The notes below the pieces were generated by a model, which saw nothing but the letters and a program-made list of their open reading frames with translations, made no database searches and was not told the origin of the DNA. DNA of 64,000 bases. Source: Sporosalibacterium faouarense. Lineage in GTDB: Bacteria > Bacillota > Clostridia > Tissierellales > VENL01. The stretch spans positions 62,001-126,000 of the forward strand of contig NZ_JAETGO010000043.1 in the NCBI RefSeq assembly GCF_016765695.1, read 5' to 3'. Positions 1 to 64,000 of the stretch are shown here, piece after piece; the stretch's first letter is position 1, and the number at the start of each line of letters is the position of its first letter. The translations under genes were made by a program, and so were the position numbers.

Positions 1-197
1 TTATGACTATCTGCAATTTTATCATTATAGGAATCAATTATGCTTTTTATTTTAATAGCTATTGGCGTTAATTCTTTAGTAGTTAGGTCTTTCTCTCTTA
101 AAATAACAATATCTACTCCACCTTCAATAGCTTCTTCAATAGTTTTGTAATAATTTTCTTCCTCTACTAGTTTTCTATTTGTTATCAAACAAAGCAT
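1..197 (-). CDS. thiE: Thiamine phosphate synthase (ThiE/TenI family), 3' part missing
   Basis: This is the N-terminal 65 codons of a reading frame that runs off the left window edge. The translation begins MLCLITNRKL and contains GGVDIVILREKDL, which matches the first strands of the ThiE/TenI TIM barrel (the LR-KD element of the phosphate pocket). ThiE joins HMP-PP and thiazole phosphate to make thiamine phosphate. The ATG lies 2 nt past the thiC stop, and AGGGAAG inside the end of thiC serves as RBS, so it is translationally linked to thiC. TenI-type paralogues share this start, so ThiE versus TenI cannot be settled from the fragment. Confidence 0.8.
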   Translation of the reverse strand, partial: MLCLITNRKLVEEENYYKTIEEAIEGGVDIVILREKDLTTKELTPIAIKIKSIIDSYNDKIADSH

Positions 198-199
198 TA

Positions 200-1513
200 T
201 TAGTCATCTTCCCTAAGGATATTAATATTCTTCCCTTCCATAACTTTATTCATATTTCTCATTGAGCACATTTTACCACACATGGTGCAGCTATCTTCAT
301 GCTCTGGTTGAGATTCTGCTCTATATCTCTTAGCCTTTTCAGGGTCTATTGCAAGATCAAACATTCTATTCCAGTCTAATTGCTGTCTAGCTTTACTCAT
401 TTCATAATCCCAATCTCTTGCTCCCTTTATACCCTTAGCTATATCTGCAGCATGGGCAGCTATTCTTGATGCAATTATACCTTCCTTCATGTCATCTAAA
501 GTAGGTAATCTTAAATGCTCAGCAGGAGTTACATAGCAAAGGAAATCTGCTCCACTACTTGCTGCAATAGCTCCACCTATTGCACTTGTTATATGGTCAT
601 ATCCTGGAGCTATATCAGTTACGATTGGTCCTAATACATAGAAAGGAGCTCCATGACATAACTTTTTCTCAAGTAACATATTAGCTTTTATTTCATTTAA
701 AGCCATATGTCCTGGACCCTCAATCATTACCTGAACATTTTTCTCCCAAGCTCTCTTAGTTAACTCTCCTAAAATCATTAATTCATGTATCTGACTAGGA
801 TCTGTAGAGTCATTTATACTTCCAGGTCTACATGCATCTCCTAGACTTAAAGTAATGTCATATTTAGCACATATATCTAATAAATCATCATAATATTCAA
901 AGAATGGATTTTCTCTATCATTCAATTCCATCCATGCATACATTAGGGAGCCTCCCCTTGATACTATATGGTTTAATCTTTTATTTCTTTTAAATATCTC
1001 AGCTGTTTCTCTATTTATACCAGCATGAATAGTAACAAAGTCTACTCCATCCTCTCCATGCTTTTCAACAACCTTTAGAAATTCTTCTGCAGTTATATCT
1101 TGAAGCTCTTTATCATAGAAGCCTACTGCATCATAAATAGGCACTGTTCCTATCATAGCATTTGAAGTATCTACTAGTCTTCTTCTAAACTCTTCAGTTT
1201 TACCATAGGAGCTTAAGTCCATAATAGCCTCTGCTTTAAGGTCTAAAGCAGCTTCAACCTTCTCCATCTCTACGTCAATATTACAACAGTCCTTAGAAAT
1301 ACCTAAATTTACATTTATTTTAGTTCTTAAACCTTCTCCTACACCTTCAGGACTCAAAGATTTATGATTCTTATTAGCTGGTATTACAACTTTCCCCTCA
1401 GCTATTAAATCTCTTAAAACTTCTTCATTCATCTTTTCCTTTTCAGCTACCATTTTCATTTGTTCAGTTACAATACCTTTTCTTGCTGCATCCATTTGAG
1501 TTGTATAATTCAT
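200..1513 (-). CDS. thiC: Phosphomethylpyrimidine synthase ThiC
   Basis: ThiC is a radical SAM enzyme that rearranges aminoimidazole ribotide into HMP phosphate, the pyrimidine half of thiamin. The 437-residue protein is the short bacterial form without the N-terminal extension of E. coli ThiC. Seen motifs include [29 protein letters not shown] and [12 protein letters not shown]. The C-terminal cluster motif reads CTMCGKMC, i.e. CX2CX3C, one residue shorter than the usual CX2CX4C. RBS AAAGGGGATG precedes the ATG. A 198-nt gap holding a repeat copy and a hairpin separates it from thiH upstream. Confidence 0.97.
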
Positions 1514-1559
1514 TTAATTCATCCCCTTTTTACTATTTATAAGTTTTTATTTATTTATA

Positions 1560-1597
1560 AAAATACATATTAAAATTTTATGCAATATTATATTTTT
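1560..1597. repeat. Degenerate copy of the GAGGAAATTGCATATT repeat family (copy A)
   Basis: The core CATATTAAAATTTTATGCAA (1566-1585) is identical to the left half of the copy at 29331-29393, and the flanks are degenerate. It lies between thiC and thiH. It is assigned to the family described under the copies at 18274, 29331 and 30335. Confidence 0.6.
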
Positions 1598-1612
1598 GTG
1601 ACTTAAGCATTC

Positions 1613-1646
1613 AGTCGTTTTGTTAATTAATTTAGAAAAAACGACT
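1613..1646. repeat. Inverted repeat between thiH and thiC
   Basis: A perfect 9-bp inverted repeat, AGTCGTTTT (1613-1621) and AAAACGACT (1638-1646), is separated by 16 nt. Read on the minus strand no strong U-run follows, so this could be an mRNA-processing hairpin or a weak attenuator between thiH and thiC rather than a terminator. The remainder of the thiH-thiC gap shows nothing else recognisable. Confidence 0.4.
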
Positions 1647-1711
1647 AAATAGGTCAAGGTACAGATATAATGTTTAAAACAGATGGATCTATAAATATCA
1701 ATTATATTCAA

Positions 1712-2815
1712 CTATATTTTCATCCAATCCTTATATATTGGATGATATCCCTTAGACAAAATGGCTTCTCTTACTTCTTCGACAGTCCTTTTATCGGATA
1801 TCTCAAATTGACTAGTATCATCTTCCTTTGAAGTGTGCCCTCCAACCTCTGTCGATACCCCAGCAGACATCTTAGTTACTCCTAGTTGTATAATATTATC
1901 TCTAAAAGCTTGATTCTCTCTTGTAGAAATTGTAATACCTGCATTAGGTAAGAAAAGTCTAATGGCTAACATTATTTGAACAATATCTTTATCAGTTACA
2001 TCATGCACTTCTTCAAAAACACCAACATGGGGTCTAATCCTTGGTAACGAAACACTAATATCCACATCATTATATGTATCCTGTAAATATCTAGCATGTA
2101 TACCAGTCTTGAATGCTTCTTTTCTCCAATCATCTAACCCCAGTAGTGCTCCTATGTTTACACTCCTGATTTTTTGCAAGCAAGCCCTTTCTGGAGCCTC
2201 TAGTCTAAACCTATAGTTCTTTTTTGGTCCTGCTATGTGAACCCTATCATATATTTCTGGATTATACACCTCTTGATAAACGGTAAGCCCATCCACACCT
2301 GCCTCGATTAACTCACCATATTCTTCTTCTGAGAGGGGGTATATCTCAATTGTAATTGAATCAAAATATTTTTTTAATATATTAACTGCTTTAACCACAT
2401 AACTAATAGGAGAATGTTTTCTAGATTCCCCAGTTAAAATTAGAATATGTCTTAGACCTGTATCTGCAATAGCTTTGGCCTCTGCTTCTATTTCAGCTTC
2501 AGTTAGTTTTTTTCTAGTTATATCATTCTCTAGATTATAACTACAATAAGCGCATTTATTAACACAATAATTTGCTAAATACATTGGTGTATATAACAAA
2601 ATTGCTTTACCAAAATGCTGTAATGTCTTTTTATATCCCTCTTGAGCCATGGCCTCTAAATGTTTACCAGCCTGTGGAGATAATAGCTTTAAAAAGTCCA
2701 CATCACTTAATTTTCTTTTTCTAATTATTCTAAGTATATCTTCATCTGTCATACTATTGAAAATATCATCATAGTTTAGGTCATCGTAAGATTTTAATAA
2801 ATCATAGAACCCCAT
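1712..2815 (-). CDS. thiH: 2-iminoacetate synthase ThiH (radical SAM)
   Basis: ThiH cleaves tyrosine to dehydroglycine and p-cresol, supplying dehydroglycine for the thiazole ring; this is the anaerobe's alternative to glycine oxidase ThiO. The 367-residue protein has the radical SAM motif CVNKCAYC (CX3CX2C, about residues 88-95) in YMANYC-like context, and a downstream LTGES element. Its ATG overlaps the thiG stop by one base (TAATG), so thiG and thiH are translationally coupled. Both partners of the ThiGH step are therefore present. Confidence 0.95.
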
Positions 2816-3591
2816 TACTTATCACCTTCATTTAAAAATCCTGTTAAGGGTGATGAAGCCTTTGCGTAGACACTTTCTGCCCCTAACTTAGCCTCATAAG
2901 CTGTTCTTCCTGCTTTTACAGCTAGTGAAAAGGCTTCTGCCATCCTTACTGGATCATCTGCAGTTGCTATAGCTGTATTAACTAATACTGCATCAGCTCC
3001 CATTTCCATAGCTTCAGCTGCTTGTGAAGGTCTGCCTATTCCAGCGTCTACTATAACTGGTATATCTATTTCATCAATTAATATTTGTACAAGCTCCTTA
3101 GTTCTTATTCCTCTATTAGTACCTATTGGAGCTCCCAATGGCATTACAGCTGCTGCTCCTGCTTCTACCATTCTTTTTGCTGACATTAAGTCTGGACTCA
3201 TATATGGTAAAACTACGAATCCTTCCTTTGCTAAGATTTCTGTAGCTTTTATAGTTTCTTGATTATCTGGTAAAAGATATTTATTATCAGAAATAACTTC
3301 TATCTTTACCCAATTACCACATCCCATGGCTTTAGCTAATCTTGCAATTCTTACTGCTTCTTCTGCATTTCTTGCTCCAGAAGTATTTGGAAGTAAAATA
3401 CAGTCCTTTGGAATATAATCTAAGATATTTTCTTCCTTGCTTTCTAAATTTACTCTTCTTACTGCCATTGTAATTACCTGAGTTCCACAGCTCTCAATCA
3501 CATTTGGTAGAACATCATGATTAGGAAATTTACCTGATCCAATCAATAGCCTACTTTCTAGCTTGTTACCTCCAATTACTAAATCACTCAT
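2815..3591 (-). CDS. thiG: Thiazole synthase ThiG
   Basis: ThiG assembles thiazole phosphate from deoxyxylulose 5-phosphate, ThiS thiocarboxylate and dehydroglycine. The 258-residue TIM-barrel protein shows FPNHDVL-type N-terminus, the [12 protein letters not shown] element, WVKIEVI with the presumed Schiff-base lysine, [13 protein letters not shown] and [22 protein letters not shown], here abbreviated by its VDAGIG and [12 protein letters not shown] parts. RBS AAAGGAGATG is well placed. It lies 15 nt downstream of thiF. Confidence 0.97.
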
Positions 3592-3606
3592 ACATATTCA
3601 TCTCCT

Positions 3607-4413
3607 TTAAACTTCTTTCTCCCCTAAAATTATCCTTAAAACAGTATTAGCTTGATGATTAGCTGCTATAGAAACTCTAGGAGCCATTAATCCACATCCA
3701 GGCTTAGCCTCTGAAACTCCATCTCCTACTAGATAAAATTTATCTCTAATTTTTCTAGTTTTAATAATGTTATTTGAGAAGTAACCAGCCATACCTGAAG
3801 CTGCAACAATATATTTGTCTTTACACTCTGTTAACACTGTATTAATAAGCTCTGCCTTGCATTTTGGATTATCAAAAGCCTCTACAACTATATCAACACC
3901 TTCAAATATTTCCTTAATATTACTTTTATCTAAATAAGTATTTACTGTTTCCACTTCAACATAAGGATTAATTTGAGAAATTATATCCTTAATTGCTCGA
4001 GTCTTTTGCATTCCTATATGTTTTACAAAATACTGCTGTCTATTTAGATTACTTGGTTCAACTACATCAAAATCGACTAATATTAGTTTTCCTATCCCCA
4101 ATCTAGCTAAGGATATAGCAATGTTAGACCCTAACCCTCCTAATCCAGCAATTCCTACAATAGCATTTTTCACTTTTCCATGTACCCCTGGAGTATGTCT
4201 AGAAACTAATAAATGCTCAAGCTCATCTTCATTAGGCTTTTCTCCTCTTTTAATAAGAACTAATCTATCATTTTCTTCTAACTTACTATCTTCTTTTATG
4301 ATAAAACCATTTAAAATAACTATATCGCCTTCAGGTTTGATTTCATCTCTTATTTGAAATGCTGTTTTTCTCTCATTAAACTTCATTTCCTTTTCATTTA
4401 CATAGATTTTCAT
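3607..4413 (-). CDS. thiF: ThiS adenylyltransferase ThiF with N-terminal ThiS-like domain
   Basis: ThiF adenylates the ThiS C-terminus for sulfur transfer. Residues 1-60 form a ThiS-like beta-grasp domain that lacks a terminal GG, followed by an E1-type domain with IVGIAGLGGLGSNIA (ATP site), LVDFDVVEPSNLNRQQY and FDNPKCKAELI. This domain order fits the ThiF family 2 subgroup found in clostridia. I did not see the paired CXXC zinc motifs of MoeB/E. coli ThiF. The N-terminal domain probably occupies the ThiS-binding surface as a regulatory or docking element; that is inference. It lies 115 nt after thiS. Confidence 0.9.
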   Translation of the reverse strand: MKIYVNEKEMKFNERKTAFQIRDEIKPEGDIVILNGFIIKEDSKLEENDRLVLIKRGEKPNEDELEHLLVSRHTPGVHGKVKNAIVGIAGLGGLGSNIAISLARLGIGKLILVDFDVVEPSNLNRQQYFVKHIGMQKTRAIKDIISQINPYVEVETVNTYLDKSNIKEIFEGVDIVVEAFDNPKCKAELINTVLTECKDKYIVAASGMAGYFSNNIIKTRKIRDKFYLVGDGVSEAKPGCGLMAPRVSIAANHQANTVLRIILGEKEV

Positions 4414-4528
4414 ATTATCACCCTAACATTTTATTACTTTAAGAAATTTCATATTTAATAACAAATATCTTTGTTAATAAAACTTACTATACAATTTCTT
4501 TTGTTTAAAAACTTCTATCCTTCTCTCC

Positions 4529-4723
4529 TTAACCTCCACCTATAAATCCAACTATCTCTATCTTGTCATCATCATTTAAAATTCTTTCTGAATAAACTTC
4601 CTTAGATATAATTTCCATATTTATCTCAACCACTACTTTTTCTTCGTCTAGATTCAACTTATTAAGTAGATCTATAACATTACTATTTTCTTCAAATGTC
4701 ATTTCTTTTCCATTTACAATCAC
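4529..4723 (-). CDS. thiS: Sulfur carrier protein ThiS
   Basis: This 64-residue beta-grasp protein ends in IVGFIGGG, the Gly-Gly tail that is adenylated by ThiF and converted to a thiocarboxylate. The start is GTG with RBS AAAGGAGTGAT upstream. It is the first gene of the thi operon and lies about 80 nt below the riboswitch terminator. Confidence 0.93.
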   Translation of the reverse strand: MIVNGKEMTFEENSNVIDLLNKLNLDEEKVVVEINMEIISKEVYSERILNDDDKIEIVGFIGGG

Positions 4724-4803
4724 ATTATCACTCCTTTCATTTGATTGGGTTTATCACTTTCTTTAGTTAAATTCAAAACACATTGTATTTTGTCTTATTG
4801 CAA

Positions 4804-4830
4804 TAAAAAAAGCTTACCCTTAGGGTAAGC
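4804..4830 (-). terminator. Rho-independent terminator of the TPP riboswitch
   Basis: Read on the minus strand, GCTTACCC, loop TAA and GGGTAAGC are followed by a run of seven T. It sits directly downstream of the TPP aptamer and before thiS, so it is the expression platform: bound TPP favours this stem and stops transcription into thiS. Confidence 0.92.
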
Positions 4831-4859
4831 CATTTACTTCAATCATGCCTGGAAATAAA

Positions 4860-4940
4860 CTGCTTCCCTTCGGTAGTATTAACTACATCAGGTTCAAAGG
4901 GTCAGGTTAAACCTTCTCAGCCATGTGGCCCCCCTAGCAA
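4860..4940 (-). promoter_or_regulatory. TPP riboswitch (THI element) aptamer
   Basis: The minus strand contains the conserved thi-box blocks in order: GGGGGGCC, GGCTGAGA, ACCCTTTGAACCTGAT and GGGAAG, closed by a short P1 pairing of TTGCT with AGCAG. It lies upstream of thiS with a terminator in between, so TPP is expected to repress the whole thi operon by premature termination. Confidence 0.97.
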
Positions 4941-5146
4941 ACTTAATATATATTATTCAGTTGTTTAAAATATTATTCTAATTAACACTCATTATATATC
5001 AAAATTTTTTTCATGTCCATAGTAAGTGGTATATTAAACAAATTTGTAAAATTATATCTGGGTTGTTAATTATTCAATCTAACCTACATTAAATTAAACA
5101 TTAATGTAGATAAACACCTACGTCATCAGGATATAATCTTGCATAA

Positions 5147-5178
5147 AATCTTATATATGTTTTTTCATATATAAGATT
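5147..5178. repeat. 13-bp perfect inverted repeat upstream of rarA
   Basis: AATCTTATATATG (5147-5159), a six-T loop and CATATATAAGATT (5166-5178) form a perfect AT-only hairpin or operator between the divergent thi operon and rarA. No U-run follows on either strand. The rest of 4941-5250 shows no gene. Confidence 0.45.
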
Positions 5179-5250
5179 AAAGTGATAAATTACATAATGA
5201 AATTTTGCTAAAACTTTTTTAGTGAATCTAAAATATATTTGATAAATAGC

Positions 5251-5278
5251 TTAAACAGTGATATATATAAGATATAAT
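5251..5278 (+). promoter_or_regulatory. Candidate sigma-A promoter of rarA
   Basis: TTAAAC (5251-5256) and a perfect TATAAT (5273-5278) are separated by 16 nt, giving a short leader before the rarA RBS AGAAGGTGA and ATG at 5301. The -35 is weak, so the assignment rests mainly on the -10. Confidence 0.5.
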
Positions 5279-5300
5279 TCTATATAAAGAAGGTGATTGT

Positions 5301-6569
5301 ATGAAACCCTTAGCAGACTTAGTCAGACCCCAAAGTCTCAAAGATGTTGTTGGGCAAGAGCATATCTTGGGAGAGAATAAGCTATTAAAAAAGGTTATTG
5401 ATTCCAAACATATTCCAAACATGATATTTTATGGACCGCCTGGTACTGGAAAAACAACTGTAGCAAATATCATAGCCAATGCTACAAACAAGAAAATATA
5501 TAAATTAAATGCCACCGACGCTTCTCTTAAGGATATCAAGGGAATCGTAAATAATCTAGATACGCTTTTTACTCAAAACGGCGTATTACTATATTTGGAT
5601 GAAATTCAAAACTTTAATAAGAAGCAACAGCAATCTCTATTGAAATTCATTGAAAACGGACAAATTACTCTTATATCAAGCACTACTGAAAACCCCTATT
5701 TTACTATATTTCAAGCAATTATAAGTAGATCAACAGTTTTTGAGTTTAAAAAGTTAGATGAAGAAGATATTTTAAAGGGTTTAAAAAGAACATTATTTAT
5801 CGCTGAAGAAGAGATATTCAAGAGAGAAATAAAATATAATGAAGATGCACTTATTTACATAGCTCAAATCGCAGGGGGAGATTTAAGAAGGGCAATTACT
5901 AATTTGGAATTGGCTTTGCTTTCTAATAAAGAGAAAATTAACGATGGAGATTTTATTATAAATATTGAAATAGCTAAAGAGTGTACCCTTACTACAGGTT
6001 TTGCCTATGATAAATTTGGAGACAACCATTATGATATTTTAAGTGCTTTTCAAAAGTCCATTAGGGGGAGTGACCCTGATGCAGCAGTTCATTATCTTGC
6101 TAGATTAGTTAAAGCCGGAGATTTACAAAGTATTTGTAGAAGACTTCTTGTTATTGCATCTGAAGATATTGGCTTAGCCTATCCCACGGCAATTAATATC
6201 GTTAATAATTGTGTAGATGCAGCTATGAAGCTAGGTTTCCCAGAGGCCAGAATTCCTTTAGCTCAAGCAGTAATATTACTAGCTAGCTCACCAAAATCTA
6301 ACTCTGCTATATCTGCTATAGATAAGGCACTAAAGGACTTAGATACTAAAAACATTGGTGATATTCCTTATTACTTAAAGGATGCACATTATAAAAATGC
6401 CAAGTCATTAGGTAGAGGCATAGGATATCAATACCCTCATGACTTCCCAAATCATTATGTGAAACAAGATTATCTGCCAAAAGAATTGTCTGATGCAAAA
6501 TACTATGAACCTTGTAATAATAAAATTGAAAATAGATTTATGGACTTTCTTAATGGTATAAAGAAATAA
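5301..6569 (+). CDS. rarA: Replication-associated recombination protein RarA (MgsA), AAA+ ATPase
   Basis: RarA/MgsA is a clamp-loader-like AAA+ ATPase that acts at stalled replication forks. The 422-residue protein begins with PLADLVRPQSLKDVVGQEHI, has Walker A GPPGTGKT (residues 45-52), Walker B LLYLDE (about 96-101), sensor 1 STTENPYF, and the C-terminal tetramerisation region with SIRGSDPDAAVHYLARL and EDIGLAYPTA, all typical of the family. RBS AGAAGGTGA precedes the ATG. It stands divergently to the thi operon and heads a two-gene unit. Confidence 0.95.
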   Translation: MKPLADLVRPQSLKDVVGQEHILGENKLLKKVIDSKHIPNMIFYGPPGTGKTTVANIIANATNKKIYKLNATDASLKDIKGIVNNLDTLFTQNGVLLYLDEIQNFNKKQQQSLLKFIENGQITLISSTTENPYFTIFQAIISRSTVFEFKKLDEEDILKGLKRTLFIAEEEIFKREIKYNEDALIYIAQIAGGDLRRAITNLELALLSNKEKINDGDFIINIEIAKECTLTTGFAYDKFGDNHYDILSAFQKSIRGSDPDAAVHYLARLVKAGDLQSICRRLLVIASEDIGLAYPTAINIVNNCVDAAMKLGFPEARIPLAQAVILLASSPKSNSAISAIDKALKDLDTKNIGDIPYYLKDAHYKNAKSLGRGIGYQYPHDFPNHYVKQDYLPKELSDAKYYEPCNNKIENRFMDFLNGIKK

Positions 6570-6601
6570 TTCATAGGTATACTACCTACTGAGGTGATTT
6601 T

Positions 6602-6850
6602 ATGTACTATAAAATTTGGTCTAGAAATCCAAGTCATATTTGGGATTACATAGCCTTTAACCAAGAGGCTGAAGGAAAGTTTATTAAATATGAAATGAAA
6701 GATGAGTTAGCAGTAGATTATGTGCTTTACGAAACCGACCAAGAAATAAATCATAGTCTATTTAACCAGTATGGATTTGTTTCTATCCCTATAGATTATG
6801 ATGATATTTATAATTCAAATGATGGTAGCTTAAAAAATGAGGAACTATAA
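6602..6850 (+). CDS. Small hypothetical protein, 82 aa
   Basis: I do not recognise this protein. It is acidic, with a Tyr/Asp/Asn-rich C-terminus (IDYDDIYNSNDG), no membrane segment, no Cys and no evident motif. It starts 32 nt after rarA with RBS GAGGTGATTTT and ends inside a terminator stem-loop, so it is probably co-transcribed with rarA. Good RBS and position make it a credible gene. Confidence 0.7.
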   Translation: MYYKIWSRNPSHIWDYIAFNQEAEGKFIKYEMKDELAVDYVLYETDQEINHSLFNQYGFVSIPIDYDDIYNSNDGSLKNEEL

Positions 6851-6867
6851 AAAGTCCCTCATTTTTC
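6834..6867. terminator. Bidirectional intrinsic terminator between the rarA unit and ltaE
   Basis: AAATGAGG and CCTCATTT pair around a loop that includes the stop codon of the small gene at 6602. T-runs follow on the plus strand and, read in reverse, on the minus strand, so it can stop both converging transcripts. Confidence 0.85.
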
Positions 6868-6873
6868 TTATCT

Positions 6874-6908
6874 AAAGAAATTGTATATTTACAAATTAAA
6901 TATATTTT
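6874..6908. repeat. Copy B of the dispersed palindromic repeat, overlapping the ltaE stop
   Basis: GAAATTGTATATTTACAAAT followed by TAAATATATTTTT matches the short copy at 23329-23370 with a few changes. It overlaps the end of the aldolase gene: the last codons (NIFNL and the stop) lie in the repeat, so the repeat seems to have supplied the present C-terminus. Confidence 0.65.
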
Positions 6909-7929
6909 TAATCCTATTTATTGATTCATTAATATCGCTTTCATTTATATGTCTGTGGGTAACAAATCTAATAATCTCATTGGTTATCGATGATGCTAGA
7001 ATTCCTTTTTCATTCATTTTCTCAACAAGTTCTTCAGAAATAAATCCTGTATCTTTGATATTAATCATTAGAATATTGGTGTGAATAGTATCTCTATCTA
7101 TTGAAATCCCTTCAATCTTTTCTAGTCCATTGGCTAATTTAATAATATTCTCATGGTCTTCATATAATCTATCAGTCATTTTTTCAAGAGCTATAATTCC
7201 TGCTGCTGCAATAACTCCAGCTTGTCTCATTCCTCCACCAAGCATTTTTCTAAATCTTCTTGCTTTATTAATAAAGTCCCGATCACCTGCTAAAATTGAC
7301 CCAACAGGTGCACTTAAACCCTTTGATAAACAAAACATAACACTATCTGTATATTGAGTTATCTCCTTTACATCTTTTTCTAGTGCAAGAGCTGCATTAA
7401 AAACTCTAGCTCCGTCTAAATGTACAGGTAATTCATTTTCTTTTGCTAAGTCATAAATAGCTTTCATTTTTTCTACAGGAACTACTACCCCACCAGCCAT
7501 ATTATGAGTATTTTCCATGCATATAAGTCCTGTTTGAGGATGGTGAATATTATCGTCTTTAACTATTGCTTGTCTTACATCATTAACATCCATGGCACCA
7601 TTATACTCTTTTATAGTTCTGGCTTGGAGACCTGATAAGAAAGCTAAACCTCCAACTTCAAATCTAAAAATATGAGACCAATCACCTAGGATCACTTCTT
7701 GTCCTCTCGTAGTATGAGAAAGTAAAGCTAGTTGATTTCCCATAGTTCCTGTTGGAACGAATAATGCTGCTTCTTTTCCTACCTTTTCTGCAGCAAGCTC
7801 TTCAAGTCTGTTTATTGTCGGATCTTCTCCATAAACATCATCACCAACTTCTGCCTTATACATAGCTTCTCTCATTTCATCTGTTGGCTTTGTTATAGTA
7901 TCACTTCTAAAATCTATAGTTTTCATCAT
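6889..7929 (-). CDS. ltaE: Low-specificity L-threonine aldolase-like PLP enzyme
   Basis: The enzyme cleaves L-threonine or allo-threonine to glycine and acetaldehyde. It is a fold-type I PLP protein starting IDFRSDTITKPTDEMREAM with GDDVYGEDPTINRLEELAA, both hallmarks of the family, MENTHNMAGG, HLDGARVFNAA, and FCLSKGLSAPVGS with the PLP lysine. A strong RBS (GAGGAG) 5 nt before ATG ATG supports the start at 7929 rather than an upstream frame extension. It is a single-gene unit in a glycine-generating role fitting an amino-acid fermenter. Confidence 0.92.
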   Translation of the reverse strand: MMKTIDFRSDTITKPTDEMREAMYKAEVGDDVYGEDPTINRLEELAAEKVGKEAALFVPTGTMGNQLALLSHTTRGQEVILGDWSHIFRFEVGGLAFLSGLQARTIKEYNGAMDVNDVRQAIVKDDNIHHPQTGLICMENTHNMAGGVVVPVEKMKAIYDLAKENELPVHLDGARVFNAALALEKDVKEITQYTDSVMFCLSKGLSAPVGSILAGDRDFINKARRFRKMLGGGMRQAGVIAAAGIIALEKMTDRLYEDHENIIKLANGLEKIEGISIDRDTIHTNILMINIKDTGFISEELVEKMNEKGILASSITNEIIRFVTHRHINESDINESINRIKNIFNL

Positions 7930-8292
7930 TTCAACTCCTCTTTTATTAAATTCGATATTATAATTATATAATATCAATTAAGAAGTTAAAAGTATAATCT
8001 TTAGCATCCCTAAATATATACTACTACTTAATAATACAGTCTACACTTAATTAATCATAGTTAACAACTAAGAATCTTATGCAAAGGCATATAAAAATAG
8101 CTAAATCAAGAATTTAACGACCAGTAAATATAGTCACAAAGACTTGTTTAGCAATTTTATTGATGCATATATTATTTCTTATTAGTTTTTAAAATGACTT
8201 CTAATATGAATTTTTCTCGTTGTAATTTTTTAAAATTTTATTTTTTGGCTATTTACATAATATTATTCTTTTGTCTGAACTGAATCAATTTA
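7930..8292. other. Intergenic region with no recognisable feature
   Basis: These 363 bases upstream of the aldolase gene are AT-rich. I see no ORF with an RBS, no RNA motif, no copy of the palindromic repeat and no -24/-12 promoter here. A TATAAT-like string close to 7960 on the minus strand could serve the aldolase gene. Confidence 0.4.
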
Positions 8293-9267
8293 TTAAGTAT
8301 GATGTAAATTATAAAGTTGTTTAATATACTCTACTTCTCCCTTTATTCCATCATAAATATCAGTCCTTTTCTTAGATGACATGATATTATTCATTTTCTC
8401 AACGTTTGCATGAGTGATTAACTGTTCTTCTTGTATTGGCTTAATATAATTAACTTTAGCCTCTTTATTCAAAACTTTCTCAATGATTTTGATTGACTCA
8501 TTTACGCTTAAAGATAAACCCCCACCTATATTAATTATCTCTTCTTTAATGTTATTTTCAACTGCCTCTAGTAAAATTTCACATATATCGTCTATATATA
8601 TGAAATCCCTCTTTTGTCTGCCATCTCCATACACATTAATCTCTTCATTCATGAGCATATTTCTAATAAACTTATGGAAAGCCATATCAGGTCTTTGATT
8701 TGGTCCATAGATGGTAAAGAATCTAAAAATATCTATATCAATATTATAGGTTTTTCCATAGTAATGACAAAGAGTTTCACCTGCTAGCTTTGATACTCCA
8801 TATAAGGATATAGGCTTAGGGTTATGAAGCTCTGACATAGATATTTCACCAGTGTCTCCATATACAGTTGACGATGATGCATAAATGAGTTTCTTAATAC
8901 CTTTGTTTTTTACTGCTTCCAATAATCTTTGGGTTCCAGTAATATTATATTTTATATATTCATCAAAGTTCACTTCGCTACATGTGGTTACACCAGGTAT
9001 ATCAGCTAAATGAATAATAGAATCTATTTTTAATCCTTCGATTAGTTTTGAAATATTTGGGTCTAGTATATTACTCTCTAGAAAAGTAAACTCTGGGTTT
9101 CCATATAGATGTCTTAAATTGAATTCCTTTATACTTTTAGAATAATTGTTATAAAAGCAGTCAACTCCAAGAACATTATATCCCTTGTGTAATAAGACCT
9201 TACATATATTACTCCCTACAAATCCAGCTGCTCCAGTGACTAATATCATAACAAAGAAAACCTCCAT
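8293..9267 (-). CDS. NAD-dependent epimerase/dehydratase (extended SDR, UDP-glucose 4-epimerase-like)
   Basis: This is an extended short-chain dehydrogenase: the Rossmann motif VTGAAGFVGSN (GxxGxxG), D36-like acidic residue in VLGVDCFY, IHLADIPGV, the catalytic YGVSK (YxxxK), FTIYGPNQRPDMA and RDFIYIDDICE. These are typical of nucleotide-sugar epimerases/dehydratases; the substrate cannot be named. Two starts are possible: ATG at 9267 with AAGGA, or ATG at 9249 (MILVTGAAGF), which fits the family length better and has GGAGG 11 nt away. The start region lies in a palindrome (9261-9301). It stands alone, without glycosyltransferase neighbours. Confidence 0.85.
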   Translation of the reverse strand: MEVFFVMILVTGAAGFVGSNICKVLLHKGYNVLGVDCFYNNYSKSIKEFNLRHLYGNPEFTFLESNILDPNISKLIEGLKIDSIIHLADIPGVTTCSEVNFDEYIKYNITGTQRLLEAVKNKGIKKLIYASSSTVYGDTGEISMSELHNPKPISLYGVSKLAGETLCHYYGKTYNIDIDIFRFFTIYGPNQRPDMAFHKFIRNMLMNEEINVYGDGRQKRDFIYIDDICEILLEAVENNIKEEIINIGGGLSLSVNESIKIIEKVLNKEAKVNYIKPIQEEQLITHANVEKMNNIMSSKKRTDIYDGIKGEVEYIKQLYNLHHT

Positions 9268-9301
9268 TCATATGTCCTTATTTATAATATATGAATGAAG
9301 G
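9261..9301. promoter_or_regulatory. Palindrome over the epimerase translation start
   Basis: CCTCCATTCATAT (9261-9273) and ATATGAATGAAGG (9289-9301) match at 12 of 13 positions around an AT-rich centre that includes a TATTAT/TATAAT string. If transcribed on the minus strand, the stem would bury the GGAGG sequence and the first ATG; as DNA it could be an operator. Function is inferred only. Confidence 0.4.
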
Positions 9302-9322
9302 TTTGTACTTAGTTATTCATTA

Positions 9323-9652
9323 TTAGAAATTTCTTCTTATAAAGTTTCCTGAGATTGGATAAGAATAGTCTACTCCATCAACCACCTTAACCATAGCTAT
9401 GATTGGGAAAATTACTCCAACAATAACAATCACTACAAATCCTAAAATACCTATTAAAATAATGGTTAAAATAGCAGAAATAGCAGCACCTATAGCTAAC
9501 ATTATTTGAAAACCTAATGCTTCCTTTGCTTGAGTCTTTACAAAGGGATCATTGGATACTAATAAAACTATCAATGGAGCTATTATAGGAATTCCAACAA
9601 AAGTCCCCAAATGAGATAAAGCACATAATAGTTTTTGTTCAGTTGTCAACAT
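9323..9652 (-). CDS. Small membrane protein, DUF4870/Tic20-like
   Basis: The 109-residue protein has a short soluble start (TTEQKLLCALSHLGTF), three to four hydrophobic segments (about 15-32, 47-70, 70-90) and the VKTQAKEALGFQI element typical of DUF4870 proteins. Function unknown; members are small integral membrane proteins. RBS GGGGGTG precedes the ATG. It is about 170 nt from the end of orr and probably separate from it. Confidence 0.75.
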   Translation of the reverse strand: MLTTEQKLLCALSHLGTFVGIPIIAPLIVLLVSNDPFVKTQAKEALGFQIMLAIGAAISAILTIILIGILGFVVIVIVGVIFPIIAMVKVVDGVDYSYPISGNFIRRNF

Positions 9653-9818
9653 CTTTACACCCCCTATTGATAATAGCCATTATATTATAAATGACATAAA
9701 ATATCCACAAACTTAATAGCTTTGTTCTACATAAAATTACTACGAAATTTAATACAATAAGTCTGATAAATTTTTAAAATTTTGCAAAGACATATTTATT
9801 TTATAACTATGAAAGTCC

Positions 9819-10883
9819 TTATTTACAAACTTTGTTAACATATTCAGAAGTCATAGTACTCAATATACCACCATAACTTAAATTAAAGTATACCTTATCT
9901 CCTACCTTATATTCATTATCACAATCTGTGATATCTAAGATAAAATGGTCACTGCTAGCCCCCAAAATTGAAATTTTATCATCATCAGGTATAACATTAT
10001 CTGTATCAATGTCTTGTCTACCAACGGCACATATTGCTCTTTTTCTTATTCCTTTGTCTTCAAATGTGGGCTTATTACCAAATGCATCCATTCCAATTTC
10101 CCCAATAGGTATTGATGGTTTATCTTTTATTTCAACTATCTCTACGATTAACTTAAAAGCGTCCTCATAGGTATCTTTAATTTTTTCACCAAAAGCTGTT
10201 TCTCTCCCCAATACGATAGATTCTCCTAATCTTAATTGATTTATCCCTTGTGGCATTTCACCATTCTCTAGTAGGTAGATACTACTTGAATTGCCACCTG
10301 AAATAATATCAAGCTGAATATCAAATTTTTCTTCTATTTTTTTCTTCAAGTCTAAGAGCTTATTTAGATTTTCTTTTCTTGGTATAACTCCACCATAGCA
10401 AGTTAAATTGGTTCCTAACCCTACAAGCTTGATTCTACTAAGCTTTAAAATACTCTCTACATTACTATATATATCTTCTTCTCTAAATATACCCTCTCTT
10501 AGATCACCTAAATCAACCATTAATATTATTTTATGATTCTTGCCTACTTTTATTGCTTCCTTAGATAATGCTTGTATTGTCTCTAATTCAGAATTAAGAG
10601 AAATATCTGCTAGTTCTACTACTTTATTAGCCTGACTAATCATTGGAAGTCTTAAAAGTAGCTTTGGAATGGAAATATCCTTTATTTTTTCTAAATTTTC
10701 AATTCTGGAATCTGCAAGCATCTTAACTCCACCCTTAACCATTGCTTGTGCAATTGGCGGATAAGCACAGAATACCTTTGTAACCCCTATAGCATCAATA
10801 TTATTTTTATCACATAAGGCTGAAAGAATTTCTGTATTGTGTTTTATTTTATTTAAATCGACTTCTATTCTAGGATAGCTCAT
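9819..10883 (-). CDS. orr: Ornithine racemase (alanine-racemase-fold PLP enzyme)
   Basis: Orr interconverts L- and D-ornithine so that the D-ornithine aminomutase can act. The 354-residue protein has the alanine racemase TIM-barrel start (YPRIEVDLNKIKHNTEIL), the PLP lysine in GVTKVF (K36 by my count), LMVDLGDLREG, NLTCYGG, ISGGNSSS and RLGESI. It is shorter than cell-wall alanine racemases and more like the YhfX/Orr branch. Its place as last gene of the ornithine operon is the main reason for choosing ornithine as substrate. RBS GGGAGATGATT. Confidence 0.87.
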   Translation of the reverse strand: MSYPRIEVDLNKIKHNTEILSALCDKNNIDAIGVTKVFCAYPPIAQAMVKGGVKMLADSRIENLEKIKDISIPKLLLRLPMISQANKVVELADISLNSELETIQALSKEAIKVGKNHKIILMVDLGDLREGIFREEDIYSNVESILKLSRIKLVGLGTNLTCYGGVIPRKENLNKLLDLKKKIEEKFDIQLDIISGGNSSSIYLLENGEMPQGINQLRLGESIVLGRETAFGEKIKDTYEDAFKLIVEIVEIKDKPSIPIGEIGMDAFGNKPTFEDKGIRKRAICAVGRQDIDTDNVIPDDDKISILGASSDHFILDITDCDNEYKVGDKVYFNLSYGGILSTMTSEYVNKVCK

Positions 10884-11028
10884 TTAATCATCTCCCTTTA
10901 AAAATATAACTGATTGCATCAACAAACTTATTATATTGATACAACCAGTTTAGTGTACATATACTGTATTATTATATTGTAATATAATCTTCATCTAGGC
11001 TCAAGTATGCTAAAATTTTATCATATAT

Positions 11029-12396
11029 TTATTGTATTTCTAGACTTTTCTTTAATAAGCTAAGGGCTGCTTCAGCATATCTTTTAGATAATACACCTAA
11101 AGAAGCCATTATGTATTTATTATCTACTAAAATTTTTGCTTCTTTATTTGGGTATAAGCTATTACCCTTATTGCTTAATGCTATTTGTTTCATTATATTA
11201 ATTCTATTAGGAAGCCTAGTCAAGGCACCTCCTGTACCAACTATATACTTCACATTTGTTAAATCCTTACCTTCAGCCACAGTTTTCTTTCCATTTGGAC
11301 CATATAAATGTCTTAGCTTTCCAGCATGTCTATCTACGGCAGTCAATACAGCCTCAAGAGCTAATTCTTCTACGAAACTTCGTTCTAAATCAGTGCTTGG
11401 TATAGGTTTATGATTTTCAATTAAACTATCAAGTTCTTCCTTAGAAATATTAAGAGTACTAATCAACTCATCTTTGCCAATTCTATCTACTACATTTCTC
11501 ATATTGACATATACTCCCAAATCTCCTTCAACTGTTCTCTTTGCCATTGGTTCAGGACTTATTAAAATCCTACTTATCTCCTCACTACCTTCTGTTACTG
11601 AATGAAGGTCGGTAGTGGCTCCACCTACATCAAGAGTTATCAAGTCTCCTAGTTCTTCTCTGAGTAGCTTTGAAGCAAGCATTACTGCTCCAGGAGTTGG
11701 TATTATTGGTCCATTTACCATTTCCCTTACCTTAGTCATACCAGGTGCATGAATTATATGCTCTTCAAATACATCCTGAATTACTCTTCTTGTTGGTTCA
11801 ATGTTAAGCTGATCTATTTTAGGATAAACATTGTCAACAATATATAGCTTGGATTTAGTATTTTCAAATATTAGCTTAATTTCTTCTTGATTTTCTATAT
11901 TGCCAGCATAAATAACTGGTACATCAAGATCTAAGTCAGCAATCTTTTCAGCATTTTCTATAGCAGTATCTCTTTCACCATAGTCTACTCCTCCAGCTAT
12001 AAGTATAATATTTGGATTTATCTCTTGTAATTTTTTTATATCAGTTCTTCTTAAACGCCCAGAGGTGATTTGCTTAATATTAGCACCTGCACCTAGAGCA
12101 GCTTCTTTTGCAGCTCTAACTGTCATATCATAAACTAAACCATGAACAGTCATTCTTAAACCACCTGCAGCACTACTAGTAGCTATTAGCTCATCATATT
12201 CTATTTCTTCAACATTCAGGTTCCTTTTTAGGTCATCTATTGCTCCTTTTAAACCTATGTTCACATCTCCCTCTAAAACTGAGGTAGGAGCTTGCCCCTG
12301 TCCCAAAAATTTAGGACAGGTGCCATTCACTCCATCAAAAGCATTAACTACTGTTGTCGTACTGCCAATTTCAGCTACGAGAACATTGGTTTTCAT
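11029..12396 (-). CDS. GlmL/MutL-family ATPase, probable reactivase of ornithine aminomutase
   Basis: This 455-residue protein belongs to the GlmL/MutL family of actin/Hsp70-fold ATPases: AEIGSTTTVVNAFD (phosphate-1 loop), GGVDYGERDTAIENA, LDVGGATTDLHSV (phosphate-2 loop) and GTGGALTRLP (adenosine motif). GlmL sits with the B12-dependent glutamate mutase genes in clostridia. Here it follows oraE with a TAATG overlap, so it most likely removes damaged cobalamin from, or reloads, OraSE. That role is inferred by analogy with B12-enzyme reactivases. Confidence 0.82.
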   Translation of the reverse strand: MKTNVLVAEIGSTTTVVNAFDGVNGTCPKFLGQGQAPTSVLEGDVNIGLKGAIDDLKRNLNVEEIEYDELIATSSAAGGLRMTVHGLVYDMTVRAAKEAALGAGANIKQITSGRLRRTDIKKLQEINPNIILIAGGVDYGERDTAIENAEKIADLDLDVPVIYAGNIENQEEIKLIFENTKSKLYIVDNVYPKIDQLNIEPTRRVIQDVFEEHIIHAPGMTKVREMVNGPIIPTPGAVMLASKLLREELGDLITLDVGGATTDLHSVTEGSEEISRILISPEPMAKRTVEGDLGVYVNMRNVVDRIGKDELISTLNISKEELDSLIENHKPIPSTDLERSFVEELALEAVLTAVDRHAGKLRHLYGPNGKKTVAEGKDLTNVKYIVGTGGALTRLPNRINIMKQIALSNKGNSLYPNKEAKILVDNKYIMASLGVLSKRYAEAALSLLKKSLEIQ

Positions 12397-14606
12397 TATT
12401 TATTCATTTCCCTTCTCTTTTCAACTAGGAATGTGGCAACATGAACTCCTTTAGTTCCTCTTCCGAACCCTGCGTCTACTCCACTTTCAACTGCTAATTC
12501 GTTAGAAACTTGAGTACCACCAGCTAATAAAACAATTTTATCTCTAATTCCCTTTTCTCTACAAAGGTCACTGATTTTCTTCATATTCTTATAGTGAATA
12601 TCATCATGACTTATAATAGTTGAAGCTAATATCGCATCAGCATTAAGCTCAATTGCAGCATCTACTAGCTTTTCTACAGGTACAGAAGTTCCTAAGTATT
12701 CACATTCGATACCATATTTTTCGATTCCACCATGCTTGATATCAATAATCTCTCTTAATCCAACCGAGTGCTCATCTTCTCCAACAGTTCCAGCTACAAT
12801 TTTCATTGGTTTTTTATCTATATCTTCTCGAATTTCTTCGTCGGACATTACCTTAGGCTTTGGTGGTATAACTAAATCAGCAGTATCTATCGTAAATGGT
12901 ACTCTACCTTTTATTTCTATTCTAGTACCTTCAGCTGCTTGCATAACTTCTTTATGAATAACTTCAACATCTTCTAAGCCCATCTTCTTACCAACCTCTA
13001 TAGCAGCAAACTCTGCAGTTCTCTCGTCAACAGGTAAGAATAGAGTAGTTTGAACTATTCCATCTCCTGCCCATTCCATTTCAGGCTTAATTTTTGTTGT
13101 TTCTCTAAGTTCTTTAGTTTCTTCTAATCTAACATTAACATTGTCGTTCTCATCTAATTCATCTATATAAACTATCTTATCTGGATCTTCTAATGAACAT
13201 CCACCGATTAATGAAGCAGGATTATCTATTGCATTCTTGTCATATTGTTCAACATTGTTATAACCAAAGAATGCAGTTACTGGAGCCATATATTCTTCAT
13301 CTCTTTCATATACTGTACCTACTCCAATTCCTCCTTCAATCTTTCTAGCGATACCATCACCATTTCTCTCTGGATACTCACCAGAATCAACAAAGAAGCC
13401 TTCTTCAACAGCCTTGAAGTATCCGCCAACTTCAATCATTTCTTCCATAAATAATACTGCTCTTTCTTTAAGCTCTCTAACTTTACCAGCTAATTCTCCA
13501 TGGTCTCTCTTGATTTCAACCATTTCTTGAAGTCCATCCATACCTACTAGAGCTTGTTTAGCTGTAGTTGTACCTTCTATATTATATATATGCCATGGTA
13601 CATTTCTACCTTCATCAGGGGTAATTGTAGATTGTATTTCTGCCCTAGTTAATTTAGAAATTAATAGATTTAGTACATGGGTTACAGTTGCTTCCCTAGT
13701 GGAAGAACCCATATATTTAGTATTTTGCTGTGCTCTTATTTTATAGTCTTTAAATACTTCTCTTAATGCTACTGCATAAGGTAAGTCAATTCTCATACAA
13801 GGTGCTGGTGGTGCTGTTGGTGGTACACTTGATAAACATATATTTTCTTTATCCATACCACATTTAACTGAGAATATTGAGTTAAGTCCGTGCTGTACCA
13901 TTAACTCAGGCATTACCTTCCAAGCTTTCATAGCTGTTGCATTGGCGTTATGTGCTCCGTCTATTTGAGCCATATCTGCCCAAGCCATGACCTTCTTAGC
14001 ATTGGCAGCATCAACAAATGATCTCACCATGTTTATATTTCTATACAATACGTTATATTGAGGATCTTGGTGAGCTCCATTAACTCCCTCTTCTGCAAAC
14101 ATAACAGCTATTTCAGGACCAGCAACTCCACTTACATATGAGTGATAGTTTATTGGTCTACCCACTTCATCTTCTATTAAATCTAAAGCTTTTCTTTGTG
14201 CTCTAACTTGCTTTCTTGTTATAGGAATACCACCTATTCCCTGTGGAGTTCCTTCAATCAATCCATCAAAGTGGCTTTGGCCGGCAGTTCTAATAACCAT
14301 TAGATGATCGGCTCCATGCCAAGCAGCCATTCTCATTCTTCTAATATCATCTTCAAATCTACCAGAAGCGATTTCTGTAGTAATTACATTTTGTGGCTGT
14401 GGATCCATCTCATTAAAGTAATGTCCACCTGGAAGTGGTTGACTTTGCTCTAGATTTTCAGCAGTATCATAGTATTCAAAATCTCCAATTTTTCTATGCT
14501 CTCCAGTGCCCTTTCTCCAAGTCCATCCTCTTCTTCTTGGTTTGTACTTATCTAAGTCTTTAAGAATATTTTTTATATCTAGTTTTTCATTTGGTTGTAA
14601 TTTCAC
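12396..14606 (-). CDS. oraE: D-ornithine 4,5-aminomutase large subunit OraE
   Basis: OraE binds adenosylcobalamin and PLP and converts D-ornithine to 2,4-diaminopentanoate. The 736-residue length and the TIM-barrel part (HGADHLMVIRTAGQSHFDG) match the family. The C-terminal Rossmann domain has the B12 motif DEHSVG with axial His (H613 by my count), and a lysine 11 residues later in IIDIK (K624), corresponding to the PLP-binding Lys629 known from C. sticklandii OraE, then LLAGGTQVSNELA. Start is GTG, overlapping the oraS stop (TAGTG), with RBS GGAGGTGA inside oraS. Confidence 0.96.
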   Translation of the reverse strand: MKLQPNEKLDIKNILKDLDKYKPRRRGWTWRKGTGEHRKIGDFEYYDTAENLEQSQPLPGGHYFNEMDPQPQNVITTEIASGRFEDDIRRMRMAAWHGADHLMVIRTAGQSHFDGLIEGTPQGIGGIPITRKQVRAQRKALDLIEDEVGRPINYHSYVSGVAGPEIAVMFAEEGVNGAHQDPQYNVLYRNINMVRSFVDAANAKKVMAWADMAQIDGAHNANATAMKAWKVMPELMVQHGLNSIFSVKCGMDKENICLSSVPPTAPPAPCMRIDLPYAVALREVFKDYKIRAQQNTKYMGSSTREATVTHVLNLLISKLTRAEIQSTITPDEGRNVPWHIYNIEGTTTAKQALVGMDGLQEMVEIKRDHGELAGKVRELKERAVLFMEEMIEVGGYFKAVEEGFFVDSGEYPERNGDGIARKIEGGIGVGTVYERDEEYMAPVTAFFGYNNVEQYDKNAIDNPASLIGGCSLEDPDKIVYIDELDENDNVNVRLEETKELRETTKIKPEMEWAGDGIVQTTLFLPVDERTAEFAAIEVGKKMGLEDVEVIHKEVMQAAEGTRIEIKGRVPFTIDTADLVIPPKPKVMSDEEIREDIDKKPMKIVAGTVGEDEHSVGLREIIDIKHGGIEKYGIECEYLGTSVPVEKLVDAAIELNADAILASTIISHDDIHYKNMKKISDLCREKGIRDKIVLLAGGTQVSNELAVESGVDAGFGRGTKGVHVATFLVEKRREMNK

Positions 14607-14971
14607 TATTTGTCACCTCCATTAAATGCGGCAACAGCTTCGTCCCACAATTCTCCTTCTAGAAGCTTGAGTCCTGCCTCTCTTATGTCCATATTTTTAT
14701 TTTTTGCTACTTTATAAACTACATGTCCTGCACCTTTTCCCATTAGTCCCCTATCTACGACACCTTCAACTATTCCTTTAGCTTCAATACTTGAGAATCC
14801 CATTCTAATTAATACAGATCTTTCTATTGAAGGAGTAGTGTTCTTTTTAGCTAAATCAACTAACGGATCAACAAGCTTTTCAGCCAATTCCCAAAATTTA
14901 GCTTCTAATTGCTCTTCTGTTAAGTCCTTTAAATGTTGTCTTCTATCTTGAAAATCGTCTTGTCTTTTCAA
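14606..14971 (-). CDS. oraS: D-ornithine 4,5-aminomutase small subunit OraS
   Basis: OraS is the small partner of OraE. The protein begins MKRQDDFQDRRQHLKDL and carries KKNTTPSIERSVLIRMGFSS and GLMGKGAGHVVYKVAK, all characteristic. I place the start at TTG 14971, 6 nt after AGGAGGTG, because the upstream GTG is part of that RBS; this gives 121 residues as expected for the family. One-base overlap with oraE and 54 nt after ortB. Confidence 0.95.
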   Translation of the reverse strand: MKRQDDFQDRRQHLKDLTEEQLEAKFWELAEKLVDPLVDLAKKNTTPSIERSVLIRMGFSSIEAKGIVEGVVDRGLMGKGAGHVVYKVAKNKNMDIREAGLKLLEGELWDEAVAAFNGGDK

Positions 14972-15024
14972 ATTTTGCACCTCCTGTTAAATATAAATCA
15001 ACTTTTATTATGTCATTATTATTC

Positions 15025-16440
15025 TTAATTTTCCTTAAGTTCATTAATAATACTTTTGATAAACTCAGCATCTGATTTAGTGTCCTCTGCTAGAAATTCT
15101 ATATCTTCTTTAGTTATTTCTGCATTTGGATTATTTGCTAAGCAATTCTTGATATAAGATTTTCTAATCTTATTAAGGTCTAAATCTCTAGCCTTGATCA
15201 AACTAGGATTCCTAGGTAATACGATGTTTTCACCGGGTACTTCGTCCTCAGGATTACCTATAATAATCTTTATACCATTATCTTTAGCAAATGATAACTG
15301 AGGTTGAATATGTTTGCCTGCCCCAGTATATTCTGTTTCTTGAACTACTATAATCTTATCCTTATCCATTTCTTGAGCCAAGGCAAAAGCAGCTGCCAAC
15401 GATGTATTCCCAGCAGGACCTCTTTCAAGTCCTTCTAGCTGAGCTAAAGCTTCAGTCATATAGAATACCTCGCCTTGATTAACAGTTACATATCTATCCA
15501 TATATCTTAAAGCTCTTGCAGCTGATCTTGGCACATCAGATCTGTCTGGCCATGTAGCAAAAGGTATCCCAAATCCTGTATGTCCTGTGGTAAAGGATTT
15601 TCTGTTAAACTGTTTATCACTAGCCATATGTAAACCCTTAAGATTTACACTGGCACCAATAACTTGAACATTTTCTGCTCCAGCTTTTATTAATCCCCTA
15701 GCAGTTCCTGTCAGGTTTCCACCACCTGCATTGGTAGCAACTACTACATCAGGATCTCTTCCTTCTCTTTCCCTAAATTGCATGGCCAATTCATACCCAA
15801 GGGTTTCTACCCCTGCAATACCAAATGGTGTATATAAAGAAGCATTAAAATACCCCGTTTCTTCTAATAACTTTAAGAATGTATAGAACAACTCTGGGCC
15901 TACAGTTAACTGTAATACCTCTGCACCATAGGCTTCACATTTTCTAGCTTTCTCAACTATTTCAGGTTGACCATATCCTCTTGAATCATAACATTCCTGA
16001 ACAATTATACATTTCAAGCCTAGCATAGCAGCTTGGCTTGCCACAGCTGCACCATAATTCCCACTTGTTGCTGCTATTACTCCCTTATACCCATTTTTCT
16101 TAGCATGATACACACTTGTTGCTGCTCTTCTAGCTTTATAGCTTCCAGATGGGTTTGCTGCTTCATCCTTAATAAATATTCTGGCACCTTTTCCCTTTGG
16201 AGCAAATTTTCTTGCTAGGTTAGTTATATTCTTTAATTCATATATAGGAGTATTTCCTATGCCAGTTTCCTCCTGTATATTTTGTATTTCCTGTAGACTA
16301 TAACCAGTATCTCTCATCATGGCATCGTAATCAAACAGAATACCCTTAGATTCAAATTTTTCATAATCTAAACCTACTGCCTTCTTCATTATATCATTTC
16401 TTCTACCCATCACAGCATTATAGCTCATATCTTTACTCAT
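15025..16440 (-). CDS. ortB: 2-amino-4-oxopentanoate thiolase beta subunit OrtB
   Basis: OrtAB splits 2-amino-4-oxopentanoate with CoA into alanine and acetyl-CoA. OrtB is the fold-type II PLP subunit, with the lysine in SGSYKARRA, the phosphate loop TNAGGGNLTG, AATSGNYGAA and FGIPFATWPDRSDVPRS (split as FGIPFATWPDR plus SDVPRS). It resembles threonine synthase, but the operon identifies it. The start is ATG 16440, 5 nt after GGTGA and overlapping the ortA stop by 8 nt (ATGAGTAA); the ATG 12 nt further up has its RBS too close. Confidence 0.94.
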   Translation of the reverse strand: MSKDMSYNAVMGRRNDIMKKAVGLDYEKFESKGILFDYDAMMRDTGYSLQEIQNIQEETGIGNTPIYELKNITNLARKFAPKGKGARIFIKDEAANPSGSYKARRAATSVYHAKKNGYKGVIAATSGNYGAAVASQAAMLGLKCIIVQECYDSRGYGQPEIVEKARKCEAYGAEVLQLTVGPELFYTFLKLLEETGYFNASLYTPFGIAGVETLGYELAMQFREREGRDPDVVVATNAGGGNLTGTARGLIKAGAENVQVIGASVNLKGLHMASDKQFNRKSFTTGHTGFGIPFATWPDRSDVPRSAARALRYMDRYVTVNQGEVFYMTEALAQLEGLERGPAGNTSLAAAFALAQEMDKDKIIVVQETEYTGAGKHIQPQLSFAKDNGIKIIIGNPEDEVPGENIVLPRNPSLIKARDLDLNKIRKSYIKNCLANNPNAEITKEDIEFLAEDTKSDAEFIKSIINELKEN

Positions 16441-16747
16441 TAGATTCACCATCCTTTAGGATGTCACGTAACTGTCTACCTATATAAAGTAACTCTGTTA
16501 CACATTTTCCATAGTCATGGTCATAAAAAGGATTTATCTCAATCAATTCCCCTTTAATTGTTCTTCCAATATAAGTTTCCACTTCTACTTCTTCACCGAT
16601 CTTAGCTTCATCGTTTAATAAAAACCCTTTGTCCCACATTTCTAGTGGTACTTTTTTCGTATCTTCTGGCACTTGAGGTGCCCTCTCATCAGGGGTTAAT
16701 ACAATATTATGTATTCTCACCCAATCTCCTTTTTTAGCAATATTCAT
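16433..16747 (-). CDS. ortA: 2-amino-4-oxopentanoate thiolase alpha subunit OrtA
   Basis: OrtA is the small non-PLP subunit of the thiolase. The approximately 104-residue protein has the typical KGDWVRIHNIVLTPDERAP start, KKVPLEMWDKGFL and VETYIGRTIKGEL. ATG 16747 is preferred; a TTG one codon earlier is possible. It lies 9 nt after ord and overlaps ortB by 8 nt. Confidence 0.92.
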   Translation of the reverse strand: MNIAKKGDWVRIHNIVLTPDERAPQVPEDTKKVPLEMWDKGFLLNDEAKIGEEVEVETYIGRTIKGELIEINPFYDHDYGKCVTELLYIGRQLRDILKDGESNE

Positions 16748-16756
16748 CAAAATCGC

Positions 16757-17803
16757 CTACCTTTTAATTAATTGTCTCATATCTCCCATTATTGCTCTAG
16801 GAACTGGTAAATCAATCATTGTTTTAAGACCTGGGTCAGCATTAATTACTTGAGGAATCATATTTACACACATAGCTATAGTTCCTAATCCACCTTCAAC
16901 TTCTGGCTTGATTGACATATTAACTTCTGGAGTTCCTTTTATTGTAATATAATCACCAGTATAAGTTCCTTCCATTTCTGGCTCAATCTGTTGTGGATGA
17001 ATCATATCTATCTTAGCTTCTCCATCTACATATCCTTGACCAGTCATATTTACTCCTGCCACATTTCCAGCTTTAGCAAATCCATGAGGTGATTTTCTAT
17101 CTACATTTGTAACTATTGGTTTCATTTGTTGTTCAAATTTTTCTACATTCCAGCCAATTGCATCACCTATCATTCTAATTGACTCAGCAAATCCAACGTG
17201 TCCAGCAAGACTACCGTCTTTAACTCCATTTTCAAATTCTTCAACTGTAATTCCTACCCCTTGCTCTTCCATTACAGCTGGTCCAAATGGAGATAAGCTA
17301 TTAACTCTTTTAGCTTCAATATGCTCAACATCTGTCATACATCCTGTTAGACAAACTACTAATAAGTCCATGATTAGTCCAGGATTAATTCCAGTACCTA
17401 ATACAGAAACTCCATTAGCTTTAGCTATCTTATCTAGCTCTTGTGTTAACTCAGGCTCTTGAGCCTTTGGATATGCCATTTCTTCGGCTGTTGAAATTAT
17501 ATTAATCTTATTTTCTAATATAAGCTTTAGCTTTGGAAAGGTTTTCTTAGTAAATGAATCAGTAGCCACTAAAGCTATATCTGCACTACCTTCACTAATA
17601 ATATCTTCAATATTATCTTTGATAATTACTTCAGGTCTATCTCCCTTTTCTACACCTAATACTTCGAATAAACTCTTGTTTACTCTAGTTTCATGTCTGT
17701 CACAAACTCCAACAATGTCTACACCTTTTTTCTTTAATAACATCTTAGCCATACCACTACCCATTGCTCCAAATCCCCAAATCACTACTTTAACATTTTC
17801 CAT
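16757..17803 (-). CDS. ord: 2,4-diaminopentanoate dehydrogenase Ord
   Basis: Ord oxidatively deaminates 2,4-diaminopentanoate to 2-amino-4-oxopentanoate with NAD(P)+. The 348-residue protein begins MENVKVVIWGFGAMGSGMAK (Rossmann GxGxxG), then GVCDRHETRVNK, GTGINPGLIMDLLV and GPAVMEEQGVGITVEEF in pieces, like the dihydrodipicolinate-reductase-type Ord family. The start at 17803 is fixed by GGAGGTG 6 nt upstream; the longer frame upstream has no RBS. First gene of the ornithine operon, about 150 nt below the sigma-54 promoter. Confidence 0.95.
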   Translation of the reverse strand: MENVKVVIWGFGAMGSGMAKMLLKKKGVDIVGVCDRHETRVNKSLFEVLGVEKGDRPEVIIKDNIEDIISEGSADIALVATDSFTKKTFPKLKLILENKINIISTAEEMAYPKAQEPELTQELDKIAKANGVSVLGTGINPGLIMDLLVVCLTGCMTDVEHIEAKRVNSLSPFGPAVMEEQGVGITVEEFENGVKDGSLAGHVGFAESIRMIGDAIGWNVEKFEQQMKPIVTNVDRKSPHGFAKAGNVAGVNMTGQGYVDGEAKIDMIHPQQIEPEMEGTYTGDYITIKGTPEVNMSIKPEVEGGLGTIAMCVNMIPQVINADPGLKTMIDLPVPRAIMGDMRQLIKR

Positions 17804-17962
17804 CAAAGACACCTCCAAAATTTTAATTTTAGTTTCATATAAGAAAGTATAGTCATTATAGGTTTTTATATACTTTCCAACTTCCATCAATGCATTACAT
17901 ACAACTAAACTTTGAGATATGCTTAATTGTATCATGTTAATTATATCCAATATTTATATAGT

Positions 17963-17979
17963 TGCAAAATCTAAGCCAA
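17963..17979 (-). promoter_or_regulatory. Sigma-54 (-24/-12) promoter of the ornithine operon
   Basis: The minus strand reads TTGGCTTAGATTTTGCA, an end-to-end fit to YTGGCACGRNNNTTGCW: GG and GC are exactly 10 nt apart, with TTGG at -24 and TTGCA at -12. It predicts a start near 17952 and a 150-nt leader before ord. Sigma-54 promoters need an AAA+ activator; one is encoded at 23393-24796. Confidence 0.82.
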
Positions 17980-18055
17980 CTTTGAATATATAAATATTTT
18001 TTTGCTAACGTGTAAATTTCAACATTTCTGAATTTTACATAAAAAAATATTAACT

Positions 18056-18118
18056 GTTTGCAAAACAAAAAAAATAAAAACGCAAATAATTTTGCATTAA
18101 TTATGCAAAATATTTTGC
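18056..18118. promoter_or_regulatory. TTTGC/GCAAA palindrome cluster, candidate enhancer for the sigma-54 activator
   Basis: Four overlapping or adjacent palindromes share TTTGC half-sites: GTTTGCAAAAC (18056-18066 region), GCAAATAATTTTGC (18082-18095), ATTTTGCAT/ATGCAAAAT (18089-18111) and the perfect GCAAAATATTTTGC (18105-18118). They start about 80-140 bp upstream of the -24 element, the usual distance for enhancer-binding sites. Which protein binds is inferred. Confidence 0.6.
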
Positions 18119-18273
18119 GATATCCTTATTTTCTTAATTTAATTATAACTGATAAAACTTCCAATTTCCATAAAGAGTTATTATAAGATTAGTAACAATA
18201 AATATTTCAACTGACCTCAGTAAATTTTAGTTCTGTTAATTTATACTTTCTAATATTTTTTTCTTTATAAATT

Positions 18274-18336
18274 AGGAAATTGCATATTTATAAAGAAAAA
18301 ATATTCTTGCATAAAATTTTAATATGCAATTTCCTC
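18274..18336. repeat. Copy C of the dispersed palindromic repeat (full length)
   Basis: The ends AGGAAATTGCATATT and AATATGCAATTTCCT form a perfect 15-bp inverted repeat around an AT-rich centre that also contains TTGCATAAAATTTTAATATG. It lies downstream of the RiPP precursor gene and upstream of the ornithine promoter region. Read on the minus strand it aligns along its whole length with the copy at 29331-29393. Confidence 0.85.
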
Positions 18337-18347
18337 AAATATTAAAA

Positions 18348-18356
18348 CCCGTGGAT
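18348..18356. repeat. Left member of the CCCGTGGAT inverted pair flanking the RiPP precursor gene
   Basis: CCCGTGGAT here is matched by its reverse complement ATCCACGGG at 18657-18665, on the other side of the precursor gene. A GC-rich 9-mer pair within about 320 bp is unlikely by chance at this base composition. The function, such as a recombination site, operator or cassette boundary, is unknown. Confidence 0.45.
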
Positions 18357-18431
18357 TTAATTTAATAATTTCTCAAATTATAAAATATTTATTTGCCTTT
18401 AAACGTATATAATATTATTTATATCTTATTA

Positions 18432-18611
18432 CTATTCTACCCCAACATTATGATCATAAGCTCTTGTATATGTGTTGTCATAATTATAATCATTAACGTA
18501 GGTAGTCATATATGGATCTCCGTAACACTCACAAGAGCAACGGCAACTACAGCTATTAGCATAAGCTTCTACTTCATTAAAACTTTTCTTTTTTAATTTA
18601 AGTTCTTTCAT
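18432..18611 (-). CDS. Cys-rich RiPP precursor peptide, 59 aa (Clo7bot/CLI_3235-like)
   Basis: The 59-residue product has a Lys-rich leader (MKELKLKKKSFNEVEAYANS) and then five cysteines at positions 21, 23, 25, 27 and 29 in a strict CxCxCxCxC array, followed by a Tyr/Asn/Asp tail with Tyr at 30, 34, 38, 42, 44, 48 and 52. RBS GGGAGGTGAAAG fixes the start at 18611. It follows two maturation genes on the same strand. The layout suggests thioether formation on the Cys array by the radical SAM enzyme at 19731; the mature product is unknown. The family name is from memory of clostridial Cys-rich peptides and less certain than the RiPP assignment itself. Confidence 0.78.
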   Translation of the reverse strand: MKELKLKKKSFNEVEAYANSCSCRCSCECYGDPYMTTYVNDYNYDNTYTRAYDHNVGVE

Positions 18612-18656
18612 TCTTTCACCTCCCAAATACATTTTTATATAAATAACAATTTTTTT

Positions 18657-18665
18657 ATCCACGGG
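18657..18665. repeat. Right member of the inverted CCCGTGGAT pair
   Basis: ATCCACGGG lies in the 74-nt leader between the maturation gene at 18686 and the precursor. Read on the minus strand, AAGCCCGTGGATAAAAA precedes the precursor RBS, so it may also be part of a promoter or leader element of that gene. Confidence 0.45.
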
Positions 18666-18685
18666 CTTTATATATTAATAGATAA

Positions 18686-19726
18686 TTAAGTAAAATTACC
18701 TATTAATTCCTTAACCATACTATCAACTCTCTTTTGTTCATATAAGCACTCTACTTTAAAATTCATTTTTTCAAACAAAGCAGGTATTTTTTGCAGATTA
18801 TCATATTTTAAATACATAGGTTTTTCTAACATAGACTTCACAGTACTGTCATTTTCAAAAAATGAATTTGATATATTAAATATGTCAACTCTTTTTCCTA
18901 GTATTACTTCAAAATAGTCACTGAGCTTATTAAAATATTCTTCATTAATATAATTGTTTAAAGTATTCACTATTAAATAATCAGGTCTAACACTTTGTCC
19001 AATCATAAAAGTATACATGCCAAAGGAATTATCGTAATACTTATCATATTTAATCATCCCTTTAGGTATATCCATTATAATTATATGTGGGTTTATTTCA
19101 TCTTCTATTCCTCTAATATACTTATTTAATTTATGAATCTGTTCTTCTGAACTAATTTTACTACTCATAAATTCTTTTGGATATTTAATACAATCAAAAA
19201 ATCTACCATCATTTGAATTCGTTATCATCTCAACTCTATAACCCATTTTTTCCAAACCAATCTTAGTTTGAAGAGAAACATAGAAATTATCGATTGTTTC
19301 TACAATCCCTCCAACAAGTATAATTAATTTCTCAGGTGTATAAAAAGGCAGACTAAATTTATCATATCTTTTCATAGATTTTCTTAATATTAGTTCTTTT
19401 TCATATTCTGCATCATCATTATAATTTAAAATCTCCAAATTATTTTTTTTACTCTTTTCAATAATCTTTGTTAGTTCACTTTTATTTGATTCACTTATGT
19501 CTTCTGATATAATTATTGCATCATAAGCACTAAAGTTAACGCCATTAAAACCCTTTACTTTTTTGCCAATATCTTTTCCATTTATGGCATATCCCACATC
19601 CTTACCTATTAACCCATATCCATCAGGGGATATTACATCAAAATCAATATTAAGAGATATCAGCCCTCTAATAAAACCATATGAGTCATTTGAATATGGA
19701 TAAAATAAATATCTTTTATCATTCAT
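18686..19726 (-). CDS. RiPP maturation system protein (TIGR04066-like)
   Basis: The 346-residue cytosolic protein has no catalytic motif I recognise. It appears to consist of two alpha/beta halves, one starting RYLFYPYSNDSYGFIRGL and a second starting LIILVGGIVETIDNFYVSLQ with a possible nucleotide- or cofactor-binding loop. It lies 4 nt after the radical SAM gene and just before the precursor, a position and size matching the clostridial peptide maturation partner family TIGR04066. RBS GAGGGTGATGTT. Function unknown. Confidence 0.7.
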   Translation of the reverse strand: MNDKRYLFYPYSNDSYGFIRGLISLNIDFDVISPDGYGLIGKDVGYAINGKDIGKKVKGFNGVNFSAYDAIIISEDISESNKSELTKIIEKSKKNNLEILNYNDDAEYEKELILRKSMKRYDKFSLPFYTPEKLIILVGGIVETIDNFYVSLQTKIGLEKMGYRVEMITNSNDGRFFDCIKYPKEFMSSKISSEEQIHKLNKYIRGIEDEINPHIIIMDIPKGMIKYDKYYDNSFGMYTFMIGQSVRPDYLIVNTLNNYINEEYFNKLSDYFEVILGKRVDIFNISNSFFENDSTVKSMLEKPMYLKYDNLQKIPALFEKMNFKVECLYEQKRVDSMVKELIGNFT

Positions 19727-19730
19727 AACA

Positions 19731-21149
19731 TCACCCTCTAAAGCTTTTATTGTACTTCTTCTCTTTAATTGTCTGTAAATTGATCAATTTTTTATGGAAA
19801 GTGTTCCTTCTGCTTTCACACATTTGGTTTGATACTTTGACCTTGTCCAATTCTTTTTCGTAACTATTTATACAAAAACCACATTCTCTAAACGCAAAAC
19901 AATTTTTACACTTTTCACTATTGTATTTAGCAATATTAAGAATTTTCTCTGCTTCTTCAATCATAATACCCTCATTTACATTCCCAATAATATTGAATTT
20001 GTTTGACTCACTAACTCTTTCACAGGGATAAAACTTTCCATCAACATCAACAAATAATCTTTGTGCACCTGGTACACAAGGACCAGATGGACACCCTACA
20101 TTTCCCAAACTATTTGTTTTTTCTATATCCTCTAATAAATCTTGTGTTTTTCTAAAAAACAATGATTCAATAAATCTCTCATCCGTTAATTCTTTATTTT
20201 CAAAAATATGTGAGCTATATTTATTCTCCAATTCACAATACTGTTCAACAAATGAATCTAGAGATTTGAATCTATTGTCTTCAGTATAATCATCTAGTAT
20301 TGTTGTTCTTACTCTAACATCATCCAATATTTTATTTTCTCTAAATAAAGATAAGTAATCATTGAGATCTGTTGTGGGATCTATTACCATATTTAACGAA
20401 AGATTATTAAAAAGAGATTTATAGCTGTCTTTCATTACTTGTATATTTTTAACTACTTTATCAAATACGCTTTTATTGCTATTATAGAATTTTCTATTTT
20501 TATCGTTTAGGTGTTTAGGTCCATCTAGACTAATAAGCAAGTTAAATTTTTCTTTTTCAAAAAATTCCATTATCTCTTTAGTAAACAATGTGGCATTTGT
20601 GGTCAATGAAAATTTCACATGCTTACCACTAAATAGTTCCTTACAGTAATCAACAGTTTTTCTAATTAAATCAAATTCCAATAATGGTTCTCCACCATAA
20701 AAGGTCACTGAAACATTGTCATTATCTATAGAATTATCTCTGAAAATAAGCAAGGCCTTTTTTATAGTTTCAAAATCTATTTTTTTATTTGAATGCTTTC
20801 TTTCAGTTCCATTGTTTTCTGTATAAGGACAATATTCACAACGCAAATTACAATTTTGAGTTAATTGAATTGTTATCATTTTCATTTTTCTACTTAAATA
20901 AGTATCTAATAAATCTGTAGCTGGATGCTTGATTTCTCTAATTCGATTAGTAGAAAGATAGCCTTCTCTTCTTAATTCATCGAATTGCATTTTAAATTTC
21001 TCATCTATACTAATCTCATCTATTTCACCATTAAGAATTTTATCTAGGCTATGATATACTTCTTCATCTATATGAACATTTTCATTTCTATTTACATCAT
21101 AAAAGTAATAATTATTTTCTGTTTTAAACATATGAATCAATGGTTTCAT
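19731..21149 (-). CDS. Radical SAM/SPASM peptide maturase (CcpM-like)
   Basis: The 472-residue protein has an N-terminal peptide-binding-like region (residues 1-75, MFKTENNYYFYDVNRNENV), the radical SAM motif CNLRCEYC (CX3CX2C) preceded by TIQLTQN, FYGGEPLLEFDLI, and a C-terminal SPASM region with cysteines in GCPSGPC, YPCERVS, KCKNC, ECGFC and QMCESRR for auxiliary Fe-S clusters. Such enzymes install thioether or carbon-carbon links in Cys-rich peptides; the precursor at 18432 is the evident substrate. The length and neighbours fit the CcpM group. RBS GGAGGTTAATT. Confidence 0.88.
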   Translation of the reverse strand: MKPLIHMFKTENNYYFYDVNRNENVHIDEEVYHSLDKILNGEIDEISIDEKFKMQFDELRREGYLSTNRIREIKHPATDLLDTYLSRKMKMITIQLTQNCNLRCEYCPYTENNGTERKHSNKKIDFETIKKALLIFRDNSIDNDNVSVTFYGGEPLLEFDLIRKTVDYCKELFSGKHVKFSLTTNATLFTKEIMEFFEKEKFNLLISLDGPKHLNDKNRKFYNSNKSVFDKVVKNIQVMKDSYKSLFNNLSLNMVIDPTTDLNDYLSLFRENKILDDVRVRTTILDDYTEDNRFKSLDSFVEQYCELENKYSSHIFENKELTDERFIESLFFRKTQDLLEDIEKTNSLGNVGCPSGPCVPGAQRLFVDVDGKFYPCERVSESNKFNIIGNVNEGIMIEEAEKILNIAKYNSEKCKNCFAFRECGFCINSYEKELDKVKVSNQMCESRRNTFHKKLINLQTIKEKKYNKSFRG

Positions 21150-21235
21150 AATTAACCTCCATTTCTAATTAGAAGATTTAAAGACTGTTGATTAAATTTT
21201 CTTTTATGCTTGTAGTTAGCTTGTCCACTAGTATC

Positions 21236-23014
21236 CTATATACATTCCTCCTTTAACCCTAATAGCCTAATATACTCTTCACAATTTTCAATTAATTCAT
21301 TATTACTTCCAGATGCAATAATTCTCCCTTCTGAAAATACAATAACTTTAGGGTTCATTTCCGCAATATTTTCAACTCTATGGGTAATAAAAATTCCTAT
21401 TTTATCTTTACTCTTTTCCCTTGCTAATGAAAATATTTGTTTTTCAGATATTGGATCAAGGGATGAAGTGGGTTCATCTAATACATAAACATCTGCATCT
21501 CTCATAAATGTCCTGCTTAAAGCTATTCTTTGCCATTGTCCCCTTGATAGCTCTTCTCCATCAAACCATTTACCCATTTGAGTTTCCAAATGATTGGGAA
21601 ACTTGCCAATTTTCTCTTTTAAAGCAACCTCTTCTAAAGACATTAATATTTTATTATCATTGTAAATTTCATCTAGATTACCAAACCCAATATTCTCTCT
21701 TAAAGTTAATTCATACTTATTAAAATCTTGAAAAATAATTCCCATACATTTTCTTAAACTATTAGTGTTTATATCTCTCAACTCTATTCCATTAATTAAA
21801 ATTTCTCCCTTATAATTATCATAAAATCCACATAGAAGCTTTATAAAAGTAGTCTTTCCTGAGCCATTTTCTCCTACTATACCTATTAACTCTCCTCTAC
21901 ATATGCTGATATTAATATTTGAAAGTGTATAATTATTTGCACCTTGATATGTATAAGAAACATCTTTAAACTCTATTTCTCTTATCTCTTGTATCTCAAT
22001 TCCTATTTCATAATCATCTTTCACTTCTAAATCTAGTAATTTATAAAATTCTTCTACATACAAAATATCACTGTATATTTCTGACAAACTCTTTAAAAAT
22101 CTACTAACATTTGATTGTATTATACTAATACTATCTATATAAGCGACTGTATCTCCCACCAATATTCTCCCTAACATTGCCATTTCAACAATTTTGAATA
22201 TAATAAATAGACTAATTAGTTCATCTATTAAACCTAGCCCCATAGACCAAATTGTTCTTATCTTAGTTATATGCAAGTCCTGACTCTGAATTTTACGCTT
22301 TATTTTAGAGAAAGTATTAACTAAATATGATCCTACGTTGTATGTTTTTATTTCTTTGCATGCAATATTATTAGTAAGTAGATAGTTTATATATGTAGTT
22401 TTTCTTACTTCATTCATTCGTTCCATTCTCATCTTATAATTTCGATATCCTATTCTTGTATTTATTAAGGTTGATATAATTGGCGTTATAAATGCCAGTA
22501 AGAAAATATAAGAGTTCCAAGAAAGAATAATTGCTGCTACAGATATTATTGAAGCAATTTGGGTTATTATCGATAGTATGTTTCTATATGCTATATAAAC
22601 CTTTGTTTGTCCCTCTATTTTAGCTCTACTCAAAGTGTTGTATATTTCAGAATTTTCAAAATCTTTTAAGCCTAAAAATTTACATTTATTTAAAATATCC
22701 ATACTCATCTTATATTCTAACTTCAATTGATGTTTTGAAGTTACATAATTATTTAGTGATTTTATTAATTGTATAAAAATATTAACTGCAACATAGATAA
22801 TTATTATTTCCATAAACTTATTACTCTTACTTGTACTAACTTCCACAATCCCATTAATTAATAATTTTGTCGCCCATATTGACATGGCAGATGAAAAACC
22901 TATGGCAATGGTTAATAGAATGCTTATAATAAAGTATTTAGGCGAGATTATATATATATATTTCATAATTCTCTTTATAGTATTTTTCATCCTCTTGTAT
23001 CCATTTTCTTTCAT
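21236..23014 (-). CDS. ABC transporter with fused permease and ATPase (peptide exporter)
   Basis: The 592-residue half-transporter has an N-terminal six-helix exporter domain (helices from about residues 25-45 to 290) and a C-terminal NBD with Walker A GENGSGKTT, signature LSRGQWQRIALSR, Walker B VYVLDEPTSSLDP and the H-loop ITHRVE. No N-terminal C39 peptidase domain is present, so leader cleavage must be done elsewhere. It is first in the RiPP cluster, 86 nt before the maturase, and probably exports the modified peptide or gives immunity. RBS AGGGG before ATG. Confidence 0.85.
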   Translation of the reverse strand: MKENGYKRMKNTIKRIMKYIYIISPKYFIISILLTIAIGFSSAMSIWATKLLINGIVEVSTSKSNKFMEIIIIYVAVNIFIQLIKSLNNYVTSKHQLKLEYKMSMDILNKCKFLGLKDFENSEIYNTLSRAKIEGQTKVYIAYRNILSIITQIASIISVAAIILSWNSYIFLLAFITPIISTLINTRIGYRNYKMRMERMNEVRKTTYINYLLTNNIACKEIKTYNVGSYLVNTFSKIKRKIQSQDLHITKIRTIWSMGLGLIDELISLFIIFKIVEMAMLGRILVGDTVAYIDSISIIQSNVSRFLKSLSEIYSDILYVEEFYKLLDLEVKDDYEIGIEIQEIREIEFKDVSYTYQGANNYTLSNINISICRGELIGIVGENGSGKTTFIKLLCGFYDNYKGEILINGIELRDINTNSLRKCMGIIFQDFNKYELTLRENIGFGNLDEIYNDNKILMSLEEVALKEKIGKFPNHLETQMGKWFDGEELSRGQWQRIALSRTFMRDADVYVLDEPTSSLDPISEKQIFSLAREKSKDKIGIFITHRVENIAEMNPKVIVFSEGRIIASGSNNELIENCEEYIRLLGLKEECI

Positions 23015-23392
23015 TTGAATCTACCCCTAATCCATTGTAATTTCTACAGAGTCATCAATATTTATTAAATAAAATAATCTAAACAAAACTTTAAATTTAT
23101 ATAGTTATGTAGTAGTACTAACCTTTTTGAGCTTGTACACTTAATAGATCTTAAAACAGCTTGTCCATTGAATTTAAGTCAATTTTTTTACTTGTTTATG
23201 TATATTCTATCATAATACTGGAGTTTAATAAAGAATTTTCCCTCGTTAAATTTCCTTAAATTTCTACATTTGTTTTTAATAGAATTTCTTCGTAACAAAA
23301 TAAAACCTATACTATCATTAGATTAATTAAAAAATTGCATATTTACAAATTAAATATGCAATCTCCTCAAATGATAATATAGATTTTAAAAC
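23015..23392. other. Intergenic region between the sigma-54 activator and the RiPP cluster
   Basis: This 378-nt stretch should hold the RiPP cluster promoter. I see AGCTTGTCCA at 23158-23167, repeated exactly at 21218-21227 before the maturase, with a related AGCTTGTAC near 23130. It also contains repeat copy D at 23329-23370. No small ORF with an RBS is evident. Confidence 0.4.
23329..23370. repeat. Copy D of the dispersed palindromic repeat (short form)
   Basis: ATTGCATATTTA (23334-23345) and TAAATATGCAAT (23351-23362) form a perfect 12-bp inverted repeat with a 5-nt loop, followed by CTCCTC. It corresponds to the right arm of the full-length copies doubled on itself. It lies just downstream of the sigma-54 activator gene. 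Confidence 0.8.
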
Positions 23393-24796
23393 TTAAATAT
23401 TATATTTTTTTAGCTTATGTTGTAATGTCTGCCTTTTAATTCCTAATGATTTAGCTGCCCTTGAGATATTTCTATCTGAATACATCATAGCATTTATTAT
23501 TAACTTTTCTTCAATTTTACTAATTATATCTGGTAATGACTTAGTCATATCTATATCATTACCTAATTTAATATCCTTTTCTCTAACTTCATCAATATAT
23601 AATGGAAAATGATATTTCTTTAATACATTTTCATCTTGATTAATATAATTCATTGCTCCTTCTATCATACTCTCTAATTCTCTAACATTTCCTGGCCACA
23701 TATAATTATCAAAATCATTCATAATATCCTGTGATACCATCCAAACATCTTTTTTTAATTTCTTATTATACTTACGAATAAAGGAATCACATAATAGCTC
23801 TATATCCCCTGTCCTATCCCTCAAGGGAGGCACAGTCAGTGAAACTACATTCAGCCTATAGTATAAATCTTTCCTGAGACTTACTTGCTCAATTGCTTTT
23901 TTGGGATCTTCATTAGTTGTAGCAATAATCCTTACATCTATTGGGATATCCTTAAGTCCACCTACTCTCCTAATATATCCTTCCTGAAGCACTCTTAATA
24001 ATTTTGCTTGAAGATTCATTCCCATGGAATTTATCTCATCAAGTAATAGGGTGCCACCATTTGCTTGCTCAAATAATCCAGGCCTATCAATTGCCCCTGT
24101 AAAACTTCCCTTAACAGTACCAAATAAAAGACCTTCTAATAAAGATTCTGGTAAAGCTGCACAATTTTGAGCAATAAATGGTTTGTTTTTCCTTACCCCT
24201 TCGTAATGTATGCTTTGAGCAAATAACTCTTTACCTACTCCTGTTTCACCATAAATTAAAACACTGGAAGAAGTATTACATGATTTTCTAGCAATATTAA
24301 TAGCCTTCTTAATTCCCTCACTATTTCCAATAATATTGTCAAATGTATACTTAGGAATAGTTTTTTTTGTATTCTCTTTATTTTGCTTTGTAAGCTCCTC
24401 TTGAAGATCCAAAAGCTTTTCAGATAATTTCTTAATCTTTGTAATATCTTTTGCTATCTCTACAGCCCCAAGCTTTCTCCCATTATCAAAAAGAGGAATT
24501 GTTGTGTTTATAGTAGTTATTTTTTGTCCTTTATAATTAAAATAAGTCTGTGTTCTATCTAAAATAGGTCTACCTGTCTTCATTACTGTAAATAGAGTAC
24601 TAGTCTCTTCATCTAATGATGGAAAGACATCTGAAAATTTTTTATTTAGTACAACTTCCTTTTCTAGTCCTTCTAATTTCTCCATCACATCATTATACAT
24701 GATTGTTTTTCCATTGCTATCTATAACATGTATCCCTTCATCAATGGACTGCAAAATATTTTGCATCAATATATTATTCATATTATCTTTTTTCAT
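23393..24796 (-). CDS. Sigma-54-dependent transcriptional activator (PAS-AAA-Fis)
   Basis: The protein has a PAS sensor region (about residues 12-125), a short linker helix, an AAA+ domain with Walker A GETGVGKE (183-190), the sigma-54 contact loop GSFTGA (230-235, Ser in place of the usual Ala), Walker B GGTLLLDEI (247-255), and a C-terminal Fis helix-turn-helix NISRAAKSLGIKRQTLQHKL. Start is ATG 24796 with AAAGGA; a TTG three codons up is less likely. It lies upstream of the RiPP cluster and about 5 kb from the sigma-54 promoter of the ornithine operon, its best local target. What the PAS domain senses is unknown. Confidence 0.92.
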   Translation of the reverse strand: MKKDNMNNILMQNILQSIDEGIHVIDSNGKTIMYNDVMEKLEGLEKEVVLNKKFSDVFPSLDEETSTLFTVMKTGRPILDRTQTYFNYKGQKITTINTTIPLFDNGRKLGAVEIAKDITKIKKLSEKLLDLQEELTKQNKENTKKTIPKYTFDNIIGNSEGIKKAINIARKSCNTSSSVLIYGETGVGKELFAQSIHYEGVRKNKPFIAQNCAALPESLLEGLLFGTVKGSFTGAIDRPGLFEQANGGTLLLDEINSMGMNLQAKLLRVLQEGYIRRVGGLKDIPIDVRIIATTNEDPKKAIEQVSLRKDLYYRLNVVSLTVPPLRDRTGDIELLCDSFIRKYNKKLKKDVWMVSQDIMNDFDNYMWPGNVRELESMIEGAMNYINQDENVLKKYHFPLYIDEVREKDIKLGNDIDMTKSLPDIISKIEEKLIINAMMYSDRNISRAAKSLGIKRQTLQHKLKKYNI

Positions 24797-24945
24797 ATAT
24801 ATCAATTCCTTTATCTTATTGTTAGGCTTATTTAACTTTACCTATTAATTCTTCACTTTTATAATATTATATTAGAATATAACCCTTTTTTCAATTTAGA
24901 ATCTTAAGTAGCTTATACTAAAAATCTAGTTATATTACATACGAA

Positions 24946-24984
24946 AAGAAGCTGATATAATAACTAAAAGATAATCAGCTCCTT
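24946..24984 (-). terminator. Terminator after phoR
   Basis: On the minus strand GGAGCTGAT and ATCAGCTTC pair around an AT-rich loop and are followed by TTTTCG. It lies 20 nt past the phoR stop and separates phoPR from the sigma-54 activator. Confidence 0.6.
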
Positions 24985-25001
24985 TCATCATCATTTTTAA
25001 T

Positions 25002-26777
25002 TTATTTATTAGTCTGCTCTTTTTTTAAAGGTAATGCTATAGTAAACTCTGTACCTTTATTAATTTCGCTTTTCACACTGATATTTCCCTTCAATGATAA
25101 AACTATATGTTTTACAATAGCTAATCCAAGTCCAGTTCCACCTACCTGTCTTGACCTAGCTTTATCTACTCTATAGAATCTTTCAAACAATCTATTAATA
25201 TGATCAGAATCTATTCCTATACCTGTATCCTTAATTTTAAAAATCAGTTCTCTATTAGTAGAATACCCTGTTATAGTAATACTGCCTCCATCCGGGGTAT
25301 ACTTTATTCCATTATCAATAAGATTTATAAGCATTTGCTTAAACCAGCCTCTATTTCCACAAATAGAAGGTAGGTTATTATTAATTTTGTCCACTATAGT
25401 AATACCTTTCTGCTTAGCCATTCCGCTTAAGAACTGAATCACTTCAACTATTGCTTTATTTGTATCAATTTCTTGTTCATTAAATCTATTATTTTTATTT
25501 TCTATTTCAGATAATAATAGTAAATCATGGATCAAAGCTGTTAATCGATTTGCTTCAATATCAATAATATCTAAAAATTTGTCTCTAACAGCCTTTTCTT
25601 CAGCTGCTCCATTCTTAAGAGTCTCAATAAACCCTTTTATAGATGTTAATGGTGTCTTTAACTCATGGGACACATTTGCAACAAAATCCTTCCTCATTCT
25701 CTCTAACTTTCGTATTTCCGTCACATCTTGGATTAAAATTAAAACTCCAATTGACCTATTAGGATCTGTAGTTAAAGTTATAGGATTAGTGTAAACATTT
25801 AGTATTCTATGCTCAGGTTCAAATACTTCTATTTCTTCCTTTGATGTTACACTTTCATGCAAAAGCTTATGAATTAAATCATCTAATACATTATTTCTAA
25901 TAATCTCTAATATGTGCTTCCCTTTAATTTCTTCTTCCTTTAAGTCAAATATTTTTTCAGCTGTTGGATTGATAAACATTACTTTTTTAGAGCTGTCTAA
26001 TGCTAAAACTCCATTAATCATACTAGTTAAAGTAGCTTTAATCTTAGTATTACTTTGCTGTAGTTCTTCGATTGTATCATGCAACTCTTGACTCATAACA
26101 TTAAAATTTTCAGCAAGAGTTCCCAATTCATCTTCAGTTCTAAAATAGACCTTTTCTCCAAAGTTACCTTGTGATATTTTCTTAGTAGCATTTGTAAGTT
26201 GTTTTATAGGTTCAGTTACTGTATGAACAAATCTAAATCCTAATATGAATGCTACAAATAGTCCAGCCAAAATAGATATTACAATATACTTCAATATTGT
26301 TTTATTGATTTCTTCCAATTCTTTTATTGAAACCGAAAGTCTTATAGCTGATAAATCACTTCCCTCTCTCGAGAATGGTATTGCAACATAGAACATATCA
26401 GTATCCACAGACTTACTAAATCTCTTAACTACACCGATTTCCCCATTCATAGCTTCTTGAACTTCTGGTCTATTAATGTGATTCTCTAATTCTCTATAAT
26501 CTGCATGGGAATCACCAACAACCCATCCATTCTTATCAATTAAAGTTACTCTAGCATCTGTTTTTTTTGAATAAACTGATGCCAACTCATTCAACCTATC
26601 CTTGCTTAAATCTTCTTGTTGATATATAAATTCACTGATCAAATTAGAGTTAGTAACTAGCTTGTCTTCTATATCATTAAAATACTGTACTCTAAATAGG
26701 CTTAGAGCAAGAATCCCAGTAGTTAAAACGCCAATTAATAATAGCGTAATAAATGCAATAAATATTCTTCTTTGCAT
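25002..26777 (-). CDS. phoR: Phosphate-type sensor histidine kinase PhoR
   Basis: The 591-residue membrane kinase has TM1 (about 5-27), an extracellular sensor region with DARVTLIDKNGWVVGDS (Cache/PAS-like), TM2 (about 163-185), HAMP, a PAS domain (about 245-355), HisKA with FVANVSHELKTPLTSIKGF and a HATPase domain with N box NLIDNGIKYTPDGG and G boxes DTGIGI and GGTGLGLAIVKH. This order matches Bacillus/Clostridium PhoR. It lies 11 nt after its response regulator. The PhoP box at pstS is a likely target of the pair. Confidence 0.9.
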   Translation of the reverse strand: MQRRIFIAFITLLLIGVLTTGILALSLFRVQYFNDIEDKLVTNSNLISEFIYQQEDLSKDRLNELASVYSKKTDARVTLIDKNGWVVGDSHADYRELENHINRPEVQEAMNGEIGVVKRFSKSVDTDMFYVAIPFSREGSDLSAIRLSVSIKELEEINKTILKYIVISILAGLFVAFILGFRFVHTVTEPIKQLTNATKKISQGNFGEKVYFRTEDELGTLAENFNVMSQELHDTIEELQQSNTKIKATLTSMINGVLALDSSKKVMFINPTAEKIFDLKEEEIKGKHILEIIRNNVLDDLIHKLLHESVTSKEEIEVFEPEHRILNVYTNPITLTTDPNRSIGVLILIQDVTEIRKLERMRKDFVANVSHELKTPLTSIKGFIETLKNGAAEEKAVRDKFLDIIDIEANRLTALIHDLLLLSEIENKNNRFNEQEIDTNKAIVEVIQFLSGMAKQKGITIVDKINNNLPSICGNRGWFKQMLINLIDNGIKYTPDGGSITITGYSTNRELIFKIKDTGIGIDSDHINRLFERFYRVDKARSRQVGGTGLGLAIVKHIVLSLKGNISVKSEINKGTEFTIALPLKKEQTNK

Positions 26778-26788
26778 ATCAGTCTCCC

Positions 26789-27481
26789 TTATTTCATTTT
26801 ATATCCGACACCTCTAATAGTCTCAATATATTTAGGTGCTTTATCATTCTCTTCTATCTTTTTTCTTAAATGTCTAATATGAACATCCACTGTTCTAGTT
26901 TCTCCAAAATAGTCATAACCCCATACCTCATCTAGGAGCATATTTCTAGACAATACCTTACCTCTATTTTCAGCTAATATTCGTAAAAGCTCAAATTCTT
27001 TAAGGGTCAATTCTACTTTTTCATTATTTCTTGTAACCTCATGCTTTTCAACATCTATTATAATGTCATGTATCTCTATAATCTTTTTCTCTTCTTTTTT
27101 ATCATCTTTACTTCTTCTTAAAACAGCTTTCATTCTTGCAATAAGCTCTCTCACGCTAAAAGGTTTAGTGATATAATCATCGGCACCAATTTCTAAGCCC
27201 AATACTTTATCAGTTTCTTCACTCTTTGCAGTAAGCATTATTATTGGTAGTTTTTCAGTAGAGGGATCTTTTCTAAGGGTTCTGCATACTTCAATTCCAT
27301 CTGTTCCTGGAAGCATTAGGTCTAATATAACTATATCAATCTTTTCGTTCTTAGCTAATTCTATAGCCCTAATACCATCATAGGCTTCTATTACTTCATA
27401 TCCATTACCTTCTAAATTAAATTTTATTAATTCAACAATATGTTCCTCATCATCAACTACTAATACTTTTCCATAGCTCAC
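26789..27481 (-). CDS. phoP: OmpR-family response regulator PhoP/PhoB
   Basis: The 230-residue regulator has a receiver domain with VDDEEH, the phospho-acceptor D in VILDLMLPG, and TAKSEE and KPFSVRELIAR, followed by a winged-helix DNA-binding domain ending RTVDVHIRHLRKKIE and IRGVGYKM. Start GTG with RBS GGAGGTGG. It pairs with phoR immediately downstream and probably binds the tandem TTAACA repeats before pstS. It follows the laccase-domain gene by 18 nt. Confidence 0.9.
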   Translation of the reverse strand: MSYGKVLVVDDEEHIVELIKFNLEGNGYEVIEAYDGIRAIELAKNEKIDIVILDLMLPGTDGIEVCRTLRKDPSTEKLPIIMLTAKSEETDKVLGLEIGADDYITKPFSVRELIARMKAVLRRSKDDKKEEKKIIEIHDIIIDVEKHEVTRNNEKVELTLKEFELLRILAENRGKVLSRNMLLDEVWGYDYFGETRTVDVHIRHLRKKIEENDKAPKYIETIRGVGYKMK

Positions 27482-27499
27482 TTATATCCACCTCCAAAG

Positions 27500-28321
27500 T
27501 TATACTAACTGTAATAATGCAGCCATACGACCAGTTTTTCCATTTTCTTTTCTATATGAGAAAAATAAATCATTATTGCAGCTAGTGCAATGTTCCCCTA
27601 CTAATATATTATTAATAGGTACACCTCTTCCACTTAATATTACCACATTTGCATTCCATAAGTTAAGGTACCACTTGTCTCTGTCCGTTGGAATCAGTAA
27701 TTGTTCAAGATTTGTAAAATTACTGTTAAATTTATCATATACATATCTATCTACTTCATAACAACATGGCCCTATAGATGGTCCTATTGCTACAATTATA
27801 TCATTTAAATCACTTTGAAATTTTTCTTCCATTATGTCTATCATTTTTTCTGCAATTTTCTCTACTGTTCCTCTCCATCCAGCATGGGCTAAACCAATAA
27901 CCTCCTTCTTAGTATCTAAAAAATAAATAGGAACACAATCGGCATAAAAGGTACATAACGTCAATCCCTTTTTATTCGTTATTAAACCATCTACTCCATC
28001 AGAGTCTGATTTACTTAGAAAACATTTACTATTATCTTTCTCATTAATTACTTTTATATTAGTCCCATGAACTTGATTTGAAAAAACTAAGCTTTCAGTT
28101 GATATATCTACAGCATCACATAGAATTTTAAAATTATCCTTGACTTTACTTAAATTGTCTTCATTATTTAGTCCGAGATTTAAACTATTATAAGGTTTCT
28201 CACTTACACCCTTAATTCTAGTAGTAAAAATATTTTTAACTAATCCTGTTTTATCAAAAGTAGGTATAGTATAATACTTTATTCCCTTTTTTTCTCTTAA
28301 TATAAAGTTACCTTCATTCAT
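27500..28321 (-). CDS. YlmD/YfiH-family purine nucleoside phosphorylase (laccase domain)
   Basis: Members of this family (formerly multicopper polyphenol oxidase) act as zinc-dependent purine nucleoside phosphorylase/adenosine deaminase. The 273-residue protein shows FSNQVHGTN, the metal-site Cys and His in FYADCVPIYF and GLAHAGWRGTV, and GPSIGPCCYEV. RBS AAGGAG. It lies between nrdR and phoP; a terminator after nrdR suggests the laccase-domain gene and phoPR share an own promoter. Confidence 0.87.
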   Translation of the reverse strand: MNEGNFILREKKGIKYYTIPTFDKTGLVKNIFTTRIKGVSEKPYNSLNLGLNNEDNLSKVKDNFKILCDAVDISTESLVFSNQVHGTNIKVINEKDNSKCFLSKSDSDGVDGLITNKKGLTLCTFYADCVPIYFLDTKKEVIGLAHAGWRGTVEKIAEKMIDIMEEKFQSDLNDIIVAIGPSIGPCCYEVDRYVYDKFNSNFTNLEQLLIPTDRDKWYLNLWNANVVILSGRGVPINNILVGEHCTSCNNDLFFSYRKENGKTGRMAALLQLV

Positions 28322-28355
28322 CAGAAAACCAACTCCTTATAAAATTATTTAAAAA

Positions 28356-28378
28356 ATAGGACTCTAATTGAGTCCTAT
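28356..28378 (-). terminator. Intrinsic terminator after nrdR
   Basis: ATAGGACTC and GAGTCCTAT pair with a 5-nt loop directly after the nrdR stop, followed on the minus strand by TTTTTT. It separates nrdR from the laccase-domain/phoPR unit. Confidence 0.88.
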
Positions 28379-28379
28379 C

Positions 28380-28835
28380 CTACTTCTCATCTAATAATTT
28401 CTTTAGCTCATCCATGAAAGTATTTATGTCTTTAAATTGCCTATATACTGAAGCAAACCTAACATATGCAACCTCATCAATGTCCTTAAGCTTACTCATA
28501 ATTCTTTCACCCACATATCTTGTAGTTACTTCCTTTTCCATAGAGTTATATAATTCTTTCTCTATATCATCGGCAATTCCTTCAATCTTCTTTATTGATA
28601 CTGGTCGCTTCTCACAAGCACGTATAATACCATTTAATAATTTATTCCTATTATAAGATTGCCTAGTGCCATCCTTTTTAACAAGAACTAAAGGAATCTC
28701 CTCTATTTTTTCATATGTAGTGAACCTTTTGTTACACTTTGTACATTCTCTTCTTCTTCTTATGGTTTGTCCTTCTTCTGTAGGTCTAGAATCTATAACC
28801 TTTGTTTCAAAAAAATCACAGTAGGGACATCTCAT
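28380..28835 (-). CDS. nrdR: Transcriptional repressor NrdR
   Basis: NrdR senses ATP/dATP and represses ribonucleotide reductase genes. The 151-residue protein has the zinc ribbon CPYC...CTKC with RRRREC, then an ATP-cone domain (about 46-136) starting [15 protein letters not shown]. Start ATG with GGGGGAG. No nrd structural genes occur in the window. Confidence 0.95.
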
Positions 28836-28939
28836 TTAACTCCCCCTTTATGAAATATAGTATTCTCAATGATGATTGAATTATATTATATTATATTTTA
28901 TTTTAAATGTCTAATTTATTGACTAATTGAAGGGATTAA

Positions 28940-29218
28940 TTAGTAATCTGCTTCAACTCTATACTCTTTATCTCGATCCCACTCAGTTTTTAAATCAACT
29001 AATATTACATGAACTCCTATCCTAACAATATCCTCCCATTTGATAACATAATCTTCATTCTTTCCAAAGAGTCCTAACACCTTTCCTGGCCCTGGTATAA
29101 TAATTGCTTCTATCATGCCAGCTTCTAGGTTGACCTCTATATCAGATATTAACCCTAGCTTAGTACCATCCTTAACATTAACAATTTCCTTTTCTCTTAA
29201 TCCTGAAGTCCTAACCAT
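28940..29218 (-). CDS. YlmC/YmxH-family sporulation-associated PRC-barrel protein
   Basis: The 92-residue protein starts MVRTSGLREKEIVNVKDG and contains LGLISDIEVNLEAGMI, a PRC-barrel-like fold typical of YlmC/YmxH, which is often found next to sigG in spore formers. Molecular function is not established. RBS AGAAGGTGATG. It lies between sigG and nrdR. Confidence 0.85.
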   Translation of the reverse strand: MVRTSGLREKEIVNVKDGTKLGLISDIEVNLEAGMIEAIIIPGPGKVLGLFGKNEDYVIKWEDIVRIGVHVILVDLKTEWDRDKEYRVEADY

Positions 29219-29330
29219 CTCATCACCTTCTCTTATTATTTGTTCTACTATATATATACATAAAACTTGTCTAAAAATATTCCTATTTTTATAAGAAATT
29301 TAAAATGAAGTAGTTAGGTCTTTATATTTG

Positions 29331-29393
29331 AAGAAATTGCATATTAAAATTTTATGCAAAAATATATTCAATTTGTAAATATGCAATTTCCTC
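29331..29393. repeat. Copy E of the dispersed palindromic repeat (full length)
   Basis: GAAATTGCATATT at the left pairs with AATATGCAATTTC at the right; between them lie TTAAAATTTTATGCAA and ATTCAATTTGTAAATATG. This copy carries both arm types seen separately in shortened copies. It lies in the gap between ylmC and the end of sigG and could also act as a hairpin after sigG. Confidence 0.85.
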
Positions 29394-29407
29394 ATTTATA
29401 TGATTTT

Positions 29408-30181
29408 TTAAATTAGCTTTCTCATATGTTTTAATGCTGTTTTTTCAAGTCTTGACACTTGGGCTTGCGATATTCCGATTTCATTTGCTACTTCCATTTG
29501 TGTCTTACCTTCATAAAACCTTAAGTTAAGTATTAGCTTTTCTCTATCATTCAAACGCCTTAGTCCTTCTCTTAGAGCTATTCCTTCTAACCATGTTTCA
29601 TCTTCACTTTTTTCATCACTTACTTGGTCCATTACATATATGGCATCTCCACTATCATGATAAATCGGTTCAAATAAAGATATTGGATCTTGAATAGCAT
29701 CTAGTGCAAACACTACATCTTCTTTCGGCAAATTTAACTCTTTAGATATTTCAGATATTGTCGGTTCCTTAGAATGTTTATTAATTAGTTGATCACGAAC
29801 CTGTAAGGCTTTATATGCTATATCTCGTAAGGATCTACTAACTCTAATTGAATTATTATCCCTAAGATATCTTCTTATTTCACCTATTATCATAGGTACA
29901 GCATATGTTGAAAACTTAACATTCTGACTTAAATCAAAATTATCAATAGCTTTTATAAGTCCAATACAACCCACCTGGAACAAATCATCAACATGCTCTC
30001 CTCTTTTGTTAAATCTCTGAATAACACTTAGAACTAGTCTAAGATTACCTTGAATAAATTCTTCTCTAGCACTTAAATCTCCAGCATGTATTCTATCAAA
30101 TAAAGCTCTCATTTCCTTATTAGTTAATACAGGTAATTCAGCAGTATTTACGCCACATATTTCAACTTTATTTATATGCAT
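29408..30181 (-). CDS. sigG: Forespore sigma factor SigG
   Basis: SigG drives late forespore genes. The protein starts MHINKVEICGVNTAELPVL, the conserved SigG beginning, then region 2 FIQGNLRLVLSVIQRF, VDDLFQVGCIGLIKAIDNFD and KFSTYAVPMI, and region 4 with QMEVANEIGISQAQVSRLEK. I take ATG 30181, since the ATG four codons up has its RBS abutting it; AAAGGA is 12 nt from the chosen start. It lies downstream of sigE with a terminator and repeat between. Confidence 0.95.
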   Translation of the reverse strand: MHINKVEICGVNTAELPVLTNKEMRALFDRIHAGDLSAREEFIQGNLRLVLSVIQRFNKRGEHVDDLFQVGCIGLIKAIDNFDLSQNVKFSTYAVPMIIGEIRRYLRDNNSIRVSRSLRDIAYKALQVRDQLINKHSKEPTISEISKELNLPKEDVVFALDAIQDPISLFEPIYHDSGDAIYVMDQVSDEKSEDETWLEGIALREGLRRLNDREKLILNLRFYEGKTQMEVANEIGISQAQVSRLEKTALKHMRKLI

Positions 30182-30334
30182 TCTGTTATCCATTCCTTTC
30201 TAGATGTTTTGCCCCTTTCAATAAAAATTATTGCCTTTTAATGTTTTTTTATTCAATAATTAATGTAAATAGATTAAGTCTTTTTTTATGAACTTTTTAT
30301 TTAAAAAATGAACAAATACTATATTTTTATTACA

Positions 30335-30373
30335 TGAGGAAATTGCATATTAAAATTTCATGCAATTTCCTCA
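30335..30373. repeat. Copy F of the dispersed palindromic repeat (minimal form)
   Basis: TGAGGAAATTGCAT and ATGCAATTTCCTCA form a perfect 14-bp inverted repeat with an 11-nt centre. It is the shortest and cleanest member and looks like an internal deletion of the long form. It sits between the sigE terminator and sigG. Confidence 0.88.
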
Positions 30374-30380
30374 CATAAAA

Positions 30381-30437
30381 ATACTCCTCTTCTCAGTTAC
30401 AGCCTATTACCTCAACTGTATACTGCAAGAGGAGCAT
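30381..30437 (-). terminator. Long hairpin terminator after sigE
   Basis: On the minus strand ATGCTCCTCTT pairs with AAGAGGAGTAT, enclosing an inner CAGTT/AACTG stem, and is followed by TTTTTAT. It ends the spoIIGA-sigE unit before sigG. Confidence 0.75.
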
Positions 30438-30450
30438 ATTTATTATTGCT

Positions 30451-31182
30451 TCATACCATTCTATTGATTTCTTTTCTAAGTCTTTTTACAATTCTTTTCT
30501 CTAGTCTTGAAATATATGATTGTGATATTCCTAGTATATCAGCAACTTCTTTTTGAGTCTTTTCCTCATTTTTACCCAAACCAAACCTCAATTGCATGAT
30601 CTTCTTTTCCCTATTTGAAAGATTTATCATAGCTTCTTTCAATAAATTTTTATCTATTTCTTCTTCTAAATATTTGAATATTATATCACTATCTGTTCCT
30701 AATATATCTGATAGTAATAGTTCATTTCCATCCCAATCAATATTTAATGGCTCATCAAATGATATTTCTGATTTTGTCTTACTATTTCTCCTAAGATACA
30801 TAAGAATTTCATTCTCAATACATTTAGATGCATATGTAGCAAGTTTAATCTTTTTGTCAGGCTTAAAAGTGTTTACTGCTTTTATTAGTCCAATAGTTCC
30901 TATTGAAATCAAATCTTCTACTCCAACTCCTGTATTATCAAACTTCCTTGCAATATAAACCACTAGTCTTAAATTTCTTTCTATCAAAATACTTTTAACA
31001 TCATCATCGTCTTTCATCCTAGATATATAATATTGTTCTTCTTCTTTAGACAAAGGAGGAGGTAAAACCTCACTACCTCCAATATAAAATACTTCTTCCT
31101 CTTTATATAATTTAAACTTCTTTAATATCTTTATATAGTATAATTGCAACATTAATTTAGCTCTTTGAGTAAATTTTAACAA
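30451..31182 (-). CDS. sigE: Mother-cell sigma factor pro-SigE
   Basis: SigE controls early mother-cell gene expression. The N-terminal stretch (about residues 1-27, [21 protein letters not shown]) is the pro-sequence removed by SpoIIGA, and [17 protein letters not shown] follows as in SigE. Region 2 has [18 protein letters not shown] and [14 protein letters not shown]; region 4 has [20 protein letters not shown]. Start is TTG at 31182 with GGGGAG 7 nt upstream; the first ATG would remove most of the pro-sequence. It lies 14 nt after spoIIGA. Confidence 0.96.
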
Positions 31183-31196
31183 CGTGAATCTCCCCT

Positions 31197-32093
31197 TTAT
31201 TTTAATATTTCAGGATGTAGTAAAGCCATATATTTATTGTCTGGAGATAAAGTATTGTTATATATTCCAACAACAATATTTGATAGAACCCTTTCATCCT
31301 CTTCATTTAAAACTACAGTATCAGGTTTAAATCCTAACAACATTCCGTTCTCTAAACCTAATGATTTAAAAGGAATAAGTCTAAACTTAACTTCCTCTGT
31401 TGACTTAGACATTACATTAGAGATTATTTCTAAATTATTTTCTTTGTATTGGTCAAATATTCTCTGTACATTATCAGGAAGTAAATCCTTTATTGCACAG
31501 AATTCTACTACAATTACTGGTATATCAGAAATAGGATCTTTTAAGGAATTGCCTGTGTCCATTAGTGCCATGATCTTAGCTTTTTTATTGTTAAGATTGA
31601 TTGTAATAGGGATAAATACTCTCTCCTTGCTAATAATATTTTGTATATAACCCCAAGTAAACTTAAGAAGTATTGAAGAAGCAAATATTCCTATTATCAG
31701 TAATTTCACAAGAGTTGGTAAATCTCTTATATAAAAAATACCTCCCCCCATAAAAGCATCTACATTGAAAAAATAAAAAAACGCAAAAACTGCTCCTCCA
31801 AAAACGAATGTGACTATATAGAAAGTAGCAAATAGTTTAATAAACTTGTATAACTTTGAAGGACTAAAAGCAACTATAATAATTAATATAGAAACAGCCA
31901 CTTTCACTATAAACTTAGCCAAGAACCTTAAAGAAGGAAAAAATACTACAAAAGCATATAATGCTCCTAGAGTTGCAGCTAAAATTAATCTTAACCTGCT
32001 TGTATCTGTTCTTGTAAATCTTTTTGTAACATATAATATTATGTAGTTAATAACTATATTTTCAATCAATAAGTATTCAGCATATATATACAA
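31197..32093 (-). CDS. spoIIGA: Sigma-E processing peptidase SpoIIGA
   Basis: SpoIIGA is the membrane aspartic protease that activates pro-SigE. The 298-residue product starts [19 protein letters not shown], has five or so N-terminal membrane helices, and a C-terminal protease domain with the catalytic Asp in [14 protein letters not shown] place the start at TTG 32093, 7 nt after AGGGGG, because it reproduces the conserved N-terminus; the ATG at 32144 would add 17 unconserved residues. It lies directly before sigE. Confidence 0.93.
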
Positions 32094-32164
32094 GCTACTG
32101 CCCCCTTTTTTGCATAGAACTCCTATTACAATACTATTATTCATTTGTCCCTATTTTTATGACT

Positions 32165-32211
32165 ATTATATAATATATAGGATTAAAAATATGTCAGTTG
32201 TTGAAGTCGAA
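32165..32211 (-). promoter_or_regulatory. Candidate Spo0A-dependent spoIIG promoter
   Basis: On the minus strand, CTGACA (32192-32197) and TATAAT (32165-32170) are 21 nt apart, close to the unusual long spacing known for spoIIG. Immediately upstream lie two Spo0A-like boxes in tandem, TTCGACT (32205-32211) and TTCAACA (32199-32205; consensus TTCGACA). A TATTAT at normal spacing also exists, so the long-spacing reading is not certain. Confidence 0.5.
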
Positions 32212-32306
32212 AAAGCTGTAATTTCCTCAAAAAAGAACAGCTCAAATGCTATCTGATTTATATATATTTTCTTGAATTATCGCCTATTACAGTTTTTACA
32301 ACAAAA

Positions 32307-32346
32307 AAGACTTAAGAGCATAGAATATTCTATGCTCTTAAGTCTT
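32307..32346 (-). terminator. Terminator after ftsZ (40-nt perfect palindrome)
   Basis: AAGACTTAAGAGCATAGAAT pairs perfectly with its mirror half. On the minus strand the stem is followed by TTTTTTGTTGT. It lies 30 nt past the ftsZ stop and closes the dcw cluster before spoIIGA. Confidence 0.9.
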
Positions 32347-32375
32347 CACAATATTTTTTTATTTCTAAAATTATT

Positions 32376-33464
32376 TTACTTATATCTTTTTCTCAAAAAA
32401 GTCGGTATATCCAAATCGTCAGGCTCATAGTTAGGTTTTTCTCCTGAATCATTTTTTTTCTTTTCATCTAACTTTTTATTATTATTTTTATTATTATTGC
32501 TAGACTCAGCATTTTCTTCAAAACCAGTTGCAATAACAGTAATTTTTAATTCATCCTTAAGATTTTCGTCAATTCCAGCACCAAAAATTATATTAGCATC
32601 TGGATCTACAGATTGTCTGATAAGGTCAGCAGCCTCATTAACTTCAAATAATCCTAAGTTTTGTCCTCCAGTTATATTTAATAAAACTCCTTTAGCTCCT
32701 TCGATTGAAGTTTCTAAAAGCGGACTATGTATTGCTTGTTTTGCTGCTTCAGTAGCTCTATTTTCTCCACTTGCTCTGCCAATTCCCATATGGGCTAATC
32801 CTTGGTTTTCCATAACTGTCTTAACATCAGCAAAGTCTAAGTTAATTAAAGCTGGTACTGCAATCAAATCTGATATACCTTGAATACCTTGCTTTAGCAC
32901 GTCATCAGCTATTTTAAATGCATCCATAATAGAAGTTTTCTTTTCTACTACTTGAAGTAGTCTATCATTTGGTATTGTAACAAGAGTATCTACTTTTTCC
33001 TTTAATCTAGCTATTCCTTGCTCGGCATGAAGCATTCTTCTTCTACCTTCGAACATAAAAGGCTTAGTTACTACCCCAACCGTTAAGATGCCTAATTCTT
33101 TTGCAGCCTCAGCAACAATAGGTGCAGCACCTGTTCCAGTTCCACCACCCATACCTGCTGTGATGAAAACCATATCTGCTCCTTCAAGACTCTCAATAAT
33201 TTCATTCTTACTCTCTTCTGCAGCCTTCATTCCAATATTAGGGTTAGCACCTGCTCCTAATCCTCTTGTAAGCTTATCACCTATTTGTACTTTTATCTCA
33301 GCTTTAGAAGAATATAAAGCTTGTCTATCAGTGTTAACAGCAATAAATTCTATTCCTTGTACATCACTCTCTATCATTCTATTGACAGCATTGTTTCCTC
33401 CACCGCCAACTCCAACTACTTTTATATGCGCAAACTGCTCCATATCAACATCAAATTCAAACAC
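32376..33464 (-). CDS. ftsZ: Cell division protein FtsZ
   Basis: FtsZ is the tubulin-like GTPase of the Z ring. The 362-residue protein has [14 protein letters not shown], the tubulin signature [10 protein letters not shown], the T7 loop with [11 protein letters not shown], an Asn/Lys-rich linker and a conserved C-terminal peptide [14 protein letters not shown] that docks FtsA. Start is GTG with GGGGTC 7 nt upstream. Last gene of the dcw cluster, 18 nt after ftsA. Confidence 0.98.
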
Positions 33465-33482
33465 ATAATGACCCCCTTATCT

Positions 33483-34730
33483 TTAGAAATATTCATCCCA
33501 TATTTTTTTTATAGTAGATACTACATTGTTTTTACGCTTTTTCATATTACCTTTATATCCATTTTTTTTAACATCCACATTATTATATTCTACATAATAA
33601 TTAAATTTCCTTTTAAAAGAATAATTTATTAATCCAACAGATGTAGAAAATATTGGTTCCTCCACACCTAGATAGGCAGGTCTGCCAATTCTTACCGGCA
33701 AATCAAATATATCCTTTGCCAAGTCTAGTACTCCATCTAAATAACTAACACCACCGCCTGTGATTACAATCCCGGCAAGTATACTATTTTTAAGATGGGA
33801 CCTTACTAGCTGCTGATTAACTAATTCAAATATCTCCGATACTCTAGCTTCTATAATTTCAGCCAATTGAAGCTGAGATACACTTATTTCTTCATCTCTG
33901 CCTATAGGCTTAATATCAAAACATTTTTCATCATCAGCAGAAGGTGTATAGGTTATACCATAATGCTTTTTTATCTCTTCACTGTTATCAAAGGGCATCC
34001 TAAGTCCAATGGATATATCATTAGTAATATGATTCCCTGCAACTTGAATAGCAGATGAATATATTAGTTTGTTCCCTTTAAATATAGAAACATCACTATT
34101 TCCTGCTCCTATATCAACTATACAAACGCCTAGTTCCATTTCATCCTTAGTTATTATTGCTTCAGATAAGGCTAAGGGTTCCATTACTATTCCCAAAACT
34201 TCTAATCCCGCTTTATTTACACTCTTAATTAAATTTAAGGAAGTTGTAGAAGAACTAGTTACAATATTGGCATCAACCTCTAATCTAATACCGGACATTC
34301 CTATTGGGTCTTTTATTTCATCGTATCCATCAACTATGTATTGGTTGGGTATTATATCAATTATCTGCTCACCTTGAGGTATCGAGACAATTGTAGCAGA
34401 ATTTAAGACTCTGTTCACATCTTCTATATCAATTTCACTATTATCTCCAGATATAGCTATAACACCCTTATTATTCAATAGTTTTGAGTAACCACCAGGT
34501 ATGTTAATATATACAGATTCAATTTCAACATTTGCCATGTTTTCAGCTTGTTCAACAGCCCTTGCAATATCCTTAGCAGCAGCTTCAATATCAACTACTA
34601 CACCTTTTTTAATACCATTGCTTTCGCTTTTTCCTAATCCTAATACGTGTAGTTGATTATTGTCAACTTGTCCAATTAAAACGCATATTTTAGATGTTCC
34701 TAGATCTATTGAAGTTATAATATTATCCAT
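33483..34730 (-). CDS. ftsA: Cell division protein FtsA
   Basis: FtsA is the actin-like membrane tether of FtsZ. The 415-residue protein has TSIDLGTSKICVLIG (phosphate-1), CIVDIGAGNSDVSIF (phosphate-2), GIVITGGGVSYLDG (adenosine), and a 1C subdomain. It ends in a basic amphipathic tail (VVSTIKKIWDEYF), the membrane-targeting helix. RBS AAGGAGCTAG. Paired with ftsZ. Confidence 0.96.
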   Translation of the reverse strand: MDNIITSIDLGTSKICVLIGQVDNNQLHVLGLGKSESNGIKKGVVVDIEAAAKDIARAVEQAENMANVEIESVYINIPGGYSKLLNNKGVIAISGDNSEIDIEDVNRVLNSATIVSIPQGEQIIDIIPNQYIVDGYDEIKDPIGMSGIRLEVDANIVTSSSTTSLNLIKSVNKAGLEVLGIVMEPLALSEAIITKDEMELGVCIVDIGAGNSDVSIFKGNKLIYSSAIQVAGNHITNDISIGLRMPFDNSEEIKKHYGITYTPSADDEKCFDIKPIGRDEEISVSQLQLAEIIEARVSEIFELVNQQLVRSHLKNSILAGIVITGGGVSYLDGVLDLAKDIFDLPVRIGRPAYLGVEEPIFSTSVGLINYSFKRKFNYYVEYNNVDVKKNGYKGNMKKRKNNVVSTIKKIWDEYF

Positions 34731-34787
34731 AATATCTAGCTCCTTTTAAGTATGGCATATGTTGAGATTTTTTTACTAATTTTAAAA

Positions 34788-35120
34788 CTAATCCCTACTA
34801 AAAATATGTCTTCTGATAATAGCGAAGTTTTGGAACAATCTTACTCCGAAAGCAAATATAGCAGCATAATATAAAGGCACTGCTAGCTTATCTCCAATAT
34901 AGGCAAGAAAAGCTGCTAAAATCGCATTACCAAAAAAACCTGAAATAAAAATTCTTGCATCAAATACATCATCTAAAGTTGCTCTAATACCTCCAAAAAC
35001 CGAATCCATACAGGCAAGTATGGCAACGGAGATATATAAAGAATAACTTGTAGCATATGTTATAGGTAAGAAAAATCCAATAATAACACCAATTAAAATA
35101 CCAATTAAAGCAAAAATCAA
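34788..35120 (-). CDS. sbp: Small basic membrane protein Sbp (DUF1290)
   Basis: The product of about 110 residues has three hydrophobic segments and the family pattern IGILIGVIIGFFLP, YISVAILACMDSVFGGIRA. It corresponds to Sbp/YlxF found between division genes in Bacillus and clostridia; function unknown. TTG 35120 is chosen, 6 nt after GGTGA; a GTG at 35129 inside the end of the previous gene is an alternative. Confidence 0.85.
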   Translation of the reverse strand: MIFALIGILIGVIIGFFLPITYATSYSLYISVAILACMDSVFGGIRATLDDVFDARIFISGFFGNAILAAFLAYIGDKLAVPLYYAAIFAFGVRLFQNFAIIRRHIFSRD

Positions 35121-35121
35121 A

Positions 35122-35850
35122 TTATTCACCTTCTTCCAACGGTTTTACAAATTCAAAATCAATATCTTCTTTATACTTAGGAATTAAAAGAAAATCACTT
35201 ACAGTTGTGTTTAATTCTAATTCATATACTTCTTTAAGCTGATATCCATATGTTCCTGGTGCATTTATTGCAGCATTTAAAACCTTAGGATCACCAATAG
35301 CTTTAATAACAAATGGAATAGCATAAGTTCTATCGTTAATTTTAATAGTAGGTCCATTACATTCTATTTCAGAGCTTGATAAAACTCTTTGTCCAGAAAC
35401 ACTTATTGCCTCTGCACCTGCTATTTTTAAATCATTAACTAGCCTTTGTACATCCATATCATGAACTAAGAATTGATTTATGTTTTCACCATAATTAATT
35501 TCCTTTACACTATCTGAAATCGTAAGAATAATTCCAGGTCCTTGAACATCTTTATATCCTGCTAAAAACTTCATATGTTCAATTTCTTCCTTTAAAACAT
35601 CGGAAATATTTCCATTATCATTCAAAGTATTTTCATACATATTGACTTCTTCTTCTTTTTTTTCAATCATTTTATTTAAGTCTGATATCTGACTCTTGTA
35701 ATTCTCTATCTCATTTTTCACCATTTGAACAGACTTTAAAGAAACTTGAGAATAGCCTTCCAAATCCTGCTTCATTTGACTAGATAATAAGACTCCCAAT
35801 AAAATTGCCATGACAAAAATGATTATTTTATATGATAGTTTTGTTTTCAT
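35122..35850 (-). CDS. DUF881 division-cluster protein (YlxW-like)
   Basis: The 242-residue protein has an N-terminal membrane helix (about 8-25), a coiled coil (about 38-80) and a DUF881 domain with DVQGPGIILTISDS, VNDLKIAGAEAISVSGQRV and VIKAIGDPKVLNAAI. It resembles YlxW, located between divIB and ftsA/ftsZ; function unknown. It is a paralogue of the gene immediately upstream and ends next to sbp. Confidence 0.88.
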   Translation of the reverse strand: MKTKLSYKIIIFVMAILLGVLLSSQMKQDLEGYSQVSLKSVQMVKNEIENYKSQISDLNKMIEKKEEEVNMYENTLNDNGNISDVLKEEIEHMKFLAGYKDVQGPGIILTISDSVKEINYGENINQFLVHDMDVQRLVNDLKIAGAEAISVSGQRVLSSSEIECNGPTIKINDRTYAIPFVIKAIGDPKVLNAAINAPGTYGYQLKEVYELELNTTVSDFLLIPKYKEDIDFEFVKPLEEGE

Positions 35851-35869
35851 AGGCTAACCCTCCCAAGGG

Positions 35870-36610
35870 CTAATTGCTTATATCATAAGCTTCAGTAGCA
35901 TACCTAAATTCTCTAATCTTAGTGTATTTAGGTATTTCAACGTTTTCTTGTTTATCTATTTGAATATCTATAGCATAATCTTCATTTGTGATTATCCATA
36001 TAATTCTACCCTTCATTCTTAAAGCATTTTCTAAATTTTCAGGGTTACCAATAGCTTTTATAATTACTGGAGTAGTTGAAGATTCACCATTTATCATTAA
36101 ATGATTACCTGCTGCTTCTATTTCTGTAAAACTAGTATATCTCTGTCCATTAATAGAAATAGCCTCTGCTCCAGCAGCATTTAATGTACTAATCATTTGA
36201 AGAATCCAGTCATAATTTTGAACAACGGCACTAGATCCGTCCCAATACTGATAATTCTCTTTAGTATCATCTATTTTCAATATTATACCTGGGCCTTTAA
36301 CATCTTCATAGCCTGCAAGCATCCTGTACTTTTCCAGCTCTTTATAAAGATTTTCAACATAGGTGTTTTTATCAGCTTCTCCTTTTTCATATTGCTTAAC
36401 CTTAGTCTCAAGCTTATCAAGTTCATTTCTTAAAGTGTCTTTTTCATCTTTGAGCTTCTCTAGTTCAAGAATTAACTCTTCTGTTCTTTGAGTAGGTATA
36501 TAGTCTCCTTCTCCAAAGGTCTTTTTTACTGTTTTAAATTGAATAGCTAGTATAATCCCTAGTATAATACATACTAATGTTAAAGCTAATTTATTTCTAA
36601 AGCTTTTCAT
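35870..36610 (-). CDS. DUF881 division-cluster protein (YlxX-like)
   Basis: A second DUF881 protein, 246 residues, with the same architecture: signal-anchor helix (about 8-25), coiled coil (40-80), then YEDVKGPGIILKIDDT, STLNAAGAEAISINGQRY and VIKAIGNPENLENAL. RBS AGGAGG. It lies 12 nt after ftsQ and 19 nt before its paralogue, matching the ylxX-ylxW pair of Bacillus. Confidence 0.88.
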   Translation of the reverse strand: MKSFRNKLALTLVCIILGIILAIQFKTVKKTFGEGDYIPTQRTEELILELEKLKDEKDTLRNELDKLETKVKQYEKGEADKNTYVENLYKELEKYRMLAGYEDVKGPGIILKIDDTKENYQYWDGSSAVVQNYDWILQMISTLNAAGAEAISINGQRYTSFTEIEAAGNHLMINGESSTTPVIIKAIGNPENLENALRMKGRIIWIITNEDYAIDIQIDKQENVEIPKYTKIREFRYATEAYDISN

Positions 36611-36622
36611 TATATTTTCCTC

Positions 36623-37408
36623 CTAATCGGTTTCAAAAGTAAATATAGCATCTTCTCCTTGTGTCAAATCTATCAAACCCTTTGAAATCTGCTCCTTATT
36701 GAAATCTTGTCTTTGTTCTAAACTTTCCATAATGTTAAAAACAAAGCTTAATTTATATTTTACATTATTTAGGTCACCAAATGCAACTTTAGTTCCAGAA
36801 TTAAATCTAAAATTAATGCTATAATCGTCATTAACTTCAATTTCAGAAATCTTACTATATATATCAATAGTATTGCAAAGTTCTAGAAAGTTTATAATAT
36901 CCTCTATGTTTCTATCTTCTTCTATTATTACCTTCTCACCTATAGATGCATTCTTAATTTTTAATCCATTAATTTGAGGGATATCCCCTTGAAATGCACT
37001 TTTAGCCTGGGCTATATCTATAATCATTCCTTCATCGTCTACAAGTATATAGGAACCCACATTAAGTAAGACCATATGTCTATTTCTTTCTACTATATTT
37101 ATATCTATCCTATTAGGAAATTTTCTGTCAACCCTTGCTTCTTTAATATATGGATGTAATAGCAAGCTTTCAATGGCTGTAGACGTATCTACTCTAAAAA
37201 TATTTTCTCCTTTTTGTATACCAGAAGCTAGTATAACATCATTATCTTTAAGTATTCCATCATTATTTACCTGAATTTTAGATATATTAAAAATATTAGT
37301 TTGAGAAAGCAAAATAAGAAAAACACTAGTAATTAAAAAAAGAATGACAATCATAAGTCCAATTTTTTTCTTTCTTATTTTCTTCTCAATTTTACTAGTT
37401 TTCTTCAA
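36623..37408 (-). CDS. ftsQ: Cell division protein FtsQ/DivIB
   Basis: The 261-residue bitopic protein has a basic N-terminus, one membrane helix (about 17-37), a POTRA domain starting FNISKIQVNNDGILK and LLLHPYIKEARVDRKFPNRIDINI split across strands, then the FtsQ region with DDEGMIIDI and LPQING-like sequence. It stabilises the divisome with FtsL and DivIC. Start TTG with AGGAGGTG. Located between murA and the DUF881 genes. Confidence 0.9.
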   Translation of the reverse strand: MKKTSKIEKKIRKKKIGLMIVILFLITSVFLILLSQTNIFNISKIQVNNDGILKDNDVILASGIQKGENIFRVDTSTAIESLLLHPYIKEARVDRKFPNRIDINIVERNRHMVLLNVGSYILVDDEGMIIDIAQAKSAFQGDIPQINGLKIKNASIGEKVIIEEDRNIEDIINFLELCNTIDIYSKISEIEVNDDYSINFRFNSGTKVAFGDLNNVKYKLSFVFNIMESLEQRQDFNKEQISKGLIDLTQGEDAIFTFETD

Positions 37409-37462
37409 TGATACACCTCCTCTAGGGCATGTCCAATTTAATCTAAGCAGCAGAAGCTGCTA

Positions 37463-38713
37463 TTATATTTTCTTAATATCAGCTCCTAGCGATTGAAGTA
37501 TTTTTTCTAAACCATCATATCCTCTTTCAATATGATATATATTATCAACCTCAGTAGTTCCTTTTGCAGCTAACCCTGATAATACAAGACTTGCTCCACC
37601 TCGTAGATCTTTAGCACTAACCTTAGCTCCAGTTAGTCCTTCAACTCCTTTTATTACAGCTGCCTTTCCAACTGTTTTTATATTAGCTCCCATTCTAACT
37701 AATTCTTCAACATGTTTAAATCTATTCTCAAAAACCGTCTCAGATATAATACTTGTTCCATTTGCCAATGATAGTAACGCCATCATCTGTGCTTGCATAT
37801 CTGTAGGAAATCCTGGAAACGGAAGAGTCTGAACAGTCTCGATTGCATTTGGTCTTCTTGGTCCAATAACTTTTAGTGTAGTGCAGTTATTATATACCAT
37901 ACAACCAGCTTCTCTAAGCTTTGCAATAATAGATTGTATATGTTCTACTTCAATATTTTTAAGCACAACTTCTCCTCCTGTTATAGCAGCAGCTACCATA
38001 TAAGTACCCGCAACAATTCTATCAGGGATTATATTATGCTCTACACTATTGAAGCTATCCACTCCATCTATTCTTATGACACTTGTTCCTGCTCCATAAA
38101 TCTTTGCCCCTGCTACATTTAAGTAATTTTGCAGGTCAATTATCTCAGGCTCACGGGCAGCATTTCTAATTATTGTTGTTCCCTTAGCTTTAACTGCAAC
38201 CATCATTATGTTCTCAGTGGCACCAACACTAGGATAGTCTAGTTGAATTTCACAACCTCTAAGATTCTCAGCTTTACAATATAAAAAACCATGAGATTCT
38301 TCTATTATTGCTCCCAACTCTCTAAGGGATTTTAGATGCAAATCAATTGGTCTAGGCCCGATTTCACAGCCTCCTGGATAACTAATTTCAACTTCACCAA
38401 ACCTGGCTAGCATTGCTCCCATTAATATAATGGAAGACCTCATTTCTCTTACTAGTTCCTCTGAAATTCTCATCTTATTTATAGGTCTTGAATCTACATA
38501 TGTCATATCATCCATTCTGTTAACCTTACAACCAATAGTTTTTAAAATCTGTTCCATAACTTCTACATCTCTTAAATTAGGACAATTAAAAATAGTACTT
38601 GTATCGTTATTAATTACTGTAGCGGCCAATACAGGTAAAACAGAATTCTTAGCTCCAGTGACATTTATTTCTCCTACTAATCTTTTGCCACCTTCAATTA
38701 TATACTTTCCCAT
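37463..38713 (-). CDS. murA: UDP-N-acetylglucosamine 1-carboxyvinyltransferase MurA
   Basis: MurA performs the first committed step of peptidoglycan synthesis. The 416-residue protein has ITGAKNSVLPVLAAT, IGPRPIDLHLKSL, the PEP-binding Cys region (YPGGCEIGPRP with the fosfomycin-target Cys), FPGFPTDMQAQ and ERGYDGL, typical of the family. RBS GGAGGTGAAAGG. Between murG and ftsQ. Confidence 0.97.
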   Translation of the reverse strand: MGKYIIEGGKRLVGEINVTGAKNSVLPVLAATVINNDTSTIFNCPNLRDVEVMEQILKTIGCKVNRMDDMTYVDSRPINKMRISEELVREMRSSIILMGAMLARFGEVEISYPGGCEIGPRPIDLHLKSLRELGAIIEESHGFLYCKAENLRGCEIQLDYPSVGATENIMMVAVKAKGTTIIRNAAREPEIIDLQNYLNVAGAKIYGAGTSVIRIDGVDSFNSVEHNIIPDRIVAGTYMVAAAITGGEVVLKNIEVEHIQSIIAKLREAGCMVYNNCTTLKVIGPRRPNAIETVQTLPFPGFPTDMQAQMMALLSLANGTSIISETVFENRFKHVEELVRMGANIKTVGKAAVIKGVEGLTGAKVSAKDLRGGASLVLSGLAAKGTTEVDNIYHIERGYDGLEKILQSLGADIKKI

Positions 38714-38815
38714 CCTTTCACCTCCAAAGAATATGTCTAAAAAAATAAGTATATAACCATAATATGCATATCCTTGTAAGGTGTTACATCAGTAATATTC
38801 TAATATGTTTATGTT

Positions 38816-39934
38816 TTATTTAACCATCTGATTTATTATTGCAATAATTCTATCAGCAGAATCAGTTATGCCTATTCGCTTACTATTTTGCTCCATTCTT
38901 CTTAGCTTTCTTTCATTCTTTAATAAATCTATAATTAAATTATTTAATTTCTCTCCTGATAGCTCCTTTTCAAGTACCATAACTCCTGCACCTTCATCCT
39001 CTAATGCCTTAGCATTAAATTCTTGATGATTATCAGTAGCATAAGCCTTAGGGATTATTATACTAGCCTTCCCTATGGCATTAATCTCTGCTATGGATAA
39101 TGCTCCACCACCAGTTATTATTAAATTAGCAATAGACTGTGCCTTTGGCATCTCAAATAAATAAGGTAATACTTTTATATTTTTATGAGTAGATAAATTA
39201 ATTCCTTTAGATTTGATTCCTTCAACAAAATTATCATATAATCTCTTTCCAGTTACATGAATAATTTGAATATCATCATTATTTATATTCTTAGCTATTA
39301 CTTCCTCCATTGCATCATTAAGACTTTTTTGTCCACCACTACCACCAAAAGATAAGACTGTTTTCTTTTGAGAAGTAATCCCTAATGATCTATAGGCGGA
39401 ACTCTTGTTTATTTCTTTTATATTTACAATTTCCTTACGAATTGGATTACCAGTTATAATTACTTTACTTGAATCTTTAAAATACTTTTTAGATTCTTCA
39501 AAGCTAGCTGCTATCTTATCAGTAAACTTTGATAGTATTCTATTAGTAATACCAGGTAATGCATTTTGTTCGTGTATCAAGGTTGGTATTCCCTTTAGCG
39601 AGGAAATAAGGACTAAAGGTCCACAAACATAACCTCCAGTTCCTATCACAATATCTGGCGAAAACTCTTTTATAAGTTTCCTAGCATCATTTAGTCCTAA
39701 TGCTAATTCCTTTATTGATTTCAATGTATCCATTGATAACTTTCTTCTAAAACCCTTAACTCTTATGCTTTTAAAGTTAAATCCTTCTTTAGGCACTATT
39801 TCTGATTCCATACTATTCTTTGTACCCACATACACTATAGATGAATCAGGATGTTCCTCTTTAATTTTCTTTGCTATGGCTAAGGCTGGATATATATGTC
39901 CCCCAGTTCCTCCACCTGTTATTAGAACCTTCAA
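38816..39934 (-). CDS. murG: UDP-GlcNAc:lipid I GlcNAc transferase MurG
   Basis: MurG converts lipid I to lipid II at the inner face of the membrane. The 372-residue GT-B protein has LITGGGTGGHIYPALAIA, VIGTGGYVCGPLVL, LIHEQNALPG, LSFGGSGGQKSLND and VITGGGALSIAEINAIGKA. Start TTG with AGGAG 11 nt upstream. Follows ftsW by 7 nt. Confidence 0.96.
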   Translation of the reverse strand: MKVLITGGGTGGHIYPALAIAKKIKEEHPDSSIVYVGTKNSMESEIVPKEGFNFKSIRVKGFRRKLSMDTLKSIKELALGLNDARKLIKEFSPDIVIGTGGYVCGPLVLISSLKGIPTLIHEQNALPGITNRILSKFTDKIAASFEESKKYFKDSSKVIITGNPIRKEIVNIKEINKSSAYRSLGITSQKKTVLSFGGSGGQKSLNDAMEEVIAKNINNDDIQIIHVTGKRLYDNFVEGIKSKGINLSTHKNIKVLPYLFEMPKAQSIANLIITGGGALSIAEINAIGKASIIIPKAYATDNHQEFNAKALEDEGAGVMVLEKELSGEKLNNLIIDLLKNERKLRRMEQNSKRIGITDSADRIIAIINQMVK

Positions 39935-39941
39935 TTAACTC

Positions 39942-41045
39942 TCAACTCCTATCTAGTTCAGTATGTCTTGATATATTAAGTAGAATTCCAACTGCAGCCA
40001 TATACACCATCAGTGATGTACCACCATAACTTATAAATGGTAACGGAATTCCTGTTGGTGGCATAGATGAAGTCACTACAGCTATATGTATTAATGTCTG
40101 AACTGCAATCAATGATACTATTCCTGAAGCTAATAGACAACCGAATAAATCCTTAGCATTCAATGCTATTCTAATACCTCTCCATATTATTAGTAGGAAA
40201 AGAACTATTACAGTAATACAACCAATAAAACCTAACTCCTCACCAATAATTGCAAATATAAAGTCATTGTAGGGTTCAGGTATATAAAAAAATTTCTGTC
40301 TACTCTTACCGAGTCCAGCCCCGAAAACTCCACCGGAGCCTAAAGCGTATAGAGACTGAACAACCTGCCAACCTATTCCACTCTTATATTCAAAAGGATT
40401 TAAAAAAGCCATAATTCTATTAAGTCTAAAATCTTCTAGTGCAATTGCTCCTGCCACTGCTCCCAAGCCAAGTACCCCTAAGACAGTTAAATGTAGCATT
40501 TTCATTCCCGCAATGAAGAGTATTATTACTAAAGCCATACCTAAAACAGCACTAGTACTAAGGTCTTTTTGCATAAGTATAGTTCCTGTTCCAATACCGA
40601 TTATGACCAATGCTGGTAAAACACCCTTCTTTATACTTTTAATGTCTTCCTTCCTTCTGCTTAGAAATGATGTTAAATAAATAATTGAACCTAACTTCAT
40701 TGCATCAGAAGGTTGAACAGTTGTAATTCCAAAATTTATCCATCTTTTAGCACCATTTATTTCTATTCCTAAGGGAGTATAAAGAAGCAAACTTAGCCCA
40801 ATACACCCTAAAAATATCAACTTGGATAGTTTATTTAATCTCCAGTAAGGAAAGTTCATAAAAAACAACATTGCAAAAAGCCCTATTACTCCAGCTATAA
40901 GTTGCTTTTTAAGAAAATAATAACCATCATTCATTTTATACAATGCATTAGGCCAACTAGAGCTAAATACCATTATAATACCTATAAATACTAGTAAAAT
41001 GGTAGCTATCATTAGTGTAAAATCACTGGCTTTACCCTTTGCCAT
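39942..41045 (-). CDS. ftsW: Peptidoglycan glycosyltransferase FtsW (SEDS)
   Basis: FtsW polymerises lipid II at the septum with its partner PBP. The 367-residue protein has ten membrane helices and SEDS motifs such as GINGAKRWI, QPSDAMKLG (SEFMK position), LNPFEYKSGIGWQVVQSL in parts, ALGSGGVFGAGLGKSRQK, PEPYNDFIFAIIGEELG and PFISYGGTS. One nt after murD. Could also be called SpoVE, which shares this position in Bacillus. Confidence 0.94.
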   Translation of the reverse strand: MAKGKASDFTLMIATILLVFIGIIMVFSSSWPNALYKMNDGYYFLKKQLIAGVIGLFAMLFFMNFPYWRLNKLSKLIFLGCIGLSLLLYTPLGIEINGAKRWINFGITTVQPSDAMKLGSIIYLTSFLSRRKEDIKSIKKGVLPALVIIGIGTGTILMQKDLSTSAVLGMALVIILFIAGMKMLHLTVLGVLGLGAVAGAIALEDFRLNRIMAFLNPFEYKSGIGWQVVQSLYALGSGGVFGAGLGKSRQKFFYIPEPYNDFIFAIIGEELGFIGCITVIVLFLLIIWRGIRIALNAKDLFGCLLASGIVSLIAVQTLIHIAVVTSSMPPTGIPLPFISYGGTSLMVYMAAVGILLNISRHTELDRS

Positions 41046-41046
41046 A

Positions 41047-42405
41047 TTAAGCCCTCCTTAAGCCTTTTACCTCATTTACAAAATCCTCTCCCCTGACTTC
41101 AAAATTCTTATACATATCCCAACTTGCACATGCAGGAGAAAGAAGGATATTATCTCCAGAGCTGCTGAGTTCATAGCTCTTTTTAACAGCCCTTTTCATA
41201 TCCTCTACTATATATATATTATTGAATCCATGACTTATTGCTGTCTTTTTTATTTTTTCTGCAGTTTCTCCTAGTAAAACTAATGCTTTAACCTTTCCAT
41301 TAAAACTCTCAATAAACTCTGTAAAGTCACTTCCCTTATCCATCCCACCAGCTATTAAAATAATCGGGCTCTTTATAGCCTTTACTGCATTAATTGAAGA
41401 ATCTGGATTAGTTCCTTTTGAGTCATTATAAAAGCTAACTCCATTAATTTCTTCTACAAATTTCAATCTATGCTCTACTCCCTTAAATTCCCTTAAGGTT
41501 TTAGCTATTATCTCTATATCTACACCCATAATCCAAGCAGCACAAGTAGCTGCTAAAGCATCTTGTAAAATATGTTTTCCTGGAAGTCCAACCTCTGAAT
41601 AAGGTAACACCTCTATGATTTGCTTTCCATCATTTACTACTATATACTCACCATCAATATAAACTCCTCTTTTTAACGAGCTGTCTGTGCTAAAGTATAT
41701 TAGATTTGAGTTAATCTCATCTTCTAACTTGGAAAGTATTTTATCATCATAATTCAAGATAGTATAATCTTCTTTATCTTGATTATTAAATATTTTCTTT
41801 TTAGCATTTACATAATTATCAAAAGTTCCATGCCAATTAATATGGTCTGGTGTTACATTCAATATAATGCTTATTTTAGGTTTAAAATCAAAAGTACTTT
41901 CTAATTGAAAGCTACTTGTTTCTATTACAAATACATCATTTTCCGACGAATTTACAAGCTCCCATAATATTCCTACTCCTATATTTCCAGTAACATGAGG
42001 ATTCTGACCAGAATTCTTAAAAATTTCTCCTATCAACGTAGTAGTGGTAGTTTTCCCATTAGTACCAGTAATAGCAATCATAGGGTTATTACTTAACCGA
42101 CTTGCCAACTCAATATCAGTTATTATTTCAATCCCTTTTTCTCTTGCACTATTTAACAAAGGAATATTTAAAGGAACTCCTGGATTTTTTATAATTAAAT
42201 CAATGCTATCCACATCTACGTCATTACTTCCCAAAACATAGTTAACTTTTATGCCTTCAAGCTTTTTTATATCTTCAACTAGTTCTTCTTTTTTTTTCAT
42301 ATCTGTAATAGTTATATTTGCCCCTAGTCTATTAATTGCCTTTGCAGTAGATACACCACTTACAGCCAAACCAAGAACAACAATATTTTTATCTTTGAGA
42401 TTCAT
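41047..42405 (-). CDS. murD: UDP-MurNAc-L-alanine:D-glutamate ligase MurD
   Basis: MurD adds D-Glu to UDP-MurNAc-Ala. The 452-residue Mur ligase has VLGLAVSGVSTAKA, the P-loop ITGTNGKTTTTTLIG, NVTPDHINWHG, EHRLKFVEEINGVSFYNDSKGTNP in parts, and LSPACASWDMYKNFEVRGE. RBS AGAAGGTGG. Between mraY and ftsW. Confidence 0.97.
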   Translation of the reverse strand: MNLKDKNIVVLGLAVSGVSTAKAINRLGANITITDMKKKEELVEDIKKLEGIKVNYVLGSNDVDVDSIDLIIKNPGVPLNIPLLNSAREKGIEIITDIELASRLSNNPMIAITGTNGKTTTTTLIGEIFKNSGQNPHVTGNIGVGILWELVNSSENDVFVIETSSFQLESTFDFKPKISIILNVTPDHINWHGTFDNYVNAKKKIFNNQDKEDYTILNYDDKILSKLEDEINSNLIYFSTDSSLKRGVYIDGEYIVVNDGKQIIEVLPYSEVGLPGKHILQDALAATCAAWIMGVDIEIIAKTLREFKGVEHRLKFVEEINGVSFYNDSKGTNPDSSINAVKAIKSPIILIAGGMDKGSDFTEFIESFNGKVKALVLLGETAEKIKKTAISHGFNNIYIVEDMKRAVKKSYELSSSGDNILLSPACASWDMYKNFEVRGEDFVNEVKGLRRA

Positions 42406-42502
42406 TTTGCCACCTTCTTTACATATTGTAGTTTATATATATTACTCTATAAGTCTTAACAACCTTTTCACTCTAGATACATATGTAAACTTTTTCAGAT
42501 TG

Positions 42503-43462
42503 CTAAACAGCAAAAAGACCTACTAAACATAGTACAAAAGTAATTGTCCAAAACACTGCTACTACTTTAGTCTCTTTCCATCCCTTTTCTTCATAATGAT
42601 GGTGTAGTGGACTCATTCTAAATACTCTCTTTCCTGTCAACTTATATGATGTAACCTGAATTATAACAGATAATGCTTCTGCAAAATAGATACCACCAAC
42701 AATAGGTATTATCAATGAAAGGTTAAGTAGAATTGCTGCTGCAGCCACAGCTCCCCCTAAGGCTAATGATCCAGTATCTCCCATAAAAACCTTAGCTGGA
42801 TGAACATTGTACCTTAGAAATCCTAATAATCCACCTACCAATGCAGCAGAGAATATAGCAACACTGTCATTACCAGCTTGAATTGCAACTATACTAAAGA
42901 ATACCATTACAATTAAAGTGACACCTGAAGCCAAACCATCTAATCCATCAGTTAGATTTACACTATTTACTACAGCTACCACAACAAAAGATATAAATGG
43001 TATGTATAAGAATCCTAAGTCAATAGTAGTATTAATAAAAGGTATTAATAATTTTGTCCCCATTAAAGAAGTACTTGATTGATAAAAAGCTAGAATAACT
43101 GCTAACACAATTTGAAGAAAAAGCTTTTGATAAGCCCTCAATCCTAGATTTCTCTTTAACACAACTTTAATAAAATCATCTATGAACCCTATTAACCCAA
43201 ATCCAATTGTTGATAATAGCAACACTATCATATCATTATTTAGTACTCCTGAAGTTAGTGTAGTCAACAACAGTGCAGCGATAAACATTATTCCTCCCAT
43301 CACAGGAGTTCCGCCTTTCTTGAAATGGCTTTTAGGTCCTTCTTCCCTAATACTTTGGCCTGCCTTAAGTCTTCTCAATAAAGGAATTACCAAAGGTCCT
43401 AATAACAATGTAATAAAAAATGCAATAACAATAATTCTAATTATATCCTTATATTCTACCAT
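42503..43462 (-). CDS. mraY: Phospho-MurNAc-pentapeptide transferase MraY
   Basis: MraY makes lipid I from UDP-MurNAc-pentapeptide and undecaprenyl phosphate. The 319-residue protein has ten membrane helices and GPKSHFKKGGTPVMGG, the catalytic Asp region GFIDDFIKV, VNLTDGLDGLASG and MSPLHHHYEEKGW. RBS AGGAGAAG. Between murE and murD; there is no murF in the window. Confidence 0.97.
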   Translation of the reverse strand: MVEYKDIIRIIVIAFFITLLLGPLVIPLLRRLKAGQSIREEGPKSHFKKGGTPVMGGIMFIAALLLTTLTSGVLNNDMIVLLLSTIGFGLIGFIDDFIKVVLKRNLGLRAYQKLFLQIVLAVILAFYQSSTSLMGTKLLIPFINTTIDLGFLYIPFISFVVVAVVNSVNLTDGLDGLASGVTLIVMVFFSIVAIQAGNDSVAIFSAALVGGLLGFLRYNVHPAKVFMGDTGSLALGGAVAAAAILLNLSLIIPIVGGIYFAEALSVIIQVTSYKLTGKRVFRMSPLHHHYEEKGWKETKVVAVFWTITFVLCLVGLFAV

Positions 43463-43497
43463 CTTTCTTCTCCTCTCAAGTTAAGGTTTATTAACTT

Positions 43498-44976
43498 TTA
43501 ATGTTCTTCATTCAAAATGTCATATACAATCTTTCTCTCATCAAATGGCAATATTGTATCTTCTATTAAAGTATATGTTTCATGACCTTTACCTGCTAAT
43601 AAGATCACATCATTTGCCATGCTATTATCCAAAGCATATCTAATAGCTTCTTTCCTATCTATTATTGATATAAAATCATTCCTCACTTTATGTACACCTA
43701 CAAGAATTTCATCAATAATTCTTTTAGGATCTTCTGATCTTGGATTGTCTGATGTTACTATGCATACATCACTGTTTTTAGCAGCTATCTCACCCATTTT
43801 AGGCCGTTTTGATCTGTCTCTGTCTCCACCGCCCCCAAATAAAACTATTATTCTACCAGTTGCAAATTGTTTAATAGTTTTTAAGGCATTCTCTAGTCCT
43901 TCAGGAGTATGGGCGAAATCTATGATTACCGTAAAATCTCTATCTACTGGTATAACTTCAAATCGTCCTTTTATTCCCTTGATAGATTCTATTCCTTGCT
44001 TTATCGTCTGCAAATCAATTTCATATATATATCCACAAGCTGCTGCTGCCAATGTATTATAGACTGTAAACTCTCCAGGTGTATTTGTTACTATTGTAAT
44101 TTTACCCTTAGGAGTATTCAAAGTATACCTTACTCCTTGGGCACTATAAACTATATTTGAAGCAAAAATGTCTGCTGAACTATCTAAACCATAAGTCAAT
44201 AACTGGGTTTTCAAATTCTTTACTTCATTAAATATACGTCTTCCATATCTATCATCAATATTAATAATATTACATTTTTGAGTCTTATAAAATAGTTTTA
44301 TTTTTGCATTATAATAATTATCGAAGTTCTTATGATAATCTAAATGATCGGTTGTTAAGTTAGTAAATACTCCCACATCAAACTGACAATAATCAACCCT
44401 ACCTAAGTCCAATGCATGGGATGAAGCCTCCATAACACATAGGTTGATTTCAGCATCAGCCATGGAGTTAAATATTTCTTGTATTTCTAAAGGCTCAGGT
44501 GTTGTATTTTTAGTTCTCTTTAATTCTCCATCTATCAAATTTCCTATACTTCCTATAATCCCTACCTTTTTGCCATATTCTTTAAATATAGCTTCTACAT
44601 AATATGTAATTGATGTCTTTCCATTAGTTCCAGTAACTCCTATAAGCTCCATTTTCTCAGAAGGCTTATTATAAAATCTAGATGCAATTCTAGCTAATGC
44701 CCTTCTTGTGTTTTCAACACTTATCATAGTTACTCTATCTTCATTACTTATATTCCCTATTTCATAAAGCTCTTTGGATATTACAATTGCCGAGGCCCCA
44801 TTGTCTATAGCTTCAGATATATACTTATGACCATCAACACTAAAACCATCAATTGCCACAAAAAGACTATTTTTTAATGCATTTCTAGAATCATCAACTA
44901 CTTTGCTAATATCAATATCTGTAGGACCATCTATATCTATAACTCTAATTCCCTTTAACAAATCTATAAGCTTCAT
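43498..44976 (-). CDS. murE: UDP-MurNAc-tripeptide synthetase MurE, probably meso-DAP-adding
   Basis: MurE adds the third residue of the stem peptide. The 492-residue protein has P-loop VTGTNGKTSITYY, TTPEPLEIQEIF, EASSHALDLGRV, NLTTDHLDYH, and VTSDNPRSEDPKRI. The DNPR motif is the mark of meso-diaminopimelate specificity. RBS GGGAGAGTG. A hairpin separates it from spoVD upstream. Confidence 0.96.
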   Translation of the reverse strand: MKLIDLLKGIRVIDIDGPTDIDISKVVDDSRNALKNSLFVAIDGFSVDGHKYISEAIDNGASAIVISKELYEIGNISNEDRVTMISVENTRRALARIASRFYNKPSEKMELIGVTGTNGKTSITYYVEAIFKEYGKKVGIIGSIGNLIDGELKRTKNTTPEPLEIQEIFNSMADAEINLCVMEASSHALDLGRVDYCQFDVGVFTNLTTDHLDYHKNFDNYYNAKIKLFYKTQKCNIINIDDRYGRRIFNEVKNLKTQLLTYGLDSSADIFASNIVYSAQGVRYTLNTPKGKITIVTNTPGEFTVYNTLAAAACGYIYEIDLQTIKQGIESIKGIKGRFEVIPVDRDFTVIIDFAHTPEGLENALKTIKQFATGRIIVLFGGGGDRDRSKRPKMGEIAAKNSDVCIVTSDNPRSEDPKRIIDEILVGVHKVRNDFISIIDRKEAIRYALDNSMANDVILLAGKGHETYTLIEDTILPFDERKIVYDILNEEH

Positions 44977-45032
44977 ACATCACACTCTCCCATTGATAAT
45001 ATCATATATTTATGATTAATAATAGTCTATTC

Positions 45033-45075
45033 AAAGGGCAACATTCAAACCTTTTGCTTGAAGTTGCCCTTTTTT
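45033..45075. terminator. Hairpin between spoVD and murE
   Basis: AAAGGGCAAC and GTTGCCCTTT pair, with an inner TTCAA/TTGAA extension, immediately after the spoVD stop. The T-run is on the plus-strand side, so for the minus-strand operon it is probably a partial terminator or RNA-stabilising hairpin that lowers read-through into murE. Confidence 0.6.
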
Positions 45076-45077
45076 GA

Positions 45078-47255
45078 TTACCAATCTCTTTTTTGGAACT
45101 CAACCTCTATTAATGAATTGAATTTAACTTCTGTTCCAGGCTTAGGTACTTGATCCATAACTAGGCCATTGCCATTAAACTTGAACCGTAGATTCATTTC
45201 ATTAAGAGTTTCAATTACTTTTTCAGGAGATTGACCTTTTAAGTTAGGCACTATGATAGTATCCTCAACTTCAACTTTATCTTGTGTATAAAGCTCTATC
45301 TTCGATCCTTTATTAACTTCTGTATTAGCCTTTGGAAATTGGTCTACAATTATAAGACTACCTTTCGCTCCAGACTCTTGAGTTGTATATTTAAATCCTT
45401 GACCTGCTAACATTTCTGCAGCTTCATTTAAATCTTTTCCAGTTACATCTGGTACTATAACCTTTTTCTTTAATTCTTCCTCTAATTCTTCGGCAGTATA
45501 TTTTAATTCAACATCTAAATAATCTAGTGTTTCCTTTACCACTTCTCCTGCCACTGGCGCTGCAATAAGTCCACCATAATAAACTCCTGTACTTGGTTCA
45601 TCAATTATTACTAGTACAGCTATCTCTGGATCATCTGTAGGGGCTATAGCTGCAAAAGAAGCAATATACTTTCCAGAAGCATACCTACCATCTACTACTT
45701 TTTGAGCTGTACCTGTTTTACCACCTACTCTGTAACCTGCTGTATATGCATTTCCGCCAGTTCCATTATCGACAACTGACCTAAGTATCTCCATCATAGT
45801 GTCAGAAGTTTCCTTAGATATAACTCTTTTTTTAACTTCTGGCTTAAACTCATGTACTAGCTCACCATTTTGGTCCCTTAGTTCTTTTACAATTCTAGGC
45901 TCCATAAGCTCTCCACCATTTGCAACAGCTGACATAGCAGTTACTAACTGAATAGGAGTTACAGCTATACCTTGACCAAAAGACATAGTGGCTAAATTTA
46001 CTTCTTTTATGTATTCAGGTCTAATCACTAGCCCATAGGCTTCACTAGTTAAATCTATCCCTGTTTTATCACCAAATCCAAACTCTCTAACATATTCATA
46101 CATCTTATCTTTACCAAGTCGTAATCCCACCTCAACAAAGACTTCATTACAAGAATTCTCTGCCCCTTCAACAAATGTCTGAGTCCCATGGGGATTATAG
46201 TATCTCCAGCATTTAATTGGCTTAGGACTCTTTACTTGTCTAACATATCCATCACAATGGAAGGTGCTATCTTTAGTTACAACTCCTTCTTCTAACCCTG
46301 CCGCTGCTGTAATAATTTTAAATGTTGATCCAGGTTCATAGTTATCACTGATAGTATATGGTCTCCATATACTATTCCATTCTTTAATTAGCTGTTCTTG
46401 AGATAATTGAGCCCATTCTTGTTTTTGCTCCTCTGTGACAGGTTCTCTTGGGTTGTTTGGGTCGAAATCAGGCTTTGTTGACATTGCCAATACATTACCA
46501 GTTTTTGGCTCCATAATTATTACTGCTGTCCTCTTTGCCTTATTTTTAACTTGAGCTTCAAGGGCTGCTTTTTCAGCAATATGCTGAATTGTTTCATCTA
46601 TAGTTAAAACAGCATTTAATCCTGATTCTGGCTCCACTAGCCTTTCTACATCTCCAGGTAACTGTCTTCCTAGTGAGTCAGTGTTTTTAATCAGCCGACC
46701 TGGTGTGCCTGTTAAATACTTATCATAGGTCCGTTCAACTCCATAAAGACCTTTATTATCATAGTCAGTAAAGCCTAAAATATATGATGCAAAGTTACCA
46801 TATGGATAATATCTTTTGTTATCAGGAACTATTACTATCCCATCCAGATCTGCTTCTCTAAGCTCATCTGCTTCTTCATCACTAATCCATCTTTTTATTT
46901 TTACTATACTTTGCCTCTTAGTTAAATCAGATAGTACGTCTTCTTTATCTAGATCCAGTATTGTAGAAATAATCTCTGCTGATCTTTCAGGCTCATTTAC
47001 ATCAGCAGGTATACAATCAACTTGGTAGGAGCTTATGCTCACTGCCAACTCCTTACCATTTCTATCATATATTGCTCCCCGTTTAGGTCCAATAGGTATG
47101 TCTTTAGCCCATTGCTCTAAAGCTTCATCCTTTAATCCTTGACCTCTAACAATTTGAATATATCCCAGTCTCATCATTAATCCAAAAACAACTACTGAGA
47201 CTGCTAAAAGCATAAAAACTAATCTTTTTTTAGTTGTAAAAGTAGGTGAAGACAC
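45078..47255 (-). CDS. spoVD: Class B penicillin-binding protein with two PASTA domains (SpoVD-like)
   Basis: The 725-residue transpeptidase has an N-terminal membrane helix (about 13-30), a PBP dimerisation domain, and a transpeptidase domain with STFK (in YEPGSTFKIITAAAG), SCN and KTGTAQK. Two C-terminal PASTA domains start VPDVTGKDLNEAAEML and VPNLKGQSPEKVIETL. Position before murE and the PASTA tail fit SpoVD, which makes spore cortex. Start GTG with AGGAGG. Close paralogue of the gene upstream. Confidence 0.88.
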   Translation of the reverse strand: MSSPTFTTKKRLVFMLLAVSVVVFGLMMRLGYIQIVRGQGLKDEALEQWAKDIPIGPKRGAIYDRNGKELAVSISSYQVDCIPADVNEPERSAEIISTILDLDKEDVLSDLTKRQSIVKIKRWISDEEADELREADLDGIVIVPDNKRYYPYGNFASYILGFTDYDNKGLYGVERTYDKYLTGTPGRLIKNTDSLGRQLPGDVERLVEPESGLNAVLTIDETIQHIAEKAALEAQVKNKAKRTAVIIMEPKTGNVLAMSTKPDFDPNNPREPVTEEQKQEWAQLSQEQLIKEWNSIWRPYTISDNYEPGSTFKIITAAAGLEEGVVTKDSTFHCDGYVRQVKSPKPIKCWRYYNPHGTQTFVEGAENSCNEVFVEVGLRLGKDKMYEYVREFGFGDKTGIDLTSEAYGLVIRPEYIKEVNLATMSFGQGIAVTPIQLVTAMSAVANGGELMEPRIVKELRDQNGELVHEFKPEVKKRVISKETSDTMMEILRSVVDNGTGGNAYTAGYRVGGKTGTAQKVVDGRYASGKYIASFAAIAPTDDPEIAVLVIIDEPSTGVYYGGLIAAPVAGEVVKETLDYLDVELKYTAEELEEELKKKVIVPDVTGKDLNEAAEMLAGQGFKYTTQESGAKGSLIIVDQFPKANTEVNKGSKIELYTQDKVEVEDTIIVPNLKGQSPEKVIETLNEMNLRFKFNGNGLVMDQVPKPGTEVKFNSLIEVEFQKRDW

Positions 47256-47383
47256 AATTAAACCTCCTATAAGCTAGATAAAATACTTTTTTCACATCAA
47301 TTTATATATATTTAATCCTTTAGTATCCTTGGATTTCAATAAATCCTTTATGTGTTTGTATTTTACTAAGCTTAATGGGAAGT

Positions 47384-49150
47384 TTAGTTAAACTGTGGTT
47401 CTATATCTAGGTAATTTAAAGTTTCTTCTATAAGTTTGCCTGCGATTGGTGCTGCCACCTGACCTCCATGTATATCTACTTCTTTATCAGGTTCATCTAC
47501 TATAACTAATACTACAATCTTAGGGTCATTAACTGGAGCAACCCCAATAAAGGAAGCTACAAACTTCTCATCAGAGTATTCTCCATTAACTATTTTTTGA
47601 GCAGTACCTGTTTTTCCTCCAACTCTATAGCCAGGAACAAATGCCTTTTTACCAGTACCTTCTGTAATAACTGATTCTAGGATACCAAGTAAAGTATCAG
47701 ATGTATCCTTTGATATAACCTTTCTAACCATTTCCGTTGGAAACTCTTCAGCAATATTTTCTTCTTCATCCAATATACTTTTTACAATTCTAGGCTTCAT
47801 AAGCTTTCCTTCATTTGCTATTGCAGAAGCTGCAGTAATCAATTGAATAGGTGTAACAGCTATACCTTGACCATATGAAAGAGTTGCTAATCTAACATCT
47901 CTCATAGCCTCTGGGTCTGAAGGATAGCTTCCTTTTGCTTCTCCTAAGAAATCTATTCCTGTCTTTTCTCCAAACCCAAATGCTTCTATATATTTAATCA
48001 TTTTTTCTTTGCCCACTTTTCTTGCTACCTCAATCATAACTGGATTACAAGAGTTTTGTACAGCTTCAGCAAAAGTTTCCTCTCCATGGGGATCATAGTA
48101 TCTCCAACATCTTAAAACAACCCCAGGAATATCTCTAAAATATCCGTCACTATAAAACTGTGTATTAGGTGTTACTTCATTTTCTTCTAAGGCTGCTGCT
48201 GCTGTTATAATCTTAAAGGTCGATCCAGGCTCATATGTATCAGTAATGGGATGAGGCTTCCATAACGTATTCCATTCCTTTTCTAATTCCTCTTGTGACA
48301 AGTTTGCCCATCTATTTTTAGTTGCTTCATCATCAGGTACTCTAGGTTGATTTGGATCATAATCTGGCATTGATGCCATTGCTAAAAGATCTCCAGTACT
48401 AGGCTCCATTATTAGCACAGTAGTCCTTTTTGGATCAAAGTCCTCCATAGCTTGAGTAGCTGCTTTCTCTGCAAAATGTTGAATTGTTTCGTCTATAGTA
48501 AGCACTAAACTTGAACCTGGCTTAGCATCTATTAATCTTTCATTATCATAAGGGAGCTGTCTCCCCCATATATCAGTATTTATTATCAATCTACCTGGTA
48601 CACCATGTAAATAATCATTAAAACTTTTTTCTACCCCATAGAGTCCTCTACTATCTATATCGGTAAATCCAAGAACATATGATGCTAGATTCCCTGATGG
48701 ATAATATCGCTTTGTATGTGGCACTACTATTATTCCATTAATATTTTCTTCTTCTAAACTATCTCCTATATCTTTTTCCACCCAATCCATTATTTTTATG
48801 TACCTTTGATTAGAAGTGATTTTATTATATAAACTTTCTTCATTTATATCCAATAACTCCGATAGTTTTTTTGCCGTCTCTACTGGATTATCTATATCAG
48901 GTGGTATACATTCTATTTTATAACCATTAATGCTAATAGATAATCTCTTACCCTTCCTATCATATATAGTTCCTCTTTCAGGTTGAATTTTAATGTCTTC
49001 CGCCCACTGCTCCAAGGCTTCTTTTTTCAAAGCTTCTCCCCTCACTACCTGCAAAAAGCCTAATCTAGTTACAAGTAAAGAAACTAAAACTAATATTCCA
49101 AGCATTGTAACAACTAATCTTATTCTTATTCCCCTAAAGGGCGTGTTCAT
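47384..49150 (-). CDS. Class B penicillin-binding protein without PASTA (FtsI/PbpB-like)
   Basis: The 588-residue transpeptidase has an N-terminal helix (about 11-28), the dimerisation domain, and transpeptidase motifs STFK (YEPGSTFKIITAAAALEE), SCN (NSCNPVMIEVARK) and KTGTAQK. It resembles the downstream SpoVD throughout but ends after the catalytic domain. Place right after ftsL suggests the septal FtsI/PBP2B. ATG 49150 fits the RBS GGGGGTG; the GTG at 49159 abuts it. Confidence 0.87.
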   Translation of the reverse strand: MNTPFRGIRIRLVVTMLGILVLVSLLVTRLGFLQVVRGEALKKEALEQWAEDIKIQPERGTIYDRKGKRLSISINGYKIECIPPDIDNPVETAKKLSELLDINEESLYNKITSNQRYIKIMDWVEKDIGDSLEEENINGIIVVPHTKRYYPSGNLASYVLGFTDIDSRGLYGVEKSFNDYLHGVPGRLIINTDIWGRQLPYDNERLIDAKPGSSLVLTIDETIQHFAEKAATQAMEDFDPKRTTVLIMEPSTGDLLAMASMPDYDPNQPRVPDDEATKNRWANLSQEELEKEWNTLWKPHPITDTYEPGSTFKIITAAAALEENEVTPNTQFYSDGYFRDIPGVVLRCWRYYDPHGEETFAEAVQNSCNPVMIEVARKVGKEKMIKYIEAFGFGEKTGIDFLGEAKGSYPSDPEAMRDVRLATLSYGQGIAVTPIQLITAASAIANEGKLMKPRIVKSILDEEENIAEEFPTEMVRKVISKDTSDTLLGILESVITEGTGKKAFVPGYRVGGKTGTAQKIVNGEYSDEKFVASFIGVAPVNDPKIVVLVIVDEPDKEVDIHGGQVAAPIAGKLIEETLNYLDIEPQFN

Positions 49151-49162
49151 GCTTCCCACCCC

Positions 49163-49645
49163 CTAAAATAGTCCCGATAATTTATCAAAGAATCCATTGA
49201 AGCTTTTTAGAAAAACAAAGCCTGTTTTTTCTTCGGCACTATCCTTAGTTGATTTATCAAAAGCACCTTCATCTACAGATACAAATACAGTTTGGCTGCT
49301 CTTTGGATAATCCATTCCAAGTTTCTCTCTTGCTTCAACCTCAATCCATTCTGATTCCTTAATTCTATCAATTTGAACTTCAAGACTACTCTTCTCTTTA
49401 TTTAGGTCTGAAATTTGTTGGTCCAATTGAGATACTTCTATTCTATACTGTGCAATTTGAGTATATCTCCATAGTAGTGATAGACATAATACTAACATCA
49501 TTATAGATATTAAAAGGAGTTTCAATTTAAAAGATACAGATGATTTAGATTTTCTATTTGATTTATTCTTTTGTATACGCTGATTTTTTCTTTTCGTATC
49601 ATGGTTTCTTGGATAATAAATTTCTTCCTTTTTTGCTACTAACAA
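49163..49645 (-). CDS. ftsL: Cell division protein FtsL-like
   Basis: The 160-residue protein has a basic N-terminal tail, one membrane helix (about 43-62), a leucine-zipper coiled coil (about 68-105, QLDQQISDLNKEKSSLEVQI) and the REKLGMDYP motif of the FtsL/DivIC family. A C-terminal tail of about 40 residues is extra. Start TTG with GGGGTG. It lies between rsmH and the PBPs, the standard ftsL place. Confidence 0.87.
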   Translation of the reverse strand: MLVAKKEEIYYPRNHDTKRKNQRIQKNKSNRKSKSSVSFKLKLLLISIMMLVLCLSLLWRYTQIAQYRIEVSQLDQQISDLNKEKSSLEVQIDRIKESEWIEVEAREKLGMDYPKSSQTVFVSVDEGAFDKSTKDSAEEKTGFVFLKSFNGFFDKLSGLF

Positions 49646-49675
49646 ATTTATTCACCCCTTTTACATTTTAGAACA

Positions 49676-50608
49676 CTAAACTTTCTCTCCTACCCTCAAT
49701 TTAGCACTTCTAGCTCTTGAATTATTCTCTAATTCATCCTTTGATGATGTAATAGGTTTTCTAGTAATAATTTTTAATTCTCTTTCTTTATCACATTTAC
49801 ATATAGGAAACTCAGGTGGACATATGCACTGTTTATTTAGCTCCTTGTACACTTTCTTTACTATTCTATCTTCCAAAGAATGAAAGGTGATAATGCATAT
49901 TCTCCCACCTGGCTTTAAAACATCACATATGTCAATTATTGCATCCCTCAATATGTCCAACTCTTGATTAACTTCAATTCTTATAGCTTGAAATGTCCTT
50001 CTTGCTGGATGTGGTCCATCTCTCCTAGCTCCCTTAGGGATTGCTTTCTTAATCACTTCCACTAATTCTTCAGTAGTATCAATTGTCTTTTCTTTTCTAT
50101 CAACAACGATGAACTCAGCTATTCTGTGGGCCCATCTTTCCTCTCCAAATTCTTTGATTATCCTTGTTAAATCCTCTTGAGAATATTTATTAACAACATC
50201 CCAAGCTGAAAAGTCTTCCTCTCTGTTCATTCTCATATCTAACTTTGCATCGTGATTATAGGAAAATCCTCTTTCTCCTTCATCTAGCTGATGGGAAGAT
50301 ACTCCTAGGTCCAGTAAAACTCCATCCACTTTTTCAATTTCTAAATTCTTTAATACTTCTTTAATATTTCTAAAATTATTATGTACAATCGTAATCTTAT
50401 CTTCATAATCTTTTAATACTTCACTTGCCTTTTGTATAGCATTTAGATCTTGGTCGATTCCAATTAATCTACCTCCATCTAACTTCTTAACTATTTCCTT
50501 TGAATGTCCAGCACCTCCTAGTGTGCCATCAACATATATACCATCCTTTTTTATGTCTAATCCTTCAATGCACTCATCTAACAAAACCGAAACGTGTTCA
50601 AACTTCAA
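49676..50608 (-). CDS. rsmH: 16S rRNA m4C1402 methyltransferase RsmH
   Basis: RsmH N4-methylates C1402 of 16S rRNA. The 310-residue protein has [13 protein letters not shown], the SAM loop [50 protein letters not shown] in parts and [14 protein letters not shown]. The start is TTG 50608 with GAGGTGA 5 nt upstream; the GTG at 50617 is part of that RBS. Confidence 0.96.
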
Positions 50609-50665
50609 TATAGTCACCTCAAATATTTTTTAATAGTATTTGTCATTTAGAAGATATATATAAAT

Positions 50666-51097
50666 CTATATTCCTAACTCAGCCATTTTTTCAGCGATAC
50701 TTTCATAGCTTAAGTTGTCATCATCATTGTAAGAATCCCATTCTCCTTTACTCCATATCTCAATCCTGTTAGAAACTCCTATGATAACTGCATCCTTATC
50801 TAATTTACAATGATCCCTTAAGTTGCTCGCTATCAAAACTCTCCCCTGCTTATCTAACCCACACTCTGTTGCTCCAGAGAAGAAAAATCTAACAAATGCT
50901 CTTGCATCTTTTCTAGTTAGTGGTAAAGTTTTTAATTTATTCTCAAGTATGTTCCATTCATCCATGGGGTAAACAAAGAGACAATTATCCAGCCCTTTTG
51001 TCATAATAAAGGTATCACCAAGCTTTTCTCTAAGCTTAGAGGGCATTATAACTCTTCCTTTGTTGTCCAGCGAATGATAATATTCACCAATAAACAT
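50666..51097 (-). CDS. mraZ: Transcriptional regulator MraZ
   Basis: MraZ is a SpoVT/AbrB-type DNA-binding ring protein that controls its own dcw operon. The 143-residue protein has the duplicated pattern [19 protein letters not shown] and [19 protein letters not shown]. It is the first gene of the cluster and its likely operator, AAGTGG repeats, lies 30-60 nt upstream. Confidence 0.97.
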
Positions 51098-51128
51098 TTC
51101 CTACACCCCATTTTTATGGAATACTCCT

Positions 51129-51154
51129 CCACTTCCCACCACTTTATACCACTT
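51129..51154 (-). promoter_or_regulatory. MraZ operator: three AAGTGG repeats at 10-bp period
   Basis: On the minus strand AAGTGG occurs at 51154-51149, 51144-51139 and 51134-51129, exactly one decamer apart, with a TATAAA between the first two. MraZ boxes in other bacteria are short direct repeats at about one helical turn (TGGGN5 in E. coli, AAAGTG-type in Mollicutes), so MraZ autoregulation is likely. Confidence 0.75.
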
Positions 51155-51242
51155 TTTATTTACTTCTATGCTAATTACTAAAATCCTTTATTTTTTTAAT
51201 AAAATTTAATTTTTTTATCTTTCATCTAATTTTCAAAAAAAC

Positions 51243-51279
51243 AAGAGTGAAGACCAACCTACTCATGGTCTTCACTCTT
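51243..51279 (-). terminator. Intrinsic terminator after the spo0E-like gene
   Basis: AAGAGTGAAGACCA and TGGTCTTCACTCTT form a perfect 14-bp stem with a 9-nt loop, followed on the minus strand by TTTTTTTG after a G. It lies between the small gene at 51328 and the mraZ promoter. Confidence 0.88.
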
Positions 51280-51327
51280 AAAACTTTAATATTTTAAGTT
51301 ATCTAAAAAAGTAACTTTTATCCCTAT

Positions 51328-51471
51328 TTATCTTGTGGTCTGCCTATAATATTCTGCAATTAATTGGTCTAACTCGACACTTAAGTTATAAATATACTCA
51401 TATTTTCTGTTTTCATCTAGAGACTTGTTAAGCTTGTCCCTTAAATTAATAATTTTATCTGACAGTGTCAT
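51328..51471 (-). CDS. Spo0E-like aspartyl-phosphate phosphatase, 47 aa
   Basis: Spo0E-family proteins dephosphorylate Spo0A~P and delay sporulation. The 47-residue frame starts MTLSDKIINLRDKLNKSL and ends with SVELDQLIAEYYRQ, containing the family SxxLDxLI signature, predicted as two antiparallel helices. RBS AGGTGGG precedes the ATG and a strong terminator follows, so it is a monocistronic small gene between lgt and mraZ. Confidence 0.82.
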   Translation of the reverse strand: MTLSDKIINLRDKLNKSLDENRKYEYIYNLSVELDQLIAEYYRQTTR

Positions 51472-51649
51472 AGCAATCCCACCTTTTTTTTGAGGTGATT
51501 CCATTTTATTACAAAAAACTCTTTTCTGTCAATAAGTCTTGAAGGCTATCTACATTTATTTTTTGGATTTGACAATAAATATCTTCATTTTATTCCATCT
51601 TTTACAGGATTTTGATTTTAAATCACTCCACTTTCAATTAAAACTTCCT

Positions 51650-52408
51650 TTATTCTACATTATTACTACTATTATCATCAAATTTCTTCTTTCGTCTATA
51701 GAAAACATATCCTGCTAATAAGATTAATAAAATACTCATTAATTGGGCTATAGGTATAGAGCCTAGCATTAACTTATCTGTTCTCAAACCCTCTATAAAG
51801 AGTCTAGCAAAGGAATATAGCATTAAATAAAGCAAAAACGTTTCTCCATGAACTTTCTTTTTATTTCTACTATACCATAGTAAAAAAAGGAAAACTCCAA
51901 AGTTCCAAAGAGATTCATAAAGAAAAGTAGGATGTACTTTTTGACCATTAACCATTATTCCCCAAGGTAAGTTTGTTGGACCACCATGGGCTTCTTGATT
52001 TATAAAGTTACCCCATCTACCAATGGATTGAGCTAAAATTATACTTGGTGCACAAATATCTGCAAGACGCCAAAAATTAATTTTCTTTACTTTTGTAAAT
52101 ATAATTGCTGCAATAACACTTCCTATGATACCTCCATGTATTGCCAATCCTCCACCTCTAATATTTATCATCTCTAGAAAATCACCATTGTAATAATCCC
52201 AAGTAAAAATAACATAGTATATTCTTGCTCCAATTATACCTGCTGGTATTGCAAATATAAGTAAATCAATAATATTATCTTCTTTGAAATTAACCCTTTT
52301 AGCTTCTCTTAGTGCTACTACAGTAGCTATGAGCATCCCAAATGATATTAAAATGCCATACCATCTCACCGGTAACCCGAATATCTCAAATGCAACTGGA
52401 TCTATCAT
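51650..52408 (-). CDS. lgt: Prolipoprotein diacylglyceryl transferase Lgt
   Basis: Lgt attaches diacylglycerol to the lipobox cysteine of lipoproteins. The 252-residue protein has seven membrane helices, VRWYGILISFG, GARIYYV, RGGGLAIHGG and the signature SIGRWGNFINQEAHGG. RBS AGGAGGACAG. It serves substrates such as PstS and the two lipoproteins at 56-57 kb. Confidence 0.96.
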   Translation of the reverse strand: MIDPVAFEIFGLPVRWYGILISFGMLIATVVALREAKRVNFKEDNIIDLLIFAIPAGIIGARIYYVIFTWDYYNGDFLEMINIRGGGLAIHGGIIGSVIAAIIFTKVKKINFWRLADICAPSIILAQSIGRWGNFINQEAHGGPTNLPWGIMVNGQKVHPTFLYESLWNFGVFLFLLWYSRNKKKVHGETFLLYLMLYSFARLFIEGLRTDKLMLGSIPIAQLMSILLILLAGYVFYRRKKKFDDNSSNNVE

Positions 52409-52511
52409 CAGCTGTCCTCCTCAATATGTAAATTAGCTACTAGGAATATCTAGTAGCTTTATATACTTATACATTAAAATTATATTTTTCTAAAAGTATC
52501 TTGTCAATTAA

Positions 52512-53801
52512 TTACTTTGGAGTAATTAATGATAAGGTGTAGTTATCTGATGTAAGATGCTGATTAAACCTTTTTTCTACATCTTTAAATTTTATACCTT
52601 CTAAGATATCTAGATACTTCATTAAGGACGATCCATTAAAATATTGATTAACAAATGTTGTGGCAATATACTCAATTGAATTAAAATCCATAAAGTAATA
52701 GCCTATATACTTCTGCTTTATCCTTTGAAAGTTTTCTTTATTAAGTCCACTTTTCTGTTTTTCTTCCAAATAACTTAATATCTCTGATAAAACTTTTTCA
52801 GCTTTTTCAGACTCTCCACCAATTATTGAATGTCCATAATTTTTATGACCAACATATTGTGTTCCAAAGGAATTATTTATCAATCCTTCGTCGTATAATT
52901 TCTGATAAAATTCTGAGCTTTCTCCCATAAGCATCTCAAGAAGAATGCTAGTTACTAGCTGTTTACGAACTAGGTCTTCTCCTCCAAACCCTATATCTAG
53001 ATCCTTGAATCCTATATTAAATAAAGGTGTTGAGACTGATAAGCTTTCTTCAACCTTTAGTTTATTTATTGATTCAGGTTCTTCAGGATATTCTTTAACT
53101 ATTTCGCCTTCAATACTCTTCAAATCATCTCTTTGATTATTTTTAATAATACTAAAAGCTTTATCAAACTCAATATCCCCTATCATAAATAAAATCATAT
53201 TAGATGGATGATAGAACGTATTGTAGCAGTTATATAAATCTTCCTTTGTAATTTTATAAATACTCTCAACAGTTCCAGCTATATCGACTTTAACAGGATG
53301 CTTATGATATAACCCATCTAAACAGTTAAAAAACACTTTCCAATTAGCTGAATCATCATACATCCTAATTTCTTGTTCGATTATCCCCTTTTCTTTCTCA
53401 ACATTTTCATCTGTAAAATAAGGATTTTGAACAAATTTTACTAGTAGTTCTAGATTTTCATAAAATTTATCAGTACAAGAAAAAAGATACGCTGTCTGAT
53501 TAAAATTTGTGAAAGCATTAACATAAGATCCTAATTTAGAGAATTCATTAAATATATTGCCTTCTGGTTCTTCAAATAGTTTATGTTCTAAAAAATGAGC
53601 TATACCTGCGGGAAATTCAGCAATTTCACTTTCACCAATGGGTATAAATCTATTATCATTAGAACCATAATTAGTGGCAAATATAGCATATTTTTTTAAG
53701 TAATCATTCTTTGGCATAAAAAATATTTTAAGACCATTTTCCAATTCTGCAAAATGTATTTCTTCATTTAATCGTTCATTTTTAAGATTATTGGGTGTCA
53801 C
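52512..53801 (-). CDS. M16 zinc peptidase, active subunit (YmfH-like)
   Basis: The 429-residue protein has the inverted zinc motif HFLEH (HxxEH) with the distal Glu in the ENVEKEKGIIEQEI region, and FNQTAYLFSC, as in YmfH. M16 heterodimers digest peptides inside a closed chamber. Start GTG with AGGAGG. It follows its catalytically empty partner by 11 nt. Homologues include processing peptidases for RiPPs, but nothing here ties it to the peptide at 18 kb. Confidence 0.88.
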   Translation of the reverse strand: MTPNNLKNERLNEEIHFAELENGLKIFFMPKNDYLKKYAIFATNYGSNDNRFIPIGESEIAEFPAGIAHFLEHKLFEEPEGNIFNEFSKLGSYVNAFTNFNQTAYLFSCTDKFYENLELLVKFVQNPYFTDENVEKEKGIIEQEIRMYDDSANWKVFFNCLDGLYHKHPVKVDIAGTVESIYKITKEDLYNCYNTFYHPSNMILFMIGDIEFDKAFSIIKNNQRDDLKSIEGEIVKEYPEEPESINKLKVEESLSVSTPLFNIGFKDLDIGFGGEDLVRKQLVTSILLEMLMGESSEFYQKLYDEGLINNSFGTQYVGHKNYGHSIIGGESEKAEKVLSEILSYLEEKQKSGLNKENFQRIKQKYIGYYFMDFNSIEYIATTFVNQYFNGSSLMKYLDILEGIKFKDVEKRFNQHLTSDNYTLSLITPK

Positions 53802-53812
53802 AGTTATTCCTC

Positions 53813-55087
53813 CTAATTATTCTTTTTTCTCAAGAAGTATATTGTATCTAAGCTTAGTTTATTAGCAGCCTCAATTATTTCATCTTTACTTACCTTATTT
53901 ATTTTCTCAATCATATCAGAAATATGGCTAGTATCCTTTGTTAAGGCCTGACTTAAATAAAATTCTGACATTGAGTAATTATTATCTGTCATACTCCTTA
54001 TAGTAGTAATCAAAGAATTCTTTGATTGTTCTATATCATCATCAGTAAACTCTCCATCTTTAAGCTCTTGAATCTGATCTTTAATAATATCCAAAGCCTT
54101 ATTGAAATTTTCAGTTTCAATACCTGAAGCTATAATCATTATTGACTTATATTTATATGATTTAGAATATATATAATATGCTAAACTTTCTTTTTCTCTC
54201 ACATTCAGGAAAAGCTTTGAATTTGCCCCTCCTCCTAAAATATTACTAGCCACAATTAGAGGCTCATAAAGCTTATCTTCGTAAGGAATATTTGTTCTTA
54301 ATCCAAGAGTTAACTTCCCTTGATTTACATCCATTTCTTCTGTAATCATGTTCTTAGTACGTATTGCTTTAATCACTTCTTCTCTAGGAAGGTTAATAAT
54401 ATCTTCTCTATGAAGCCTAAAAGTATCCTGTATACTATTAATGGCTTCATCCTTGTTTATATTTCCTACAATAGATATTTCCATTGGACTACTTCTTAAA
54501 ATTGACCTATAGTGTTCATATAAACCTTTACAGCTTATATCTTCGAGATCTTCAATATTTCCATATTTATATATACTAAACTTTTCATTTTTGCACATTT
54601 CTTCAATACATCTTTCTACTGCATATGTCTTTTTATCATTTATTCTTCCTTCAATTCTTTTCTTTAAATTCTCTTTCTCTTGCTTAAAATAGTTTTGTGA
54701 AAATACTTCATTTTCAGTATATGGATTAAAAATAATCTCATTTAACATATCTAATATCTTTCTTAGTAGGTTTTCTTCTTTAATGAAATCACTATTTACT
54801 GTCTCAATTGCAAATCTAATTATTTGCTTTTCTCCCTTTTTATTTACATTAATACTTAAATTTGCTCCATATAGTTCTTCTAATCTCCTTTGAATCTCAA
54901 GGGATGTGTTATATTTGCTGGTACCTCTTTTCAATATTAAAGGTAATAAAGCATTTTTAGTGGCTTCATCCTTAGATAAAGGTCTAACAATGTAAAAGTT
55001 TATTAAATTTGTTTTGAATTTGTTAGTCTTTATAAGATTAAAATGCACTCCATTGTCAATTTTTTCTCTTAAGTATTCAATACTCAA
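53813..55087 (-). CDS. M16-family inactive partner subunit (YmfF-like)
   Basis: The 424-residue protein has the M16 fold, with DEATKNALLPLILKRGT at the place of the zinc motif but no HxxEH, LGLRTNIPYEDKLYEPLIVA in parts, LGGGANSKLFLNVREKESLAYYI in parts and the C-terminal LDTIYFLRKK. It is the non-catalytic half of the YmfF-YmfH pair. Start TTG with AGGAGG. Co-transcribed with ymfH and the membrane protein upstream. Confidence 0.87.
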   Translation of the reverse strand: MSIEYLREKIDNGVHFNLIKTNKFKTNLINFYIVRPLSKDEATKNALLPLILKRGTSKYNTSLEIQRRLEELYGANLSINVNKKGEKQIIRFAIETVNSDFIKEENLLRKILDMLNEIIFNPYTENEVFSQNYFKQEKENLKKRIEGRINDKKTYAVERCIEEMCKNEKFSIYKYGNIEDLEDISCKGLYEHYRSILRSSPMEISIVGNINKDEAINSIQDTFRLHREDIINLPREEVIKAIRTKNMITEEMDVNQGKLTLGLRTNIPYEDKLYEPLIVASNILGGGANSKLFLNVREKESLAYYIYSKSYKYKSIMIIASGIETENFNKALDIIKDQIQELKDGEFTDDDIEQSKNSLITTIRSMTDNNYSMSEFYLSQALTKDTSHISDMIEKINKVSKDEIIEAANKLSLDTIYFLRKKNN

Positions 55088-55112
55088 TATTAATCCTCCT
55101 CTTCATTATTTA

Positions 55113-56306
55113 TTAATCCCATTTTTTCAACTTTTCAATCTGGACTTTATTTCTTAACTCATATAAAAATACAGTATCATCTAAAAAGCCATCAACTATT
55201 TTAACCTTTACCCCTTCTGGTAAATCAACTTCTTCTTTTAATTCTTCTAAGATCTTGTTGTTTTCTATAAAAGTAATCTGTGGCTTAATGTAAATACATA
55301 ATATCTCTCCTACACCATACTCTAATAATTCCTTAACTTCTCCAATGTATTCAGGGTCAATGCTATTACGCCAACCTAATCTTATTTTATCTTCTTGATA
55401 ACCAACTCTATCAATCAAATAATCTTTAATCTTATTTCTAAACATTAGATTTTGTTTTACAGATTTTATATATTTATCTTTATTATATCCTTTTTCATTT
55501 TGTCCAATGAGAACTACTCCAGTATCTGCTATCTTTTCATCATCCACATTCTTAATTATTTTATCTAGATAGCAGTTAACTATATTCTCACTTTGCCATA
55601 AGGGCTCCGTATATTTAATTTGTATATTTAGATTAAACAACTTCATTTTTTCAATTCTAGTTTTCAATTCTTCCAAATAACTTCCTTCAGTTAAAAATAT
55701 AGGTACCACTATAATTTTATGATACCCATCATTCACAATATCAATTAGTTTTTCTTCAACATATTTTCTATCATATAAAAATCCTGAATACACTTTGTTT
55801 TCTGACGGCAATAACTCTTGTAATTGATTATTAATTGTCATTACATCTGATTTATAATTACTTTTTCCTATTTCTCTATATTGATTCTTCAAAGAGCTCA
55901 AAATAAATGGCGTCGTAAGCTTACCTAATGTATTGTATTTTAAATCAATATTATTTATCTCCAATGACATATCATACATTGGACTTTCTCCCATATATAC
56001 TAGTAATACAGCAATTTCCTCTTTATAATTATTTCTTTGCTCACTTTTTAGCTTCATATCATAATTTTGGAATGACAAGAATAAAATAGATATCAAATAA
56101 ATTATGATAATACTACAGATAAATATTAAAGATTTTTTCAATGTTATTTCTTTTAAAAACTCTCTAATTGTCATTAACAATATTATACATGAAATAATTA
56201 AAAACACATTTTCCCAAGGATCAGAATAGGAGAAAGAAAGCATTAAAAAAAAGACAAATCCACAAACTTGAATAATTTTTTTATTAAAAGTCTCCTTTTT
56301 ATCCAT
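55113..56306 (-). CDS. Membrane-anchored ferrochelatase/CbiX-like protein, catalytic His missing
   Basis: I do not know a name for this 397-residue protein. Residues 10-75 contain three hydrophobic helices. The rest resembles the chelatase fold twice: VLLVYMGESPMYDMSLEI is like the ferrochelatase start (LLVNLGTP), KIIVVPIFLTEGSYLEELK like the central strand, and the last third (KIRLGWRNSIDPEYIG, GVGEILCIYIKPQITFIENN) like the QSR and C-terminal parts. In place of the family's catalytic SxHSLP/SxHGxP-type His strand it has VVLIGQNEKG, without His. It may be a binding or scaffold protein. Upstream of the M16 pair, 25 nt away. Confidence 0.55.
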   Translation of the reverse strand: MDKKETFNKKIIQVCGFVFFLMLSFSYSDPWENVFLIISCIILLMTIREFLKEITLKKSLIFICSIIIIYLISILFLSFQNYDMKLKSEQRNNYKEEIAVLLVYMGESPMYDMSLEINNIDLKYNTLGKLTTPFILSSLKNQYREIGKSNYKSDVMTINNQLQELLPSENKVYSGFLYDRKYVEEKLIDIVNDGYHKIIVVPIFLTEGSYLEELKTRIEKMKLFNLNIQIKYTEPLWQSENIVNCYLDKIIKNVDDEKIADTGVVLIGQNEKGYNKDKYIKSVKQNLMFRNKIKDYLIDRVGYQEDKIRLGWRNSIDPEYIGEVKELLEYGVGEILCIYIKPQITFIENNKILEELKEEVDLPEGVKVKIVDGFLDDTVFLYELRNKVQIEKLKKWD

Positions 56307-56391
56307 AAGATACCTCCATATAAGATTATATGCAACACTCCTCTTTGTAAATAATATGTTTTATTATTTTAAATATGAAGGGATAAAATGA

Positions 56392-56417
56392 GAACCTGAA
56401 CAGTACTGTTCAGGTTC
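56392..56417 (-). terminator. Terminator after the YhcN-like lipoprotein
   Basis: A perfect palindrome of GAACCTGAACAGT and its complement is followed on the minus strand by CATTTTATCC. It lies 10 nt past the lipoprotein stop. Confidence 0.7.
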
Positions 56418-56426
56418 CTTTAAATC

Positions 56427-56981
56427 TTATAGATTTGGAGTTACTCTTCTTATCATATCTTCTATCTCATCAGTAAACCCTTTTATCGGTCTACCAGTTC
56501 TAATATTTCGGCCTATTTCATCAATTCTGTCAAATATATCTGGATCAGCTGTTACGCTTACTTTATTTATACTACTATCAGCATTTTTTACTGTTCTTTC
56601 TATTTGCTTTCTCATATTATCATTAATTCTTAAAGTACTGTCATTTGTTAAATCAACACCAATTAAAGCAGTATTTCCACTTATAACTACTGTTGCATCT
56701 TCAACATTTGACATAGCAGCTATTTTATCAGCTATTTTTTTTGCTCTAGATGATAAATTATTGTTATTTCCATTTATATTATTGTTGTTATTGTTTAGCC
56801 CATTATTGTTACCATTCTGGTTGTTGTTATTGTATAGATCATTGTTATCCATACCATAATTATTGTTAGGCTGATTTGGCTTTTCAGCGCTTGGCTGACA
56901 CCCTATTGAAATAAAAGTAAAGACTAATATCACTAACAATATATATGAATATTTATTAAGGTTTTTAGTCAAATCTTTCAC
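56427..56981 (-). CDS. YhcN/YlaJ-family sporulation lipoprotein
   Basis: The 184-residue protein has a signal peptide with lipobox ISIGC (Cys28), an Asn/Tyr/Gly-rich linker (residues about 36-78, encoded by repetitive AAT/AAC codons) and a C-terminal YhcN domain from RAKKIADKIAAMSNVEDATV to VSVTADPDIFDRI. Such proteins are found on spore membranes; their role is unclear. It follows a shorter paralogue with the same QPSAEKPNQPNN segment after the Cys. Confidence 0.85.
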   Translation of the reverse strand: MKDLTKNLNKYSYILLVILVFTFISIGCQPSAEKPNQPNNNYGMDNNDLYNNNNQNGNNNGLNNNNNNINGNNNNLSSRAKKIADKIAAMSNVEDATVVISGNTALIGVDLTNDSTLRINDNMRKQIERTVKNADSSINKVSVTADPDIFDRIDEIGRNIRTGRPIKGFTDEIEDMIRRVTPNL

Positions 56982-57038
56982 CTCCTAAATATATTTTCCC
57001 TCATAATTCAAAAATTATTATCTACATAAATGGAATAA

Positions 57039-57062
57039 AATAGCACCTTTAGAGGTGCTATT
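57039..57062 (-). terminator. Terminator after the short lipoprotein
   Basis: AATAGCACCT and AGGTGCTATT form a 10-bp stem with a 4-nt loop just after the stop codon of the gene at 57068, followed on the minus strand by TTATTCC. It makes the two lipoprotein genes separable units. Confidence 0.75.
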
Positions 57063-57067
57063 CTATT

Positions 57068-57388
57068 CTATCCATTAACTACATTAACTCTTTGAGAAAT
57101 ATTATCGTCATCATCTATAATCCCATCATTCTCTTCTATATTCTTGTAATCGTTATTATCATAGTTATTATTTTCATTGTTGAAGTAATCATTACCATTC
57201 ATATTATCATTATTATAATAGTCATTATCATATAGGTCATGGTTTATATTATTATTGTCATACATATCATTATTTGGTTGATTTGGCTTTTCAGCACTTG
57301 GTTGGCAACCAATTATTGTTAAAGAAATGACTAATATAATAAGAAAAATATAGGAAATTGCTTTAAATTTTTTATGCAATTTTTCCAC
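57068..57388 (-). CDS. Short lipoprotein, paralogue of the YhcN-like protein without its domain
   Basis: The 106-residue protein shares the signal peptide, lipobox (TIIGC) and QPSAEKPNQPNN with the gene downstream. It continues with about 60 residues of Asn/Asp/Tyr repeats (DYYNNDNMNGNDYFNNE) and stops at ISQRVNVVNG, where the paralogue's YhcN domain would begin. A terminator follows at once, so it is a truncated duplicate or a secreted low-complexity peptide. The RBS GGAGGTGG is intact, so it is probably expressed. Confidence 0.65.
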   Translation of the reverse strand: MEKLHKKFKAISYIFLIILVISLTIIGCQPSAEKPNQPNNDMYDNNNINHDLYDNDYYNNDNMNGNDYFNNENNNYDNNDYKNIEENDGIIDDDDNISQRVNVVNG

Positions 57389-57455
57389 CTCCTATTAATA
57401 TTCTTTGAGATTTAGTGGAAAAATATTATTAGTAATAATTGAAAATTAATAAAAA

Positions 57456-57477
57456 AAACACCCTTTTTTCGGGTGTT
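57456..57477 (-). terminator. Terminator overlapping the phoU stop
   Basis: AACACCC and GGGTGTT pair around a 7-nt loop; the stop codon of phoU lies in the right arm, and TTTTTTT follows on the minus strand. It ends the pst operon. Confidence 0.88.
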
Positions 57478-58123
57478 AAAATTCTAATCTATGACCTGTA
57501 GTCATGTATACAATACCTTCGCAGATATTTGTTGTATGATCTGCTATTCTTTCGATATATCTACCAATTAAAAGCAGATTGATAATTTGAGGCATGGTTT
57601 CTTTGTTATTGCTTAGTATTTCTAACAACTCAAGATATACTCTCTCATAAAGTTCATCCACTTCATCATCCATTTTAGTAATATTTTTTGCTGTTTCTGC
57701 ATCTTCATTAATAAAGCTATCTAAGCTTTCTTTTATCATTTTTTTAGCAATATCTGCCATTTTAGGAATATCTACTAATGGTTTTATGAACTTTTCATTT
57801 CCAATTTTTTTAGTTACTTTGGCAATATTTACACCATGATCTCCAATTCTTTCTAAATCAGTAATGATTTTCAATATGGTACTAACCATTCTTAAATCTT
57901 TGGCAATAGGCTGTTGGAGTGCTAATAAGTCAAGACATTTATCTTCTATAATGATTTCTAATTCATCTGTTTTACCTTCAAGCTCGAAAACCTTATCTAC
58001 TAAATCAGAATCCTGTGTCATTAAAGCTTTTATAGCAATCTCAATTTCTTCCTCAACTATTGCTCCCATCTTTAACAATTGCTCTTTTAAATCCTTTAAT
58101 TGCTCGTCAAAATGTTTTCTCAT
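57476..58123 (-). CDS. phoU: Phosphate uptake regulator PhoU
   Basis: PhoU links the Pst transporter to PhoR signalling. The 215-residue helical protein has two PhoU repeats with metal-binding E/DxxxD motifs, e.g. FELEGKTDELE, DLERIGDHGVNIAK and YIERIADHTTNICE. ATG 58123 is chosen, 8 nt after GGGGAG; the GTG at 58132 lies in that RBS region. Last gene of the pst operon. Confidence 0.95.
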   Translation of the reverse strand: MRKHFDEQLKDLKEQLLKMGAIVEEEIEIAIKALMTQDSDLVDKVFELEGKTDELEIIIEDKCLDLLALQQPIAKDLRMVSTILKIITDLERIGDHGVNIAKVTKKIGNEKFIKPLVDIPKMADIAKKMIKESLDSFINEDAETAKNITKMDDEVDELYERVYLELLEILSNNKETMPQIINLLLIGRYIERIADHTTNICEGIVYMTTGHRLEF

Positions 58124-58217
58124 AAATTTCACTCCCCTAGGATTTTAATTATAATAATTATATGATTATTCTAGTAAAAAATTTGTTAACTTTAAAATAA
58201 ATTTAAATTAATTCTTA

Positions 58218-58973
58218 TTATCCGAATCTACCAGTAATATAATCTTCAGTTCTTTTATCCTCTGGAGTAGAGAATATTGTTTTGGTCTCCCCAAACTCTA
58301 TCATTTCACCTAATAAGAAAAATGCTGTATTATCAGAAATTCTACCTGCTTGTTGCATTGAATGAGTAACAATAACTATTGTATAATCTCGCTTTAACTC
58401 CTCAGTAAGCTCTTCTATCTTACCAGTTGCTATTGGATCTAATGCTGATGTTGGTTCATCCATAAGAAGCACTTCAGGCTCTACAGCTAAAGCTCTAGCT
58501 ATACAAAGTCTTTGTTGTTGGCCTCCAGATAGTCCTAATGCATTTTTCTTTAATCTATCCTTAACCTCATCCCAAATGGCTGCAGAACGCAAGCTTTTTT
58601 CAACTATTTCATCTAATACACTTTTCTGTTTCACTCCGTGGGCCCTTGGTCCATATGCTACATTATCATATATACTCATTGGAAATGGATTTGGCTTTTG
58701 GAATACCATTCCTACTCTTTTTCTCAATTTAATAACATCAATATTTTTATAAATATCTAGTCCATCTAACTTTACATTTCCATTAATCTTAACACCTTCT
58801 ATCAAGTCATTCATTCTATTTAGAGTTTTTAAAAATGTAGATTTACCGCAACCAGATGGACCAATCAATGCTGTTATTTTACGTTCCTCTATATCAAGAT
58901 TTATACCTTTTAGCGCTTGAAAATCACCATAAAACAAATCCAAGTCCTTAACTGATATTTTAAAATTATTCAT
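58218..58973 (-). CDS. pstB: Phosphate ABC transporter ATP-binding protein PstB
   Basis: PstB powers high-affinity phosphate import. The 251-residue ATPase has Walker [13 protein letters not shown], the Q-loop [15 protein letters not shown], signature LSGGQQQRL, Walker [14 protein letters not shown] and [11 protein letters not shown]. Start ATG with GGGGTGA. Follows pstA by 24 nt. Confidence 0.98.
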
Positions 58974-58997
58974 TACTTCACCCCTCTAATAAGTTTA

Positions 58998-59828
58998 CTA
59001 TTGCTTAGCCTTATTTAATCTTGATGCTAATTTATTTGCTATAAAGTTAATAACTAGTACAATTAAGATTAAAATAGTTGCAGTTGCATATGCTTTTTCA
59101 AAGGAAATACCCTCTTTAGCTAAATAATATAAGTGAACTGCAAGAGTTCTACCACCATCCATTAAGCCTTTAGGCATCCATTTTACTGTTCCTAGTGTTA
59201 AATATATTGCTGCAGTTTCACCAACAATTCTACCTATACTTAATATAACTCCTGTAAGAATACCAGGTATGGCACTAGGTAGAATGACTTTTCTAATAGT
59301 GCGTAACTTAGATGCTCCTAACCCAAGACTACCTTCTCTAAATGTATTTGGCACAGCTTTTAGAGATTCTTCTGTAGTACGTACAATTGTGGGTAAAACC
59401 ATCATGCTTAAAGTTAATGAACCCGATAATATAGACCATCCAAAATTTAAAAATGTAACGAAAAATATTAAGCCATATAAACCAAAAACTATTGAGGGTA
59501 TTCCAGCTAAACTCTCTGTTGCAAATCTTATTACTCTAACAACTTTACCAGGTTTAGCGTATTCAACTAGGTAAATAGCTGAAAAAATACCTATAGGTGT
59601 GGCTATTATGATTGTTATTAGTATTACATACAAGGTTGAAACAATATAAGGTAATATACCTTCTTCACCTTCACCCATCTGTGTCTGTGAAATGAAATCC
59701 CAGCTTATTTCTCCAATCCCATTAGAAACTACATATATTAAAATCCATAGGAGTACTCCAACAGTAACTATTGATGAGAGATATATTATTCCTTTTACTA
59801 GATTGTCCATTGAATGTCTTTTCTTCAT
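58998..59828 (-). CDS. pstA: Phosphate ABC transporter permease PstA
   Basis: The 276-residue permease has six membrane helices and the EAA-type loop LGASKLRTIRKVILPSAIPG, plus ESLAGIPSIVFGLYG. The start is ATG 59828, one base after the pstC stop (TAGGATG) and 9 nt after AAGGTGG; the GTG at 59837 abuts the RBS. Confidence 0.95.
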   Translation of the reverse strand: MKKRHSMDNLVKGIIYLSSIVTVGVLLWILIYVVSNGIGEISWDFISQTQMGEGEEGILPYIVSTLYVILITIIIATPIGIFSAIYLVEYAKPGKVVRVIRFATESLAGIPSIVFGLYGLIFFVTFLNFGWSILSGSLTLSMMVLPTIVRTTEESLKAVPNTFREGSLGLGASKLRTIRKVILPSAIPGILTGVILSIGRIVGETAAIYLTLGTVKWMPKGLMDGGRTLAVHLYYLAKEGISFEKAYATATILILIVLVINFIANKLASRLNKAKQ

Positions 59829-59829
59829 C

Positions 59830-60744
59830 CTATTCACCCACCTTACTTGTAATGAAGTTTAATACTATATTTAAAATCATTATGAAAATGAAAAGAATAA
59901 CTCCTGTCGCAAATAATGAGTTCTCATGTAACCCAGGTGCTGCATATGACATTTCTAATGCTATATGAGCTGTCATTGGTCTTACTCTATCTAGTATTGA
60001 AAAAGGAATTTGTATTGAGTTTCCAGCCACTAAAATAACTGCCATAGTTTCTCCTATAGCTCTACCTATACCTAATATAATTGCTGCAAATATCCCAGAC
60101 TTAGCTGCAGGAATCATTACCTTGAATATTGTCTGAATATGAGATGCTCCCATTGCCAAAGAACCTTCTTTGTACTCCCTTGGAACTGCCTTTAAAGCTG
60201 TTACTGAAATATTAATTATAGTAGGCAAAATCATGAAGGAAAGTATTATTATAGCTGCCAATAGTCCATTTCCTCCACCACCGAAAGTCCTATCTATTAT
60301 AGGGACTATAATAACTAGTCCAAAAAAACCGTAAACTACTGATGGTATACCCGCTAAGAGCTCCACCGCTGGTTTAATTATCTTAATCATCCAATCTGGT
60401 GCTAGCTCAGCTATAAAAACAGCAGTTAATAACCCTATAGGTACTCCTATGATTATTGAGCCTAATGTAGCATATATTGAAGCTACTATCATTGCTCCTA
60501 TACCTAGAATCTCTGCCTCTGGGTACCAATCAGTTTTAAAAATAAAATCAAATAAACCAATCTCTGCAATTGCAGGAACTCCCTTGATAAAGATGAAGAA
60601 AGTGATTATAGCTATACTAACTATTGCCATACAGGCTGATAAGAAAAATATAATCTCTACAATTTTTTCCCATATCTCTGTCCACTTACTTTTACTCATA
60701 TTAGGTCTGCTTTCATATTCATTGTTAAGTTCAGTTGCTTCCAT
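59830..60744 (-). CDS. pstC: Phosphate ABC transporter permease PstC
   Basis: The 304-residue permease has six helices, the signature ELLAGIPSVVYGFFGL and the EAA loop MGASHIQTIFKVMIPAAKSG. The start at 60744 (MEATELNNEYE) is set by GGAGGTG 8 nt upstream; the longer frame has no RBS. A hairpin lies between it and pstS. Confidence 0.96.
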   Translation of the reverse strand: MEATELNNEYESRPNMSKSKWTEIWEKIVEIIFFLSACMAIVSIAIITFFIFIKGVPAIAEIGLFDFIFKTDWYPEAEILGIGAMIVASIYATLGSIIIGVPIGLLTAVFIAELAPDWMIKIIKPAVELLAGIPSVVYGFFGLVIIVPIIDRTFGGGGNGLLAAIIILSFMILPTIINISVTALKAVPREYKEGSLAMGASHIQTIFKVMIPAAKSGIFAAIILGIGRAIGETMAVILVAGNSIQIPFSILDRVRPMTAHIALEMSYAAPGLHENSLFATGVILFIFIMILNIVLNFITSKVGE

Positions 60745-60793
60745 TACTATAGCACCTCCACTACATATTTTGCATTTATTTTTAAACATGGCT

Positions 60794-60820
60794 TAGACTC
60801 CACAAATCTTGTGGAGTCTA
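60794..60820 (-). promoter_or_regulatory. Intercistronic hairpin between pstS and pstC
   Basis: TAGACTCCACAA and TTGTGGAGTCTA form a perfect 12-bp stem with a 3-nt loop. No good U-run follows, so it probably stabilises the pstS transcript or partly stops read-through, giving more binding protein than permease. Confidence 0.65.
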
Positions 60821-60880
60821 GCAGTATAGATATTTCCTTGAAGCTAGAAGTAATTCATATGTGATTATATTATTGATTTA

Positions 60881-61801
60881 TTATTTAACAGGAATAGCTC
60901 CTTCTTCAGCAACTTTTGCTTGACCTTCTTCGCTAAATACAAAGTCTAGATATGCTTGTACTTCTGGTGTTACATCTCCATTTGTTAGCATTAGGAAAGG
61001 TCTTGATACTGGATATTTATCAGCTAAAATGTTTTCTACAGTTGGTGCAGTACCGTCTATTTCAACTGGCTTAACAGTATCATTTAAGTATGCTAGTGAT
61101 AAGTAACCAATAGCATTTTCTTTTTGTGCTACGTTTTGTCTCACTGTTCCGTTACCTTCTGCTATTATTGCATCTCTAGTTACTGCACTTACTTTCTTTC
61201 CATCTACTTCTTTCTCTAGTTCCATGATTTCTTCAAAAGCACCTCTTGTACCTGAACCTGCTTCACGACTTACTACTATGATTTCGGCATCGTTTCCACC
61301 AACTTCACTCCAGTTAGTAATCTCTCCTTCGAAAATCTTAGAAACTTGTTCTTTTGTTAAATCTTCTATTGCTCCATTACTTGGATGAACCACAACAGCA
61401 ATTCCATCATAAGCAATTATATGTTTTGTTAGTCCCCAACCTTCTTCTTCGGTTTTAAGATTTCTTGAAGCAGTTCCTATATCAGCAGTTTTATTATGTG
61501 CTGCTTTTACTCCTGCTGAAGATCCAATACCTTGAATGTTAACTTTTACTCCAGAGTTTTTATCCATGAATGCTTCTGCTATTGCTTCTGCTACTGGTTG
61601 TACTGATGTTGATCCTGCTATCTCTACTGTTCCTGTTGCTGAATCATTTGAATTATCATTGTTATTTTCTTCTTGACTATTGTTTTCATCTTGAACATCA
61701 TTATTAGTTTCTTCTCCTTTTGAACATCCTACTAATGCTCCAAATGCAAGTAATACAACTAAAGCTAACACTAAAATTCTTGATTTTCTAAATAAACTCA
61801 T
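60881..61801 (-). CDS. pstS: Phosphate-binding lipoprotein PstS
   Basis: PstS captures phosphate outside the membrane. The 306-residue protein has a signal peptide with lipobox ALVGC (Cys about 26), an acidic Asn/Glu linker, and PstS motifs IAGSTSVQPVAEAIAEAF in parts, IQGIGSSAGVKAA, IVVSREAGSGTRGAFEE and the C-terminal YPVSRPFLMLTNGD. ATG 61801 follows AAAGGGG by 8 nt; the ATG 18 nt further up contains that RBS. First gene of the pst operon, under a PhoP box. Confidence 0.96.
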   Translation of the reverse strand: MSLFRKSRILVLALVVLLAFGALVGCSKGEETNNDVQDENNSQEENNNDNSNDSATGTVEIAGSTSVQPVAEAIAEAFMDKNSGVKVNIQGIGSSAGVKAAHNKTADIGTASRNLKTEEEGWGLTKHIIAYDGIAVVVHPSNGAIEDLTKEQVSKIFEGEITNWSEVGGNDAEIIVVSREAGSGTRGAFEEIMELEKEVDGKKVSAVTRDAIIAEGNGTVRQNVAQKENAIGYLSLAYLNDTVKPVEIDGTAPTVENILADKYPVSRPFLMLTNGDVTPEVQAYLDFVFSEEGQAKVAEEGAIPVK

Positions 61802-61858
61802 TAAAACTACCCCTTTCATTTTTCATAATTGATTTAATTTGTCCTCTGTACATTTAGA

Positions 61859-61923
61859 AGTATAGCAATTTTTTCTAGGTTATATGTTTTGGAACTGTTA
61901 ATGGTTTGTTAAGAACATGTTAA
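61859..61923 (-). promoter_or_regulatory. pst promoter with tandem PhoP box
   Basis: On the minus strand TTAACA occurs at 61923-61918, 61912-61907 and 61901-61896, with AAAACA at 61890-61885: four hexamers with a strict 11-bp period. A TATACT -10 (61864-61859) follows 20 nt later. This is the arrangement of direct TTAACA-type repeats bound by PhoP~P in Bacillus, and phoPR is encoded at 25-27 kb. Confidence 0.88.
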
Positions 61924-61977
61924 TTGATAATATTTCTTTAAAGAATTGCTAAAAATACTAAGTTATTTCTTTATCTT

Positions 61978-62020
61978 AGAGAGTTGTATATTCACAAATC
62001 AAATATAATTTTGTATAAGT
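61978..62020. repeat. Copy G of the dispersed palindromic repeat (degenerate)
   Basis: GAGAGTTGTATATTCACAAA followed by TCAAATATAATTTTG aligns with copies B and D with several changes. It lies in the 571-nt gap between pstS and ychF, upstream of the PhoP box. Confidence 0.5.
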
Positions 62021-62158
62021 TCCACTATATGCTTTCATTATTTAAAGTATATCTATAAAACTCAAAAGAATATTATTTACCCTATAAAGAAAAACTGTAT
62101 ATGACATAGTTTATAAGCTTATTACTCAAAACTATTTTGGTTATTGATATTAATATTT

Positions 62159-62222
62159 GAGAAAACTGTATATTAAATTTTCTTAGGGAAATATATTTAA
62201 ATTGAAAATATGCAATTTCCTA
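62159..62222. repeat. Copy H of the dispersed palindromic repeat (full length, degenerate left arm)
   Basis: The right end AAAATATGCAATTTCCTA is intact; the left GAGAAAACTGTATATTAAAT is diverged. The whole 64 bp aligns in register with the copy at 29331-29393. It is the second copy in the pstS-ychF gap; apart from these copies and the pst promoter the gap 61802-62372 shows no gene. Confidence 0.7.
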
Positions 62223-62372
62223 ATTTAATAGAAATGAAAAGATTATTAGCTGATTCATTTTATAAAACCCTATATTATATATAGAAACTCTCAAAGTTCA
62301 TTGAAGTATATGTATTATTGATGTATAATTTAATCTGATGTGTTTAGAAGTTTATTTGAAAGGAAGATATAA

Positions 62373-63464
62373 ATGAAATTAGGTATTGTCGGACTACCAA
62401 ACGTTGGAAAAAGCACTTTGTTTAACGCTATTACTTCTGCAGGAGCAGAATCAGCTAACTATCCATTTTGTACAATTGAGCCGAATGTAGGAGTTGTAAC
62501 GGTGCCAGATGAAAGATTAGACTATTTGGAAGAGATGTTTTCATCCCAAAAGAAGATTCCTACAGCTATCGAATTCTTTGATATAGCTGGATTAGTTAAA
62601 GGTGCTAGTAAAGGTGAAGGATTAGGGAACAAATTTCTTTCCCATATTAGAGAGGTACAAGCTATTGTTCATGTTATAAGATGTTTTGAAGATGAGAATA
62701 TTACCCATGTTGAAGGTAGTATAGATCCACTTAGAGATATCGAAATAATTGATCTAGAGCTTATTTTATCTGATTTAGAAATAATGAGTAGAAGACTTAC
62801 AAAGACAGAAAAGTTGGCTAAAAATGATAAGTCTTTATTGAAAGAGCTTGAAATAATCAGAAAAATTGTGGAAGTATTAGAAGCTGGTAAAGCCGTTAGA
62901 ACATTAGAGTTCTCAGATGACGATCAAAAATTTGTTAAACATTTAAACCTATTGTCTAATAAACCTGTTTTATATGCAGCTAATATTTCCGAAGATGATA
63001 TAATATCAGAAGAAACTAATGAATACTTAGAAGCAGTATTGAATCATGCTGAAAAAGAAGGTTCGGAGGTTATTACAATCTGTGGAAAGATAGAATCTGA
63101 AATAGCTGAATTAGAAGAAGAAGAAAAGGAAATGTTCCTTAATGAATTAGGTTTAACTGAATCTGGGTTAGATAAGCTTATAAAGGCAAGCTATAAACTA
63201 TTAGGTTTAATTTCATTTTTAACTGCTGGACCAAAGGAAGTTAGAGCTTGGACAATCAAAGAGGGTACAAAAGCTCCTCAAGCAGCTGGAAAAATTCACT
63301 CTGATATTGAAAAAGGCTTTATTAGAGCTGAAGTGATTCATTTTGACGATTTAAAAAATTGTGGAAACATGACAAAAGCTAAGGAAAAAGGATTATTAAG
63401 ACTAGAAGGTAAAGAGTATATTATGAAAGATGGAGATGTGGTAGAGTTTAGATTCAATGTTTAG
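62373..63464 (+). CDS. ychF: Redox-/ribosome-associated GTPase/ATPase YchF
   Basis: YchF (Ola1-type) is an Obg-family P-loop NTPase that prefers ATP and binds ribosomes. The 363-residue protein begins KLGIVGLPNVGKSTLFNAI (G1), FCTIEPNVGVV, FFDIAGLVKGASKGEGLGN in parts (G3), then NKPVLYAANISE, where the usual G4 NKxD is altered as in all YchF, and a C-terminal TGS domain ending KDGDVVEFRFNV. RBS GAAAGGAAG. Confidence 0.97.
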   Translation: MKLGIVGLPNVGKSTLFNAITSAGAESANYPFCTIEPNVGVVTVPDERLDYLEEMFSSQKKIPTAIEFFDIAGLVKGASKGEGLGNKFLSHIREVQAIVHVIRCFEDENITHVEGSIDPLRDIEIIDLELILSDLEIMSRRLTKTEKLAKNDKSLLKELEIIRKIVEVLEAGKAVRTLEFSDDDQKFVKHLNLLSNKPVLYAANISEDDIISEETNEYLEAVLNHAEKEGSEVITICGKIESEIAELEEEEKEMFLNELGLTESGLDKLIKASYKLLGLISFLTAGPKEVRAWTIKEGTKAPQAAGKIHSDIEKGFIRAEVIHFDDLKNCGNMTKAKEKGLLRLEGKEYIMKDGDVVEFRFNV

Positions 63465-63532
63465 AAGAATCAAACAAAATAATTTTCATTCTAAGTGTCA
63501 AATCGAATTCTTTTAAAATAATGCTTTATATG

Positions 63533-63567
63533 AAAATGCTCCCGATAATAATATCAGGAGCATTTTT
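63533..63567 (+). terminator. Terminator after ychF, shared with the converging gene
   Basis: AAAATGCTCC and GGAGCATTTT form a 10-bp stem with a 14-nt loop followed by TT. It lies between convergent ychF and the partial gene, and can work for both strands. Confidence 0.8.
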
Positions 63568-63572
63568 AAGTC

Positions 63573-64000
63573 TTAAACTAATGCTTCTTTAATAATCTTA
63601 TCAGTACTAACTCCATTATAGCTTTCATCTAATTTTGATAATTTTCTTTCTAATTTTTTATATAATTTTCTCATATATCTTACTCTATAAGGGAAAAACC
63701 TCTTTATTTCCTTAAAATACTTCCTAGTATATAACTTTTTATTTTGAGCTATTGAAAACAATATAAGCTGCAAACAGTTTTTCTTAATTAATTCTTTTAG
63801 TTCATTAATATCATCAGTATTAAAGCACTCTACATTATCTAAAAGCTCTAATGTAAAGTTAATTAATTTGTTTGTTACATTATCCAAAGGCCATTTTCTA
63901 GCTAATTGAGAAATTATCGTTATATGATTATTATTGGAGTCATTCTCAGCATCCTGTAAATCATCACATATTTGAAGAAGAACCCCATATCCAAAAAAGA
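63573..64000 (-). CDS. C-terminal part of a polyprenyl-synthase-like protein
   Basis: The reading frame is open to the right window edge, so this is the 3' end of a longer gene (141 codons visible). The visible N-terminal part reads YGVLLQICDDLQDAEND, matching the second Asp-rich motif (DDxxD) region of class I isoprenoid synthases, followed by a helical tail rich in Lys/Arg (YRVRYMRKLYKKLERKL). It probably makes or modifies a prenyl diphosphate, but the first Asp-rich motif lies outside the window, so activity cannot be judged. A start at TTG 63887 inside the frame has no support. Confidence 0.6.
   Translation of the reverse strand, partial: FFGYGVLLQICDDLQDAENDSNNNHITIISQLARKWPLDNVTNKLINFTLELLDNVECFNTDDINELKELIKKNCLQLILFSIAQNKKLYTRKYFKEIKRFFPYRVRYMRKLYKKLERKLSKLDESYNGVSTDKIIKEALV

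Follow-up and report, generated by a model that had tools for sequence, protein, structure and literature searches.

We show herein that four genes on the minus strand of Sporosalibacterium faouarense DNA, at 18432-23014 of the 64,000-nucleotide stretch analysed (the window), form a RiPP set that is related to the CcpM/CLI_3235 systems yet divergent from them, lying under all three curated family cut-offs. The set comprises an ABC exporter, a SPASM enzyme, a TIGR04066-like protein and a precursor peptide. Clusters of this class were known before from genome surveys; new here is an inverted repeat that encloses the precursor gene. As a whole, we read the locus as a divergent, pared-down CcpM-type RiPP system, for which a five-step mechanism is proposed, and we give this reading a probability of about one half.

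The maturase (472 aa; 19731..21149, minus strand) is a CcpM-like radical SAM/SPASM protein that scores 430.3 bits against the NCBIfam model TIGR04068, whose cut-off is 500. Its TIGR04066-like partner (346 aa; 18686..19726, minus strand) reaches 146.8 of the 200 bits set for TIGR04066, and the precursor (59 aa plus stop; 18432..18611, minus strand) reaches 17.5 of the 26 bits set for TIGR04065 (E 0.0036, residues 1-31), its sole NCBIfam match up to E 1. The search of these last two proteins against RiPP family models, which the initial annotation had suggested, found the families, with both scores under the cut-offs. Of the likeness to Clo7bot/CcpM systems proposed there, the CcpM half stands; Clo7bot shares with the window a clostridial SPASM RiPP maturase and differs by score, the maturase model TIGR04334 giving 72.1 bits where 600 are needed. 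That the locus is a radical SAM RiPP cluster with kinship to CcpM is borne out by the NCBIfam scores, by the gene order (the maturase, then directly the TIGR04066 gene, plus a Cys-rich precursor) and by the maturase tree, in which the window enzyme sits in a 12-row clade (support 99/96) inside the CcpM group. The same clade includes an enzyme (L063, genome G410) that passes the TIGR04068 cut-off with 505.4 bits.

Adjacency of maturase and TIGR04066 genes is shared with CcpM/CLI_3235 systems, with SacP23 of Paenibacillus polymyxa and with the Roseburia intestinalis L1-82 cluster, and so are a Cys-rich precursor with a similar leader and an ABC exporter. Canonical clusters differ from the window, which is without a TIGR04069 gene and a subtilase, has its precursor at the 3' end and a repeat around it, and has lost the P-loop lysine of the partner. 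No TIGR04069 ACP-like or S8 subtilase gene adjoins the window locus or that of its nearest relative, L008. Matches in the genomes G000 and G405 lie elsewhere, away from the loci, and many other examined CcpM loci are likewise without a nearby subtilase. In five TIGR04069 seed sequences, a conserved Ser was sought and not found at what we presume to be the place of an ACP-type attachment site. The precursor had been remarked on as last in the cluster rather than first; it is, and the order is no oddity, being the rule in the window's maturase clade (12 of 12 rows) and recurring in 4 rows outside it. A consensus promoter and terminator scan stayed at shuffle level (46 promoter-like sites, 42.7 expected; 1 terminator-like site, 0.7 expected). 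With the window cluster, a bacteriocin class gains a simplified branch; the open-access papers searched gave no solved chemistry for this class and no report on that of any CcpM enzyme. This branch suggests that the ACP-like protein, a linked subtilase and the partner's P-loop lysine are dispensable.

Translation of the precursor is read from the ATG at 18611 to the stop at 18434-18432, giving 59 aa behind a ribosome-binding site, GGGAGGTG (18617..18624, minus strand). The open reading frame list begins the same frame at a GTG at 18662 (76 aa); ATG 18611 is preferred because it agrees with the leaders of the family and with the position of the ribosome-binding site. All on the minus strand, the parts of the peptide are a K-rich leader with a VEAY motif (residues 1-20; 18552..18611), the array CSCRCSCEC (residues 21-29; 18525..18551) and a Cys-free Tyr/Asn/Asp/Thr tail (residues 30-59; 18435..18524), and a leader, a Cys array and a Cys-free polar tail are family-wide features. 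The five Cys at two-residue spacing noted at the outset (21, 23, 25, 27 and 29) were confirmed, as were the seven Tyr of the last 30 residues (30, 34, 38, 42, 44, 48 and 52). Beside the homologous maturase of L008, at the equivalent place, the 59-codon frame is conserved, equally long, colinear and with five Cys. In other genomes related precursors adjoin related maturases. Given the colinear L008 frame and these related precursors, the frame is not a chance one. A codon-position test between the window and L008 precursors pointed the opposite way, with no third-position excess (differences 22, 19, 23), although dN/dS for this one species pair was below one, at 0.58, versus 0.11, 0.14 and 0.15 for the other three genes.

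The array is not unique, since L008 (CRCICSCNC) and others share it and L055 extends it (CFCECVCKCGC). In a table of 27 precursors, which leaves out two loci with several precursors each (L053 and L054), an outlier (L072) and the duplicates L012, L013, L070 and L017, successive Cys most often stand two residues apart (71 of 115 gaps). No precursor was found at L057 and L058.

The tail Tyr had been named beside the Cys as a possible substrate; comparison with L008 shows that they do not form a second strict array. By eye, 5/5 Cys are kept there and only 2/7 Tyr (Tyr48 and Tyr52; Tyr38, for example, is Phe), so that the Cys are the likelier substrate. Tail Tyr are mildly enriched family-wide (65/796 residues, versus 5.1% in maturases, p 1.9e-4; 55/736, p 0.005, when the window and L008 are set aside), and this enrichment, the seven Tyr of the window tail and the two conserved ones speak for Tyr cross-links or other Tyr-based chemistry as the main modification. 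With five of the seven replaced in L008 and the tails of L011, L063, L064 and L069 devoid of Tyr, however, we regard such chemistry as most improbable. Only slightly less remote is a metal-binding peptide that the radical SAM enzyme alters little or not at all. Sites of the metallothionein kind typically contain CxC repeats, the pattern of the array; against this, the operon carries a full SPASM maturase in the window and in its relatives (loci picked by maturase or TIGR04066, and not independent in this respect), and the Cys number varies from 3 to 8 in the family, with varied spacing.

Thioethers of some kind are placed on the peptide with good probability. The maturase has the radical-SAM and SPASM cysteines expected of the SPASM enzyme first proposed; ten Cys are invariant across seven aligned sequences (100/104/107 and 358/376/414/417/423/426/444). 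Its N-terminus shows, in a predicted model of modest confidence (mean pLDDT 68), a strand-strand-strand-helix-helix pattern resembling an RRE, and we infer that it is one. In the first step of the mechanism, this domain would bind leader residues 1-20. In the second, S-adenosylmethionine-driven hydrogen abstraction would lead to thioethers between the sulfurs of CxCxCxCxC and residues of the Cys-free tail, most likely in a nested, sactipeptide-like hairpin. The top Foldseek matches of the maturase, nearly full length, are 5why/5wgg, the closest solved structure, entitled 'Structural Insights into Thioether Bond Formation in the Biosynthesis of Sactipeptides'. After CcpM, the next models are RumMC (sactipeptide, 197.5 bits, cut-off 720) and PapB (ranthipeptide, 184.0 bits, cut-off 340), nearly tied and both unreached.

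Sactipeptide-type Calpha links from the Cys array to the tail are our best guess, if a tentative one that falls a little short of even odds. The window resembles sactipeptides such as ruminococcin C and thuricin CD in its SPASM enzyme, in the second place of the RumMC model and in having Cys first and a polar tail after; it differs in a maturase far under the RumMC cut-off. According to PMC8172795, residues that serve as acceptors in sactipeptides are, among others, Thr, Ser, Ala, Asn, Arg and Tyr. In line with a hairpin, tail length rises with Cys number over the 27 precursors (Spearman 0.59), a trend that is weak over 18 collapsed lineages (0.47, p 0.05); the leader shows no such rise (-0.37 and -0.24, respectively). 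A rather unlikely alternative is a ranthipeptide-type product, with thioethers to beta or gamma carbons inside or just after the array, for example at Glu28 or Asp32. The PapB score close to that of RumMC points that way, as does the similarity to 5wgg/5why, which is CteB, a SCIFF enzyme classed with the ranthipeptides; Gly31-Asp32 after the array is also kept in L008, Asp32 lying three residues past the last Cys. Glu28, however, is not conserved, the inter-Cys residues of L008 being R, I, S and N; inspection of the 27 precursors by eye showed no acidic residue at a constant distance from Cys; and short-range links need no tail, yet all 27 keep Cys-poor tails of 23-40 residues.

The partner protein, described earlier as having no assigned activity, is TIGR04066-like, has no Pfam match over cut-off, and is predicted to take a DUF1611-type fold whose P-loop has lost its lysine. 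For its model, which is of modest confidence (mean pLDDT 64), DUF1611-type structures are on top (Foldseek, 2obn, E 1.7e-7), and VIA-align gives Z 13.9 over 252 residues with 2g0t at an rmsd of 17.7; with a whole-length rmsd near 17 A, the predicted packing of the domains is tentative. Identity to the DUF1611/DgcN family is about 11%, and GGIVETIDNF replaces GxxxxGK; the GK is present in 5 of 57 aligned rows (L112, L113, L120, L137 and L148). In the third step, the partner would act, as a pseudo-NTPase of this fold, as scaffold or escort rather than as an ATP-driven enzyme. PMC10731318 suggests for the partner a role in immunity, as one subunit of a proton-transporting ATPase; for the window protein this was rejected, the V-type F-subunit model giving 12 of 149 bits and the fold search leading to DUF1611.

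The exporter (592 aa; 21236..23014, minus strand; PF00005) is 75% identical in L008 and has as its best NCBIfam model an MsbA-like one (241 bits, cut-off 602). It was said to be without a peptidase domain, in agreement with the absence of a C39 peptidase from its Pfam matches. As the fourth step, it would export the product, and a protease whose gene lies elsewhere would cut off the leader. In B. subtilis, a cluster of the CLI_3235 class yielded an antibacterial product (PMC10731318), and by analogy with SacP23 the window product would most likely be an antibacterial peptide as well.

The arms of the inverted repeat are TAAAGCCCGTGGAT (18657..18670, minus strand), between the TIGR04066 stop and the precursor start, and ATCCACGGGTTTTA (18343..18356, minus strand), 75 nt past the precursor stop. 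They could pair the 5' and 3' UTRs of the mRNA over 13-14 bp. In the predicted fold of the window segment the arms are paired, with z -2.98 and 1 of 100 shuffles as stable. The stem itself has p 0.024 (0.028 in a further test), so that, this being only moderately significant alone, its case rests on conservation. Between the window and L008, the 13-nt arms are 25/26 identical, whereas the three large genes differ at 38-40% of their third codon positions. Arms vary between lineages, yet each matches its own partner: where homologous stems differ in their inner part, 5 of 5 substitutions leave the pairing intact, each of them by creating or abolishing a G-U pair, whereas 5 of 7 substitutions at stem ends break it.

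Among downstream precursors, 14 of 24 have a stem at p<=0.05, versus 23 of 369 control genes, and 7 of 24 versus 2 of 369 reach z>=4 (Fisher tests; 1000 shuffles per precursor, 100 per control gene). These counts include L136, L139, L142 and L147, added after the first table; flanks were 110 nt upstream in the first test, and wider ones were tried after misses were seen. When flanks were paired with those of other loci instead, 14 of the 24 likewise outdid 95% of such pairings, and 10 of the 24 have no significant stem. A stem was found for 1 of 17 upstream CcpM precursors (0/7 in the first set, 1/10 in the second). A test on duplex energy was weaker (median z -1.7 for 24 downstream and 0.1 for 7 upstream precursors, p 0.019). 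In a side set of 23, run with a simpler shuffle of 500 rounds and made up of nine L053/L054 precursors, L072 and other-family precursors, 4 have p<=0.05 (L072 0.002, L098 0.006, L078 0.012, L075 0.048), none of them among the nine from L053/L054. Since L072 is an upstream precursor, the stem is not tied to downstream position. A known RNA family around the precursor was rejected, let-7 and SNORD34 being the only matches and both under their gathering scores, and the open-access literature searched gave no report of inverted repeats round RiPP precursors.

The complementary arm pair is under constraint; that it pairs in RNA we infer. We tentatively propose, at somewhat less than even odds, that several clostridial radical-SAM RiPP precursors are closed mRNA modules with lineage-specific, self-complementary UTR arms of about 12-19 bp, preserved through co-variation and G-U pairs even as the enclosed ORF changes quickly. 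An unlikely alternative takes the repeat for a DNA element, namely an invertible segment or the ends of a mobile precursor cassette. In its favour, the arms are near-perfect; the two precursors in tandem at G405:C127 have four 15-nt arms between them, all identical, and the window's genome has two copies of a CXXX-repeat precursor, on contigs C45 and C35, whose arms are almost alike. A count of unselected mismatches, moreover, showed no preference for G-U, with 3 among 14 non-Watson-Crick positions. On the other hand, homology of the C45 and C35 copies extends about ten bases past the arms, the 15-nt 3'-arm motif of the window has a single occurrence in its genome even when one mismatch is allowed, no antisense precursor-like ORF occurs at 13 loci (the 12 of the clade and L147), and the five inner substitutions that keep pairing each do so through a G-U pair made or removed.

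Taken as an RNA stem, the repeat would, in the fifth step, close the precursor segment of the mRNA over 13-14 bp, and would most likely shield this last operon segment from exonucleases and set the precursor amount apart from that of the enzymes. If so, the module would represent an RNA element not described before, protecting or gating a substrate mRNA independently of the enzymes of the same operon, with a role directly testable by arm mutation and restored pairing. A real closing stem could also serve as a sequence tag for precursor genes missed by annotation, and would link RiPP precursors to type I-like small toxins by similar mRNA architecture. Long-distance 5'-3' pairing around a short ORF is described for the hok and aapA type I toxin mRNAs (PMC6733600), and the window flanks, complementary and under constraint, would resemble them if paired in RNA. 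In contrast to a pairing that hides the ribosome-binding site, the window site is predicted to be mostly unpaired, the unpaired value for SD-ATG being 0.81 in the window and 0.46 in L008.

The cluster at 18432-23014 lies on the minus strand of the window and reads, in gene order, an ABC exporter (592 aa), a radical SAM/SPASM enzyme (the maturase, 472 aa; 19731-21149), a partner protein of 346 aa (18686-19726) and a precursor of 59 aa (18432-18611). Three of these four genes match one known NCBIfam trio. The maturase scored 430.3 bits (cut-off 500) against TIGR04068, the "Cys-rich peptide radical SAM maturase CcpM", the partner 146.8 bits (cut-off 200) against TIGR04066, and the precursor 17.5 bits (cut-off 26) against TIGR04065, the "CLI_3235 family bacteriocin precursor". 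Since all three scores fall below their cut-offs, the cluster would be classed from sequence as a CcpM-like system, yet as a non-member by the curated definition. It is real and of a known kind, a divergent variant whose genes are as the initial annotation described them; the likeness to Clo7bot proposed there did not hold, as the Clo7bot maturase model gave 72 of 600 bits, far weaker than TIGR04068. Nor is the last position of the precursor special, as had been supposed. In a tree of 31 maturases, the window and 11 others form one supported 12-row group (99/96), and the precursor is located 3' of TIGR04066 in all 12 rows, as it is in four more rows outside the group.

The nearest relative, locus L008, carries the same four genes in unchanged order, with identities of 75% for the exporter, 67% for the maturase and 68-71% for the partner. 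The window's own genome (4.1 Mb, 99 contigs) has a single close copy of the maturase, after which the best radical SAM match is 29% identical. TIGR04066 was found in 6 of 398 genomes of the phylum (E<=0.001; one weak), 13 of 249 of the order and 18 of 391 of the class (both E<=1e-8), the own genome being counted in each. Canonical CcpM loci include two further genes, one for a TIGR04069 ACP-like protein and one for an S8 subtilase; neither lies beside the precursor in the window or L008, where the gap between TIGR04066 and the precursor is only ~80 nt. The ACP-like gene is present in other members of the window's clade (L063 to L068) and a nearby subtilase is missing from many CcpM loci, which leaves the lack of the ACP-like gene as the one unusual point. 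Subtilases are encoded elsewhere in the genome, including one in another RiPP locus (contig C45), and there is a single strong match to C39, so the precursor may be processed in trans.

Among 27 precursors taken from the loci compared, a Lys-rich leader is common to all, often with a T/S-V-E/Q-x-Y/F-like motif, followed by an array of 3-8 Cys, most commonly at a spacing of two (71 of 115 gaps), and a nearly Cys-free tail of 23-40 residues. Tyr is mildly enriched in the tails (65 of 796 residues; 55 of 736 without the window and L008). The number of Cys correlates positively with tail length (Spearman 0.59, n=27; 0.47, p 0.05, over 18 lineages), and leader length does not rise with it in the same set; this lends slight support to pairing of Cys with tail residues, under which such tracking is expected. 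The window and L008 precursors share 26 of 59 residues, with 5/5 Cys and 2/7 tail Tyr retained, and dN/dS is 0.58 for the precursor versus 0.11, 0.14 and 0.15 for the exporter, maturase and partner. Such fast divergence may reflect a diversifying antimicrobial core.

Ten Cys are invariant in the aligned maturases and fit the radical SAM motif plus two auxiliary clusters. The closest solved structure, 5wgg/5why (which we take to be CteB), covers residues 5-453 by sequence and nearly the whole length by Foldseek, and an N-terminal strand-strand-strand-helix-helix pattern would fit an RRE. After CcpM, the named models RumMC (sactipeptide) and PapB (ranthipeptide) scored nearly equally. The partner model (pLDDT 64, built with 7 sequences) best matched DUF1611 proteins (2obn, 2g0t) and the N-acetyltransferase DgcN (7xrj), and next, over about residues 130-330, P-loop NTPases of the SRP/BioD type; because the whole-length rmsd is near 17 Å, the model supports the predicted domain folds and not their packing. 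Across 57 aligned rows, four remote relatives (L112, L113, L137 and L148) show G-T-x-x-x-Q-G-K at the P-loop site, and that of L120 also ends in GK. Most canonical members have a site like GLCERTNKF, with the Lys kept and the second Gly lost, and the Lys is missing in the 12 rows corresponding to the window's clade, the window reading GGIVETIDNF. The partner may thus be a decayed nucleotide-binding protein serving as a scaffold. L112 and L148 sit in longer open frames (665 and 624 residues).

The CLI_3235-class cluster SacP23 of P. polymyxa is described as yielding a 3.4-kDa product in B. subtilis, active against several Gram-positive bacteria and with its structure unsolved (PMC10731318); a Roseburia cluster is listed without a visible precursor (PMC4573289), and further mentions occur in PMC7343975 and PMC7872077. 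No report of CcpM chemistry turned up in the open-access literature searched, nor did any account of inverted repeats that flank RiPP precursors.

The part of the cluster worth following is a putative stem that would close round the precursor gene. Comparison of the window and L008 flanks showed that both have CCCGTGGAT 5' and ATCCACGGG 3' of the precursor; in the window, the arms are located at 18657-18670 and 18343-18356. With up to one mismatch, the 15-nt motif of the 3' arm occurs once in the own genome, once in G405, which belongs to the same family, and nowhere in G422. When the best stem that could form between the 110 nt before a precursor gene and the 180 nt after it was compared with 1000 dinucleotide shuffles, p<=0.05 was reached by 14 of 24 precursors downstream in their loci (p<=0.01 in 8) and by 0/7 upstream ones. 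In 14 of the 24, the own-flank stem also beat 95% of cross-locus pairings. For 369 other genes of the same loci (100 shuffles), 23 reached p<=0.05 and 4 p<=0.01, and z>=4 was found for 2 of them versus 7/24 downstream precursors. Counted by lineage, the stem is found in 10/16. The window's clade has it in 11/14 precursors, the misses being L066, L067a and L067b, where one arm lies just beyond the flank range (TGTATGCCTTAGC). A rerun with uniform 180-nt flanks gave 17/26 downstream precursors (those of contigs C45 and C35 added; one at 0.050), 0/7 upstream ones and 23/368 controls, with L064 (0.060) and L066 (0.074) falling short; the first test is the cleaner count, because the wider range was picked after the misses were seen. 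Of 23 further precursors, 4 reached p<=0.05, including L072 (19 bp, z 6.9), an outlying CcpM-like locus with its precursor upstream of the maturase; the nine taken from L053 and L054, which are tandem arrays, all lacked the stem. In L053, one CcpM maturase is preceded by as many as eight short precursor-like frames in tandem, with CxC motifs, the inverted repeat being absent from the five tested. A 56-nt direct repeat (71% identical; 18290-18345 and 23322-23377) brackets the whole cluster, with ATATGCAAT.TCCTCAAAT in common.

The arms could act as RNA or as DNA. They vary between lineages, yet each matches its own partner arm. Six pairs of homologous stems were compared, with the arms of the second stem located by identity alone; the references were chosen for pairing and most partners were also found by pairing, so that the comparison is not fully selection-free. 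All five inner substitutions keep pairing, each making or removing a G-U pair; among substitutions in the outermost two positions of either end, 2 keep pairing and 5 break it. A looser pair, L091/L092 (12 and 10 of 17 identical), adds a double change from A-T to G-C and other pairs that are kept, its ends showing breaks. The unselected mismatch count, 3 G-U of 14, speaks against RNA. Although the numbers are small and this count is contrary, the substitution pattern favours RNA pairing of the arms. The predicted fold of a 339-nt segment pairs them as well (z -2.98; 1 of 100 shuffles as stable). As for the role of such an RNA stem, hok/aapA mRNAs are described as hiding the ribosome-binding site by end pairing (PMC6733600). 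Because the window's ribosome-binding site is, unlike theirs, predicted to be mostly open (0.81), we prefer protection of the mRNA segment to translational silencing as the putative role.

The stem also occurs outside CcpM. The CXXX-repeat precursor of the own genome is flanked by a perfect 17-bp pair (C45:477-493 and 791-807). Its paralogue on C35 carries almost identical arms, similarly spaced; one C-G pair of C45 is U-G there, and two pairs at one end are broken. The C45 locus (L098:544-5776) encodes this CxxxC-repeat precursor, a 712-aa radical SAM enzyme, an S8-like peptidase and an ABC exporter. The paralogue (L151:2208-2405) is on a 3.9-kb contig without a radical SAM gene and adjoins an FtsX-like permease and a split transposase-like gene (both named by eye). 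Contig C75 of this genome (L099:4289-5980) presumably carries a SCIFF-like precursor and its maturase; no significant inverted repeat surrounds that precursor. Next to the cluster, at 11029-16750 of the window, are genes that we take to resemble an ornithine fermentation operon.
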